In this document: piece after piece, positions 1 to 51,309 of the stretch | How positions within the stretch are numbered: the first letter of the stretch is position 1 | Layout of the letters: each line of letters begins with the position of its first letter | Assembly (NCBI GenBank): GCA_012837895.1 | Contig: DUQH01000008.1 | Coordinates: 1 to 51,309, forward strand | DNA from: Candidatus Fermentithermobacillaceae bacterium | Lineage (GTDB): Bacteria; Bacillota; Sulfobacillia; Fermentithermobacillales; Fermentithermobacillaceae | DNA: 51,309 bases | Direction: 5' to 3' | The notes under the pieces: model-generated | What the model saw: only the letters and a program-made list of their open reading frames with translations | Told to the model about the DNA's origin: nothing | The model's database searches: none | Position numbers and translations under genes: made by a program

Positions 1-240
1 ACAGACACGGGCGAAGTGACGGCCACTTTCAACGCCGTGTTCAGAGATGTGCTGGCAAGTAACAGGGGATACGTCTACGTTTTCGACGGAGCCCTTTTTC
101 CCGAGCGCAAAGGGCTCCAGGGCAAATCGTATCAAGAAGTCATTCCGGTAGATGTGGTCGAAGTGACCTTGGAGGATTTCGTCGCTCTGGGCGGCCGTAT
201 TGTGTTTGTCCAGCACAAGCACCCGTCCGGGGCTGACTAA
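1..240 (+). CDS. C-terminal end of an unrecognised protein (truncated by window edge)
   Basis: The reading frame is open from base 1 to a TAA at 238-240, so this is the 3' end of a gene that begins outside the window; 79 codons are visible. The visible peptide alternates short beta-like hydrophobic stretches (GYVYVFDGALF, RIVFVQHKHPSG) with charged residues and has no membrane segment. I do not recognise a family. A GTG at 16 could act as a start but has no convincing Shine-Dalgarno site, which favours a truncated longer gene. It points toward the minus-strand methyltransferase gene, so the two are convergent with about 90 bases between them. Confidence 0.5.
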   Translation, partial: TDTGEVTATFNAVFRDVLASNRGYVYVFDGALFPERKGLQGKSYQEVIPVDVVEVTLEDFVALGGRIVFVQHKHPSGAD

Positions 241-333
241 GTGCCAGAACGCCTCCGGCACCTGATTCGTCCGCCAGGGATGGAGCCGCCGGGGCGGAGT
301 CGTCCGGCACCGCATTATGGGGGAACGATGTTC

Positions 334-1167
334 CTACTCCTTCACTGCGACAATCCCTATCCAATCCCCGTCTTCCGAGAACTCAGCGCCCGTAAGGTCG
401 TTCCATACGTGTTTGATGCTGAAACCTGCGTCTGACAGGACCTTGCTGACGGAGTCCCGTGAGTAATCCCTGAACCAGTTTCTATACACCTTGACTCCCT
501 CGTTGCAAATGACTATGTACTGGTCGAGCCACACGCTATCCTCGGGGTAGTTAAAACCCTGTTCAAGCACCAGGTGTCTTTCGGGGTACCAGAACCCTCC
601 CTGGCTGAAATACCACCTGTTCTTAAGGCCTGCCTTCATACGGTGAGTCCTGGTAGTGATATCGAACACGAACACACCGCCCGGTTTGAGGGCTTTGTGA
701 GTCAATGCCAGCAGCTCATCCCGTTTTGAGTCGGGAAACACGCAGAGTTCACCGTATATCTGGACAACCGCGTCGAATTCTCCGGTGTAATCCATATCGA
801 AGAAGTCCATGCAGCGGTACTCTATCTTCAGTCCGGATTCTGCTGCATGTTTCTTCGCATAATCAATGGATCGTTCAGATATGTCAATCCCGGTGACATG
901 AATCCCGGTCCGGCAAAACCTTTCCGCGTACAGGCCCGGTCCGCACCCTAGATCTAGCAGTTTCATCTCCGGAGTGAGCACCCCTGAGTCCAGCAAATGC
1001 TTGACTATGTTGTCGATTATCTCTGGCCTTCTGCTGGCCGCATCGTGTGTTGGATCAAGATGGGCCTTCAGCATGCCTTTAGAGATGTGAGGATCATTCC
1101 AGAACAGTGGCTCCCCGGGTTCGAATAGCCGCGGTTTGACGGTTAATAACTCTGCCAATTTGTCCAT
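334..1167 (-). CDS. class I SAM-dependent methyltransferase
   Basis: This 277-residue protein is a soluble class I methyltransferase. The SAM-binding motif I (LLDLGCGPGLY) is at residues 70-80, followed by an acidic motif (VTGIDIS) and a motif with PGGVFVFDI further on, the usual order for the Methyltransf_11/25 fold. The substrate cannot be told from the sequence. The ATG at 1165-1167 is preceded by GAGGAGAAC, a good ribosome binding site. That site lies inside a 30-codon open frame (1143-1232) which resembles the start of the neighbouring amidohydrolase gene, so the upstream region looks like the product of a deletion or gene replacement. The gene follows the amidohydrolase on the same strand and may be read with it. 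Confidence 0.85.
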   Translation of the reverse strand: MDKLAELLTVKPRLFEPGEPLFWNDPHISKGMLKAHLDPTHDAASRRPEIIDNIVKHLLDSGVLTPEMKLLDLGCGPGLYAERFCRTGIHVTGIDISERSIDYAKKHAAESGLKIEYRCMDFFDMDYTGEFDAVVQIYGELCVFPDSKRDELLALTHKALKPGGVFVFDITTRTHRMKAGLKNRWYFSQGGFWYPERHLVLEQGFNYPEDSVWLDQYIVICNEGVKVYRNWFRDYSRDSVSKVLSDAGFSIKHVWNDLTGAEFSEDGDWIGIVAVKE

Positions 1168-1232
1168 AGGTTCTCCTCGGGACTGCTTCCCGTTCCGTCA
1201 ATGGGCCTGCCGTTGACCGGCCGCGTACTCAT
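1143..1232 (-). pseudogene. 5' remnant of a second amidohydrolase gene, overlapping the methyltransferase start
   Basis: A 29-codon frame begins with ATG at 1230-1232 after a strong GGAGG site and ends in TAA at 1143-1145. Its first 21 residues read MSTRPVNGRPIDGTGSSPEEN, matching the first 21 residues of the intact amidohydrolase (MSTWLVNCRLIDGTGSRPKEN) at 15 positions. The DNA just upstream of both starts is also alike (GAGCAAAATGAGTAC against AAGCAAAATGAGTAC). After residue 21 the similarity stops and the DNA becomes the start of the methyltransferase gene. I read it as the surviving 5' end of a tandem paralogue. It could still be translated as a leader peptide coupled to the methyltransferase, which it overlaps by 25 bases. 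Confidence 0.7.
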
Positions 1233-1267
1233 TTTGCTCGTCCTCCTTTGCAGCAGAGCAGAATAGC

Positions 1268-2494
1268 TTACCATCCGCCCAGGTCAGGCGATTCTGCATC
1301 CTTGGTTACCTTAACCCATTTGCCGTCTTTCATCACCGAGACAGGATGCTCCAGAACCCTGATGTCCTTGACCGGGCATCCGTCTACCACAACTAAGTCT
1401 GCCAGTTTGCCGTCCTCCAGGGTGCCCACTTCGTCTATGAGCCCGCAAAGCTCTGCAGGGACCTTGGTGGCAGCCATAATAACATCCATGGGGTCAGCGC
1501 CCAGTTCCACCATTACCTCCATTTCCCTGACGGTGGCCACAATGCCCTTGACCCTTGCCGACGGAAGGTCAGATCCCACTGCAAACTTGCCGCCGGCCTT
1601 GAGTAGATACTGGAAGCCTCTGCGGTGGTATTCCTTGGCGAGTTCCAGTTTTTTCAGGGCATATTCAGGCGCGCCTGCTTCGCGGTAAAGATGTATAGAG
1701 TCAGTAACCACCAGCGTGGGAACGCATATGGTGTTGGATTCAGCAAGCATACCGGCAACTCTCTCGTCCAGGGCATAACAATGCTCTACCGTATCCACAC
1801 CGCACTTGATGGCCATTTCGATGCCCTCAGCGCCTCCTGTGTGGGCTGCAACGTGCTTGCCTGCATAATGGGCCACTTCAGTGGCAGCACGAACTTCGTC
1901 AGGGGTCATCTGGGTGGCTCCGAAACCTTCATGAGCACCCATTATCCCGCCGGTCATCATGATCTTGATGAAATCAACCCCACGCTTGAGCTGCTCCCTC
2001 ACTGCCCAGCGCACTTCGTAAGGGCCGTCACATTCTATGCCGGAACTGTCATGGGCATGTCCGCCTGTGGTGGTAACAGGTTCACCAGAGGTGAATAGAC
2101 GCGGCCCAGGGAACTCGCCTTTGGCGATCAGGTCCCTTAGAGCAAAATCCACTCCTGATTCATCGCCCAAGACCCTGCATGAAGTAACTCCTCCGGCAAG
2201 GAATTGCATAGCCCGCCGCGCACCCCTTAGGGTAAGGTCAGGGATACGTGCGAAGTCCTGCCTTGTATCTATGAAGAAGGTAAGGTGCATGTGGCTGTCC
2301 CACAAGCCTGGAACTACTGTTTTTCCGTCTAGATCCACCACTTCATCCTGTGGCCCGGCCACTACCTCTTTTCCGAACACATTTCCCGAGACGATTCTTC
2401 CGATTCTGGAGCCTCGAACTTCGATAGCTACGTTCTCTTTAGGACGACTTCCGGTACCGTCAATCAGCCTGCAGTTAACCAGCCAGGTACTCAT
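1268..2494 (-). CDS. metal-dependent amidohydrolase (imidazolonepropionase/prolidase-like)
   Basis: This is a 408-residue protein of the amidohydrolase superfamily, in the cytosolic Xaa-Pro dipeptidase/imidazolonepropionase-like branch. Seen in order: an N-terminal beta sandwich, the HxH metal pair at residues 68 and 70 (DSHMH), a conserved lysine in FIKIMMTGG, histidines in AAHTGGAEG and TVEHCYA, and the late metal-binding Asp in GSDLPSA. The C-terminus (GTLEDGKLADLVVVDG) returns to the sandwich domain, so the protein is complete. The substrate is unknown; relatives hydrolyse cyclic amides or dipeptides. The ATG at 2492-2494 follows AAGGGGGAC. A fragment of a second copy lies directly downstream. 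Confidence 0.88.
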   Translation of the reverse strand: MSTWLVNCRLIDGTGSRPKENVAIEVRGSRIGRIVSGNVFGKEVVAGPQDEVVDLDGKTVVPGLWDSHMHLTFFIDTRQDFARIPDLTLRGARRAMQFLAGGVTSCRVLGDESGVDFALRDLIAKGEFPGPRLFTSGEPVTTTGGHAHDSSGIECDGPYEVRWAVREQLKRGVDFIKIMMTGGIMGAHEGFGATQMTPDEVRAATEVAHYAGKHVAAHTGGAEGIEMAIKCGVDTVEHCYALDERVAGMLAESNTICVPTLVVTDSIHLYREAGAPEYALKKLELAKEYHRRGFQYLLKAGGKFAVGSDLPSARVKGIVATVREMEVMVELGADPMDVIMAATKVPAELCGLIDEVGTLEDGKLADLVVVDGCPVKDIRVLEHPVSVMKDGKWVKVTKDAESPDLGGW

Positions 2495-2778
2495 TTTGCT
2501 TGTCCCCCTTGAAGCAGAATCCGGATTATGCTTAGTCTCAGCGAAGGCCTGAGTGAATAGACACTGAACTTGATTTCGGTGCAGGGTATGGTTATTCCTC
2601 TCAGAACCGGGTCCATTTGATCTCAGACATGCCTATCGCAAGTACTCTTGCACAAGTGCTCTTCCATAATATGGACGGTCACCTTTTCAACGGGTTCTGT
2701 TTTGTAAATGGATATTGGCTGTTTCAGCCTGTCATCAGTGCGGTCATATTTGGAGCGAGGGAGGCAAGTTCAAAGGTA

Positions 2779-3222
2779 CTATGAGCGCTCTTCGCTGCAT
2801 GATGGACATGTCCCGTATAGGTAGACTGCATATGTTTCTACTTTGAACCCTTTGGCTTCCCCAGAAGGGTTTCCGGTATGCAGCTGGCCCGGATAATCGT
2901 AGATCCTCCCGCACACTCTGCACAAGAAGTGATAGTGAGGCTTTGGATTAGGGTCAACATGCTTACGGTTAGGACTTATGGCAAGTTCCTGGAGTTGGCC
3001 CCTTTGAGCCAGTTCATCCAATGTGTTGTACACAGTTCCAAGGGACAGTGAAGGCATATCAGGCTTGAGAGCCTCGTATATCTGCTCCGCAGATGGATGG
3101 GAAGTGTTACCCTCCAGAAACGCCAAGATAGCTACTCGCTGGGGGGTGGCCCGGAGGCCGATGCTTTTCAGTTTCTGAACTGCCAATGCAGCCTTATCAC
3201 TTGGCTTGCTTTGTGGTCTCAT
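2779..3222 (-). CDS. perR: Fur-family regulator, PerR-like peroxide sensor
   Basis: This 147-residue protein has the Fur family layout: an N-terminal winged helix (RATPQRVAILAFL, residues 25-36) and a metal-binding dimer domain. His42, His96 and His98 and the Asp at position 90 correspond to the regulatory metal ligands of PerR; the Asp, rather than Glu, is the residue that favours peroxide sensing over iron sensing. Two CxxC pairs (C101/C104 and C139/C142) form the structural zinc site. The start at 3220-3222 has GAGAGGAA upstream. The next gene upstream on the same strand is a peroxiredoxin with a PerR-box-like site over its promoter, which supports the assignment. A role as general Fur or Zur is less likely but not excluded. 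Confidence 0.82.
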   Translation of the reverse strand: MRPQSKPSDKAALAVQKLKSIGLRATPQRVAILAFLEGNTSHPSAEQIYEALKPDMPSLSLGTVYNTLDELAQRGQLQELAISPNRKHVDPNPKPHYHFLCRVCGRIYDYPGQLHTGNPSGEAKGFKVETYAVYLYGTCPSCSEERS

Positions 3223-3558
3223 GTTCCATTCCTCTCAACAATCGGTTCTTGGCCTTTGCCGAAATACCTACAATACCCTCTCGTTTTGTTTCGGCATTGT
3301 TCCGAATCTTCATTACCCTTATCTTTATCTTTCCGCTATCCCGCCGGTAGAAACCTGCATCTTGTACTAGTAGGGTACCTACAGCATTTTCCTTGCTATG
3401 TCAACTTGCAGTTCCCGGAGGAGGCCGGCCCCGCCATGTGTATGCTGACTGAACGGGGCCGTCCTCACATCTCCACCAAGCCTTAGACGGGTTTACGTTT
3501 TGCGGCAGCGTATTAATACGGCTTAGTTATGTTCTCTTACGTTGAATCATCCGGCGCT
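3223..3558. other. intergenic region between peroxiredoxin stop and perR start
   Basis: 336 bases without a gene, expected to hold the perR promoter on the minus strand. I see no convincing minus 35/minus 10 pair. An 8-bp inverted repeat, CGGCCCCG at 3426-3433 and CGGGGCCG at 3454-3461, could form a stem with a 20-base loop between the two genes. It lacks a T-run on either side, so it is not a clear terminator. Confidence 0.4.
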
Positions 3559-4215
3559 TCAGAGTTTCTTATGGCAGAACCACCAGTCGAAACAATTCTC
3601 GGAACCGCGTCTTGCCTTGGCGCCTTCCTCATCCTTGGGAGGCGGTATTATCACTGAATCGCCTATGAGCTCGTTATTCGGCCAGTTTGCCGGGACAGCT
3701 ACACCGTTAGCGTCTGATACCTGGAAAGCCCTGATTGCCCTTAGAATCTCATCAACATTGCGGCCGATCTCTTGAGGATAATACAGGATCAACCTGACTA
3801 TGCCTTCGGGGTCTACAAGAAATACTGCCCTGACAGTGTTGGTGCCCTTACCCGGGTGGATCATACCTAACCTGTTAGCTATGTCGCCGTTGTCTGCGAT
3901 AATGGGGAAGGGGATTTCTACATCTAAGTTGTCCTTGATCCATTCGACCCACTTAATGTGCGAAAATACCTGGTCAGCTGATAGTCCGATTAGCTCGCAA
4001 TTAAGTTCCTTAAAATCTTCGTACCGCTTGGCGAACGACACAAACTCGGTGGTGCATACAGGAGTGAAGTCTGCAGGATGGCTGAAGAGCATGAACCACT
4101 TACCTGCATAGTCTCCGGGAATGTTTTTCGGGCCATGGGTGGTTTGAACTGTCATCTCTGGGAAAGCATCACCTAGCAACGGGAAACCTTCAGTGCGTTC
4201 CGGCTTACATACCAT
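3559..4215 (-). CDS. peroxiredoxin, Prx6-type with two C-terminal cysteines
   Basis: A 218-residue thiol peroxidase that reduces hydrogen peroxide and organic peroxides. The peroxidatic cysteine is C54 in [11 protein letters not shown]. The C-terminal domain (about 160-218) is the extended Prx6/AhpC-TSA tail. It carries two more cysteines in CFDWWFC (C208 and C214), the arrangement known from archaeal thioredoxin peroxidases such as that of Aeropyrum. The ATG at 4213-4215 follows TAGGAGGTAA. The upstream promoter overlaps a 15-bp inverted repeat resembling a PerR box, and a PerR-like gene follows downstream, so peroxide-dependent control is likely. In anaerobes this enzyme usually takes electrons from rubredoxin or thioredoxin; which partner is used here cannot be seen. 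Confidence 0.92.
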
Positions 4216-4251
4216 AAGAATTACCTCCTAAGAAGGATTCTTAACTAGGAA

Positions 4252-4266
4252 CTATATTATATATAG
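4252..4266 (-). promoter_or_regulatory. PerR-box-like operator of the peroxiredoxin gene
   Basis: CTATATATAATATAG, a 7-1-7 inverted repeat with one mismatch between the arms. Its length and layout match the PerR box (TTATAATNATTATAA), with 9 of 14 defined positions identical. It overlaps the minus 10 element of the peroxiredoxin promoter, where a repressor would block transcription. The partner would be the PerR-like protein encoded at 2779-3222. Confidence 0.55.
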
Positions 4267-4288
4267 ATCCGCGCGGAAGGTTTGTCAA
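4260..4288 (-). promoter_or_regulatory. SigA-type promoter of the peroxiredoxin gene
   Basis: On the minus strand TTGACA (4283-4288) is followed after exactly 17 bases by TATATA (4260-4265). The perfect minus 35 box and optimal spacing make this one of the clearest promoters in the window. It drives the peroxiredoxin gene 45 bases downstream. Confidence 0.75.
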
Positions 4289-4416
4289 GGGGAATTTGAA
4301 AATTAGACCTGAATCCGCCGGTGAGCAAGATTATCCGGGACTTTATCAGAGAGCAAACACACAGTGAGCAATAAAGCAGCGCAGAAACGGGGGTTCTTCC
4401 TGATGCTCAGCCCCTA

Positions 4417-4446
4417 TTGACACTTCTTCCCTTCCCGTGCTATCGT
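4417..4446 (+). promoter_or_regulatory. SigA-type promoter of hrcA
   Basis: TTGACA at 4417-4422 and TATCGT at 4441-4446 are separated by 18 bases. Transcription would start at about the CIRCE element, which begins nine bases after the minus 10 box, the normal arrangement for HrcA autorepression. Confidence 0.6.
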
Positions 4447-4454
4447 CGAGGTGA

Positions 4455-4481
4455 TTAGCACTCACAACCCAAGAGTGCTAA
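4455..4481 (+). promoter_or_regulatory. CIRCE operator (HrcA binding site)
   Basis: TTAGCACTC, nine bases, then GAGTGCTAA: a perfect match to the CIRCE consensus with the standard 9-base spacer. HrcA binds this inverted repeat and represses heat-shock genes. It lies between the promoter and the hrcA ribosome binding site, so hrcA represses itself, and dnaJ would be under the same control if co-transcribed. Because the operator sits inside the longest open frame, the true start of hrcA must be downstream of it. Confidence 0.97.
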
Positions 4482-4495
4482 AAGGAGGTTCGAAA

Positions 4496-5515
4496 TTGGC
4501 ACTTGATAAGAGGAAGGCTCAGATACTCAAGGCGATAGTCGAAGATCACGTCAAGACTGGGCTTCCTGTTGGATCAAGGGCCGTAGCGCGAAAATACCGT
4601 CTCGGGGTAAGCCCCGCTACCATCAGAAACGAAATGGCTGATCTTGAGGAAATGGGATATCTCGACAAGCCGCATACTTCTTCAGGCAGGGTCCCTTCAG
4701 ACAGGGGTTACAGGGTCTATGTAGATGAGCTCATGACAGACGCCAAACTTTCCCGCCAGGAATCAGCCATGATAGAATCGCTATTCCGCTCAAAGATCCG
4801 GGACGTGGTTTCCTTGCTCAAGGAAACAGTCAGGGCGTTATCGGAAGCAACCGATTACCTTGCGTTTGTGCTGGGCCCTGAATATGAAACCACAACGTTT
4901 GAAGCCATTTACCTGCTGCCTGCGTCAGTGGGCAGGGCGCTCTTGGTTATAGTCAGTGACGTGGGAGTTGTGGAAAACTGCCTTATAGACGTTCCGCCGA
5001 TGTCCCGTGAAGAAATGGAATACGTAAGCAACATACTGAGAGAGCATCTGTACAACCTAAGCCTGGACCAGGTTCATTCTAAGGCACAGGCGCTTCTCAG
5101 GAGAGAGACGTCACGCTACAGTGAGATAATTGCCCAGGTGGCTGAGTTCCTCACCAGCATGACTGAAGATAGTGAGACTGAGAAACTGTTCATGGGCGGG
5201 ACTGCCAACTTGCTCAACCAACCTGAGTTCAGGGATGTGAACCGGGTTCAAGGCCTGTTGGAAGCTATAGAGAACGGATCTCTTATAAGAAACATTGTAA
5301 TTACCCAATCCCAAACAACCGATCCGGCTATTACCATCGGCCAGGAAAACGAAGTGGACAAAGTGAAGGACTTCAGCATAGTGTACGGCACATTCAGGCT
5401 GGGTCAGAGCGCGGGCAGGATAGGCCTGTTGGGCCCCAAGAGGATGAATTACCCGAGGGCAGTGGCGATCATAAGGTTTTGCGAACAGATGCTGAACAAG
5501 CACTTAGCCCGCTAG
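4496..5515 (+). CDS. hrcA: heat-inducible transcription repressor HrcA
   Basis: HrcA binds CIRCE elements and represses the chaperone genes until heat stress draws GroEL away from it. The protein has the N-terminal winged helix (ILKAIVEDHVKTGLPVGSR, then SPATIRNEMADLEEMGYL, then PHTSSGRVPSDRGYR) and the GAF-like C-terminal domain ending in ARIGLLGPKRMNYP-like sequence (AGRIGLLGPKRMNYPRAVA). I place the start at the TTG at 4496, after AAAGGAGG at 4480-4487, giving 339 residues; the longer frame from 4451 would run through CIRCE. The next gene is dnaJ. grpE and dnaK, which normally lie between them, are absent. Confidence 0.95.
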   Translation: MALDKRKAQILKAIVEDHVKTGLPVGSRAVARKYRLGVSPATIRNEMADLEEMGYLDKPHTSSGRVPSDRGYRVYVDELMTDAKLSRQESAMIESLFRSKIRDVVSLLKETVRALSEATDYLAFVLGPEYETTTFEAIYLLPASVGRALLVIVSDVGVVENCLIDVPPMSREEMEYVSNILREHLYNLSLDQVHSKAQALLRRETSRYSEIIAQVAEFLTSMTEDSETEKLFMGGTANLLNQPEFRDVNRVQGLLEAIENGSLIRNIVITQSQTTDPAITIGQENEVDKVKDFSIVYGTFRLGQSAGRIGLLGPKRMNYPRAVAIIRFCEQMLNKHLAR

Positions 5516-5711
5516 GAACAAAACCTGAAACAAGCGTTTGAACCAGGTGTCAACTGCGTTATCATAAGTAACGGCACCAGAAGGCGCTCAAAGCTGTTAT
5601 GGAGATTGCGAGCGCAATCTTGCAGATAGACACGATCACTAAGAAATAAGGTGACGATGATTCAGGCGCCAGAGACGGCAGCCAATTTCATAGATCTGTG
5701 GAGGAAGGTTT
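5516..5711. other. hrcA-dnaJ gap where grpE and dnaK would be expected
   Basis: The 196 bases between hrcA and dnaJ hold no recognisable grpE or dnaK remnant. A 24-codon frame from the ATG at 5657 runs into the dnaJ start and has no family match that I can see. No second CIRCE is present in the gap, so dnaJ probably depends on the hrcA promoter. Confidence 0.5.
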
Positions 5712-6884
5712 TTGAGCAAAGACTATTATGAGATTCTTGGAGTAAGCAAGGATGCGAGCCAGGATGAAATAAGGCGGGCGTTTCGGCGCCTTGCCAAGGA
5801 GTATCATCCTGACAGGAATCCAGATGATCCAAGCGCTGAAGCCAAGTTCAAAGAAATAAACGAAGCATATGAGGTGCTCTCTGATCCTTCCAAACGCTCA
5901 AACTACGATGCTTACGGCAACCCTGACGGCCCTTTTGGAACCGGCGGGGGCAGCGGCCCGTTTTCAGGGGGAGGCCCGTTTACAGGACGGGATTTTGGCG
6001 ACTTCGGGTTTCCCTTCGGTGATGTTTTCGGCTCTTTTGAAGACCTTTTCACTGGCGGCGCAAGGCGCAGGGCAAGCACAGGGCCTGTGCGCGGCCGGGA
6101 CCTTGAAGTGAGCGCTGAGGTCACCCTTGAAGAAGCTTTTTCAGGGGTGGATAAGGATATAGAGGTGACCCGGGTAGAATCGTGCTCCAGATGTAACGGA
6201 ACAGGCGCAGAACCAGGCACTTCAGTGGTCACGTGCCGGACTTGTAACGGTGCCGGCCAGGTAAGGACCACTGTCAACACCGTGCTAGGCTCCATGACCA
6301 CAGTGAAGACTTGTCCCACATGCGGCGGTACAGGCAAGACAGTGGAAAGGCCGTGTTCAGAATGCCGGGGTTCAGGCGAGACCGCCAGAACGCGTACTGT
6401 GACTGTGACAATCCCGCCTGGCGCTAACTCAGGGCTTCATCTAAGGCTCGCAGGCCAGGGAGATGCAGGGCGCAGGGGAGGTCCTCCCGGTGATCTGTAC
6501 GTTGCTGTGTTTGTCAAGCCCCATGCCATATTCGAAAGGCAAGGCGACGACCTTATCCTAAACCGAACCATTAGTTTTCCCTTGGCGGCCTTGGGTGGCA
6601 CAACAACAATACCTACCCTTGAAGGCGACGTCGAGTTGAACATTCCTGCAGGTACCCAGCCTGGCGCTGTGTTACGCCTGCGGGGCAAGGGCATGCCCAA
6701 ACTTAGGTATAGGAGCAGGGGAGATCTGATGGTAAGGGTTAATGTACGTGTTCCTACCAGGCTGTCATCTGAGGAACGGGAACTCATCATGAAGCTCGGC
6801 CGTTCCCAGGACGAAACCATAGGCGACAACAGGTCGTTTTTCCAGAGGCTGAGGGATGCGGCCGGAGGGAACAGGGATAGCTGA
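5712..6884 (+). CDS. dnaJ: chaperone DnaJ (Hsp40)
   Basis: DnaJ binds unfolded protein and stimulates the ATPase of DnaK. All domains are present in 390 residues: the J domain with HPD at residues 32-34, a Gly/Phe-rich linker (about 72-115), four CxxCxGxG zinc-finger repeats ([32 protein letters not shown]) and the C-terminal substrate-binding domains. The start is the TTG at 5712, with GGAGGAAGG just upstream and the standard N-terminus [10 protein letters not shown]. It follows hrcA directly, without its usual partners grpE and dnaK, which must be encoded elsewhere if the cell has a standard system. Confidence 0.96.
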
Positions 6885-6995
6885 ATCGTACCAGGCACCG
6901 GTCGCTGGCGGGCTTTGCCGGGTGTTGAGTTATGCCGGGTCGTGGGCATAGAGGCTGGCTGAGTACCGGAACTTACCGAACAGAGGTTGATCTAA

Positions 6996-7766
6996 GTGTC
7001 AGACTTATCCAGGAATACTCCCCCACAGTTCTTTGTAGAGCCCGGAGCGGTTACAGCTTCCAGGGTTTATCTTACGGGCGACACCCTGAAGCATGCCATG
7101 AGCCAAAGGCTTAAGCCGGGCGAGCTCTTTCGCGTTGTAGTTGAAACAGGTGAGCCTGCTGAGATAATCGAGGCAGAAGTATTGGAAGTGAGCCGCCAGC
7201 GGTTGGTGGGTAAGATATGCAGCACACTAGAGGCCGGACAACTGTCCTACGCTTTGCACCTTTATCCTGCCATATTGAAAGGCGACAAGTTTGACCTGGT
7301 CGTGAGAGGAGCCATTGAACTAGGGGTTACGTCAATCACCCCTATGGTGACTGCACGTACAGTACCGCGTCTGGATGAAAAGAAGCTTGCAGCCAGGACA
7401 GCCAGGTGGCAGAAACTGGCCAGGGCTGCCGCTGAACAGTCAAGCCGCCCGTTCATCCCTGAGATCAAGGAAGCGGTGCGTTTCACAGATCTGCTCGCTG
7501 CCGGTTCTACTGACTTGCCTGGTGTACCCCTCTTGGCCATGGAAAAGCGGGAAATCACAAAGAGCGTGGCACAAGCAGTAGGGCAGGCTAAAGAGGTTTC
7601 GATATTTATCGGCCCTGAAGGCGGGTTCGACGCCGGGGAAATAGAGTCAGCCTTTGAGAGAGGACTGCAAGCTGTAACCCTTGGTCCCTATATACTTAAG
7701 GCTGAGACCGCTTCGCTAGCCGCGTGCGCCATTGTGATAGACCATATGCTTCATGGGTCGGGCTGA
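6996..7766 (+). CDS. rsmE: 16S rRNA (uracil-1498-N3)-methyltransferase RsmE
   Basis: RsmE methylates U1498 of 16S rRNA in the decoding region. It is a SPOUT-fold enzyme with an N-terminal PUA-like domain. The 256-residue protein has the family signatures RAAAEQSSR (about 146-154), FIGPEGGFDAGEIE and LGPYILKAETASLAA, the last forming the trefoil-knot SAM site. The start is a GTG at 6996 after AGAGGTTGAT. In related genomes prmA lies between dnaJ and rsmE; here 111 bases without a gene separate them. Confidence 0.94.
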   Translation: MSDLSRNTPPQFFVEPGAVTASRVYLTGDTLKHAMSQRLKPGELFRVVVETGEPAEIIEAEVLEVSRQRLVGKICSTLEAGQLSYALHLYPAILKGDKFDLVVRGAIELGVTSITPMVTARTVPRLDEKKLAARTARWQKLARAAAEQSSRPFIPEIKEAVRFTDLLAAGSTDLPGVPLLAMEKREITKSVAQAVGQAKEVSIFIGPEGGFDAGEIESAFERGLQAVTLGPYILKAETASLAACAIVIDHMLHGSG

Positions 7767-7975
7767 CGGGACGCCGGGGAGCTACTGAGAGACTACGGAG
7801 ATACCATAGAACGCAGGCCATCCACCTGTCAGCAACTGTCCCCTGGGCCTCCGGAACCGGAACCCCGGAATGGGGAAAATACGATAGAAAGCGCCCAATT
7901 TTCCGCTTCAATCATGTTTTGACTGCATCGCACATAGAATCTTCCAGAAAAGCAAACAGGGTAGGTAGTCTGGGC

Positions 7976-8680
7976 ATGTTTGTTTTCAGGAAAGAATACC
8001 TCATAGGCGTGCTTCTGGCGGTTGTACTGTGGATAGGGGTCAGTCTTGATATTGTTGGTATGCACCAGCGCGAGATGTCACTGGCAGTCATGGCGCCTAT
8101 ATCCAGGGGAAGCGCTGACAAGTCCTGTGTAAGCCTTATGTTCAACGTGGATTGGGGCGAGGAATATATTCCTTCACTGCTTGATATCCTTGAGGAGCAC
8201 GGCGCGGCCGCTACGTTCTTCCCCACAGGCATCTGGGCAAAGGAAAACAGCGATCTCCTCAAACAGATTATTGCCAGAGGGCACGAAGTGGGCAATCACG
8301 GGGCTTCCCATGTCCACGTAGAGCGTTTGCCCAAGGAAGAGTTCCAGGCAGTCATCAAAGACGGCGAGCAGATGATACTTGAGGCCGCAGGCGTGGCTCC
8401 ATCAAAACTTTTTGCCCCTCCATACGGCGAATGGTCTAATTCCACAGTGGAGTACGCATTGGAAATCGGCTACCAGACTATCTTGTGGACTGTGGACACT
8501 GTGGACTGGCGGAGGCCTGCGCCTGAAACCATCTGGAAGCGGGCTCTCGCAGGCGCACAACCCGGGGCCTTGATTCTCATGCATCCAACTGAACCCACAG
8601 TTGAAGCCCTGCCGGAGATAATCGCCGGGCTCAAGGAAAAAGGTTTGACCCCAGTTACCGTTTCCGAACTCATGCATTGA
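7976..8680 (+). CDS. polysaccharide deacetylase-family protein (NodB domain, YlxY-like), membrane anchored
   Basis: The protein starts best at the ATG at 7976 (234 residues), which gives a short cytosolic end and one membrane segment (YLIGVLLAVVLWIGVSLDIV), so the enzyme domain faces outward. The longer frame from 7724 overlaps rsmE and encodes an unlikely basic leader. The NodB homology domain follows, with SLMFNVDWGEEYIPSLL, ATFFPTGIW, HEVGNHGASH (the H-x3-H zinc pair), FAPPYGEW and the closing ILMHP. In the first motif the usual TFDDG is NVDWG, so the second metal-binding Asp is replaced by Trp; this variant is typical of sporulation-linked YlxY/PdaB relatives. A role in spore or cell-wall peptidoglycan is likely; activity is uncertain. 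Confidence 0.82.
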   Translation: MFVFRKEYLIGVLLAVVLWIGVSLDIVGMHQREMSLAVMAPISRGSADKSCVSLMFNVDWGEEYIPSLLDILEEHGAAATFFPTGIWAKENSDLLKQIIARGHEVGNHGASHVHVERLPKEEFQAVIKDGEQMILEAAGVAPSKLFAPPYGEWSNSTVEYALEIGYQTILWTVDTVDWRRPAPETIWKRALAGAQPGALILMHPTEPTVEALPEIIAGLKEKGLTPVTVSELMH

Positions 8681-8770
8681 TTTTCCACTAGTTCCCCCAG
8701 ACTGTATAATGTGAAAGCAGAGTGTCTGACATGGCATTTTGGGTAAATTGTAAGGTGTGGGGGAAAACCA

Positions 8771-10099
8771 TTGGCGGAAACAAGAATCGGGTTCAAGACT
8801 TTCGGATGCAAGCTCAATCAGTATGATACCGATTTCTTGAAGCAAGCTTTCCATGATGCAGGCTTCAGTGCGCCCGGGCGCGGTCCCTTCGATTTGGTGG
8901 TGGTTAACACCTGTGCAGTTACAGCCAGGAGCGCCGCCAAGTGCAGGCAAGCTATTAGACAAGCAGCCAGATCAGGCGCCAAGGTGCTGGTGACCGGCTG
9001 TTATTCACAGGTGGCCCAGGACGAACTCAAGGACCTGCCTGGCGTTATAGCTATCACCGGTGTGCCTGACAGGGAGTCTTTGGCGGAGATTGCCAGGACA
9101 GCGCTTTCAACCGGGGAGACTGTTGTGGATGTAAGGCCTTACAGCAGCGGCGAGGTTTTCCAGGAAACGCCCGTACGGGAGCCAAGCCTCACCAGGGCGT
9201 TCTTGAAGATCCAAGAGGGATGCGACGATTATTGCACTTATTGCATAGTGCCTTATGCCAGGGGCCCGTCGCGGTCCAGGCCGCTTGATTCTATCATTGA
9301 AGAAGCAAGGGATCTCGTGGTAAAGGGCTACAAGGAAATAGTCCTGACCGGGACTCACATAGGCTTATACGGGAAGGACTTGTCTAAGCAGGATTCGACC
9401 GGACAGAACCTGGATGGCGATGACCTTGATTTGCCTGCTGTTGTCCGGAGACTAACCGGGATTGATGGCTTGCTCAGACTCAGGATAAGTTCTTTGGAGC
9501 CCCATGATGTGACTCCGGAACTGGTCCACTGCTTGAGGTTTCCCCAGGTATGCAACCACCTCCACCTGCCAGTCCAAAGCGGCAGCGACAGGGTGCTGGG
9601 GATGATGGGGCGCCGGTACGATGTAGCTACTTTCTTGGATATAGTGAGCCAGGTGAGGAGAGTGGCTCCTGACATTGGCCTTTCTGCAGACGTGATAGTC
9701 GGGTTTCCTGGCGAAACTGAGGAAGATTTTGAGAGCACGCTCGATGTCATCAGGAAAGCTAAGTTCTCAAGGCTACACGTGTTCAAGTTTTCCCCGAGAC
9801 CTGGTACTCTGGCGTTTGGATTTCCCGGAAAAGTGTCAGGGAAGGAAATGGAAAGGCGCAGCAAGGCGGTGATTGCCCTGGGTAAGGAACTATCCTTGGA
9901 CTTCCATCGTAAATTGATAGGCAGGGAAGTTGAGGCCCTGGTTGAAGACGACAGGGCCCGGGACGGAAGGCTCCAGGGAGTCACCAGGAATTACGTGAGA
10001 ACCTGGTTCGACGGGCACGACGAGCTCAAGGGACAAGTAATAGTCGTCCGGGCATACCAGGCTTCTCCTGAAGGGCTGTTATGCGAGCCGGTGATATAG
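8771..10099 (+). CDS. mtaB: tRNA (N6-L-threonylcarbamoyladenosine(37)-C2)-methylthiotransferase MtaB
   Basis: MtaB is a radical-SAM enzyme that adds a methylthio group to t6A37 of tRNAs reading ANN codons. The 442-residue protein has the N-terminal UPF0004 domain with its three cysteines (FGCKLNQYD, VNTCAVT, VTGCYSQ), the radical-SAM CxxxCxxC motif in CDDYCTYCIVPYARG, and a C-terminal TRAM domain. The GCKLNQ and KFSPRPGT features place it in the MtaB rather than the MiaB subgroup. The TTG start at 8771 follows GGTGTGGGGG. A TATAAT at 8705-8710 could be its minus 10 box. Its stop codon lies within a 12-bp tandem repeat array. Confidence 0.94.
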   Translation: MAETRIGFKTFGCKLNQYDTDFLKQAFHDAGFSAPGRGPFDLVVVNTCAVTARSAAKCRQAIRQAARSGAKVLVTGCYSQVAQDELKDLPGVIAITGVPDRESLAEIARTALSTGETVVDVRPYSSGEVFQETPVREPSLTRAFLKIQEGCDDYCTYCIVPYARGPSRSRPLDSIIEEARDLVVKGYKEIVLTGTHIGLYGKDLSKQDSTGQNLDGDDLDLPAVVRRLTGIDGLLRLRISSLEPHDVTPELVHCLRFPQVCNHLHLPVQSGSDRVLGMMGRRYDVATFLDIVSQVRRVAPDIGLSADVIVGFPGETEEDFESTLDVIRKAKFSRLHVFKFSPRPGTLAFGFPGKVSGKEMERRSKAVIALGKELSLDFHRKLIGREVEALVEDDRARDGRLQGVTRNYVRTWFDGHDELKGQVIVVRAYQASPEGLLCEPVI

Positions 10100-10173
10100 C
10101 CAGTGACGTAGCGGGCGACATAGGCAGTGACCCAGCCAGTCACATAGTCGGTGATGTAGACGGTGATAGCAGC
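10090..10173 (+). repeat. 12-bp tandem repeat array, seven units, overlapping the mtaB stop
   Basis: Seven consecutive 12-base units with consensus RGTGAYRTAGNC, for example GGTGATATAGCC, AGTGACGTAGCG and GGTGATGTAGAC. The array begins 10 bases before the end of mtaB and includes its stop codon in unit one. Units differ at two to five positions, so the expansion is not recent. Confidence 0.85.
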
Positions 10174-10261
10174 GGCATCCAGTGGATGGCACCTGACCAA
10201 ATTCCGGAGCCGGATCCCTGGCCGATGTAGAAGGTGATATACAGCGGCATCCAGTGGATGG
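10162..10261 (+). repeat. 28-bp direct repeat pair between mtaB and ddl
   Basis: Two copies of a 28/29-base element, GGTGATA(G/TA) followed by CAGCGGCATCCAGTGGATGG, at 10162-10189 and 10233-10261. The last 20 bases are identical in both copies. The first copy overlaps the final unit of the 12-bp array. Confidence 0.85.
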
Positions 10262-10337
10262 ACAGTCGATAGGCGTCTAGTAGACATCGAATAGACTTTG
10301 AACAGACTCTGAAGAGAACGGATAGTGAGGTTTTGTG

Positions 10338-11525
10338 ATGCGGGTAGCGGTTTTGTTCGGTGGGAGATCAGGCGAGCATGAAGTCTCGGTCATGTCGGCA
10401 AGGTCGCTTTTCGGGGCACTGGTAGAGGGCGGATTTGATGTTGTTTGTGTGGGGATAACCAGGGAAGGGCACTGGGTGTTCATTGAGGAAGCTGTGGGTT
10501 TCTTTGATAAGAGTTCCCTTGAAGAGGGGTACGGAGAAGTCACTGTTGGCCTGGGGCCTTCATGCTATATCCTGCCTGACCCATTGAGGCCGGGCATTTG
10601 GGTTAACGGCACCAATGTGTATGAGTTGTCTGATAGTCCGGAAGGGCCGGGAGCTGCACGGGGCCAACGTACCTCCGGAGGCGCCCGGATAGACGTAGAT
10701 GTTGTATTTCCGGTGCTTCATGGAACTTTTGGCGAAGATGGGACAGTGCAGGGGCTTCTGGAACTGGCCGGCATCCCGTTTGTGGGTTCGGGCACTCTTG
10801 CTTCTGCCATCTGCATGGATAAGGATACGACCAAGATGGTGCTTTCCAAGCATGAGATTCCCATTGTGCCGGCGATTACTGTGGAGCGGTGGAAGTGGCA
10901 AAGCCAGAGGGATGAGGTGCTTGAGGAGATTTGCGCACATGCTGCTTTTCCGGTGTTTGTAAAGCCTTCAGCTTCCGGCTCAAGCTTGGGGGTATCCAAG
11001 GTCAAAGACAGAAACGGCCTGCCTGGTGCCATTGATAATGCCTTCCTTTATGATCTTAAAGCTCTGATTGAACCTTCCCAGGAAGGCGCGTTGGAGATTG
11101 AATGCAGCGTTCTGGGCAATGAGAGGCCGGCGGCGTCGGTTCCTGGTCAAATCATTCCTTCGAGAGAGTTTTACGACTACGAAGCCAAGTACCTGGACAG
11201 GTCGACTAGATTGGTTGTGCCTGCTCCGCTTGAGGATTCCCTCGCAGATCGGGTGAAGGCGGTTGCTATTGACGCTTTCAGGGCCGCAGGCTGCAGCGGT
11301 TTAGCAAGGATTGATTTCTTTGTTTATCCTGACACAGGCGAGTTGTATGTCAATGAGATCAACACACTTCCTGGCTTTACGGAAGTGAGTATGTATCCGA
11401 AACTCTGGGAAGCGTCTGGCTTGCCCTACTCTGAGCTTGTAGAGCGCCTGGTTGAGCTCGCCTTGGAGCGGAAGAGCACTAGTTACAGGCATGTTAAGCG
11501 TGTGGGTGCTTCCGGTGATGCGTGA
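10338..11525 (+). CDS. ddl: D-alanine--D-alanine ligase
   Basis: Ddl joins two D-alanines for the peptidoglycan stem peptide, using ATP. The protein has the N-terminal GGRSGEHEVSVMSA motif, the HGTFGEDGTVQGLLE motif, the ATP-grasp segment VKPSASGSSLGVSKV and the C-terminal ARIDFF...NEINTLPGFT that binds magnesium. At 395 residues it is at the long end of the family because of a small insert around residues 95-115. The ATG at 10338 follows GTGAGG at the right distance; a GTG at 10335 is the alternative. It is followed by repeats and the first 53-bp array rather than by another gene. Confidence 0.94.
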   Translation: MRVAVLFGGRSGEHEVSVMSARSLFGALVEGGFDVVCVGITREGHWVFIEEAVGFFDKSSLEEGYGEVTVGLGPSCYILPDPLRPGIWVNGTNVYELSDSPEGPGAARGQRTSGGARIDVDVVFPVLHGTFGEDGTVQGLLELAGIPFVGSGTLASAICMDKDTTKMVLSKHEIPIVPAITVERWKWQSQRDEVLEEICAHAAFPVFVKPSASGSSLGVSKVKDRNGLPGAIDNAFLYDLKALIEPSQEGALEIECSVLGNERPAASVPGQIIPSREFYDYEAKYLDRSTRLVVPAPLEDSLADRVKAVAIDAFRAAGCSGLARIDFFVYPDTGELYVNEINTLPGFTEVSMYPKLWEASGLPYSELVERLVELALERKSTSYRHVKRVGASGDA

Positions 11526-11562
11526 TTAGCTAGAGCCAGCCTTGATTAGCTAGAGCCAGTCT
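11523..11562 (+). repeat. 20-bp tandem duplication at the end of ddl
   Basis: TGATTAGCTAGAGCCAGCCT (11523-11542) is repeated at 11543-11562 with one change. The first three bases of copy one are the ddl stop codon. Confidence 0.8.
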
Positions 11563-11591
11563 TGTAGCTGAAGCAAATGTCTGTTGCCATT

Positions 11592-12288
11592 GGCGCACGT
11601 AGTGCACCATTTGAATGTCTGACTTTGAGGACTTGGTGCACCTAGTGCGCCATTTCGCAGCGATCCTTCGTGGATTCACGGCTCATTGGTGCACGTGGTG
11701 CACCGTTTTGGAGGATTCCAAGCCGAAAACGACTTTGATTGGTGCACGTGATGCACCATTTTGGGAGCTCCTTGGCCGAAATCGGCGCTGATTGGTGCAC
11801 GTGGTGCACCATTTTGGGAGCTCCTTGGCCCGAAACGGCGCTGAATGGTGCACGTGATGCACCATTTTGGGAGCTCCTTGGCCCGAAACGGCGCTGAATG
11901 GTGCACGTGATGCACCATTTTGCGAACTTCCTAGCCGAAAACGACCTTGATTGGTGCACGTGGTGCACCATTTTGGGAGCTCCTTGGCCGAAATCGGCGC
12001 TGATTGGCGCATGTGGTGCACCATTTTGCGAACTTCCTAGCCGAAAACGACCTTGATTGGTGCACGTGGTGCACCATTCTGTGAGCTCCCTGGCTGAAAT
12101 CGGCGCTGAATGGCGCACGTGGTGCACCGTTTTGGAGGATTCCAAGCCGAAAACGACTTTGATTGGTGCACGTGATGCACCATTTTGGGAGCTCCTTGGC
12201 CGGAATCGGCGCTGAATGGTGCACGTGATGCACCATTTTGCGAACTTCCTAGCCGAAAACGACCTTGATTGGTGCATGTGGCGCACCA
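11592..12288 (+). repeat. 53-bp-pitch palindrome array 1, fourteen palindromes
   Basis: Fourteen copies of an 18-base near-palindrome, consensus GGTGCACGTGGTGCACCA, start at 11592, 11635, 11688, 11741, 11794, 11847, 11900, 11953, 12006, 12059, 12112, 12165, 12218 and 12271. The first step is 43 bases and all twelve others are exactly 53. With the preceding T the dyad is 8-3-8. The 35-base intervals fall into three related types that recur (GGAGGATTCCAAGCC type twice, GGAGCTCCTTGGC type about six times, GCGAACTTCCTAGCC type three times), each with smaller dyads such as GGAGCTCC and GCCGAAATCGGC. All three minus-strand frames are largely open because 53 is not a multiple of three; I do not regard any as a gene. 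A second array of the same pitch lies at 47124-47617. Confidence 0.95.
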
Positions 12289-12355
12289 CTCCTGCTGTAA
12301 CTCCCCGCCAGCATGACGGACCACTGCCTTTACCCGCACCTTGCTGTGACACAAG

Positions 12356-12385
12356 TTGACCGTTCCAGAACAAGTGGTGTACAAT
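12356..12385 (+). promoter_or_regulatory. SigA-type promoter of rpsU
   Basis: TTGACC (12356-12361) and TACAAT (12380-12385) are 18 bases apart. The promoter lies just after the palindrome array and about 90 bases before the rpsU start, so rpsU has its own promoter and the array is not in its leader. Confidence 0.65.
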
Positions 12386-12474
12386 TCTTAAGGTTACCGC
12401 AGCAGGTGGCAATCCTGAAATTGAGGCCTCCTGACTGTAGTGAGCGAAAAATGCGGCGGAGGGAGGGATCACGT

Positions 12475-12669
12475 TTGCCGGAAATCAGGGTTGGTAAAGA
12501 CGAGTCCTTTGATAGGGCCCTGCGCCGCTTTAAGCGGGAATGCCAGCGTTCAGGCATCCTACGTGACTTGCGTAAGCGTGAGCACTATGAGAGCCCAAGC
12601 GTAAAGCGTAAGAAGAAGGCTGAGGCTGCCCGTGCACGCAGGAACCGACGCCGTCGTCGGGACTACTAA
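12475..12669 (+). CDS. rpsU: 30S ribosomal protein bS21
   Basis: A 64-residue basic protein of the small subunit, near the mRNA exit site where it helps initiation. The sequence has the bS21 core ([37 protein letters not shown]) and a very Lys/Arg-rich tail. I start it at the TTG at 12475, after GGAGGGAGGG at about 12457-12466; the longer frame from 12313 has no support and would contain the promoter. Its position between mtaB/ddl and yqfC matches the order in Bacillus relatives. A clear terminator follows about 100 bases downstream. Confidence 0.92.
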
Positions 12670-13194
12670 GATTCTGCAGCGTTCCTGTAAGCACTTAAGG
12701 AATACTCAACACCCTTGTTCTTGCTGCGCCGGAACGCTTGTGCGGACACAGCTGATAACAGAGAAAAAGGAAAGCCCGGTTCCCGGGCTTTTTCATTTAT
12801 GGGTGAATTAGTGAGCTACCTCTACCTATTAATGAAATAATAAGCAGCTGCTTATTCGATGTCGTTCCGATTATTCTTAGTGCAGGAGAACATATGGAGC
12901 CACGGCTTTAACCTCCCGAGACTCCCAAAGCAAAATGGAAGGGACCCCGAAGACTGCCCATATGAGCAAAGAGGCTAGCGGCGAGACTAGCGCTCGGGCT
13001 AGCGACCAGGCTCTTGAACCTCCTCAAACGTCCCCAGCCATGGGAAATAGACCAGCCATGTAAAGCAGATATGATGGCCAGATCCAAGCGATCAGTCTGA
13101 GCCTCTTCAAACATCCCCACCCATGTAAAGTGCGAGAGAGTTCACTCATAGACTATTTTGTAGCGGTATATCCGGATTCGAACTACCAAAGCGC
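12670..13194. other. non-coding stretch between rpsU and the 26-bp array
   Basis: After the terminator lies a perfect 18-bp palindrome, AATAAGCAGCTGCTTATT at 12839-12856. It is followed by AGGAG at 12884 and a five-codon frame (ATG at 12893, MEPRL, TAA). From 12900 to 13140 two diverged copies of a segment containing CTCAAACGTCCCCAGCCATG and TTCAAACATCCCCACCCATG are visible, together with three GCTAG/ACTAG-rich short repeats. No gene of recognisable family is present; related genomes have yqeY, yqfA and yqfB in this interval. Confidence 0.55.
12771..12796 (+). terminator. intrinsic terminator after rpsU
   Basis: AAAGCCCGG, TT, CCCGGGCTTT followed by TTC: a GC-rich stem with a short loop and a T-run. 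The A-run upstream (GAGAAAAAGG) can pair with the T-run and makes it work partly in both directions. Confidence 0.85.
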
Positions 13195-13455
13195 CAACAT
13201 TTGGCACAGTGCGAACGAGCCGACATCTAGCACAGTGCGAGTGAGCCAACATTTGGCACAGTGTGAGCGAGCCGACATCTAGCACAGTGCGAACGAGTCG
13301 ACATCCAGCACAGTGCGAGTGAGCCAACATTTGGCACAGTGCGAGCGAGTCCACATCTAGCACAGTGGGAGCGAGCCGACATCTAGCACAGTACGAGTGA
13401 GTCAACATCTGGGACAGGGCGACTGACATCAACATCTAGCACAGGGAGAGTCAGC
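13195..13455 (+). repeat. 26-bp tandem repeat array, ten units, abutting yqfC
   Basis: Ten units starting at 13195, 13221, 13247, 13273, 13299, 13325, 13351, 13377, 13403 and 13430; eight steps are exactly 26 bases and the last is 27. The core is CRACATYTRGCACAGTGC and contains the small dyad GCACAGTGC. Two unit types (CAACATTTGG and CGACATCTAG) partly alternate. The final unit is altered to CACAGGGAGAGTCAGC and ends one base before the yqfC ATG, so it supplies the yqfC ribosome binding site. Confidence 0.93.
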
Positions 13456-13456
13456 A

Positions 13457-13729
13457 ATGCGCAGGAAATTCAGGATGGAGCTTTCAGAGATTCTTGAACT
13501 GCCCATGGATATTAGTTTGGACCTTCCCCGGGTAGTCATCGTAGGAGACCTGGGCGTACTCATATCAAACCACAGGGGGCTCATGCAGTATTCGCCTGAC
13601 CGGATCGTCGTAGGCGTAGGGGCAGGCCAAATCACCATATCAGGGGACAACCTGGAAATCGAGGAAGTCGGTAAGGAGCAAATGGCGGTACGAGGCATTA
13701 TCAAGTTCGTAGAAATGAACACCGCTTAG
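13457..13729 (+). CDS. yqfC: sporulation protein YqfC
   Basis: A 90-residue protein of the YqfC family, which is expressed under SigE in the mother cell of Bacillus and found only in spore formers; its exact biochemical job is not known. The sequence has the family pattern of a beta-rich core (DLPRVVIVGDLGVLISNHRGLMQY, then ITISGDNLEIEEV). The ATG at 13457 has GGGAGAG at 13444-13450 as its ribosome binding site, and that site is part of the last unit of the 26-bp array. yqfD follows after a 213-base gap, longer than the usual close spacing. Confidence 0.9.
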   Translation: MRRKFRMELSEILELPMDISLDLPRVVIVGDLGVLISNHRGLMQYSPDRIVVGVGAGQITISGDNLEIEEVGKEQMAVRGIIKFVEMNTA

Positions 13730-13942
13730 CCGTAGGCATACGTTCAAAATGCCGGCTAGGCACTGGCCCTGGGAGTAACACGCACGACCTTGGGGCAAGT
13801 AGCGGCCGCATAGGTCCTGTAAGCAACACGGTTAGCCGATGGACTCATCCAGGCCAAACGAACAAGGGCCGGCTGAGGTGACCAAGCCGGCAGAGGCAGC
13901 CAAGCAGGTAAACACCACAAACCCGAGAGAGGCGGGGCAAGT

Positions 13943-15115
13943 TTGACTCTTCGAAGGCTGATAGGATATGTACTGGGCAGCGTGCGAGTGCAGGTCAGGG
14001 GCAAGCACCCGGAGCGCCTGGTCAACCTGTGTGTCTGTTCAGGTTTCCCCATCTGGGACATCGCGCTCATAGACAACAACCTCTATTTCTCCACCACCCT
14101 CGCCAAGTACAGGGAAATCCGGCCCCTGGCCCGCAAGGCGATGTGCGCTCCTAGGATAGTGAAACGCATCGGAATCCCCTTCACCATAGGGAAAGTAAGG
14201 CGACGGCCTGTGTTCATCGTTGTCAGCACTATCCTCCTTATCGTGCTGTTCTGGCTGTCGGGCTCGGTGTGGGCCATCTCTGTAAAAGGCAATACCAAAG
14301 TATCACGGGGCGATATCCTCCAGGTGGCATCTGATAACGGGCTGAAGATAGGGGCCAGGAAAAGCCATATTTCCACCCACAGCCTCCAACAGGCCATAGC
14401 CATTGCATTTCCCGAGATCTCGTGGGTGTATGTGAGGTTTCAAGGAACCCTGGCGGTAATAGAAATCGTAGAGAAAGTAAGGCCTGATGTGCCCGGCCCG
14501 GGTGACATTGTCGCAAAGAAGGACGGGATAGTAGAATCAGTACTCGTGTTGTCAGGTGTGCCTGTGGTGCAGCCTGGGGAAACTGTTAAGAAGGGCGACC
14601 TGCTGATAGCAGGTGTTACCTCAGGGGGGATCCAAGGGGCAAGAGGCAGTGTCACGGCGAAGACCTGGTATGAGGTGATCGCTGAAGAGCCCTTGTCCAG
14701 GTTGGAGCGGGTTAGGACCAGCAGGAAGAAAGAAGTCAAGGTGGCCAGGATAGGGGACAATGAATTCCTTTTGTTTCCATTGGGCACAATGTTTGAGTGG
14801 TACGAAATAGAAGAATATCCAATTAAGGTATTTGGAAAAGGTGATGTAGCGTCTGCGGTCGAATTATTCACAAGGGTGTTTTTTGAAGTACAATGGAAGT
14901 GGACAGAAGTTTCCATAGAAGAAGCGGTTGCTCGGGCTCAGGCAAGAGGAAAACGAGCCATTGAGGACCGGTTGCCTTCTACGGCAAAACTGATAGACTT
15001 TACCTATGAAACATCAGGCGATGCAGAATCAGTGCTGGTGAGGGTTGTGGCCAGCACCATAGAGGAAATCGGAGAACTTGCGCCCTGGCTAGGCGATATA
15101 AACGGAGGTTGGTAG
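13943..15115 (+). CDS. yqfD: sporulation protein YqfD
   Basis: A 390-residue membrane-anchored protein of the YqfD family, a SigE-dependent sporulation protein. The N-terminal domain (LIGYVLGSVRVQVRG, then FPIWDI) is followed by one transmembrane helix near residues 92-112 (FIVVSTILLIVLFWLSGSVW) and a POTRA-like extracytoplasmic domain (SVKGNTKVSRGDILQ). The start is a TTG at 13943 with GAGAGGCGGGG upstream. It pairs with yqfC and is followed after six bases by phoH. Confidence 0.93.
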   Translation: MTLRRLIGYVLGSVRVQVRGKHPERLVNLCVCSGFPIWDIALIDNNLYFSTTLAKYREIRPLARKAMCAPRIVKRIGIPFTIGKVRRRPVFIVVSTILLIVLFWLSGSVWAISVKGNTKVSRGDILQVASDNGLKIGARKSHISTHSLQQAIAIAFPEISWVYVRFQGTLAVIEIVEKVRPDVPGPGDIVAKKDGIVESVLVLSGVPVVQPGETVKKGDLLIAGVTSGGIQGARGSVTAKTWYEVIAEEPLSRLERVRTSRKKEVKVARIGDNEFLLFPLGTMFEWYEIEEYPIKVFGKGDVASAVELFTRVFFEVQWKWTEVSIEEAVARAQARGKRAIEDRLPSTAKLIDFTYETSGDAESVLVRVVASTIEEIGELAPWLGDINGGW

Positions 15116-15121
15116 TTAGAG

Positions 15122-16141
15122 TTGCCATCTCAAGATCAGGTGATATTTGAACTATCCAGTAACGCAGAAGCATTCAACCTGTTTGGTTCCTATGACGAAA
15201 ACCTTGCTCTCCTTGAGGATGCGCTTGACGTGAAACTTGTCGCCCGCGGGAACAGCATAACGGTATCAGGCCCGAGTGACAAAGTTTCCGATGCCCAGAA
15301 AGTATTGGAGCACTTGGTGGGCAGGGCAAGGACAGGCCATAAAGTGACTGCCCAGGATGTGCGTTATGCCGTAAGGTCAGTCAGGGAAGGAAATGTCTTG
15401 AAAGACTACAACGACGTTATTATAGTCACGCACCGGGGTAAGACCATTGGGCCAAGGACGCCGGGCCAGAAACAATATGTTGATGCAATCAGGCGCAACG
15501 CATTGGTATTCGGGGTCGGGCCGGCAGGTACAGGCAAGACATACCTTGCAGTAGCTATGGCTCTGGCTGCATTCAAGCGGCGTGAAGTGGACAGGATTAT
15601 CCTTACCAGGCCGGCAGTTGAAGCAGGTGAGAAACTGGGGTTCCTGCCTGGAGACATACAGGAAAAAGTCAACCCTTACCTGAGGCCTGTGTACGATGCC
15701 TGCTTTGATATCCTTGGGCTGGACACGTTTGAGAGACACATGCAGCGGGGCCTTATCGAAGTAGCCCCCCTCGCCTACATGAGAGGCCGTACCCTGGAAT
15801 CTGCCTTCGTTATTCTTGACGAAGCCCAGAACACAACGCCTGAGCAGATGAAGATGTTTCTCACCAGGCTAGGGATGAACTCGAAGGCAGTGGTAAACGG
15901 CGATATTACGCAGATAGACCTGCCCAAGGGAGTGTACTCAGGGCTCGACCAGGTCAGGGCTGTATTGGCGGGCGTCCCAGGTATAGAGATGGTTTACCTG
16001 ACAGATAGAGATGTAGTCCGGCACGAACTTGTGTCCAGGATAATACGGGCTTATGATAACTTCGACGAAGAAGCTTGGAAAGAGGAGAAATCCAGTGTTT
16101 CGAAAAACGGAGAAACCCGGAAAGCCCAACAACAGCATTAA
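15122..16141 (+). CDS. phoH: PhoH family ATPase
   Basis: A 339-residue cytosolic NTPase. It has an N-terminal KH-like domain and a P-loop ATPase domain with Walker A in GPAGTGKTYLA and Walker B in FVILDEAQNTTPEQ. PhoH proteins are widespread, linked to RNA metabolism by context with ybeY and yqfF, but their reaction is not firmly established. The TTG start at 15122 has GGAGGT about 12 bases upstream, a little far. The 3' end overlaps the start of yqfF by 47 bases. Confidence 0.93.
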   Translation: MPSQDQVIFELSSNAEAFNLFGSYDENLALLEDALDVKLVARGNSITVSGPSDKVSDAQKVLEHLVGRARTGHKVTAQDVRYAVRSVREGNVLKDYNDVIIVTHRGKTIGPRTPGQKQYVDAIRRNALVFGVGPAGTGKTYLAVAMALAAFKRREVDRIILTRPAVEAGEKLGFLPGDIQEKVNPYLRPVYDACFDILGLDTFERHMQRGLIEVAPLAYMRGRTLESAFVILDEAQNTTPEQMKMFLTRLGMNSKAVVNGDITQIDLPKGVYSGLDQVRAVLAGVPGIEMVYLTDRDVVRHELVSRIIRAYDNFDEEAWKEEKSSVSKNGETRKAQQQH

Positions 16142-18284
16142 TAACTCAGCGTCTTCCGGTAACGGCAAGAGGCAAAACAGGGAAGACCAGAACAACAATA
16201 TCCAGGGGTTAGCTGAAAAACTAAAGCCCTACAGCCATGTGTTGGTATGGGCTGCGGTAGCCTTTGTAGTCACCTTTGCTGTTTTCCTGATTTCGCTGGT
16301 GCCTCCTCAGGTGGAACTCAAGGTAGGCGAAGTTTCCCCTATTGACGTAAGGGCTACCAAGGAAGTGGTGGACGAAGCAGCCACAGAGGCACTCAGGGCA
16401 GAGATTATTGCAGGAGTTTCAGAAGTCTACGACAGCAATCCCAGGGTGCTCGACGAGATAAACGCTCTTTTTGATGACCTATTGTCGAAGATACAGACCT
16501 TGGCCTCCACTGAGGATATTTCCACCCAGGATATTGTGAGGGAACTGAGGCCTTTTGTGCCTGATGACGTGTCAGACCCTGACATTATAGGGCTTGTAGC
16601 TACCTCCCCTGCCATAGTGGAACATGCAGTCAACAAGGCACAGCAACTGGTGGAAGACACGCTGTCCAGGGGACTCAAGTCTGAGAACCTTGAAAAGGGC
16701 AAGGAAGATATCGTCGCACAGCTCCTCGTCGATGACTCAGTCCCGGAACAGGTCACCAAGGTTCTTGCAGGTTTTATCCAAAAGAATATGAAACCTAACC
16801 TCATCCTCAACCAGGAAGAGACTGAAAAGAAGATCAGGCAGGCGCTTGCTTCGTTAGAGGCAGTCAAAATCCGCCGGGATGAGTTTATAGTCAGAAAAGG
16901 CGATGTTGTCACCGAAAATCACATAGTGTTGCTGGAGAAACTCGGCATAATGGGAACCCGGGTAAGGTTTTCCCAGATATCAGGCGCTTTCCTCATAGCG
17001 CTCATCTTCTGCGGCTTTATCGGGGTGTACCTCGTTTCCTACCACACAGAGATGCTTACGCCTAAGAACACGGCGCTTCTGGCTTTGGTGATCATGGGGA
17101 GTCTGGTCGTGCTCAAGGTGTTGACCGGAGTCTCCAGTTTCCTCGCACCTGTACCTTTCGGGGTTATGCTGTCTGCCACTTTGATAGACAGAAGGTTTGG
17201 GGCATTCTTCGGGGCAGGGCTTGCGCTTGCATCCGGGGTCCTCACTGGTTTTGAGGTCAAGTACGTAGCGTTAGCCCTCACGTCGGGGCTTGCTGCTGCG
17301 CTCGCTGTGAGAAAGGTTTGGAATAGGACCCAACTGTTTAAGGCGGGGCTTGTGGTTGCTATAGTGGCAGGGGTCACATACACGTGTCTGGGGCTCACAG
17401 GAGCTATGGCTATGGATGAGGTGTCAGTCTGGCGGGAAATGCTTATTGTGCTGGCCAATGGGCCCCTGTCGGCGGTGCTCGCAGTGGGTTCGCTGCCTAT
17501 TTTCGAGACGGTCTTTGGCATACTTACCCCGATTAGGCTGCTTGAACTGTCTAATCCTGAGCATCCGCTGCTTCACAGGCTTCTCTTGGAGGCACCGGGT
17601 ACGTATCACCATAGTATAATGGTAGGCAACCTTGCCGAGGCCGCCGCCATGGCCATAGGCGCTGACAGCCTGCTTGCCAGGGTAGGCGCGTATTACCACG
17701 ACATCGGCAAGATCAGGCGGCCGTACCTGTTCACAGAGAACCAGGTGTTCGACATGGAGAACCCCCACGACAGGATGAGCCCGTCCTTGTCGTCCACCGC
17801 CATTATCTCTCACGTGAAAGATGGCGTTGAGTTGGCAAGGGAGCACAAAGTGCCTGAGCAGATTATAGATTTCATAAAGGAACATCACGGAACCGGCCTT
17901 GCCTCGTACTTCTACATCAAGGCGGCTGAAGAAGCTGCAGCTAAAGACGAGAAGCCGCCTGAGGAATGGGCTTTCAGGTATGAAGGACCCAGGCCCGGCA
18001 GCAAGGAAACTGCAATAGTGATGCTGGCTGACAGCATTGAAGCAGCTACCAGGTCACTTTCCAGGCCCACTCCGGCGCGCATTGAGTCTGTGGTGAGGAA
18101 AATCATACAGGAGCGGCTGTTTGATCACCAGCTGGACAAATCGGATCTAACCTTGCGGGAATTGGATACCATAGCAGAGACCTTTGTTCAGGTACTGTCC
18201 GGGTTGTTCCATACGAGAATCCAGTACCCGAGGAAAAATAACGACCAAGTGAAGAACGGAGCCGGTGAAGCAGATGACAGTTGA
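16095..18284 (+). CDS. yqfF: YqfF/PgpH-family membrane HD phosphohydrolase (c-di-AMP phosphodiesterase type)
   Basis: A 729-residue membrane protein. An N-terminal helix (VLVWAAVAFVVTFAVFLISL), a large extracellular 7TMR-HDED domain, seven transmembrane helices (about residues 280-490) and a C-terminal cytosolic HD domain follow each other. The HD residues are visible in YHHSIMVGNLAEAAA, YYHDIGKI and EHHGTGLASYFY. Relatives (PgpH) degrade cyclic di-AMP. I choose the GTG at 16095 because AGAGGAG lies at 16081-16087; the longest frame begins at 16053 inside phoH without such a site. It stands between phoH and ybeY, the standard order. Confidence 0.93.
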   Translation: MFRKTEKPGKPNNSINNSASSGNGKRQNREDQNNNIQGLAEKLKPYSHVLVWAAVAFVVTFAVFLISLVPPQVELKVGEVSPIDVRATKEVVDEAATEALRAEIIAGVSEVYDSNPRVLDEINALFDDLLSKIQTLASTEDISTQDIVRELRPFVPDDVSDPDIIGLVATSPAIVEHAVNKAQQLVEDTLSRGLKSENLEKGKEDIVAQLLVDDSVPEQVTKVLAGFIQKNMKPNLILNQEETEKKIRQALASLEAVKIRRDEFIVRKGDVVTENHIVLLEKLGIMGTRVRFSQISGAFLIALIFCGFIGVYLVSYHTEMLTPKNTALLALVIMGSLVVLKVLTGVSSFLAPVPFGVMLSATLIDRRFGAFFGAGLALASGVLTGFEVKYVALALTSGLAAALAVRKVWNRTQLFKAGLVVAIVAGVTYTCLGLTGAMAMDEVSVWREMLIVLANGPLSAVLAVGSLPIFETVFGILTPIRLLELSNPEHPLLHRLLLEAPGTYHHSIMVGNLAEAAAMAIGADSLLARVGAYYHDIGKIRRPYLFTENQVFDMENPHDRMSPSLSSTAIISHVKDGVELAREHKVPEQIIDFIKEHHGTGLASYFYIKAAEEAAAKDEKPPEEWAFRYEGPRPGSKETAIVMLADSIEAATRSLSRPTPARIESVVRKIIQERLFDHQLDKSDLTLRELDTIAETFVQVLSGLFHTRIQYPRKNNDQVKNGAGEADDS

Positions 18285-18753
18285 GGTAACCACAAACCTT
18301 GAGTCTGAAATCAGTCCAAGGCAGATGGATTTTCTGGCAAGGTTGGCTTCGCGGGTGATACGCTATACCCTGAGGAGGGAAGGCGTGGACCTGGCAACCA
18401 TCCAGGTATCTGTCCTGTTTACCTGCGATGATTTCATAGCCTCCCTTAACAAGAGGTACCGGGATGAAGAAGGTCCTACCGATGTGTTGGCGTTTGCAAT
18501 GGACGACGGCGAAGATAGCCAGGATCTTGAACCAGGCGAATCCCCGATGCCACACATGCTCGGCGACATAGTGATATCCCTGGATACAGCAGCCAGGCAA
18601 GCTGATGCCCATGGAAGACCCCTGCGTCAGGAAATAGCTCTGCTCTTAGTCCATGGCACTTTACATCTTCTTGGCTATGACCATGATGACCCTCAAAAAG
18701 AGGCGATTATGTGGGCGAAGCAAGACGCGATCTTAAAAGCCCTCAATATTTAG
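18274..18753 (+). CDS. ybeY: endoribonuclease YbeY (rRNA maturation factor)
   Basis: YbeY is a zinc metalloendoribonuclease acting in 16S rRNA 3' maturation and ribosome quality control. The zinc motif HGTLHLLGYDHD is complete near the C-terminus of this 159-residue protein, preceded by the conserved RYRDEEGPTDVLAF and GDIVISLD segments. The ATG at 18274 is preceded by GGTGA; a GTG at 18265 in frame is the alternative. It overlaps yqfF by 11 bases at its start and the dgkA gene by 43 bases at its end, so the three are surely co-transcribed. Confidence 0.94.
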   Translation: MTVEVTTNLESEISPRQMDFLARLASRVIRYTLRREGVDLATIQVSVLFTCDDFIASLNKRYRDEEGPTDVLAFAMDDGEDSQDLEPGESPMPHMLGDIVISLDTAARQADAHGRPLRQEIALLLVHGTLHLLGYDHDDPQKEAIMWAKQDAILKALNI

Positions 18754-19319
18754 AACACCGGGACTTCCAGTCCCGTTCCCTTGGAGACAGCTTCCGCCAT
18801 GCCTGGGACGGGCTCAGGTACATCTACGTCAGCCAACGCAACATGCGGATACATGTTTTCGTTGCTTCCCTGGTGTTTGCTGCGGGTATTGCTGTGGGGT
18901 TGGGAAGGACCGACTTGTTTATGGTTGCCCTGGCTGTGCTGGGTGTGTTGACGGCGGAAGTGGTTAACACGCTTACAGAGTCGCTTGTGGACTTGATGAA
19001 ACCCGGATATAGCGTGATCGCCAAACTCATCAAGGACGTGGCTGCGGCGGGAGTGCTCCTGACTGCCGTTTTCTCAGTTGTAATTGGTGCTATCGTGTTC
19101 TACCCGGTTCTGGGCAACCTCCCAGGCGTATTTGAGGAGTTTGCCAGGTACAGGTGGCGTTATTTCCTGGCATATGTCGTGGTTTTCGTGCTGCCTTCCC
19201 TTTGGGGCGTATTGCATTTTGCCGGTTCCAAAGCTAGTGAAACAGCCCTTGGCGGCGCAAGCAAGGTTTCAGCCGGACCGGGCAAGGCAGGCACAGGTTC
19301 TGTTCAGGAGGAGAATTAG
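18711..19319 (+). CDS. dgkA: diacylglycerol/undecaprenol kinase family protein with C-terminal membrane extension
   Basis: The first two thirds match the small integral-membrane DgkA family, which in Gram-positives phosphorylates undecaprenol. The signatures AEVVNTLTESLVDL and IAKLIKDVAAAGVLL carry the catalytic Glu and Asn residues. Typical members have about 125 residues; this one has 202, with an added membrane helix (YFLAYVVVFVLPSLWGVLHFAG) and a Gly/Ala-rich tail. The GTG start at 18711 has AGAGGCGATT upstream and lies inside ybeY. recO starts on the base after its stop. cdd and era, common between dgkA and recO, are missing. Confidence 0.88.
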   Translation: MGEARRDLKSPQYLEHRDFQSRSLGDSFRHAWDGLRYIYVSQRNMRIHVFVASLVFAAGIAVGLGRTDLFMVALAVLGVLTAEVVNTLTESLVDLMKPGYSVIAKLIKDVAAAGVLLTAVFSVVIGAIVFYPVLGNLPGVFEEFARYRWRYFLAYVVVFVLPSLWGVLHFAGSKASETALGGASKVSAGPGKAGTGSVQEEN

Positions 19320-20198
19320 TTGCTTTACCAGTCTGAAGGCATTGTCCTGGACCAGGGCGACTTTGGGGAAAACGATAAGATAGCTAGGATTTTCACAAGG
19401 CGGGAAGGGCTGGTAAGGGCGGTGGTAAAAGGCGCTCAACGGCCCAGGAGCAAGCTTAGGGGGCTCACCCAGCCCCTTACCTACGGGCTGTTCCAGCTTT
19501 ACCGCGGACGGAGCCTGGACCGGGTCACCCAGGTGTCAGTCAGGAACGGGTTTCCTGGGATCATAGACGACTATGAAAAGATGATTTACGCGCGCTATCT
19601 GGTTGAACTCCTGGCAAGCGTGCTCCCTGAAAAAGAGCGAGCAAGTGCGATGTTTGACTTGTTTCTGGCAGTGCTCGGTTGCCTGGAGCAGAAGGAAGAT
19701 CCGTGGGTAATTGCCCGCTGGGCTGAGCTTGGGATTCTCAAACTGGCCGGTTTTGCGCCGTCGTTTTCCCGCTGCGTCTCATGTGGAAGCAAAGTGCAGG
19801 AACCCCCTGTGCATTTTTCCTTAAAGGACGGCGGCGCCCTGTGCGCGGCATGTATGCCCTTGGGGGCTGCTTTTCCCGGAAGCCAGGGCGCATCTAGCGC
19901 CGCATCTCCCGCCATATTTTCACCCGCACCGGCTGGTGCAGCTATGAGTGCACCTTCTCCAGAAAGCCAGGTGCGCGCCTACGGCGAACTCATCCAGGTT
20001 TCGCCAGGAACCCTCAGGACTTTGGAGATGTTATCCACCCACGTGGCCTCGCCAAGGGTTGCCTGCCCTAACATAACAGCCAGGGGGCAGGTAAGGACAG
20101 AGATCAATGAGGTTTCGCGGAAATATATATCTTTTTTGCTTGATAAACGTCTTAAATCAGCCCCTTTGGTGGAAAGTATAGAAGATGAGAAGAAATGA
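19320..20198 (+). CDS. recO: DNA repair protein RecO
   Basis: RecO works with RecR and RecF to load RecA onto SSB-coated single-strand DNA. The 292-residue protein has an N-terminal OB fold (GIVLDQGDFGENDKIARIFT) and a C-terminal helical domain with zinc cysteines (CVSCGSK and CAACMP). A Ser/Ala/Pro-rich insert of about 40 residues follows the zinc motif (about 185-225). The TTG start at 19320 is directly after the dgkA stop, with GGAGGAG at 19307. Confidence 0.93.
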   Translation: MLYQSEGIVLDQGDFGENDKIARIFTRREGLVRAVVKGAQRPRSKLRGLTQPLTYGLFQLYRGRSLDRVTQVSVRNGFPGIIDDYEKMIYARYLVELLASVLPEKERASAMFDLFLAVLGCLEQKEDPWVIARWAELGILKLAGFAPSFSRCVSCGSKVQEPPVHFSLKDGGALCAACMPLGAAFPGSQGASSAASPAIFSPAPAGAAMSAPSPESQVRAYGELIQVSPGTLRTLEMLSTHVASPRVACPNITARGQVRTEINEVSRKYISFLLDKRLKSAPLVESIEDEKK

Positions 20199-20220
20199 CA
20201 AGTACAGGGGTGATTTGCAA

Positions 20221-20619
20221 GTGGGAAGCATGCCTTACCAAGATGATATGTTGTACAAAATAGATGAACTCAGGAAAAGGACCAATGCGACTTACGAAGC
20301 GGCCAAACTCGCGCTTGAGAGAGCGTCAGGCGACCTAGTCGAAGCCCTGGTGGAACTTGAAAAGTCGTCTCCCAGGCGTGAGATCATCAAGGTCAAAGGA
20401 CCCGACCTGGTGCGGACTGTGTCAGAAATCATACGCAGGGGGAATGCGTCAAGGATCATTGTACGGAGCGGGGATTACGTTGTTGCTGACATACCTGTTA
20501 CAATAGGTGTTGTGGCAACGGTGTTTGCCCCTTGGCTGGCGCTCTTGGGTTCAGTGGCACTGTTGTTAAGCACGTGGACTGTTGAAATAGAACGTCCCTT
20601 TGGTGAAAATGGACAGTAA
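20221..20619 (+). CDS. DUF4342-domain protein
   Basis: A 132-residue protein with an N-terminal UBA-like helical segment (YKIDELRKRTNATYEAAKLALERASGDLVEALVEL) and a DUF4342 region ending in a hydrophobic pair (IPVTIGVVATVFAPWLALLGSVALLLSTW) that may insert in the membrane. Function is unknown; such genes often lie next to glyQS or elongation-factor genes. I start at the GTG at 20221 because AGGGGTGATT precedes it; the frame from 20185 overlaps recO. It may serve the same operon as recO. Confidence 0.82.
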   Translation: MGSMPYQDDMLYKIDELRKRTNATYEAAKLALERASGDLVEALVELEKSSPRREIIKVKGPDLVRTVSEIIRRGNASRIIVRSGDYVVADIPVTIGVVATVFAPWLALLGSVALLLSTWTVEIERPFGENGQ

Positions 20620-20640
20620 CAGGTGAAGCATTGGGGATGA

Positions 20641-20688
20641 TGAAACAGTGGGGACGCTCCTGGCCTTGGGATCGTCCCCGGTGTTTCA
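20641..20688 (+). promoter_or_regulatory. long hairpin in front of glyQ
   Basis: TGAAACA plus GGGGACG (20641-20656) pair with CGTCCCC plus TGTTTCA (20673-20688), 14 base pairs with a small internal mismatch and a 16-base loop. It sits just before the glyQ ribosome binding site. There is no T-box consensus and no strong T-run, so it is not a standard T-box or intrinsic terminator. It could be an attenuator or processing site. Confidence 0.6.
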
Positions 20689-20716
20689 TTTCATGGTGAT
20701 GGGAAGGAGTATTACC

Positions 20717-21583
20717 GTGGGCGAGTTTCTCTATTTTCAGGATGTGATAAGGGCGCTGCAAGATTTCTGGGCGGAGCAAGGCTGTTACATAGGGCAGCCT
20801 TACGACATTGAAAAGGGAGCCGGAACAATGAATCCTCTAACCTTTTTCTATGTGCTCGGCCCTGACCCCTGGAACATGGCATATGTTGAACCTTGCAGGA
20901 GGCCCCAGGATGCCCGTTACGGGGATAATCCCAACAGGATGGGCCACTACTACCAGTTTCAGGTGATCCTCAAGCCCCCGCCTGACAATGTGGTTGAGCT
21001 TTACATCGATTCCCTTGAACGTTTGGGCATAGACCGCAGGAATCACGACATCAGGCTTGTTGAAGACAACTGGGAATCACCTACTCTGGGAGCCGCAGGA
21101 TTAGGCTGGGAAGTGTGGCTTGACGGCATGGAGATTACCCAGTTCACGTATTTTCAGGAGATGGGCGGCCTGGAGATCAAGCCGATTGCAGCAGAACTTA
21201 CATACGGATTGGAGCGGCTTACAGCGTATATTCAGAATGTAGACAATGTGTGGGATATCCAGGTGTCGCCAGGGATTACATATGGCCGGATTTTCCTCGA
21301 TCAAGAAAGGCAAAACTCGGTTTACGGGTTTGAAGTTGCCGACATTGAATTCCTCAGGAAACAGTTTGCCGGTTACGAGGAGGAGAGCGGGGCACTCAAC
21401 GCCAAAGGGCTGGTAAGGCCGGCTTATGATTGTGCCCTCAAGTGTTCCCATATCTTTAACCTGCTGGATGCCAGGGGAGCGCTTTCAGTTGCAGAACGGC
21501 AGAACTACATTGCCAGAATCCGCAACCTCACACGCCAGTGCGCACATAAGTATATGAGTCTGCGGGGGTTTGACAAGAAATGA
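20717..21583 (+). CDS. glyQ: glycyl-tRNA synthetase alpha subunit
   Basis: The alpha subunit of the bacterial alpha2-beta2 enzyme, holding the class II catalytic core that activates glycine. At 288 residues it is normal. The N-terminus [34 protein letters not shown] and the downstream [21 protein letters not shown] are family hallmarks. I choose the GTG at 20717, preceded by AAGGAGT, because it matches the family N-terminus; the frame from 20648 would place the initiation region within a hairpin. The stop overlaps the glyS start (ATGA). Confidence 0.96.
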
Positions 21584-23748
21584 ATCAAGATTTGCTGTTT
21601 GAGATAGGTTCTGACGAGATCCCGGCACGATACCTTTTGCCTGCCATCAAGGGCATCAGGGAGAGGACCGCTGAAGCCCTGGAAAAGGCAAGGCTGGGTT
21701 TCGACTGTGTGGAATCCTACGGTACCCCAAGGCGGTTGGTAGTGTACGTAAAAGGCTTAGCTCCCAGGAGTACAGATATTACCACCAAGGTGAGGGGCCC
21801 TTCCAAGAAGGCAGCCTTCGACAGTGAAAGCAAGCCTACCCGGGCGCTTCTGGGGTTCAGCCGTTCGCTGGGCATAGACCCATCAGACGCGGTTATAGAA
21901 GAAGAATCCGGCGGCGAATACATTTACGGTTTCAAGCATGAATCCGGAAGGCCTGTGGAAGAGATCCTTCCGGAAATCCTGCCCTCTGTGGTTATGGGCA
22001 TGGATTGCCCTCATCCGCTCAGGTGGGGTGAAGGCGACTGGCGCTGGTACAGGCCAATACGCTGGCTGGTTTGCCTCTACGGTGAACATCCGGTTTCTCT
22101 TGAGATTGCCGGGGTTAAGTCAGGGCGCACCAGTTTTGGCCACCGGACCTTGCATCCAGGCCATGTGGAAATCACATCAGCTTCCTCATATTTTGAAACC
22201 ATTGAAGATGCAGGAGTGATAGTTGACCACAACCGCCGGCGGGAAATCATACTCACAGGCGCAAGGGCCCTAGCAGGTGAGATATCAGGGGAACCCTTGG
22301 ACGACAAAGGCTTGTTAGATGAGGTTAGCTGCTTATGTGAACATCCGGCAGTATTCAGGGGCGGGTTCAGCCCGGGATACCTCAGACTTCCCAAGGAAGT
22401 ACTCATCACTGTCATGCGGCATCACCAACGGTATTTTCCCATCTTGGATAAGGACGGGAATGTGCTTCCAGGCTTTATAGGGGTGCGTGACGGCAGTGCC
22501 ACGTACGGCATGGATAATGTGAGAAAGGGTAACCAATGGGTGCTTGTGGCGCGCTTGGAAGACGCCTTGTTCTTCTATTCCCAGGACCTGAACATTCCCC
22601 TTGCCGACAGGCTTCCGGAACTCAAGGGAGTGTACTTCTTGCGCGGGGCCGGGACCTTGTGGAATAAAGCCCACCGGCTTGTGGATATCACCGCCTACCT
22701 CGGGCGGAGTCTCGGGCTCTCAGACACAGAAATGGAACCTGCCTTGGAAGCGGCCCGTCTTGCAAAATGTGACCTGGTAACCTTGCTGGTGAGGGAACTT
22801 CCCGAACTAGAGGGGATAATGGGCGGTCATTATGCAAGGGCACAGGGGGCTGACCAAGAAGTAGCTGAAGCCATATCCCAGCATTACATGCCCAAAGGCG
22901 CAGGGGACAAGCTGCCTCACAAGGGTGCAGGTGCGTTGGTGGCGCTCGCAGATAAGCTTGATACCCTGTCCGTAGCTTTTGCCCTGGGTACCCAGGTTTC
23001 AGGGTCACAGGACCCCCTGGGGCTTAGGAGGGCTGCAACAGGAGTAGCAAACATAATCATGTCCCACGGTTACGATCTTAACCTCGATAAGGTGCTCAAG
23101 TTCACTGCGGAACTTGCAGTGGGTGCAGTGAAACAGGACCGGGATGAACAAGGCAATCAGCTTGGCAGGCAGCCTGGCAGGCAACCTAAGGGAGGCAAAC
23201 CAGGGAAGCACCTGGATGAAGCGTCCCTGATCCACAACCTGAAGCAGTTCATACTCTACAGGGTGGAGGCCCTTCTATTTGAACAAGGGTTACCCATAGA
23301 AATGATACGGGGTGTCATTAGTGGGGGCGAAACCAGGATCGCCAGGTTGCCCCATATGGCGCGGGCGCTTGCGGCTCTTGTGGGCACAGAAGATTTGGAT
23401 AACGTGGTCACAGGATGGCGCAGGACTTCTGTGCTGGGGAGCAAGGCGCAAGGCAGGCAAGTGGCTGAGGAGCTGCTTGTTGAAGAATCGGAAAAGCAGC
23501 TCTGCCATTTAATCGAGAGCAAGAGCGCGCTCATGGATGAGCTGTTTGACAATAAGAAATATGAAGAGTACCTTGAGGAACTTTCGGCTTTGAGGGTTCC
23601 CATAGACAGCTGCCTGGATAACGTGCTGATTATGGCAGAGGATGAAGCACTCAAGCAAAACCGGCTCAACCTCTTGGGCCTTGTGTCAGACATGTTTACC
23701 AGGTTTGCTGATTTTTCTTACGTGCTGCCTCTGACAGGTAAGAACTAA
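21580..23748 (+). CDS. glyS: glycyl-tRNA synthetase beta subunit
   Basis: The beta subunit binds tRNA-Gly and carries the HD-like and anticodon-binding domains. The 722-residue protein begins with the standard [18 protein letters not shown] and contains [15 protein letters not shown] and the C-terminal anticodon-binding region. A low-complexity insert of Gln, Gly, Arg and Lys (about residues 525-545) is unusual. The ATG shares ATGA with the glyQ stop, so translation is coupled. Confidence 0.96.
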
Positions 23749-23825
23749 CCTTGGAGGTCTTGAGTGCAGTTGGCCTGGCGCGGTATGGCCTGGCACAGGT
23801 TTGAGGCAGACAGGGAGGGTTACAT

Positions 23826-24642
23826 GTGGAGAGTGAAAGGCCTGCAGTGTTCGTATTTTCGGACTCACTAGGTGAAACAGCAGAACTTGTAGTAAGAGCT
23901 GCAGCCGCACAGTTTAATGCCGGAGGTGTGGATGTCCGGAAGTACGGGTACGTCCAGAGCGAAGAGGCGATTGACACGATTCTAGACCAAGCTCAAAGAA
24001 GGAAGTCCATTGTGGCGTACACCCTTGTCAAACCCGAACTCAGGGAATACGCAAGAGTCCAGGCCGGAATCAGGGGCATACTGTCAGTAGACGTGTTAGG
24101 GCCCATGTTGGATGCCCTTGCCACAGTTGCCCCGTCAGAGCCCAGATTCGAACCTGGGTTGAAGCACAGGCTCGATGAAGAGTATTTCAGACGTGTTGAG
24201 GCAGTTGAGTTTTCGGTCAAAGCTGACGATGGCAAAGACATTCTGTCCTTGCCCTTTGCCGACGTGGTACTCATAGGCGTTTCCCGCACTTCGAAGACTC
24301 CTGTAAGCCTTTACTTGGCCCAGCGGGTATACAAGGTTGCAAACGTGCCCTTGGTGCCGGAGATTCCGCCGCCGGCTGAGCTGTTCAAGATTCCGGCTGA
24401 AAGGGTTATAGGGCTAACCCTGAGCCCTGAGAAACTGGTTAAGATAAGGAAAGAACGGCTAAGGGCCATGGGACTTGATGAAAACTCGTCTTATGCTGAT
24501 CTCACGCGCATTCTTCAAGAACTCGACTATGCGAACAAGATCTTCCGCGAGTTGGGTTGCAGTGTGATAGATGTTACAGACAAGGCTGTTGAAGAAACAG
24601 CTAATGAGGTCTTGGAGATAATCAAGGGGAGGAGCATGAAAA

Positions 24643-24653
<11 letters not shown>
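23826..24653 (+). CDS. ppsR: pyruvate, phosphate dikinase regulatory protein (bifunctional kinase/phosphorylase)
   Basis: A DUF299-family enzyme that inactivates PPDK by ADP-dependent phosphorylation of a threonine near the catalytic histidine and reactivates it by phosphorolysis. The 275-residue protein shows FVFSDSLGETAELV at the start and a P-loop-like GVSRTSKTPVSLYLA with PLVPEIPPP after it. The start is the GTG at 23826 after GGGAGGGTT. The target, ppdK, begins 11 bases before this gene ends. Confidence 0.95.
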
Positions 24654-27288
<2,635 letters not shown>

Positions 27289-27732
27289 AGTCTATGGACT
27301 CAGCAGGCAGTAGGCAGGCGAAGGCCATAGACCCGGCGTCTGTAGGCTAGGGGGAACCATAGACGGAGCCAGCAGTAGACAGGCAAGATCGAGCCGGCAT
27401 AAGGAGCCTGTAGAAGCTAGCAAAAGCTTTGGGAAAAGGGCCCGGGAAACCGGGCCCTGAAGCGTCTAGGGCCGGAAGCCGCCCGCAATATCAGCCATGT
27501 CATCCTCTCACATCCTTCCCGTCTCCATAGGACTTTTGGTTCTAAAGGTCGTATATACAATTGCAGGCAAGTCACAAATCCGGACTCCTACGTTATTGCC
27601 CAATACTCTGGTAACTTCAGAATGATTATCACGGGTCAAGAAGGAATTCCGGAATGGAAGTCGAATACTATACGGGTTACATTGTGCCCAAATCCCAAAG
27701 AATGTTTAGGGAAGGAGCTAGAAGGTAAGACG
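27289..27732. other. ppdK-dnaG intergenic region with inverted repeats
   Basis: 444 bases. GTCTATGG at about 27291 can pair with either of two CCATAGAC copies further on, and a stem-loop GGGCCCGG-GAAA-CCGGGCCC lies at 27438-27457. The last 110 bases form an open frame in phase with dnaG but lack a ribosome binding site at their ATG, so I treat them as leader. Confidence 0.55.
27438..27457 (+). terminator. GC-rich stem with GAAA tetraloop after ppdK
   Basis: A perfect 8-bp all-GC stem closed by a GAAA tetraloop, 150 bases after the ppdK stop. It has no T-run after it (TGAAGCG), so it may be a Rho-independent terminator of weak kind or an RNA-stabilising 3' end. Confidence 0.5.
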
Positions 27733-29592
27733 GTGTCCAGAAGGCGCTACGCTGAAGAGTTCCTAACTGAATTAAGGTCACGGGCCGACATAGTATCCCT
27801 GATTTCCGAGTACGTGAGGTTAAGAAGGGCAGGGAGGCGCTATGTGGGTTTATGCCCGTTTCACCAGGAGAAGACGCCGTCTTTCAGCGTCGACCCTGAA
27901 AAGCAGTTGTTCTACTGTTTCGGTTGCGGCCAGGGCGGGAACGTCTTCACGTTCCTTATGAAGATGGAGAGCATGAGCTTCCAGGACGCGGTTGAGACCT
28001 TGGCCAGGAAGGTAGGACTCCCACTTCCCAAGGCAAGCCTGGATCCTGAAGCGCAGAAGAGGAGGGCACAGGCGGCGGGCATCCGTAAAGCGCTTGAGTT
28101 CGCCAGGGACCGTTACCGGGAGATGCTCTTTTCGGCACACGGTGTACAAGCTCTCAAGTACCTGGAAGGCCGGGGATTGTCACGCGATATAATCGACATG
28201 TTCCAGCTTGGGTACGTACCGGCCCAATGGGATTTCATCACCCAGGGAGCCATCAAGGCAGGTATAGGCGTCAGGTATCTTGAACTGTCGGGGCTGGCTA
28301 TCCAAGGCAGGAGAGGGACTTACTACGATCGCTTCAGGAACAGGATAATGTTTCCCATCTGGGATACCCGGGGCGAACTGATTGGCTTTGCTGGCAGGGC
28401 GCTAGGCGACGAGGAGCCAAAGTATCTCAATTCACCGGATACACCTATATTCCACAAGGGTAGGGAACTGTACGCACTTCACCTGGCTAAGCCCGGCATC
28501 AGAAGCAAGGGAAGAGTCTGTGTAATGGAAGGATACATGGACGTTATCAGCATGTTCCAAAATGGCATAGACTACGTTGTTGCAGGCATGGGCACTGCCT
28601 TTTCAGTTGAACAAGCCCGTGCGCTCCTTTTGCTGTGCGAAGATGTGGTGCTGGCGTATGACCAGGATGAAGCAGGAAAGAAGGCAGTGAGGCGTTGCAT
28701 AGATGTGTTCCGGGAAGCAGGCGGGCGCAGCAGGGTGGTTACCTTCGAAGGCGCAAAAGATCCTGATGAATTTGTAGGCAAGTACGGGGGAGGCAGGTTC
28801 GGGCAACTGATTGAGAATGCACCTACGGACATTAGGTTCATATACGAGGAGGCGGCAAAGTCAGCGGATATTTCAACGGTTGAAGGTAAACTTCACGTTA
28901 AGGACATAATGATACCGGTGCTGGCGTCCTTGGACAGCGAGTTCGAGATCTCGGTGTACACATCAGAGCTGTCCAGGCAGCTTGACGTGCGAAAAGAATC
29001 TTTGGAGAAAGACGTGGAATCATACAGGCGGAGGTTGCGGGGGTCACGGGCAGGTGCTTCGGAGTATAAAAATCCAAAAAACAGCAATACTACAGGTTAT
29101 GACAACCAGTCACGTTCTATAAGGGAAGATTATGGTGTCCATGGCAGCGGTATTGCACTTGGACGACAGAGGGCTGAGGAAGGAATTATTAGGGCTCTTG
29201 TAGAAAAACCTGAACTAATAAGGATGGCAAGTGCTTATCTTGATGAGAGCGACTTCGCCGGCAATATGTGTCGTCTAGTATATACGAATTTGGCAAGCTC
29301 CCCCAAGTTGCCCGAAGACCATGAAGTTTCAGGCTGGATCGCAGAGATCTGCGCCAAATTCGGACCCGTAGACCGTCCTGAACGCGTACTAATGGATTGT
29401 GTGCGACGACTTAAGGAATTCCAACTGAGCGAATTGCGGGAAGAGATGAAACTGGTTCAAGAAGCGCAAGACGAGCAGAGATTGATGGCGATAATAAACG
29501 AATACCAGGAACTACTTAGACAAGTGAAGTCTACCAGGGGAGATAGTCTTGACAGTTTCCCCGATGATTTCCCCGGGAGGGAAGAGGGTTGA
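27733..29592 (+). CDS. dnaG: DNA primase
   Basis: Primase makes the RNA primers for replication. With the GTG start at 27733 the protein has 619 residues, the normal size; AAGGT precedes it, and the extra 37 residues of the longer frame are unlike the family. The CHC2 zinc finger is C41, H44, C62 and C65 ([19 protein letters not shown]). The TOPRIM domain shows MEGYMDV and [11 protein letters not shown] with KDPDEF, and a helicase-binding domain follows. The stop overlaps the rpoD start, the classic dnaG-sigA arrangement. Confidence 0.95.
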
Positions 29593-30809
29593 AGGATTTA
29601 CAAGCAGACACTGATGCAATCAAACAGCTGATTGCCCAAGGCCGGGAAAAAGGCTTCTTGACCTATAAGGAAATCGCGGACGCCCTGGAAGGTCTCGATA
29701 TAGGCGAAATTGAGGCTGAAGAGGTTTATCGTGGTTTTCACGATTTAGGTATAGAAGTGATCAGTGAGCGGCAATCGGCCAAAGGCGCTTATGCCCAAAG
29801 GCGGGATTCAGAAAGCACTGCTACAGCACCGGCCGGAACCGTTGGCGTTAAGCCTACCCCTCTTTCTGACGAAGATGCCGAAGAAGATGATGATATCACC
29901 GGGACCGGTGATTCTGATGAGGTTGAAGCTAAAGAAGAGGCTAAAGACACTGGAATCGACCTGTCTGTGCCTGAAGGGATTGCCTTGGACGATCCTGTCA
30001 GGATGTACCTGAAGGAGATAGGAAGGGTCCCGCTTCTCACTGCTGAAGAAGAGGTAGAGTTGGCCAAGCGCATGGAGATGGGCGACAAGGAAGCTAAGCA
30101 GCGTCTCATCGAGTCCAACCTGAGGCTTGTGGTGTCAATTGCCAAGCGGTACGTTGGACGGGGCATGCTGTTCCTCGACTTAATCCAGGAAGGCAACATG
30201 GGGCTCATAAAGGCAGTTGAGAAGTTCGACTACAGGAAAGGGTACAAACTCAGCACTTATGCCACCTGGTGGATCAGACAGGCCATCACCCGGTCCATTG
30301 CAGACCAGGCAAGGACCATCAGGATTCCTGTGCACATGGTGGAAACAATCAATAAGCTTGTGCGGACTTCCAGGCAGCTCCTGCAGGAACTGGGCAGGGA
30401 GCCCACTGCAGAGGAAATCGCCGGCGAGATGGGGCTTACCCCTGAAAGAGTAAGGGAGATCCAGAAAATCGCACAAGAGCCTGTTTCTTTGGAAACCCCC
30501 ATAGGCGAGGAAGAAGACAGCCACCTTGGTGACTTCATTGAGGACGTGGATGCCCTGGCTCCGGCAGAAGCTGCATCGTTTATGCTGCTCAAGGAGCAAA
30601 TTGAAGAAGTGCTCGACACCCTGAACGAACGGGAGCAGCGGGTACTCCGGCTCCGCTTCGGCCTGGATGACGGCAAAGCCAGGACTCTTGAGGAAGTTGG
30701 GCGTGAGTTCGGAGTGACCAGGGAGCGCATAAGGCAGATTGAGGCTAAGGCCTTGAGGAAACTCAGGCATCCGCAGAGGAGCAAGAAACTCAGGGATTAC
30801 CTCACATAA
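29589..30809 (+). CDS. rpoD: RNA polymerase primary sigma factor (SigA/RpoD)
   Basis: The housekeeping sigma factor that recognises TTGACA/TATAAT promoters. The 406 residues contain region 1.1, an acidic linker (about 80-130), region 1.2 ([16 protein letters not shown]), regions 2.1-2.4 ([37 protein letters not shown]), region 3 and region 4 ([20 protein letters not shown]). The TTG start at 29589 has GGGAGGG upstream and overlaps the dnaG stop by four bases. A terminator follows. Confidence 0.97.
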
Positions 30810-30843
30810 TACCAGCCGGCAGGCAGAAAGGGTTTGTGTCTTG

Positions 30844-30873
30844 AGCCCGGGCTACCGGGCTTATTGATTTTTA
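30844..30873 (+). terminator. intrinsic terminator after rpoD
   Basis: AGCCCGG-GCTA-CCGGGCT followed by TATTGATTTTT: a 7-bp GC-rich stem and an interrupted T-run, 35 bases after the rpoD stop. It ends the long plus-strand block before the chromate transporter pair. Confidence 0.75.
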
Positions 30874-30930
30874 GTATATAATGACTATGTATGTCCCTTT
30901 ACGGATCGGCAAGTTTAGGAGGACTAGGAT

Positions 30931-31656
30931 ATGAACTCTGATAACGGTAACGGCGTAGCAGTCAAGTCGCTCCAGGGTAGCACCGGTGTTCAAAACAAGG
31001 ATGAAAGCAAGTATGAAAACCCTGTGTCCCGTGTTTCTTCTGCCCAGATGGCGCCTTCTGCCCGGACCGCAAGTCTGAACCACATTTTTCTGAGTTTCTT
31101 CAAGATCGGCGCGTTTACTTTTGGCGGGGGATGGGCAATGGTGCCTCTCATAAAGAAAGAACTTGTTGATAAGCGGAAGTGGTTGGAGGATGAGGAGTTC
31201 GTCGACATCCTTGCCATCGCCCAAAGCGGGCCTGGCCCAATAGCCATAAACACGTCAGTCTTATGCGGCTACAGGATGAGAGGGCTGCCAGGCGCCCTGG
31301 TAGCTACTTTAGGCTCTAGTCTGCCTTCTTTCATGACAATCCTGCTGATTGCCACCTTCTTTCTTAGAGTCAGGGACTCTAAGGCAGTTGACTCCATCTT
31401 CAGGGGTATGCGCCCTGCCATTTTTGGGCTGCTTGTTTCTGCTGTGTGGCAGGTAGGCAGAAAATCAGTGAGAAGCAGGCAAGATATCGTGCTTGCGTTG
31501 ATTGGGGCCGTACTGCTTGTGGGCTTCAAAGTAAATCCTATCCTGGCAATAGTGATTGCAGCAACAGGAGGGATAACCTGCGGTGCAGTGAGGCGCAGGA
31601 AGCTTGGCGGCCAGGCCTGGGAAGGGGTCAGGAAAGAGAAAGCTCCGGTGCGGTGA
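30931..31656 (+). CDS. chrA: chromate transporter family protein, N-terminal-type half
   Basis: A 241-residue membrane protein with one CHR domain (FLSFFKIGAFTFGGGWAMVPLI, then LAIAQSGPGPIAINTSVLCGYR), the short-chain form that works with a second half. CHR transporters export chromate, or other oxyanions, from the cytosol. About 50 hydrophilic residues precede the domain, more than usual. The ATG at 30931 follows AGGAGGACT. A TATAAT at 30877-30882 may be its minus 10 box. The partner half follows 21 bases later. Confidence 0.87.
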   Translation: MNSDNGNGVAVKSLQGSTGVQNKDESKYENPVSRVSSAQMAPSARTASLNHIFLSFFKIGAFTFGGGWAMVPLIKKELVDKRKWLEDEEFVDILAIAQSGPGPIAINTSVLCGYRMRGLPGALVATLGSSLPSFMTILLIATFFLRVRDSKAVDSIFRGMRPAIFGLLVSAVWQVGRKSVRSRQDIVLALIGAVLLVGFKVNPILAIVIAATGGITCGAVRRRKLGGQAWEGVRKEKAPVR

Positions 31657-31677
31657 ACCGGACGGAAGGAGCAAAGT

Positions 31678-32211
31678 TTGGGAATGTCAGTACTGTTCGA
31701 TCTTTTCTCATCATTTTTCAAAATAGGCGCTGTAGCTTTTGGAGGAGGGTACGCCATGATCCCTCTGATTTGCGGTGAGGTTGTGAATGTCAGGGGCTGG
31801 CTGGATATGGCCGAGTTCGTGGACGTCATCGCCATTTCCCAAGGCACCCCGGGCCCCATCGCCATCAACAGCGCCACCTATGTAGGCTTCAAAGTTGCCG
31901 GTGTACCAGGCTCGGCTGTAGCCACCCTTGGTGTGGTATTGCCGCCTTTTATCATAATGATGATCCTCGGCAGGCTGTTCTTGAAATACAAGGAAGTCCC
32001 TGTGGTCAAGGATATGCTGAGTGGGATCAGGCCTGTGGTGGTAGCGCTCATTTTGTGTGCTGCCCTGTCAGTTTTCTCTACATCTGTTACAGGCGTGGTT
32101 CCGGCCATCGTAGCGGCAGCCGCAATCGTGGCCATCCTTGCCTTTGATGTAGACCCTGTGCTGCTGCTTGTGATATCGGGAGCTGCAGGTTTGGTGATGT
32201 ACAGGTCATGA
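31678..32211 (+). CDS. chrA: chromate transporter family protein, second half
   Basis: A 177-residue CHR-domain protein with FSSFFKIGAVAFGGGYAMIPLI and ISQGTPGPIAINSATYVGFK, homologous to the gene before it and probably forming a heterodimer with it. The TTG at 31678 sits well behind GGAAGGAG; an ATG six bases later is the other choice. Tandem pairs of short CHR genes are common in Bacilli and Clostridia. The true anion is not shown by the sequence. Confidence 0.87.
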   Translation: MGMSVLFDLFSSFFKIGAVAFGGGYAMIPLICGEVVNVRGWLDMAEFVDVIAISQGTPGPIAINSATYVGFKVAGVPGSAVATLGVVLPPFIIMMILGRLFLKYKEVPVVKDMLSGIRPVVVALILCAALSVFSTSVTGVVPAIVAAAAIVAILAFDVDPVLLLVISGAAGLVMYRS

Positions 32212-32332
32212 TGCCCCTGCTTACCGGCAGTGTTTGCTTGACGTCTCGGTATGCAGAGTATAATCTGAAACGGTGATCACGTTGACATAACCCCGGTGGA
32301 TTGCAGGGTCACGGGAATCTTAGGAGGGCATC

Positions 32333-33097
32333 ATGCTAGTCGATTATCACGTACATACACTAGGCCACGGGGAATGCGGGAACTCATTGGAAGAGCTTAT
32401 CCCGTTTTTCCGTGAAGCATCACAGCAAGGATTGGCGCACTTAGGGATTGCCGATCACACACAACTAGCCCCGCGCCGGGTGGTATCCGCGTTACGCCAA
32501 GCCAACACATACTTCCCCGAAGTTGAGCTCAAGCTTGGCCTTGAACTCGACCTTTCAAGAGACACTGAAGAAGAACTCAAGCTTGCCTTGGACATGCCTG
32601 AGCTTGATTTTGTGATCGGGTCCGTCCACTACATCGGGGATTGGCTTTTCAACAATCCTGCGCTGCAAGAAGAGTTCAAGCGGCGGGATCTCAGTACCGT
32701 CTATGAACAGTACTATAACCGGCTGCTCTATGCTTGTGGGACAAGGCTGGTTGATGTAGTGGGCCATTTTGACCTGATAAAACTGTTTAACCCAGGAATT
32801 CCCCCAGAAGGCATCATGCACTACGCAGAGCCTGTACTCAAGGCAATCAAAGACGCGGACTTGTGCGTGGAGATCAACACAAGCGGGCTGTACCAACCTG
32901 TAGCTGAAATGTACCCGTCTGAAGAGATCTTGCGCAGGTGTTATGAATACCGGCTCCCCGTTACTTTCGGTTCAGATGCCCATACCCCGGAAGAGGTCGG
33001 CAGGGACATATCTCTTGCCCGGCAGCTTGCAAAGAAAGTGGGATACCGTCAGGTTGCCACCTTTGCAAAGCGCAGGCGGATAATGCTTTTCTTCTAG
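32333..33097 (+). CDS. PHP-domain histidinol-phosphatase-like protein
   Basis: A 254-residue PHP-superfamily phosphoesterase of the HisK type. Metal ligands are visible as DYHVHT at the start, IADHTQ, the GLELD segment, VIGSVHYI, VGHFDLI, VEINTSG and GSDAHTPEEVG. No other his genes lie here, so a role other than histidine synthesis is possible. The ATG at 32333 follows TAGGAGGGCATC. Upstream TTGACG and TATAAT (32238-32264) are only 15 bases apart, a weak promoter candidate. Confidence 0.85.
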   Translation: MLVDYHVHTLGHGECGNSLEELIPFFREASQQGLAHLGIADHTQLAPRRVVSALRQANTYFPEVELKLGLELDLSRDTEEELKLALDMPELDFVIGSVHYIGDWLFNNPALQEEFKRRDLSTVYEQYYNRLLYACGTRLVDVVGHFDLIKLFNPGIPPEGIMHYAEPVLKAIKDADLCVEINTSGLYQPVAEMYPSEEILRRCYEYRLPVTFGSDAHTPEEVGRDISLARQLAKKVGYRQVATFAKRRRIMLFF

Positions 33098-33302
33098 CTA
33101 GGCTGCAGTACGCCTGATTTGTCAGGCTGCGTGTAGTTTGGTTGTAGGTAGCCCAGGCCGCAAGTGGTAAGGCCGCCACCGGTATTTCAAGCATTGCCGG
33201 CATTGTGCTTTGCTGCTGAATGCAGCCTATTGACCGGGAGCCGGCGTAGTACAAGATTCAGGAGGTGCAGGGAATACTGTTTCGTAGTGCTGTAAAGTGA
33301 AA

Positions 33303-33308
33303 TATAAT
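33303..33308 (+). promoter_or_regulatory. minus 10 box of the gap operon (candidate)
   Basis: A consensus TATAAT 34 bases before the gap start codon. The minus 35 region at the right distance is poor (TTTCGT), so this is a partial promoter call. Confidence 0.45.
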
Positions 33309-33341
33309 AGTAACCAGATAATGCTAAGGAGGGCATTCCAA

Positions 33342-34349
33342 ATGGCCAGAATCGGTATTAACGGCTTTGGCAGTATTGGCCGCCGTTTTCTAAGGGCAGC
33401 CAAACGTGCTGCGGAAATTGACATAGTAGCGGTTAACGACCTCACTGACCCCGGTACCCTTGCACATCTTCTCAAGTATGACAGCAACTATGGAACCCTT
33501 GATGAAGATGTAAAGGCCGAGCAGGATGGATTTGTAATCGGCGGAAAGAAAATCAGGGTTTTTGCGGAAAGGGACCCTCGTAACATCCCCTGGAAAGACA
33601 TGGGCGTCGACGTCGTCCTGGAAGCTACAGGGCGGTTCCGTGACAAGGACAAAGCTATCGCCCACATTGAATCAGGCGGTGCCAAGAAGGTAGTTATTTC
33701 AGCTCCGGCCAAGGGCGAAGACATAACCATAGTGATGGGAGTCAACCACAAAGACTACGATCCTGCAAGTCACCACGTTATCTCCAATGCGTCGTGTACT
33801 ACCAACGGGCTTGCCCCTGTGGCGAAAGTGCTGGATGAGAATTTCGGCGTTGAAAGAGGGCTCATGACCACCATCCATGCCTATACAAACGACCAGGTAA
33901 TACTGGACTTACCCCATAAAGACCTGCGTAGGGCAAGAGCTGCAGCCCTCAACATCATCCCGACAACAACCGGGGCTGCCAGCGCAGTGTCCCTGGTGCT
34001 TCCACAGCTTAAGGGCAAGTTCAACGGCATGGCATTCAGGGTTCCTACCCCCACTGTCTCAGTAGTCGACCTCACATGCCAGGTATCTAAGGAATGCGAC
34101 GTAGAAAGCGTGAACAAGGCTTTTGAAACTGCAGCTGCAAACGAACTCAAGGGAATCCTAGGGGTATCCTATGAACCGCTGGTATCTTCAGACTACAAGG
34201 GAATGACTGAATCGGCAGTGGTAGACGGGATTTCCACCCAGGTTATAGGCGGCACCCTTGTCAAAGTGGTTGCCTGGTACGACAACGAGTGGGGTTATTG
34301 TGAACGCCTGGTAGACCTCATTTCCTACATTATCGCGAAAGGCGTGTGA
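33342..34349 (+). CDS. gap: glyceraldehyde-3-phosphate dehydrogenase, type I
   Basis: The NAD-dependent glycolytic enzyme, 335 residues. It has the Rossmann start [17 protein letters not shown], the active-site [17 protein letters not shown] with the catalytic Cys, and [15 protein letters not shown] at the end. The ATG at 33342 follows AAGGAGGGC; the longer frame from 33297 contains the promoter. It begins the run gap-pgk-tpiA-gpmI-eno. No cggR regulator gene is present in front of it. Confidence 0.97.
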
Positions 34350-34384
34350 CAAGGCCGTAAGGTTGTGTTAAGGAGGTAACTTCT

Positions 34385-35569
34385 GTGCCTAAGGCCACGA
34401 TTAGGGATGTAGATTTAGCAGACAAGCGTTGCTTTTGCCGGGTGGATTACAATGTTCCCATGAAAGGGACGGAAATCACAGACGATACGCGAATTAAGGC
34501 ATCTCTTCCTACTATCAAGTACCTGATGGATCAGGGCGCAAAGATAGTACTTGCAACCCACCTTGGACGGCCCAAGGGAAAAGTCGTGGACAGCTTGCGG
34601 CTGGATCCTGTTGCCCTGAGGTTGTCGCAGCTGCTGGATGCAGAAGTACGTAAGCTTGACGACTGCATAGGTGACGAAGTGGAACAGGCAGTTACGGGGA
34701 TGAAGCCGGGCGAGCTGGTGCTCCTAGAGAACGTCCGTTTCCACCTTGAAGAAGAAAAGAACCACAGGGAATTTGCCAGGAAGCTTGCGTCCCTTGGCGA
34801 CATATTTGTCAACGATGCTTTTGGCACAGCCCACAGGGCCCACGCCTCAACAGCCGGAGTAGCTGAGTTCATACCAGGGTATGCAGGATTCCTCATGGAA
34901 AAGGAGATAAATGCCCTGGGTACACTGTTGTTGTCCCCCGGGCGGCCTTTTGTGGCGGTGATAGGCGGAGCCAAAGTCTCAGATAAACTAGGCGTACTGG
35001 AAAGCCTTCTGGACAGGGTCGACAGCCTGATTATTGGCGGCGGCATGGCAAACACCTTCTTGCTGGCCCAGGGACATAATATGGGTAAGTCCCTGGTGGA
35101 GCCGGACAAGGTTGACGCCGCCCTGAGGATCATGGAGAAGGCCACGGATTCAGGCAAGAAGCTATTGCTTCCCTGTGACTTGGTTGTAGCTCACGCGCCT
35201 GAGCCTGGGGTCCCGGTGAAAGTGGTAGAGCCTGACGGCGTTCCAGGGGATATGATGGCCCTGGATATCGGCCCTGAAACCCGCAAGGTGTTTGCGGAGG
35301 AACTCGCCCAGGCTAGAGCGGTTTTCTGGAACGGGCCTATGGGTGTGTTTGAAGTGGAACCCTTCAGAGGAGGCACCCTTGAAATAGCTGCGTCTATCGC
35401 CCATGTGGACGGGTTTACCGTAGTAGGAGGCGGCGATTCGCTTGCAGCCGTGGAGATGTCAGGATATGCTGGGGAGATCAGCCACCTTTCCACCGGAGGT
35501 GGCGCATCCCTGGAATTCGTCGAAGGCAAGAGACTTCCAGGAATAGAGTGTCTTGTTGACCGGGCTTAA
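34385..35569 (+). CDS. pgk: phosphoglycerate kinase
   Basis: Makes ATP from 1,3-bisphosphoglycerate. The 394 residues show the substrate-binding CRVDYNVPM, THLGRPKG and NDAFGTAHRAHASTAG segments and the nucleotide-binding GGGDSLAAVE near the end. The GTG start at 34385 follows AAGGAGGTAAC, 35 bases after gap. Confidence 0.97.
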   Translation: MPKATIRDVDLADKRCFCRVDYNVPMKGTEITDDTRIKASLPTIKYLMDQGAKIVLATHLGRPKGKVVDSLRLDPVALRLSQLLDAEVRKLDDCIGDEVEQAVTGMKPGELVLLENVRFHLEEEKNHREFARKLASLGDIFVNDAFGTAHRAHASTAGVAEFIPGYAGFLMEKEINALGTLLLSPGRPFVAVIGGAKVSDKLGVLESLLDRVDSLIIGGGMANTFLLAQGHNMGKSLVEPDKVDAALRIMEKATDSGKKLLLPCDLVVAHAPEPGVPVKVVEPDGVPGDMMALDIGPETRKVFAEELAQARAVFWNGPMGVFEVEPFRGGTLEIAASIAHVDGFTVVGGGDSLAAVEMSGYAGEISHLSTGGGASLEFVEGKRLPGIECLVDRA

Positions 35570-35677
35570 GTCCCAGGTGGGAACTAGGATCCAGGTATGA
35601 AAAAGCCAGTGGAAGATTGGCCGGTGGGACAAGAGTAGGATTGAGTCACGTAGTGGAACAGCTGAGGAGAGTCAAAG

Positions 35678-36460
35678 ATGAGAAAACCTCTTATAGCAGC
35701 AAACTGGAAGATGAATAAGACTATCGGCGAAGCTCTCACTTTTGCCGGTGCCTTCGGGCAAATGCTGTTTGAACGGTTCGAAGGCGGCGACATGCCTGTA
35801 GATGTGCTGATATGCCCGCCTTTCTTAGGGATTCCTGCACTGTGTGCCGTGTTTGCCGGAAAAGATGTACATATAGGCGCCCAGGACATGTATTGGAAGG
35901 ACAAAGGAGCTTTTACCGGCGAGGTTTCCCCTTCAATGTTGAAGGATGCCGGATGCACCTTTGTAATAACCGGCCATTCTGAGCGGCGCCAGTTGTTTGG
36001 GGAGACTGATGAAGATGTATCCGAGAAGGCCAGGGCTGCCCTGGATCACGGGCTTAAGCCTGTGATATGCGTGGGAGAGACCCTGGAAGAGAGGGAGCAG
36101 GGCAAGACGAACCAGGTGGTTTCGGATATGATAAGAGCAGCTTTCTCCAAAATCAAGGCTGAGGAAGTCCCCTCAGTGGTGGTAGCTTACGAACCGGTGT
36201 GGGCTATAGGCACAGGCAAAGAAGCTCATCCTGCAGATGCAGCTGAGGTAATAGGGAGTATCCGCGAGACAGTTGACGCCTTGTTCGGCGAAGGGGTCTC
36301 TGATGAACTCAGGGTACTCTATGGCGGAAGCGTGAAACCAGGTAACATCCGGGCGTTCATGCTTGAGGAGCAGATCGACGGTGCCCTGGTTGGCGGTGCA
36401 AGCCTTGATCCAAACGATTTCTTCAAACTTGTTGAAGCGGCGCACAAAGCCAGGAGCTAG
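35678..36460 (+). CDS. tpiA: triose-phosphate isomerase
   Basis: Interconverts dihydroxyacetone phosphate and glyceraldehyde 3-phosphate. The 260-residue barrel has AANWKMNKT at the start, the catalytic His in ITGHSERR, the catalytic Glu in VAYEPVWAIGTGK and the loop LYGGSVKPGN. The ATG at 35678 follows GAGGAGAGTC. Confidence 0.97.
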   Translation: MRKPLIAANWKMNKTIGEALTFAGAFGQMLFERFEGGDMPVDVLICPPFLGIPALCAVFAGKDVHIGAQDMYWKDKGAFTGEVSPSMLKDAGCTFVITGHSERRQLFGETDEDVSEKARAALDHGLKPVICVGETLEEREQGKTNQVVSDMIRAAFSKIKAEEVPSVVVAYEPVWAIGTGKEAHPADAAEVIGSIRETVDALFGEGVSDELRVLYGGSVKPGNIRAFMLEEQIDGALVGGASLDPNDFFKLVEAAHKARS

Positions 36461-36502
36461 CGAATATCAGAACCTGGGATGAGTTTGCAGGATAGCTGAG
36501 GT

Positions 36503-36534
36503 ATTCGGGGGTGCGGTAACGGCACCCCCCGAAT
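36503..36534 (+). terminator. strong stem-loop between tpiA and gpmI
   Basis: ATTCGGGGGTGC pairs with GCACCCCCCGAAT around a seven-base loop, a 12-bp stem with one bulge. Only TTTGAT follows, so termination may be partial. It would lower expression of gpmI and eno relative to gap, pgk and tpiA. Confidence 0.6.
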
Positions 36535-36598
36535 TTGATGGTGCCGGCGATTACGGTGCCTGTACCACGGTAGGTGTACAGCGCCTGTTAACGGGGGA

Positions 36599-38155
36599 AT
36601 GAAAGTGGCAAGGCCTAGACCTGTAGTCCTGGTTATACTCGACGGCTGGGGGCTTTCGGATTGCACAACCCAGACCGCAGTATCCCAGGCAAACACAGAG
36701 AACATGACTAAGCTGATGCAGCAGTACCCTAGCACCTGCCTGGAAGCTGCAGGAGAAGCTGTGGGTCTCATGCCCGGCCAGATGGGGGACTCAAATGTAG
36801 GGCATCTTAACATAGGCGCAGGCAGGATTGTCTACCAGGACCTTGTCAGGATTTCAAATGACATCAAGCGGGGTGCGTTTTTCGAGAACCCTGTGCTCTT
36901 GGATGCAATTGAGAATGTGAAGCGTAATAGCAGTGCTCTGCATCTCATGGGTCTGGTGTCAGACGGAGGGGTCCACAGCCACCAGGAACACCTGTATGCG
37001 CTCTTAACAATGGCAAAAACCCACGGCCTGGATAAAGTGTTTGTCCACGCTTTCCTTGACGGGCGGGACGTACCCCCTCAATCTGCTTCCATATACCTTG
37101 AGTCCTTGGAGGAGAAAATCGCCGGACTTGGGACAGGGAGGATAGCCTCAATCACAGGCCGTTACTATGCCATGGACAGGGATAAGCGGTGGGACAGGAC
37201 GCAAGCTGCCTACGACATGCTTACCCTGGGCAAAGCGCGGTCCGCCCGGGATTGGCGTGATGCGCTGGACACGGCCTACGCCGAAGGGGAGACAGATGAG
37301 TTTGTACTCCCCACAGTCTTAGGTTACGAGGCATCTGTAGTGCAAACCGGCGATTCGCTTGTGTTTTTCAACTTCAGGGCGGACAGGGCCAGGCAGATAA
37401 GCCACGCTTTTTGTGACAGGGAGTTCACTGCGTTTCCGAGGACCAAGCATCCTGAAGTTTTCTTTGCGGGGATGCTCAGGTACGAAGAAGAACTGGAGGG
37501 GCATTTCGCATACCCGCCTCTAATCCTAAAAAACACCCTGGGCGAAGTAATCTCAAGTGCGGGCCTCACGCAACTTAGGATCGCAGAGACAGAGAAGTAT
37601 GCCCACGTGACGTTCTTTTTCAGCGGCAAGAGGGAAGACCCTTTTCCAGGTGAAGACAGGTGCCTGATCCCTTCGCCTAAGGTTGCTACATATGATCAGA
37701 AACCTGAGATGAGCGCTCCCGAAGTAACTGATGAGGTTATCAAGAGGATACAGGGCGGCAAGTACGATTTTGTGGTTCTCAACTACGCCAACCCTGATAT
37801 GGTTGGGCATACAGGCTGTTTCCACGCAGCCAAGAGGGCGGTTGAGGTAGTGGACAGCTGCCTTGGGCGACTGATTCCAGCGGTCTTGGCCGGGGGTGGC
37901 GCAGCTCTCATCATTGCAGACCACGGCAATGTAGAGGAGTTGGTTGAGTTCCAGGAGGGAGAAGAGGGGGGCCATACCTATCATACTTCCAACAACGTCC
38001 CGTGCATACTGGTGACGAAAGATAACCAGGTCAGCGGGCGGGTTGTGAAGGGGCTCAGGAAAGGAATTCTCGCCGATGTTGCCCCTACAATATTGGAGAT
38101 AATGGAATTGGACAAACCGGCTGAGATGGACAGGGACAGCCTCATATTGTATTGA
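36599..38155 (+). CDS. gpmI: 2,3-bisphosphoglycerate-independent phosphoglycerate mutase
   Basis: The manganese-dependent mutase of the alkaline phosphatase superfamily, about 518 residues. It shows LVILDGWGLS with a metal Asp, the phosphoserine loop GQMGDSNVGHLNIGAGRIV, and the later metal cluster in NYANPDMVGHTG and IADHGNVEEL. The GGGGGA site is too close to the ATG at 36599 and better placed for the GTG at 36605, which may be the real start. Confidence 0.96.
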   Translation: MKVARPRPVVLVILDGWGLSDCTTQTAVSQANTENMTKLMQQYPSTCLEAAGEAVGLMPGQMGDSNVGHLNIGAGRIVYQDLVRISNDIKRGAFFENPVLLDAIENVKRNSSALHLMGLVSDGGVHSHQEHLYALLTMAKTHGLDKVFVHAFLDGRDVPPQSASIYLESLEEKIAGLGTGRIASITGRYYAMDRDKRWDRTQAAYDMLTLGKARSARDWRDALDTAYAEGETDEFVLPTVLGYEASVVQTGDSLVFFNFRADRARQISHAFCDREFTAFPRTKHPEVFFAGMLRYEEELEGHFAYPPLILKNTLGEVISSAGLTQLRIAETEKYAHVTFFFSGKREDPFPGEDRCLIPSPKVATYDQKPEMSAPEVTDEVIKRIQGGKYDFVVLNYANPDMVGHTGCFHAAKRAVEVVDSCLGRLIPAVLAGGGAALIIADHGNVEELVEFQEGEEGGHTYHTSNNVPCILVTKDNQVSGRVVKGLRKGILADVAPTILEIMELDKPAEMDRDSLILY

Positions 38156-38188
38156 AATCCTGGTCTTGTTATCAATTGAATGAGGTGA

Positions 38189-39457
<1,269 letters not shown>

Positions 39458-39538
39458 CAGGCGATTATGGACTTGCTTCTCAGTCTGATGTTACAATCGG
39501 GTTTGGCGGCAGGTGTTCTTGGGAGAGAGGTGAGTTGA

Positions 39539-39766
39539 GTGGAGACCGTCGTTAGGGTTTTTCACTGGATCGTAACCATAGGTTTGATTGCAGTTGTGGT
39601 GCTCCAGCCAGGCAGGAGTGCAGGCCTGAGTTTCATGGGAGGCGGCCTTGAGGGCATGTCAAGCCGGAAAAAGAAAGGGCTTGAATCACTGTTCTCCAAG
39701 CTGACTGTGTATTTCGCAATAGCTTTCATGGTTACCTCGCTGGCGCTTGCATTCCTGAGGCGTTGA
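39539..39766 (+). CDS. secG: preprotein translocase subunit SecG
   Basis: A 75-residue protein with two membrane helices (VFHWIVTIGLIAVVVL and VYFAIAFMVTSLALAFL) and the cytosolic loop with GLSFMGGG and the basic SSRKKKG segment, the SecG form. It stabilises SecYEG. Position behind eno is common in Firmicutes. The GTG at 39539 follows AGAGGTGAG. Confidence 0.9.
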   Translation: METVVRVFHWIVTIGLIAVVVLQPGRSAGLSFMGGGLEGMSSRKKKGLESLFSKLTVYFAIAFMVTSLALAFLRR

Positions 39767-39894
39767 GACTGCCGGCCGGCAGCTATGATGCCTGCAGGCG
39801 TCTAGACACTGGGTGGAAACCAGACTCCTCAGCAGGCCGTTGTACCGGCCGCTAGCCGGCGGGGCAAATGGTATTTGAAAGGAGTATATGGGTC

Positions 39895-41922
39895 ATGATG
39901 AGCTCTGGGTGGGCAGCAGCACCTGTAGCAGGAATTCTCGCATTATTGTTTGCTGTGCTTCTCCGTTCACGGGTAGCATCCAGCGATCCCGGTTCAAAGG
40001 AGATGCAGGAAATCGGCAATGCCATACACGAAGGCGCCATGGCGTTCTTGAGCAGGGAATACCGCTATCTGGCGGTTTTCGTAGTGGTAGTTGCACTTCT
40101 CATGTTTGTCGCAGGCTACATGAATCCCGGATCGATGAGGCCAGAAACAGCCATTGCGTTTATCCTCGGGGCAGTGGCTTCAGCTTTGGCAGGATTCATA
40201 GGTATGACTACGGCTACCATGGCCAACTCAAGGACAACCCAGGCTGCCAAGAAGGGCACTGTCAGAGCACTTGACGTTGCCTTTTCCGGCGGGGCCGTTA
40301 TGGGAATGACAGTGGTAGGACTGGGCCTGGCCGGGCTGGGGCTTGTCTATTTCCTGTTCGGCGATGTTAACGATCCTGCTTCTATGGGAGTTATAAACGG
40401 GTTTGCGTTTGGCGCCAGCTCAATTGCCCTCTTTGCCAGGGTTGGCGGCGGTATCTACACTAAAGCTGCAGACGTAGGCGCAGACCTGGTAGGCAAAGTT
40501 GAAGCAGGCATTCCTGAAGACGATCCCCGTAACCCTGCAGTCATCGCAGACAACGTGGGTGACAACGTAGGCGACGTAGCCGGGATGGGCGCAGACCTTT
40601 TCGAATCTTATGTCGGTTCCATAGTGGCAGCCATGGCCTTGGGAGCTGTCATGGACACACCGGGCAAGGCGCTGGTCGCTGTCATGCTGCCCCTGGTGCT
40701 GGCAGCAGGCGGCGTGCTTTCATCTATACTGGGTACCTTTTTCGTCAGGGCAAAGATGTCTGAACCCTCAGTAGCTTTGAGGGTGGGTTCCATTTCATCG
40801 AGTATCATCGTGTTAATTGTATCGTATGGAATTATTGTGTTTGCCACAGGAGCATCTACCCTGTTCTGGCCTGTGTTTGCAGGTGTAGCAGCCGGTGTGC
40901 TCATTGGGCTTACGTCAGAGTACTATACATCGTCGGATTTTGCTCCGGTGAAAACCATTGCCGAGTCGTCTACCAGCGGGCCGGCTACAAACGTTATCCA
41001 GGGTATGGCTGTAGGAATGAAGTCCACAGCTGCTCCCCTCATTTTGGTAGGGCTTGCGAGTCTATTGGCCTTCAAGTTCGGTGACGTCAGCGGGTACGGC
41101 GGGCTATACGGAATCGCTCTGGCTGCGGTAGGGATGCTGTCCACTACAGGGATGACCGTTTCAGTCGACGCATACGGTCCTATAGCTGATAACGCAGGCG
41201 GTATTGCAGAGATGACCCACCAAGATCCGGGTGTCAGGGAAATCACTGATGGACTGGATGCTTTGGGCAACACCACCGCTGCCCTTGGAAAAGGCTTCGC
41301 CATTGGCTCAGCCGCGCTTACCGCCCTGGCGCTATTTGCCAGCTATTCGCAAGCTGTGGGGCTTTACGTCATAGATATCTTGAATGCTAAGGTGATTACC
41401 GGGCTTCTCATAGGCGGAATGTTGCCAATGTTGTTCGCTGCGATGACGATGGAATCTGTAAGTAAGGCAGCGTTCCAGATGGTTGAAGAAGTGAGAAGGC
41501 AATTCAGGGAAATCAAAGGGATTATGGAAGGCAAAGCACGTCCTGATTATGCACGGTGCGTGGACATTTCCACTGCAAGTGCTTTGAAGCAGATGATGGT
41601 GCCTGGGCTGCTGGCGGTCTTGGTGCCTCTTGCTGTTGGCCTTGCACTTGGTAAGGAAGCTCTTGCAGGGCTGTTGGCCGGCAGCTTGGTGACAGGTGTT
41701 GTCATGGCGGTTTTCCTGGCCAATGCAGGCGGAGCATGGGACAACGCAAAGAAGTATATTGAAGCAGGCGCCCTTGGAGGTAAAGGAACGCCTACCCATG
41801 CCGCGGCTGTTGTAGGTGATACAGTGGGCGACCCGTGCAAAGATACAGCCGGGCCATCGCTTAACATATTGATCAAACTGATGAGCATAGTAGCTCTGGT
41901 GTTTGCGTCGCTGTTTAGGTAG
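39895..41922 (+). CDS. hppA: membrane pyrophosphatase, K+-dependent, probably Na+-pumping
   Basis: A 675-residue membrane protein with about 16 helices that couples PPi hydrolysis to cation export. The PPi site motifs [22 protein letters not shown] and [21 protein letters not shown] and the late [14 protein letters not shown] with [11 protein letters not shown] are intact. [10 protein letters not shown] has Ala and Gly at the positions that mark K+-dependent enzymes. The Glu in LFESY sits where Na+-pumping members carry their gate residue, so Na+ transport is my best inference. I choose the ATG at 39895, behind GAAAGGAG at 39877-39884; the frame from 39868 is the longer alternative. Confidence 0.94.
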
Positions 41923-42033
41923 TGTCACTTTAGGTTGTTCAGCAGTTCAAAGACAGTGTGAGTAATCTAGTTTGTTGCAGTGCCGGCAACCAAAGTAGTT
42001 GAGGTGCCGGCAAGATATTATCCCGGTATGTAC

Positions 42034-42066
42034 CATGCCCTGAGCCCTAATGAGGGCCAGGGCATG
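42034..42066 (+). terminator. strong hairpin after hppA, in front of the HD-domain gene
   Basis: CATGCCCTG plus GCCCT pairs with AGGGC plus CAGGGCATG around an AATG loop, 14 pairs with one bulge. No T-run follows. It is 112 bases after hppA and could act as a terminator or as a 3'-end stabiliser. It also occludes the ATG at 42072 as a start site for the next gene. Confidence 0.55.
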
Positions 42067-42131
42067 CGTGAATGTTAGCTTCAGAAGGTTTGTTTTCGAA
42101 CCAAGATGTAAAACAAGTGAGGGATGATACA

Positions 42132-42683
42132 TTGACCAGAGATGAACTTGTAGCTGAGGTGTCAAAGCGCGTAACTACAAAGAATTTGTTTAAGCATATC
42201 CTTGCTGTGGAAGCGGTTATGAGGCGGCTGGCCAGGCATTTTGGCGAAGACGAAGAAAGATGGGGAGCGGCTGGGCTGCTTCACGACATTGATTATGATG
42301 AGACTAGAGATAACCCGCATCTCCACAGTATTAAGTCAGCCGAAATTGCAGCCGGGCTTGGATTTGACGAAGAAATAGTGGATGCTGTGAAAGCTCACAG
42401 CGACATACATGGGCTTCCGAGAGACACAAGAATGGCCAAGGCGCTATATTCGGCCGATTCTCTTACCGGGCTTATTGTAGCTTCAGCGCTGATTTCCCCA
42501 GGTAAGAGATTGGCGGGCATCGACACTGAATTTGTGATGAACCGGATGGGTGAGAAGGCGTTTGCCAGAGGTGCGAACCGCGACGCTATACGGTCCTGCT
42601 CTGAACTAGGATTCGAAGTGGAAGAGTTTGTATCACTGGCGCTTGAAGCTATGCAGGGGATTTCCAAGGAATTAGGGTTGTAG
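42132..42683 (+). CDS. HD-domain phosphohydrolase
   Basis: A 183-residue soluble HD protein. The motif is seen in FKHILAVEAVMRRLA, LLHDIDYDE (the HD pair) and VKAHSD, then ADSLTGLIVASALISP. Members hydrolyse nucleotides or phosphoesters; the substrate is unknown. I choose the TTG at 42132, after AGGGATGAT; the ATG at 42072 would be right after a stable hairpin with no free ribosome binding site. Confidence 0.85.
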   Translation: MTRDELVAEVSKRVTTKNLFKHILAVEAVMRRLARHFGEDEERWGAAGLLHDIDYDETRDNPHLHSIKSAEIAAGLGFDEEIVDAVKAHSDIHGLPRDTRMAKALYSADSLTGLIVASALISPGKRLAGIDTEFVMNRMGEKAFARGANRDAIRSCSELGFEVEEFVSLALEAMQGISKELGL

Positions 42684-42709
42684 GATTGCGTTGGTCCGCG
42701 GGAGGAAAC

Positions 42710-43183
42710 ATGAAAAAGCGCGACAATGTGAAAACAGTGGTTAGAAATAGAAAGGCCAGGCACGATTACATAATCGAAGAAGTAATCGAGGCTGGCATTG
42801 CTTTGATCGGGACAGAGGTCAAGTCCCTCCGCATGGGCAGGGCAAGTTTACAGGATTCCTATGCCCAGCTTGTAGGGAACGAAGTGTTCCTGAGAAATGC
42901 CCATATCGATCAATACGAGCCGGCTGCCAGGTTCAACCACGATCCCCTGCGGCCAAGGCGGCTTCTGCTCCACAAAAGAGAAATCAGGAGACTGGCATCC
43001 CGGGTGGCCCAGAAGGGGTATACTCTTGTACCGCTTTCGATTTATTTCAGGGACGGTAAGGCCAAGGTAGAGCTAGCTCTCGCCCGGGGGAAGAAATCTT
43101 ATGATAAACGGGAGTCTATCAGGGAAAGGGACCTTGAGCGTGAAGCCCGGCGGGCGTTTAGGGGCAGGGATAGGGAGTATTGA
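42710..43183 (+). CDS. smpB: SsrA-binding protein SmpB
   Basis: SmpB binds tmRNA and brings it to stalled ribosomes. The 157-residue protein has the family core (NRKARHDYIIEEVIEAGIALIGTEVKSLR, then HIDQYEPA) and the basic tail (KRESIRERDLEREARRAFRGR) that enters the empty mRNA channel. The ATG at 42710 follows GGAGG at 42701, giving the normal N-terminus. The tmRNA gene follows 92 bases later. Confidence 0.96.
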   Translation: MKKRDNVKTVVRNRKARHDYIIEEVIEAGIALIGTEVKSLRMGRASLQDSYAQLVGNEVFLRNAHIDQYEPAARFNHDPLRPRRLLLHKREIRRLASRVAQKGYTLVPLSIYFRDGKAKVELALARGKKSYDKRESIRERDLEREARRAFRGRDREY

Positions 43184-43213
43184 AGAGAGGCATCTATCTC
43201 GATTAGCCATATG

Positions 43214-43242
43214 TTGTCAGTTTGATGGTTACGTGATAGAAT
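43214..43242 (+). promoter_or_regulatory. promoter of ssrA
   Basis: TTGTCA (43214-43219), 17 bases, TAGAAT (43237-43242). Transcription would begin about 27 bases before the mature tmRNA end, giving a short leader removed by RNase P. The tmRNA can therefore be expressed apart from smpB. Confidence 0.65.
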
Positions 43243-43275
43243 TGTTGACGCAGCAGTTGGACTGCATGAGCTCTG

Positions 43276-43622
43276 GGGGCGAATCAGGTTCGACGTAGGT
43301 AATTGGGTTTGAGTAGCGAGCATGGGTGCCGCACCCACAACAGCGGCAAACAAATAACTGCCAATACAAATTACGCACTGGCTGCTTAATTAGACAGCCA
43401 CGGTACCAGGGAGAAAGCTTCCCTATCCCTGAGCTACCGTCACTAGGGAAGATACCTGTAAGGGGGTGCTCGGGACCTTACAGGGAACCCGATTCTGAGC
43501 TGGCGGGGAAAGAAGCCCGCTCCGGGGCGGCTTACCCTGCGAGAACAGTACCGGAGCTACGCTCGTAGAGACTGAAACTTGGTTGCTTGCGGACGAGGGT
43601 GCAATTCCCTCCGCCTCCACCA
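43276..43622 (+). ncRNA. ssrA: tmRNA (SsrA), one-piece
   Basis: The RNA is 347 bases. Its 5' end GGGGGC pairs with GCCTCC before the encoded ACCA end, forming the alanine-type acceptor stem. The tag frame runs from a GGC resume codon at 43345 to the TAA at 43387-43389 and encodes GKQITANTNYALAA, ending in the ALAA degron; with the alanine from charged tmRNA the tag is 15 residues. GAGGG and CCCTC close the T arm, whose loop is TGCAATT rather than the usual TTCRANT. It lies next to smpB. Confidence 0.95.
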
Positions 43623-43747
43623 AATCTTCACATATTTCTCCGCACGTTTCTTGGCCCTTACTTTCCGCATGAGCGAATCCATGACAGTCAGGTTCAACAC
43701 CGCAGTCTAGTAAATATTTCGGCTGTGCAGAAGTTTCTGGCGATTTC

Positions 43748-43776
43748 TTGACTGATTGAGTCTCTAATTTTAGACT
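43748..43776 (+). promoter_or_regulatory. candidate promoter of the MarR gene with internal dyad
   Basis: TTGACT (43748-43753), 17 bases, TAGACT (43771-43776). AGTCT (43759-43763) and AGACT (43772-43776) form a small inverted repeat that covers the spacer and minus 10 box, where a MarR protein might bind its own promoter. Confidence 0.5.
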
Positions 43777-43828
43777 TACTTTGAAGCTGAAAACATCTCA
43801 TAGTGCCAGGCAAGAGGAGGTGACCTGA

Positions 43829-44278
43829 TTGCCGAAGGAGGAATTTTCCGGTTCTGTAGTCCGCATCGAACGCCTTTTGAGACATGTAGCGTTTATAATC
43901 AAGAAGCGGGGACGAGACATACTCAGCGACTTTGAGATAACCACACCGCAGTTTCTAGCTTTGGTGGTTTTGAAGGATAAGCCGGGGATTACGATGGGCG
44001 AACTATGTGAGAGGCTTTTCCTGGCGTGCTCAACCGCGACTGACTTGATAGACAGGATGGAGAAAAACGGCTACCTGGACCGGAACCGCGATCCTGAAGA
44101 CCGCAGGGTTATAAGATTGTCAATAACTGGAAAAGGCAAGGACATTATCAGCCAGGTTATCAACGCCCGGAGGCGCTATGTAGAATCAATCTTGGCCCAA
44201 CTTACCCAAGAGGAAATTGACCAGCTGGAGCGCTCCTTGGAGAAACTGGATGCCCTGATGGTTGCCGGTGAGGTCTAG
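43829..44278 (+). CDS. MarR-family transcriptional regulator
   Basis: A 149-residue winged-helix dimer protein. The DNA-binding part is visible as GITMGELCERLFLACSTATDLIDRMEKNGYLDRNRDPEDRRVIRLSITGKG, including the wing Asp-Arg-Arg. The TTG at 43829 follows AGAGGAGGTGA. The ligand and targets are unknown; the next gene, a UPF0316 membrane protein, is the nearest candidate target. Confidence 0.88.
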   Translation: MPKEEFSGSVVRIERLLRHVAFIIKKRGRDILSDFEITTPQFLALVVLKDKPGITMGELCERLFLACSTATDLIDRMEKNGYLDRNRDPEDRRVIRLSITGKGKDIISQVINARRRYVESILAQLTQEEIDQLERSLEKLDALMVAGEV

Positions 44279-44339
44279 TCCCGTTTCAAACGGCAAGGGT
44301 ACCGGAGCAGTTCACGCAAACAGACAGAGGTGAGATGCA

Positions 44340-44852
44340 GTGCTAATTGAATACCTGCTTATTTTCTTAGCACGGGTATGTGATGTGACTCTCTCAACAG
44401 TGAGGATGTTATTAGTTGTAAGAGGTAAACGGTATCCTGCCGCGGCTATCGGCTTGGTGGAAGCCAGTATCTATATTACAGCGCTTGGCAGGGTGATAAG
44501 CAACATAGATGACCCGTTGAAAGTGCTGGCATACGGCTTAGGCTTCGCTTCCGGGACCGTGCTTGGAAGTATGGTCGAGGAACGGCTTGCACTCGGCCAT
44601 GTATCTTTGGAAGTAATTCCACCTGATGAAAATGCCGAAGAGCTTCTCAGGGCATTAAGAACTGCGGGATATGGGGTTACCGAGCTTACGGGCTACGGGA
44701 TGAAGGGCCCGAAGAAGGTCCTGCTGGTGTCAACTGGCCGCAAGAGCTTGCCAAGGCTCACTGCGATAATTGAAGAATTTGCCCCTGATTGTTTCATGAC
44801 CGTGCTAGAAACCCGGGCGGTCCGCGGTGGAGTTACACCCTTCTTGAAGTGA
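44340..44852 (+). CDS. UPF0316 membrane protein (DUF5698 and DUF2179 domains)
   Basis: A 170-residue protein with three N-terminal membrane helices (EYLLIFLARVCDVTLSTVRMLL, AAIGLVEASIYITAL, VLAYGLGFASGTVLGSMVEE) and a C-terminal cytosolic DUF2179 domain (YGVTELTGYGMKGPKKVLLV). The family is widespread and of unknown function; DUF2179 is a suspected small-ligand sensor. The GTG start at 44340 follows AGAGGTGAG. Confidence 0.88.
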   Translation: MLIEYLLIFLARVCDVTLSTVRMLLVVRGKRYPAAAIGLVEASIYITALGRVISNIDDPLKVLAYGLGFASGTVLGSMVEERLALGHVSLEVIPPDENAEELLRALRTAGYGVTELTGYGMKGPKKVLLVSTGRKSLPRLTAIIEEFAPDCFMTVLETRAVRGGVTPFLK

Positions 44853-44953
44853 TTGAGATTACAATAAGGTAACTTGGGTAGCATAGCTCATTGAACCAGG
44901 TTAGAGGAACCAGGTTAAAGCCCAGGTTAGAGCAGTGTAAAGAGGTGCATGAG

Positions 44954-45715
44954 ATGAGAATTGACGGCCGGGAACCAGGGGAGTTGAGGCCGGTTTCGAT
45001 TACCCCAGGATATCTCAAGTATCCTCAGGGGTCTTGTCTTATTGAAGCGGGAGACACCAGAGTAATCTGTACCGCCATGGTGGATGATAGGGTTCCTCCC
45101 TTCCTCAAAGGTACTTCTTCAGGGTGGATCACTGCGGAATACTCAATGCTGCCGGGAGCCACGCCGGAAAGGACTTCCCGGGAAGTATCACGTGGCAGGC
45201 CCGGGGGCAGGACCATGGAAATACAGCGTTTGATAGGCAGGAGCTTGCGGGCAGCGGTTGACCTGGAAGCGTTAGGAGAAAGGACTGTCTGGATAGATTG
45301 TGATGTCATTCAGGCGGATGGAGGAACCAGGACTGCTGCTATAACAGGCGGGTTCGTTGCACTGGTGCTTGCATTGGCTAAACTCAACGAGACTGAGGGA
45401 TGGGCCAGGTTTCCTGTACGTGACCATGTTGCTGCAGTGAGCGTGGGTATTTCTCAAGGTGTCCCTATCCTTGATCTTTGCTACGCTGAGGATTCAACAG
45501 CAGATGTCGATATGAACATCGTCTTAACCGGCAGCGGGGAGTTTATCGAGATACAGGGCACGGCAGAGCAGTCGCCTTTTTCGTCAGAACTCTTGCAGGA
45601 ACTGTTAGAGCTTGCACAGCAGGGTATTGCGACCCTGATAGAAATACAGAAGCGGGCGCTAGGGTCTGCTGCTGGGCTCATTGGCTCTGGCCATAAGCCG
45701 GTGAGTGCTGAATAG
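44954..45715 (+). CDS. rph: ribonuclease PH
   Basis: A phosphorolytic 3'-5' exoribonuclease that trims tRNA 3' ends. The 253-residue protein has the normal start [14 protein letters not shown], the phosphate-binding [20 protein letters not shown], and [22 protein letters not shown] with [17 protein letters not shown]. The ATG at 44954 follows AGAGGTG; the frame from 44891 adds 21 residues unlike the family. rdgB follows, a usual Firmicute pairing. Confidence 0.96.
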
Positions 45716-45757
45716 TGACTGGGAATCCGCTCCTGACTTGGGATGGTGGTTGAATGC

Positions 45758-46387
45758 ATGTCTGATATAAGGACTATTGTTGTCGTATCCCGCAACCAGG
45801 GCAAAATCCGCGAGTTCAAACGCATCTTTTCGGATTATGTTCCAGATGTAAAGTGGCGTTTCTTAAGCGCAATTGACCTGGGATTGCCCGAAGTTGAGGA
45901 AACAGGTAGCACGTTTGCTGAAAATGCCAGGATCAAGGCGCTGGCAGGCGCAAAGTACCTGGCCGGCACCAAGTATTCAGGATACATATGCCTTGGCGAA
46001 GACTCAGGGCTTGAAGTAGATAAACTTGACGGTGGCCCTGGCGTCAATTCGCACCGCTTTTCGGAAAGCGGGTCGGATGAGGACAACAACAAGCTGCTGC
46101 TTGATCTCTTGGATGGGGTGCCTTGGGATGAGCGCACCTGCCGGTACAAGGCTGCGATTGCACTGGCTGACTCCACAGGCATAATCGCCCAATCTACCGG
46201 GAGTGTAGAGGGTATTATACATACGGAACTCCGGGGGACAAACGGATTCGGATACGATCCTTTGTTCTATGCGGTTGAGTTGGGAAAGACTTTTGGGGAA
46301 GCGTCTGACGCGGAGAAAGATGCCATCAGCCACAGGAGGAGAGCTATCCAGGGGCTGATTCCGGCGATAAAACGGATCATGTTGTGA
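45758..46387 (+). CDS. rdgB: XTP/dITP diphosphatase (RdgB/HAM1)
   Basis: Removes non-canonical purine nucleotides such as dITP and XTP. The 209 residues include VVSRNQGKIREF (substrate Lys), the acidic GEDSGLEVDKLDGGPGVNSHRF, and GTNGFGYDPLFY with SHRRRAI at the end. The ATG at 45758 gives the typical short N-terminus; an in-frame ATG at 45743 is possible. It follows rph and precedes the YfcE-type gene, a trio common in Clostridia. Confidence 0.94.
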   Translation: MSDIRTIVVVSRNQGKIREFKRIFSDYVPDVKWRFLSAIDLGLPEVEETGSTFAENARIKALAGAKYLAGTKYSGYICLGEDSGLEVDKLDGGPGVNSHRFSESGSDEDNNKLLLDLLDGVPWDERTCRYKAAIALADSTGIIAQSTGSVEGIIHTELRGTNGFGYDPLFYAVELGKTFGEASDAEKDAISHRRRAIQGLIPAIKRIML

Positions 46388-46602
46388 TATCTATGTTGCT
46401 ATGCCGGACAAGGCAAGCAACAAATGCAACTAAGAAAGACGGTCACGGTCTGATAGCCGGCTAGAGACTCTAAGACAGGACCAGAGCTCGTTAGATGAAT
46501 AAAGGGAACTTGAGCATCGAACTGGCCAAACAACCCTTGTCAGGGTGAAACCAAAGAAACAGCGCCGTTTAGCATAGGATCTGGAAGGAAGAGGGTTGCT
46601 CT

Positions 46603-47076
46603 TTGCTCATAGGTGTGATTTCCGATTCCCACGGGAACAGGAAACGCATACTTGATGCGTTGCCCTATTTAGAAGGAGTTGAACATATTCTCCACGCCGG
46701 GGATTTCTTCGAAGATGCCCAGAACATAGACGCGGCGGTTAAGTGCAAGGTTACCGCGGTAGCCGGCAACTGCGACTATATGGTGCGCGGGCCTTTTGAA
46801 GAACTGCTTGTGTTGAATGGCTACAGGATCTACTTGACCCACGGGCATCTTTATAATGTCAAGCGGGACCTTAAGGCGTTGGTGGAAAGAGCTAAAGAGT
46901 TGGATGCACACGTAGCGGTGTTCGGTCATACCCATACTCCCCAAGTGTTCTGTGAAGACGGCATTCTTATCGTAAATCCAGGGAGCCTCCATAGCCCACG
47001 GCAGGGCTATCAGCCTTCTATCGCGATGATAGACCTTTCGCAACGGCCTCCCAGGGCGGATCTTATATTCCTATAA
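46603..47076 (+). CDS. YfcE/MJ0936-family metallophosphoesterase
   Basis: A 157-residue calcineurin-like phosphodiesterase. Metal-binding motifs are all present: GVISDSHGN, ILHAGDFFE, AVAGNCD, LTHGHLYN and VFGHTHTPQV with NPGSLHSPR. The substrate is unknown. The TTG at 46603 follows GGAAGGAAGAGGG. The second palindrome array begins 48 bases after the stop. Confidence 0.93.
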   Translation: MLIGVISDSHGNRKRILDALPYLEGVEHILHAGDFFEDAQNIDAAVKCKVTAVAGNCDYMVRGPFEELLVLNGYRIYLTHGHLYNVKRDLKALVERAKELDAHVAVFGHTHTPQVFCEDGILIVNPGSLHSPRQGYQPSIAMIDLSQRPPRADLIFL

Positions 47077-47123
47077 CCGGTGTTCGTGGCAAGCTCCCTC
47101 CGGTAATTTCCCTTGGGGCATCT

Positions 47124-47617
47124 GTTGCACCAGGTGTACCATTAGGGAGGCTTTTATTGGGGAACGGTTCGGGATGGTGAGTCTGGTGCACCGTTTCGGC
47201 GACGTGCGGCGGGGGATCTAGCCAGATTGGGGTACGTGGTGCACCACTATAATCGGATACTGTATCGAAGTCACTCACAATGGTGTATGTGATGCACCAT
47301 TCCTTCAGCAATCCACTTGAGAAGACCTAAGAATGGTGCACAGGACGCACCAGTTGGATTGGATTTCTTCCGGTAAAGGCGAAAATCGGTGCACCCGGTG
47401 AGCCATTTCAGTTGACGAATGCCCGGAAGCTAGGCAAAACGGTGCACACGGTGCACCATTTTTCGAAGATCCGGCGCCAAGGCAGAGATGATTGGTGCAT
47501 ATGATGTACCATTTTCCTGCTTTCTGCGGTCAGGGCTGTAAGGGTTGGTGCATGTGGTGCACCATTTTGCTGGTTTATGTGAGGAAACCGCGGAAGAATG
47601 GTGCACAGACTGCGCCA
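47124..47617 (+). repeat. 53-bp-pitch palindrome array 2, ten palindromes with unique intervals
   Basis: Ten copies of the same 18-base palindrome as array 1 (best copy GGTGCATGTGGTGCACCA at 47547) start at 47124, 47176, 47229, 47282, 47335, 47388, 47441, 47494, 47547 and 47600. The first step is 52 and the other eight are exactly 53. Copies are more diverged than in array 1, for example GGTGTATGTGATGCACCA and GGTGCACAGGACGCACCA. The 35-base intervals show no likeness to each other apart from T-rich starts and AT ends next to the palindrome. No insertion sequence genes or cas genes are nearby. Confidence 0.93.
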
Positions 47618-47703
47618 TCCCAAGCCGGAGTTGGTTTGAAGCAAATGACGAATGGGATGTCTGGATGTCTATTTGGGATTCGAGAGGGGAGAGTCCTATC
47701 CAT

Positions 47704-47732
47704 TTGCTTCAGCACTGCAAAAATCATATAAT
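47704..47732 (+). promoter_or_regulatory. promoter of tRNA-Pro
   Basis: TTGCTT (47704-47709), exactly 17 bases, TATAAT (47727-47732). It lies 52 bases before the tRNA and after the second palindrome array. Confidence 0.75.
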
Positions 47733-47784
47733 ATCTCTAGCCCTCGAGCTATCGAGCAACTTAAGACCGCGAATGAGCGAGTGT

Positions 47785-47861
47785 CGGGGAGTGGCGCAGT
47801 TTGGTAGCGCGCATGGTTTGGGACCATGAGGTCGCAGGTTCAAATCCTGTCTCCCCGACCA
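47785..47861 (+). tRNA. tRNA-Pro (anticodon TGG)
   Basis: A 77-base cloverleaf. The acceptor stem CGGGGAG pairs with CTCCCCG, the anticodon stem CATGG/CCATG holds the loop TTTGGGA with anticodon TGG, the T arm is GCAGG-TTCAAAT-CCTGT, and CCA is encoded. The C1-G72 pair fits proline. An antisense frame here yields the well-known spurious peptide [20 protein letters not shown] and is not a gene. Confidence 0.97.
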
Positions 47862-48980
47862 TAATGTTTCCTGTTAACAGCTGCAATCCGTGAATGGCAG
47901 TGGCGCTCTTCATGAGAAGTATCGCCCTCGCAAGCCAGAATACTTGGAGGAGCAATCAACCTCTGCTCTTGAAGGACTTATGACTGCTGAGAGCATAGTT
48001 CGCCTGTGTTTCGTTACAGACAGTTACAGCCAGGAAGAACGAGCCGCACTAGGATCGCTCAAAAGCGCTGGGCCGACGCTAGTTCCGCTCTTCGCATAGC
48101 ATGGGAAGCTAACAGTCCGATCACCGTTGACAGAGACACCAGGATAAGTCTCATTCGCCAAACTTGGACCCTATCATCTAGCCACAGTGCCCTTAGCAAG
48201 TCTGCGTGGCAACTGAGAGGATTCATCTTTCCAATCACCTGAAGCCATTGAGGGGCAGAGGACATATCGTACAGTGCTGACGATGAGAAGACCACGGGAA
48301 GAAACACTAGGGCACTAACTAAGTCCCTGGTTCCATAGTCAGTGATCCTAATGACTATGATGGACCCAATAACGTCTAAAGGGCGATTCCCGGGATCGCC
48401 CCCACAATGAGAGCGACGCTTCTTAGGGCAAACATGCTGCGGTTACGCAGTAGCAGCGCTGCTAAGGTAGTAAGCGATGCCCACTGAGCGGCTGCAATTG
48501 GGATGGCAACTTACTAGACAACCATAGATTGTATGTAACGACAAACAATATTTGGATTGGCAGGAATTTCAATGGCTCCGCCAAACAGAAACAGTGGCAC
48601 GGAGTATTCGTCAGAACGGGCTACTGAAAATTACCAAGTTCCGAGCGTTACGACAAGGTTTCATGGTCCGTGTGTCGGCAGTTGCTGGAGGTGGCATACG
48701 TGTTATACACTGAAATTGGTCAGGTGCCTCTCAGATGACATGCGATGTGCTGTGCATGGGCACATAGAGAAAACAAGGAGATGATCTAGGAAATGCGCAG
48801 CAAGTGGGTTGCTTTCTCAGTATAAGGCTGGTTTCAAGGTCAAGAGAACTCAGAAAAAGGCAAAATACTCCAAATTTAGTGCAATTTAATGAAGAAGAAC
48901 AGCAGTCATCTACGCAATATCCATCATGACTCACCTACCTAAAGAGTCAGCGAGCGCAAGGATTTAGGAGGTTTCCCATC
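47862..48980. other. 1.1 kb with no intact gene downstream of tRNA-Pro
   Basis: The stretch contains a decayed ABC-2 permease on the minus strand (see 48059-48510) and otherwise only short frames without ribosome binding sites or family likeness. Position directly after a tRNA with an encoded CCA makes it a plausible site for past integration, but I find no repeat of the tRNA 3' end further on within the window. Confidence 0.55.
48059..48510 (-). pseudogene. decayed ABC-2-type transporter permease (C-terminal part)
   Basis: The minus strand reads, from 48510 down, a membrane-like frame (AAAQWASLTTLAALLLRNRS, then SVALIVGAIPGIAL) that stops in TAG near 48380. The next frame continues the theme with IGSIIVIRITDYGTRDLVSA, LVFLPVVFSSSALYDMSSAP and QWLQVIGKMNPLS, HADLLRALWL, which is the conserved end of ABC-2 permeases (gap before ...P.WLQ....NPL.Y..D..R). 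A final helix follows (LILVSLSTVIGLLASHAM). One frameshift separates the two parts, two stops precede the first, and no ATPase gene is beside it. Confidence 0.7.
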
Positions 48981-49103
48981 ATGTTAAGACGGCTATCTAA
49001 AGTCTCTATGGTGGTTATTCTGTTCGGTGCGTACCAGTTTTGCCGCTGGGGAGATCAATTGTCAGGGTTTTTTGGAGGGTTGGGAAGATGCTTATCATAC
49101 TAG
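48981..49103 (+). CDS. small membrane peptide, 40 residues
   Basis: ATG at 48981 follows TAGGAGG, one of the strongest ribosome binding sites in this part. The 40-residue peptide begins MLRRLSKVSMVVILFGAYQF, with a basic start and one hydrophobic segment, so it would lie in the membrane. Its end overlaps the next gene by 16 bases, which suggests translational coupling. I know no family; it could instead be a leader that sets translation of the following gene. Confidence 0.5.
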   Translation: MLRRLSKVSMVVILFGAYQFCRWGDQLSGFFGGLGRCLSY

Positions 49104-49456
49104 CGCTTCTGGGCGGAAGCATCTTGTTGGTTCGGGCTGCCTATCGCCGCTACAGGCACACGGTTGGCCAGCTTGTGGGTAGTCTGGGGCTAGATCTTCT
49201 TGGCTCAACGTTTGTCGGCATGGGCATGTCCCTTCCTGCGCTGGTGCTGTTTTTTCTTACGTGGATGCAGAACTCTGAACGCCGTCGATGGATCATATCC
49301 GGACCCTATCCTCTGGATAGACTTGGCAGTGGTCCCCTCCAGGTCTGGATTGGCATCCTTGGTGTGGTAGTTGGTTGTATTCTGTTATCACTGGGGCTAA
49401 TCATCCGCACTTATGCGTTTTCGTCAGATAGCAGAAGTAACCATACTCATTCGTGA
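49088..49456 (+). CDS. hypothetical membrane protein
   Basis: A 122-residue protein with three predicted membrane helices: LIILALLGGSILLV at the start, TFVGMGMSLPALVLFFLTW in the middle and VWIGILGVVVGCILLSLGLI near the end. Between helices two and three lies a basic loop (NSERRRWIISGPYPLDRLG). I do not recognise the family. I start at the ATG at 49088, after GGAGGGTTGGGAAG; the frame from 49040 adds 16 residues that overlap the small upstream frame. Confidence 0.65.
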   Translation: MLIILALLGGSILLVRAAYRRYRHTVGQLVGSLGLDLLGSTFVGMGMSLPALVLFFLTWMQNSERRRWIISGPYPLDRLGSGPLQVWIGILGVVVGCILLSLGLIIRTYAFSSDSRSNHTHS

Positions 49457-49485
49457 GCTCCGACCCCTAAAAAGGAGGAGTATCA

Positions 49486-49743
49486 ATGAGGAAGTATCTA
49501 CAACTAGTATATGTCTCTTTAGCCCTGATTCTTTGTTTGGTTGGCACTTCGGTTGTCACTGCGGCGAATGGCAGAGTACTAACGGCGACACTCTCTTTCT
49601 CAAAACCCGTCTATCTTGGGTCATTAGCGGAACATATTCTCAAGTATCCTGGGCTCGCTGTGGCAGAGGTGCGTTACACATACCCGGGCGAGACACCGGT
49701 TGTTCGGGGGCATCTTGCCGCCCCAGGGTCTTTCTGCAGTTGA
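49486..49743 (+). CDS. N-terminal part of a frameshifted secreted protein
   Basis: ATG at 49486 follows AAAGGAGGAG. The first 26 residues are a clear Sec signal peptide (basic MRKY, hydrophobic LQLVYVSLALILCLVG, then VVTAANG with an AxA-like cleavage site). The mature part continues for about 60 residues to GETPVVRGHLAA and then runs into a stop at 49741. The following frame (49700-50461) continues with no start signal of its own. Dropping one C from the CCCC at 49721-49724 joins the two into one protein of about 325 residues. No family is recognised. Confidence 0.65.
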   Translation: MRKYLQLVYVSLALILCLVGTSVVTAANGRVLTATLSFSKPVYLGSLAEHILKYPGLAVAEVRYTYPGETPVVRGHLAAPGSFCS

Positions 49744-50461
49744 CGCACTTGAATACGTCCGCGATTTCTACAGAAACATGGTACTGGCTCTCCACGAAGG
49801 AGAGGCAGCGAAACGGGCCACTAACCTCGAACAGCGACTACTGGATTTGGAGACACATGGCGTTCCGATCTATGGTATCGCGCTAAGAGGACCGGCGAAC
49901 ATTCTCAGGTCTCTACAGATGGATACGCATGCCGATTTCGCTTCGTTCACTGATAGAGAGAGAGCAATACCTGCCAAGTACATTGAGTACCCAAAGCCAA
50001 CGCGTCCCCGCGCCGAGAGTGTGGAATCTGCTGAAACCACAATAGTGGAAGGTGACGCAGCGTGGTCTCCAGCCTACGGCGTTGCCACCACGTATACCGA
50101 CCATGAAGGGTGGCGCTGCATCTACAATGAGTTCACATGGCTAGGCACGTCTGTCCTGGAGTTCGCGTCCAACGAAGGTTACGAGCATGATTTCGTTACC
50201 AACAACTACGATGGTCTTCACTGGGCGGCAGGCCTTCGAGGTACTTCAGGGTTGGGATGGGAGTCGAATCTTCCAAATGCGTATCTGGATTACGCTACTA
50301 TTGATGACGATCCTGAAGAGCCAGTATACACCGTTGGAACGTTCACCGGTAATCAGCTCTATTCCAACACCGACTACTACACTTTCATAAGAGCGTATCC
50401 GGGCAATGCCTCATCGGATACCGCCAAATTAGTGGGTCAGCCCTTTTCGGATCTGTCATAA
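49700..50461 (+). CDS. C-terminal part of the same frameshifted secreted protein
   Basis: This frame lacks a ribosome binding site and is in the +1 phase relative to the signal-peptide frame. From about GLSAVDALEYVRDFYRNMVL it reads as a helical segment with a heptad-like AKRATNLEQRLLDLE, followed by VPIYGIALRGPANILRSL and a C-terminal part rich in Tyr, Trp, Asp and Asn (SPAYGVATTYTDHEGWRCIY, NNYDGLHWAAGLRGTSGLGW), a composition common in extracellular domains. It is probably the mature portion of a secreted protein. I do not recognise a domain. Confidence 0.6.
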   Translation: MFGGILPPQGLSAVDALEYVRDFYRNMVLALHEGEAAKRATNLEQRLLDLETHGVPIYGIALRGPANILRSLQMDTHADFASFTDRERAIPAKYIEYPKPTRPRAESVESAETTIVEGDAAWSPAYGVATTYTDHEGWRCIYNEFTWLGTSVLEFASNEGYEHDFVTNNYDGLHWAAGLRGTSGLGWESNLPNAYLDYATIDDDPEEPVYTVGTFTGNQLYSNTDYYTFIRAYPGNASSDTAKLVGQPFSDLS

Positions 50462-50476
50462 GCCACGGTTTTCGAC

Positions 50477-50794
50477 CTACTCCAATATTTCCCCCATTCG
50501 TAGGGCCCTGCCCACCAAAAGCCGTTCTTTATCCGGGCAGTAACCGTACCTAAGGGCTGGCACCACACCAAACTTGCTATCAGGGAATTCTATACTGGCA
50601 GTCTTGCCTTCAACACTCCCTCTGGTCTGACCATATCCAGTATAAATGTATCCTTCCCATGCCACGTTTCCTTCTGAATCAATTACTTCATTTAAGGACA
50701 ACAGTCGGGTGAGCGGTGTTGAGGAATTCATTGTATATTTCGATGTAATTCTTAATCTCCCAATACTCGTGATTAATACCGACGTTACGGCCAC
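50477..50794 (-). CDS. hypothetical protein, possibly a gene fragment
   Basis: A 105-residue frame on the minus strand starting at a GTG (50792-50794), convergent with the secreted-protein gene and only 15 bases from it. The start LITSIGRLRITSKYTMNSST has no clear signal peptide; later it reads EGYIYTGYGQTRGSVEGK and GYCPDKERLLVGRALRMGE. No ribosome binding site stands out. No family is recognised, and it may be the rest of a larger gene. Confidence 0.35.
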   Translation of the reverse strand: MAVTSVLITSIGRLRITSKYTMNSSTPLTRLLSLNEVIDSEGNVAWEGYIYTGYGQTRGSVEGKTASIEFPDSKFGVVPALRYGYCPDKERLLVGRALRMGEILE

Positions 50795-51033
50795 ACAGTA
50801 AACTTGTTACCGCCGCATGCTCACAGCATCTATGCCCCGAACGAGGGGGTTCAAATTCTCACACACGGAGAGAGGCGGAGATAGTAAGTCAAACCTTTCC
50901 TGTAATACGCTATGCCTAGAAGTTAGGACGGGGCATGGCCGTGCTCATTTGGTTCCCGTACATGGTACTTAGTAATGGTGACCACGTCTTTCTCATGGCA
51001 GAAGCCCCCCTTAGCTTCGGGTGTGGACTTGCA
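50795..51033. other. non-coding gap before the CPBP gene
   Basis: I see no gene, repeat, promoter or terminator that I can support here. Confidence 0.4.
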
Positions 51034-51309
51034 TCAGAAGAAGAAACCTTTGGGCAAACTTAGCATATTTGATGTTATGTTCTGGATCATGTGAATCATG
51101 ATCGGAAATACCAAGCTGCCGCCAAGGGTGGGCGAGTAGAGCGTGCTTAACCAAATACCGGAAAGGAAAGCCGAGAACGGGTTCCTATGCCCTAACGCGA
51201 ATATCGCGCTGGAAACAATCGCAGCGGGCCAAAAACCAACAATTGTACACAGACGATTCAGCAGGAACCCACGGTACAAGAGTTCCTCTTTGATAGGAGC
51301 TAGAAAATA
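51034..51309 (-). CDS. CPBP-family intramembrane protease, truncated by window edge
   Basis: The minus-strand frame is open to the last base and ends with TGA at 51034-51036; 91 codons are visible. The first glutamate motif is PIKEELLYRGFLLNRL (EExxxR), the second SAIFALGHRNP (FxxxH) and the third IMIHMIQN, which together define the CPBP (CAAX protease and bacteriocin-processing) membrane protease fold. The N-terminal helices lie outside the window. Such genes often accompany peptide or immunity functions, but nothing here shows that directly. Confidence 0.88.
   Translation of the reverse strand, partial: YFLAPIKEELLYRGFLLNRLCTIVGFWPAAIVSSAIFALGHRNPFSAFLSGIWLSTLYSPTLGGSLVFPIMIHMIQNITSNMLSLPKGFFF

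Follow-up and report, generated by a model that had tools for sequence, protein, structure and literature searches.

Two arrays of regularly spaced palindromes in the window, i.e. the whole stretch of 51,309 nucleotides analysed here, belong to a family of arrays that is dispersed over the chromosome, restricted to one genus, and built with a pitch quantised in whole turns of the DNA helix. The segments between the palindromes have a common A/T pattern phased with that pitch, and the position of the arrays relative to neighbouring genes is conserved at several loci. With moderate confidence, they can be read as double-stranded DNA operator arrays, on which a putative dimeric protein would occupy helically phased sites and assemble a cooperative patch that may serve as a chromosomal landmark or anchor.

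The arrays of the window and of its genome

Array 2 comprises ten palindromes of the form GGTGCAYNNNRTGCACC, between yfcE and a tRNA-Pro gene (Table 1). They start at positions 47124, 47176, 47229, 47282, 47335, 47388, 47441, 47494, 47547 and 47600, which confirms the first-pass annotation of this DNA in its description of ten palindromes with eight of nine steps at 53 bp and one at 52. Its remark that several of these palindromes are decayed also stands, five of the ten (1, 2, 3, 6 and 10) matching at 15 of 17 positions. When two mismatches are allowed, 25 matches are found in the window, arrays 1 and 2 taken together, against 0.78 on average, and never more than 4, in shuffled sequences.

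Table 1. Positions of the arrays, selected palindromes of array 2 and its neighbouring genes in the window
Feature	Position	Strand	Description
Array 1	11592..12287	.	Fourteen palindromes, steps 43 then 53 x12; between ddl and S21 gene
Array 2	47124..47616	.	Ten palindromes, steps 52 then 53 x8
Palindrome 1	47124..47140	.	Decayed; 3-bp indel relative to G002
Palindrome 3	47229..47245	.	Right arm (47238) marks where the 362-bp deletion of G002 ends on the left
Palindrome 7	47441..47457	.	Consensus matched in full
Palindrome 9	47547..47563	.	Consensus matched in full
Palindrome 10	47600..47616	.	Left arm marks where the 362-bp deletion of G002 ends on the right
YfcE-family phosphodiesterase	46603..47076	+	Left neighbour of array 2; TIGR00040
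tRNA-Pro(TGG)	47785..47858	+	Right neighbour of array 2; anticodon taken from orthologues

Array 1 has intervals of two types, whose order varies, and a period of 106 bp, and arrays are present at the matching place in two related genomes (G001 and G002). Long open frames extend over it, and a protein-coding repeat was considered and rejected because 53 is not divisible by three and each unit thus shifts the reading frame. A separate 26-bp tandem repeat lies near array 1, in the gap that separates the S21 gene from the gene after it (positions 13193-13444, about 9.7 copies, consensus GCCAACATCTAGCACAGTGCGAGCGA).

The 2.05 Mb genome of Candidatus Fermentithermobacillaceae from which the window is taken (G000) contains 181 motif matches, compared with 23 for a reversed control, and 21 array-bearing stretches, array 2 among them. 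As nine of these stretches are cut by contig ends, lying within approximately 210 bp of one (L101, L102, L103, L107, L108, L110, L112, L114 and L118), the true number of arrays is perhaps 16-17. The arrays seem to break short-read assembly, with nine array-bearing contigs ending near one. All five genomes of the genus (G000 to G004) are fragmented metagenome assemblies in which arrays are often found at contig ends, and the arrays of each occupy about 15-20 chromosomal places.

Spacing of the palindromes

A strict site score, with a background of 0.54 per 10 kb, identified 472 sites, only 19 of which are isolated. The steps between them cluster at 41-43, 52-54 and 63-64 bp, with a few at 75, 95 and 116-117 bp; most are 53 bp, corresponding to 5 x 10.6. 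Nearly all steps are 53 bp in the genus species other than G001, in which steps of 42-43 and 53 bp are both frequent and often alternate. Once the steps of 52-54 bp are set aside and every locus-step combination is counted a single time, the other steps share the phase of the 53-bp step for a period of 10.6 bp (R = 0.665, phase 0 degrees, p about 5 × 10-8); step counts are not independent, since units within an array are partly duplicates, and this per-locus test allows for duplication only in part. The turn classes correspond to 10.65 (four turns), 10.59 (five), 10.63 (six), 10.71 (seven), 10.56 (nine) and 10.59 (eleven) bp per turn, within a range of 10.55-10.71, the step counts having been entered and the classes assigned by hand. 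Off-phase steps between strict sites also exist (48, 50, 58, 78 and 102 bp). Weak extra sites in two arrays of G004 (L146 and L142), found at a lax threshold, split some 53-bp units into 21 and 32 bp, which are also whole turns.

Comparison between genomes bears on whether this spacing is maintained. At six loci whose flanking genes match, steps are 42/43 bp in G001 but 53 bp in G000 or G002. Selection on spacing, one of two readings that the first-pass annotation offered for array 2, is supported for the array family as a whole by helical quantisation and by the change of pitch by one turn in a related species. At the array 2 locus itself, the kind of alignment that the annotation recommended is a weak test. 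Two intervals are kept in G002, with two substitutions and no indel. However, only palindromes 1 and 2 are retained there as such, palindrome 3 having been fused to palindrome 10 by a 362-bp deletion between two GGTGCAC arms that leaves a step of 62 bp; two small indels, one of 3 bp within palindrome 1 and one of 1 bp just before it, accompany this, besides six substitutions in 163 aligned bases. In G001 no array is present between yfcE and tRNA-Pro. Hence array 2, reduced in one relative and absent from another, is not indispensable.

Across homologous interval pairs, length differs between genomes in 3 of 81, compared with 31 of 127 non-coding windows (those with 5-16 substitutions). Under matched scoring, with the same aligner and threshold, the figures are 3 of 81 intervals and 16 of 159 reference windows, the latter being less diverged than the interval pairs, a difference that falls short of significance (p = 0.13). 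For this reason the depletion of indels within intervals is only suggestive as an argument for selected spacing, and it is the quantised steps that carry the case.

These comparisons also bear on a neutral satellite, in which a founder 53-bp unit would have spread from one intergenic place to another and changed in number by unequal recombination of whole units, its pitch being inherited and not selected. The copying of intervals between arrays and genomes agrees with such an origin, as do the two interval types of array 1 with their varying order and 106-bp period, the differing unit numbers of the species and the non-significant matched indel test. Yet pitch changes are mostly of whole turns, G001 has moved to 42/43 bp at several separate loci with differing intervals, the 10.6-bp A/T phase is common to dissimilar units, and the motif is still strong despite the divergence of the intervals; overall, a neutral origin of the pitch appears rather unlikely.

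Intervals, half-sites and known systems

The observation made at first sight, that the intervals of array 2 share almost nothing, holds for their pairwise comparison but not for the family to which they belong, which is not random: many intervals turn up again in further arrays, both in this genome and elsewhere in the genus, and together they have the common A/T pattern phased at 10.6 bp. Interval pairs are mostly dissimilar, yet related pairs exceed a profile-sampled null, whether the arrays and genomes compared are the same or different. Among 88 units with no mutual similarity, the strongest harmonic of A/T content lies at 10.6 bp (5.06; the next being 2.56), its peaks aligned with the palindrome centre, and the periodicity has a z of about 16 relative to intervals with permuted letters. 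This pattern is consistent with phased DNA bending. It may in part be a remnant of a common ancestor, because intervals partly related by descent or exchange may have inherited some of their common A/T profile and pitch. Steps of 43 bp could also arise simply from slippage between A/T tracts spaced 10 bp from each other.

The two arms of the palindrome vary like independent DNA half-sites and unlike the strands of an RNA hairpin. G.U and A.C arm combinations occur in both orientations in all 53 of 53 arrays. When standard pairing was compared with that of reshuffled partners, covariation was absent at pairs 1, 2, 3, 6, 7 and 8 of the eight arm pairs, pair 8 being worse than the reshuffled control; an excess of standard pairing at pairs 4 and 5 may reflect drift of the motif between species. 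A stem of 7-9 bp closed by a 3-nt loop is possible for each palindrome, such that the arrays might act in transcripts as strings of hairpins, i.e. terminators, stabilisers or REP-like elements. This is very improbable given both mismatch orientations in every array and six of eight pairs without covariation, and the hairpin reading was rejected on the missing covariation; furthermore, the arrays match no Rfam family, the Y1 transposase associated with REP sequences is lacking in the genus, and a pitch in whole DNA turns has no rationale in RNA.

The combination of half-sites that vary independently, spacing in whole turns and A/T segments in phase is the expectation for dimers on one face of bent or wrapped DNA. 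On the operator reading, a putative dimeric DNA-binding protein would take each palindrome through two half-sites (TGGTGCAY in the window's own species). With sites five helical turns apart, or four in many G001 arrays, bound dimers would lie on one face of the helix. The A/T-rich segments between them recur every 10.6 bp and are aligned with the palindrome centres, an arrangement that would help the DNA to bend or wrap smoothly. Binding would probably build a cooperative nucleoprotein patch at each of some 15-20 sites on the chromosome, which may be a landmark or anchor in the organisation or segregation of the chromosome.

The closest known architecture is sopC, the SopB-bound parS of the F plasmid, with twelve tandem 43-bp repeats, each with a 16-bp inverted repeat to which a dimer binds (PMC9178275). 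As in sopC, the arrays consist of tandem units with one dyad each at a whole-turn pitch, and 43 bp, or approximately four turns, is the pitch class of G001. By contrast, sopC is found on one plasmid, downstream of sopAB, while the arrays occupy about 15-20 chromosomal places, with a 17-bp palindrome, a 3-bp centre and, in most species, a five-turn pitch. No linkage to parA or parB was found among the array neighbours; ParB genes lie on contig C71, on which no array was found. Whole-turn tandem operator arrays are known from a plasmid centromere; here, many arrays of this build are dispersed on one chromosome.

Sites bound by Noc, of which there are about 70 in B. subtilis (PMC4331003), and by SlmA are likewise palindromic and dispersed over the chromosome, but they are described as discrete sites, whereas the arrays are long and phased. 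A Spo0J/Noc-like ParB pair and canonical parS are present in the genus, as they are in other genera that have no arrays, and no ParB beyond the usual pair was found in the genus. The arrays were rejected as chromosomal parS or Noc sites because canonical parS is separate from them, near parB, in the genus genomes examined; their palindrome, 17 bp long with a 3-bp centre, also differs from the 16-bp palindrome with abutting half-sites, close to TGTTTCACGTGAAACA, of such sites. REP/BIME sequences, which bind gyrase or IHF in the form of BIMEs (PMC2817692), are similar in being clustered intergenic palindromes, some regularly spaced. The arrays differ in having neither a GTAG-headed palindrome nor alternating REP orientation, and their palindromes are not kept by complementary changes. 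A REP/RAYT origin was discarded because the Y1 transposase is found in none of the five genus genomes, the control being positive.

Regular short palindromic repeats set apart by intervals of constant length also recall CRISPR, and a memory array with short repeats was considered. The probability of this is practically negligible: the repeats vary within each array instead of being near-identical between unique intervals, the intervals recur between arrays, those of array 2, the only ones searched, match no phage or plasmid, and no cas-like gene was seen in the partial list of neighbours examined. The recurrence of intervals and the missing phage or plasmid match of array 2 led to the rejection of CRISPR, and equally leave the first-pass suggestion that units were added with fresh intervals unsupported, the recurrence extending across species.

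Distribution, neighbouring genes and putative role

Arrays are present in all five genomes of the genus, with motifs that have drifted. A generalised two-unit pattern has 91, 44, 54, 10 and 4 matches in these genomes, none in the nine genomes of the family that lie outside the genus, and counts no different from the control level in genomes farther away; in 146 genomes outside the genus, arrays are not above chance. In other genera, a motif-free palindrome detector found no array at the ddl locus. When public genomes were scanned with a pattern, arrays came up in contigs carrying the labels Candidatus Fermentithermobacillaceae and Bacillota; viral and Thiobacillus matches were dismissed as unrelated repeats. 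One unrelated viral contig (L219:1102-1194) carries four iteron-like GGTGCAC palindromes of the same half-site type, with steps of 21, 21 and 32 bp.

Within the genus, arrays are flanked by matching genes with approximately 80% protein identity; some are missing at matching loci, and unit number differs between species. One locus of G001 (L137, contig C43) is 99% identical over 4.7 kb to its G000 counterpart (L113, contig C100), in contrast to the approximately 80% at protein level of other matching loci, and this similarity ends abruptly inside the array. Contig C43 may therefore be mis-binned or recently transferred; the 42/43-bp pitch of G001 does not depend on it, as it adds only steps of 51 and 53 bp.

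The motif is GGTGCAC in G000, G002 and G004, GGTRCAY in G001 and GGTACRC in G003, paired with a pitch of 53 bp for GGTGCAC, 43/53 bp for GGTRCAY and 53 bp for GGTACRC. A tentative possibility is that the arrays form a genus-specific system of chromosome architecture, in which a putative dimeric protein wraps phased arrays at about 15-20 places, and motif and pitch co-evolve with it. The variation of pitch, at four or five turns, and of motif among close relatives would represent a natural experiment on helical phase in nucleoprotein assembly.

Alternatively, operator arrays could act locally, on the genes beside them, by silencing, insulating or regulating these. The arrays are mostly intergenic, several adjoin tRNA genes in the window's own genome, and large operator arrays can silence their neighbours, silencing by SopB at sopC being named in the title of a 1995 paper cited in PMC9499535. 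However, the neighbours are diverse housekeeping genes with no common theme, and gene orientation around the arrays is mixed. The link to tRNA genes is absent from the other species of the whole-genome set, and a general tRNA linkage was accordingly rejected. Among 73 array neighbours, searched on the basis of simple open reading frames, no gene family recurs other than generic ABC transporters and other common families. A local role is consequently judged unlikely, and a putative chromosomal role is favoured because of the wide dispersal of the arrays and their lack of a common neighbour.

The arrays point to a novel putative chromosome-organising protein. One HTH candidate and the ParB genes were looked at, with no binding protein for the arrays found among them; the candidate, an XRE-type HTH gene beside one array, is not a likely binder because it is not conserved in the genus. 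Genes for adenine-specific DNA methyltransferases are situated close to two arrays (L104:4050-4859 and L116:2070-2993).
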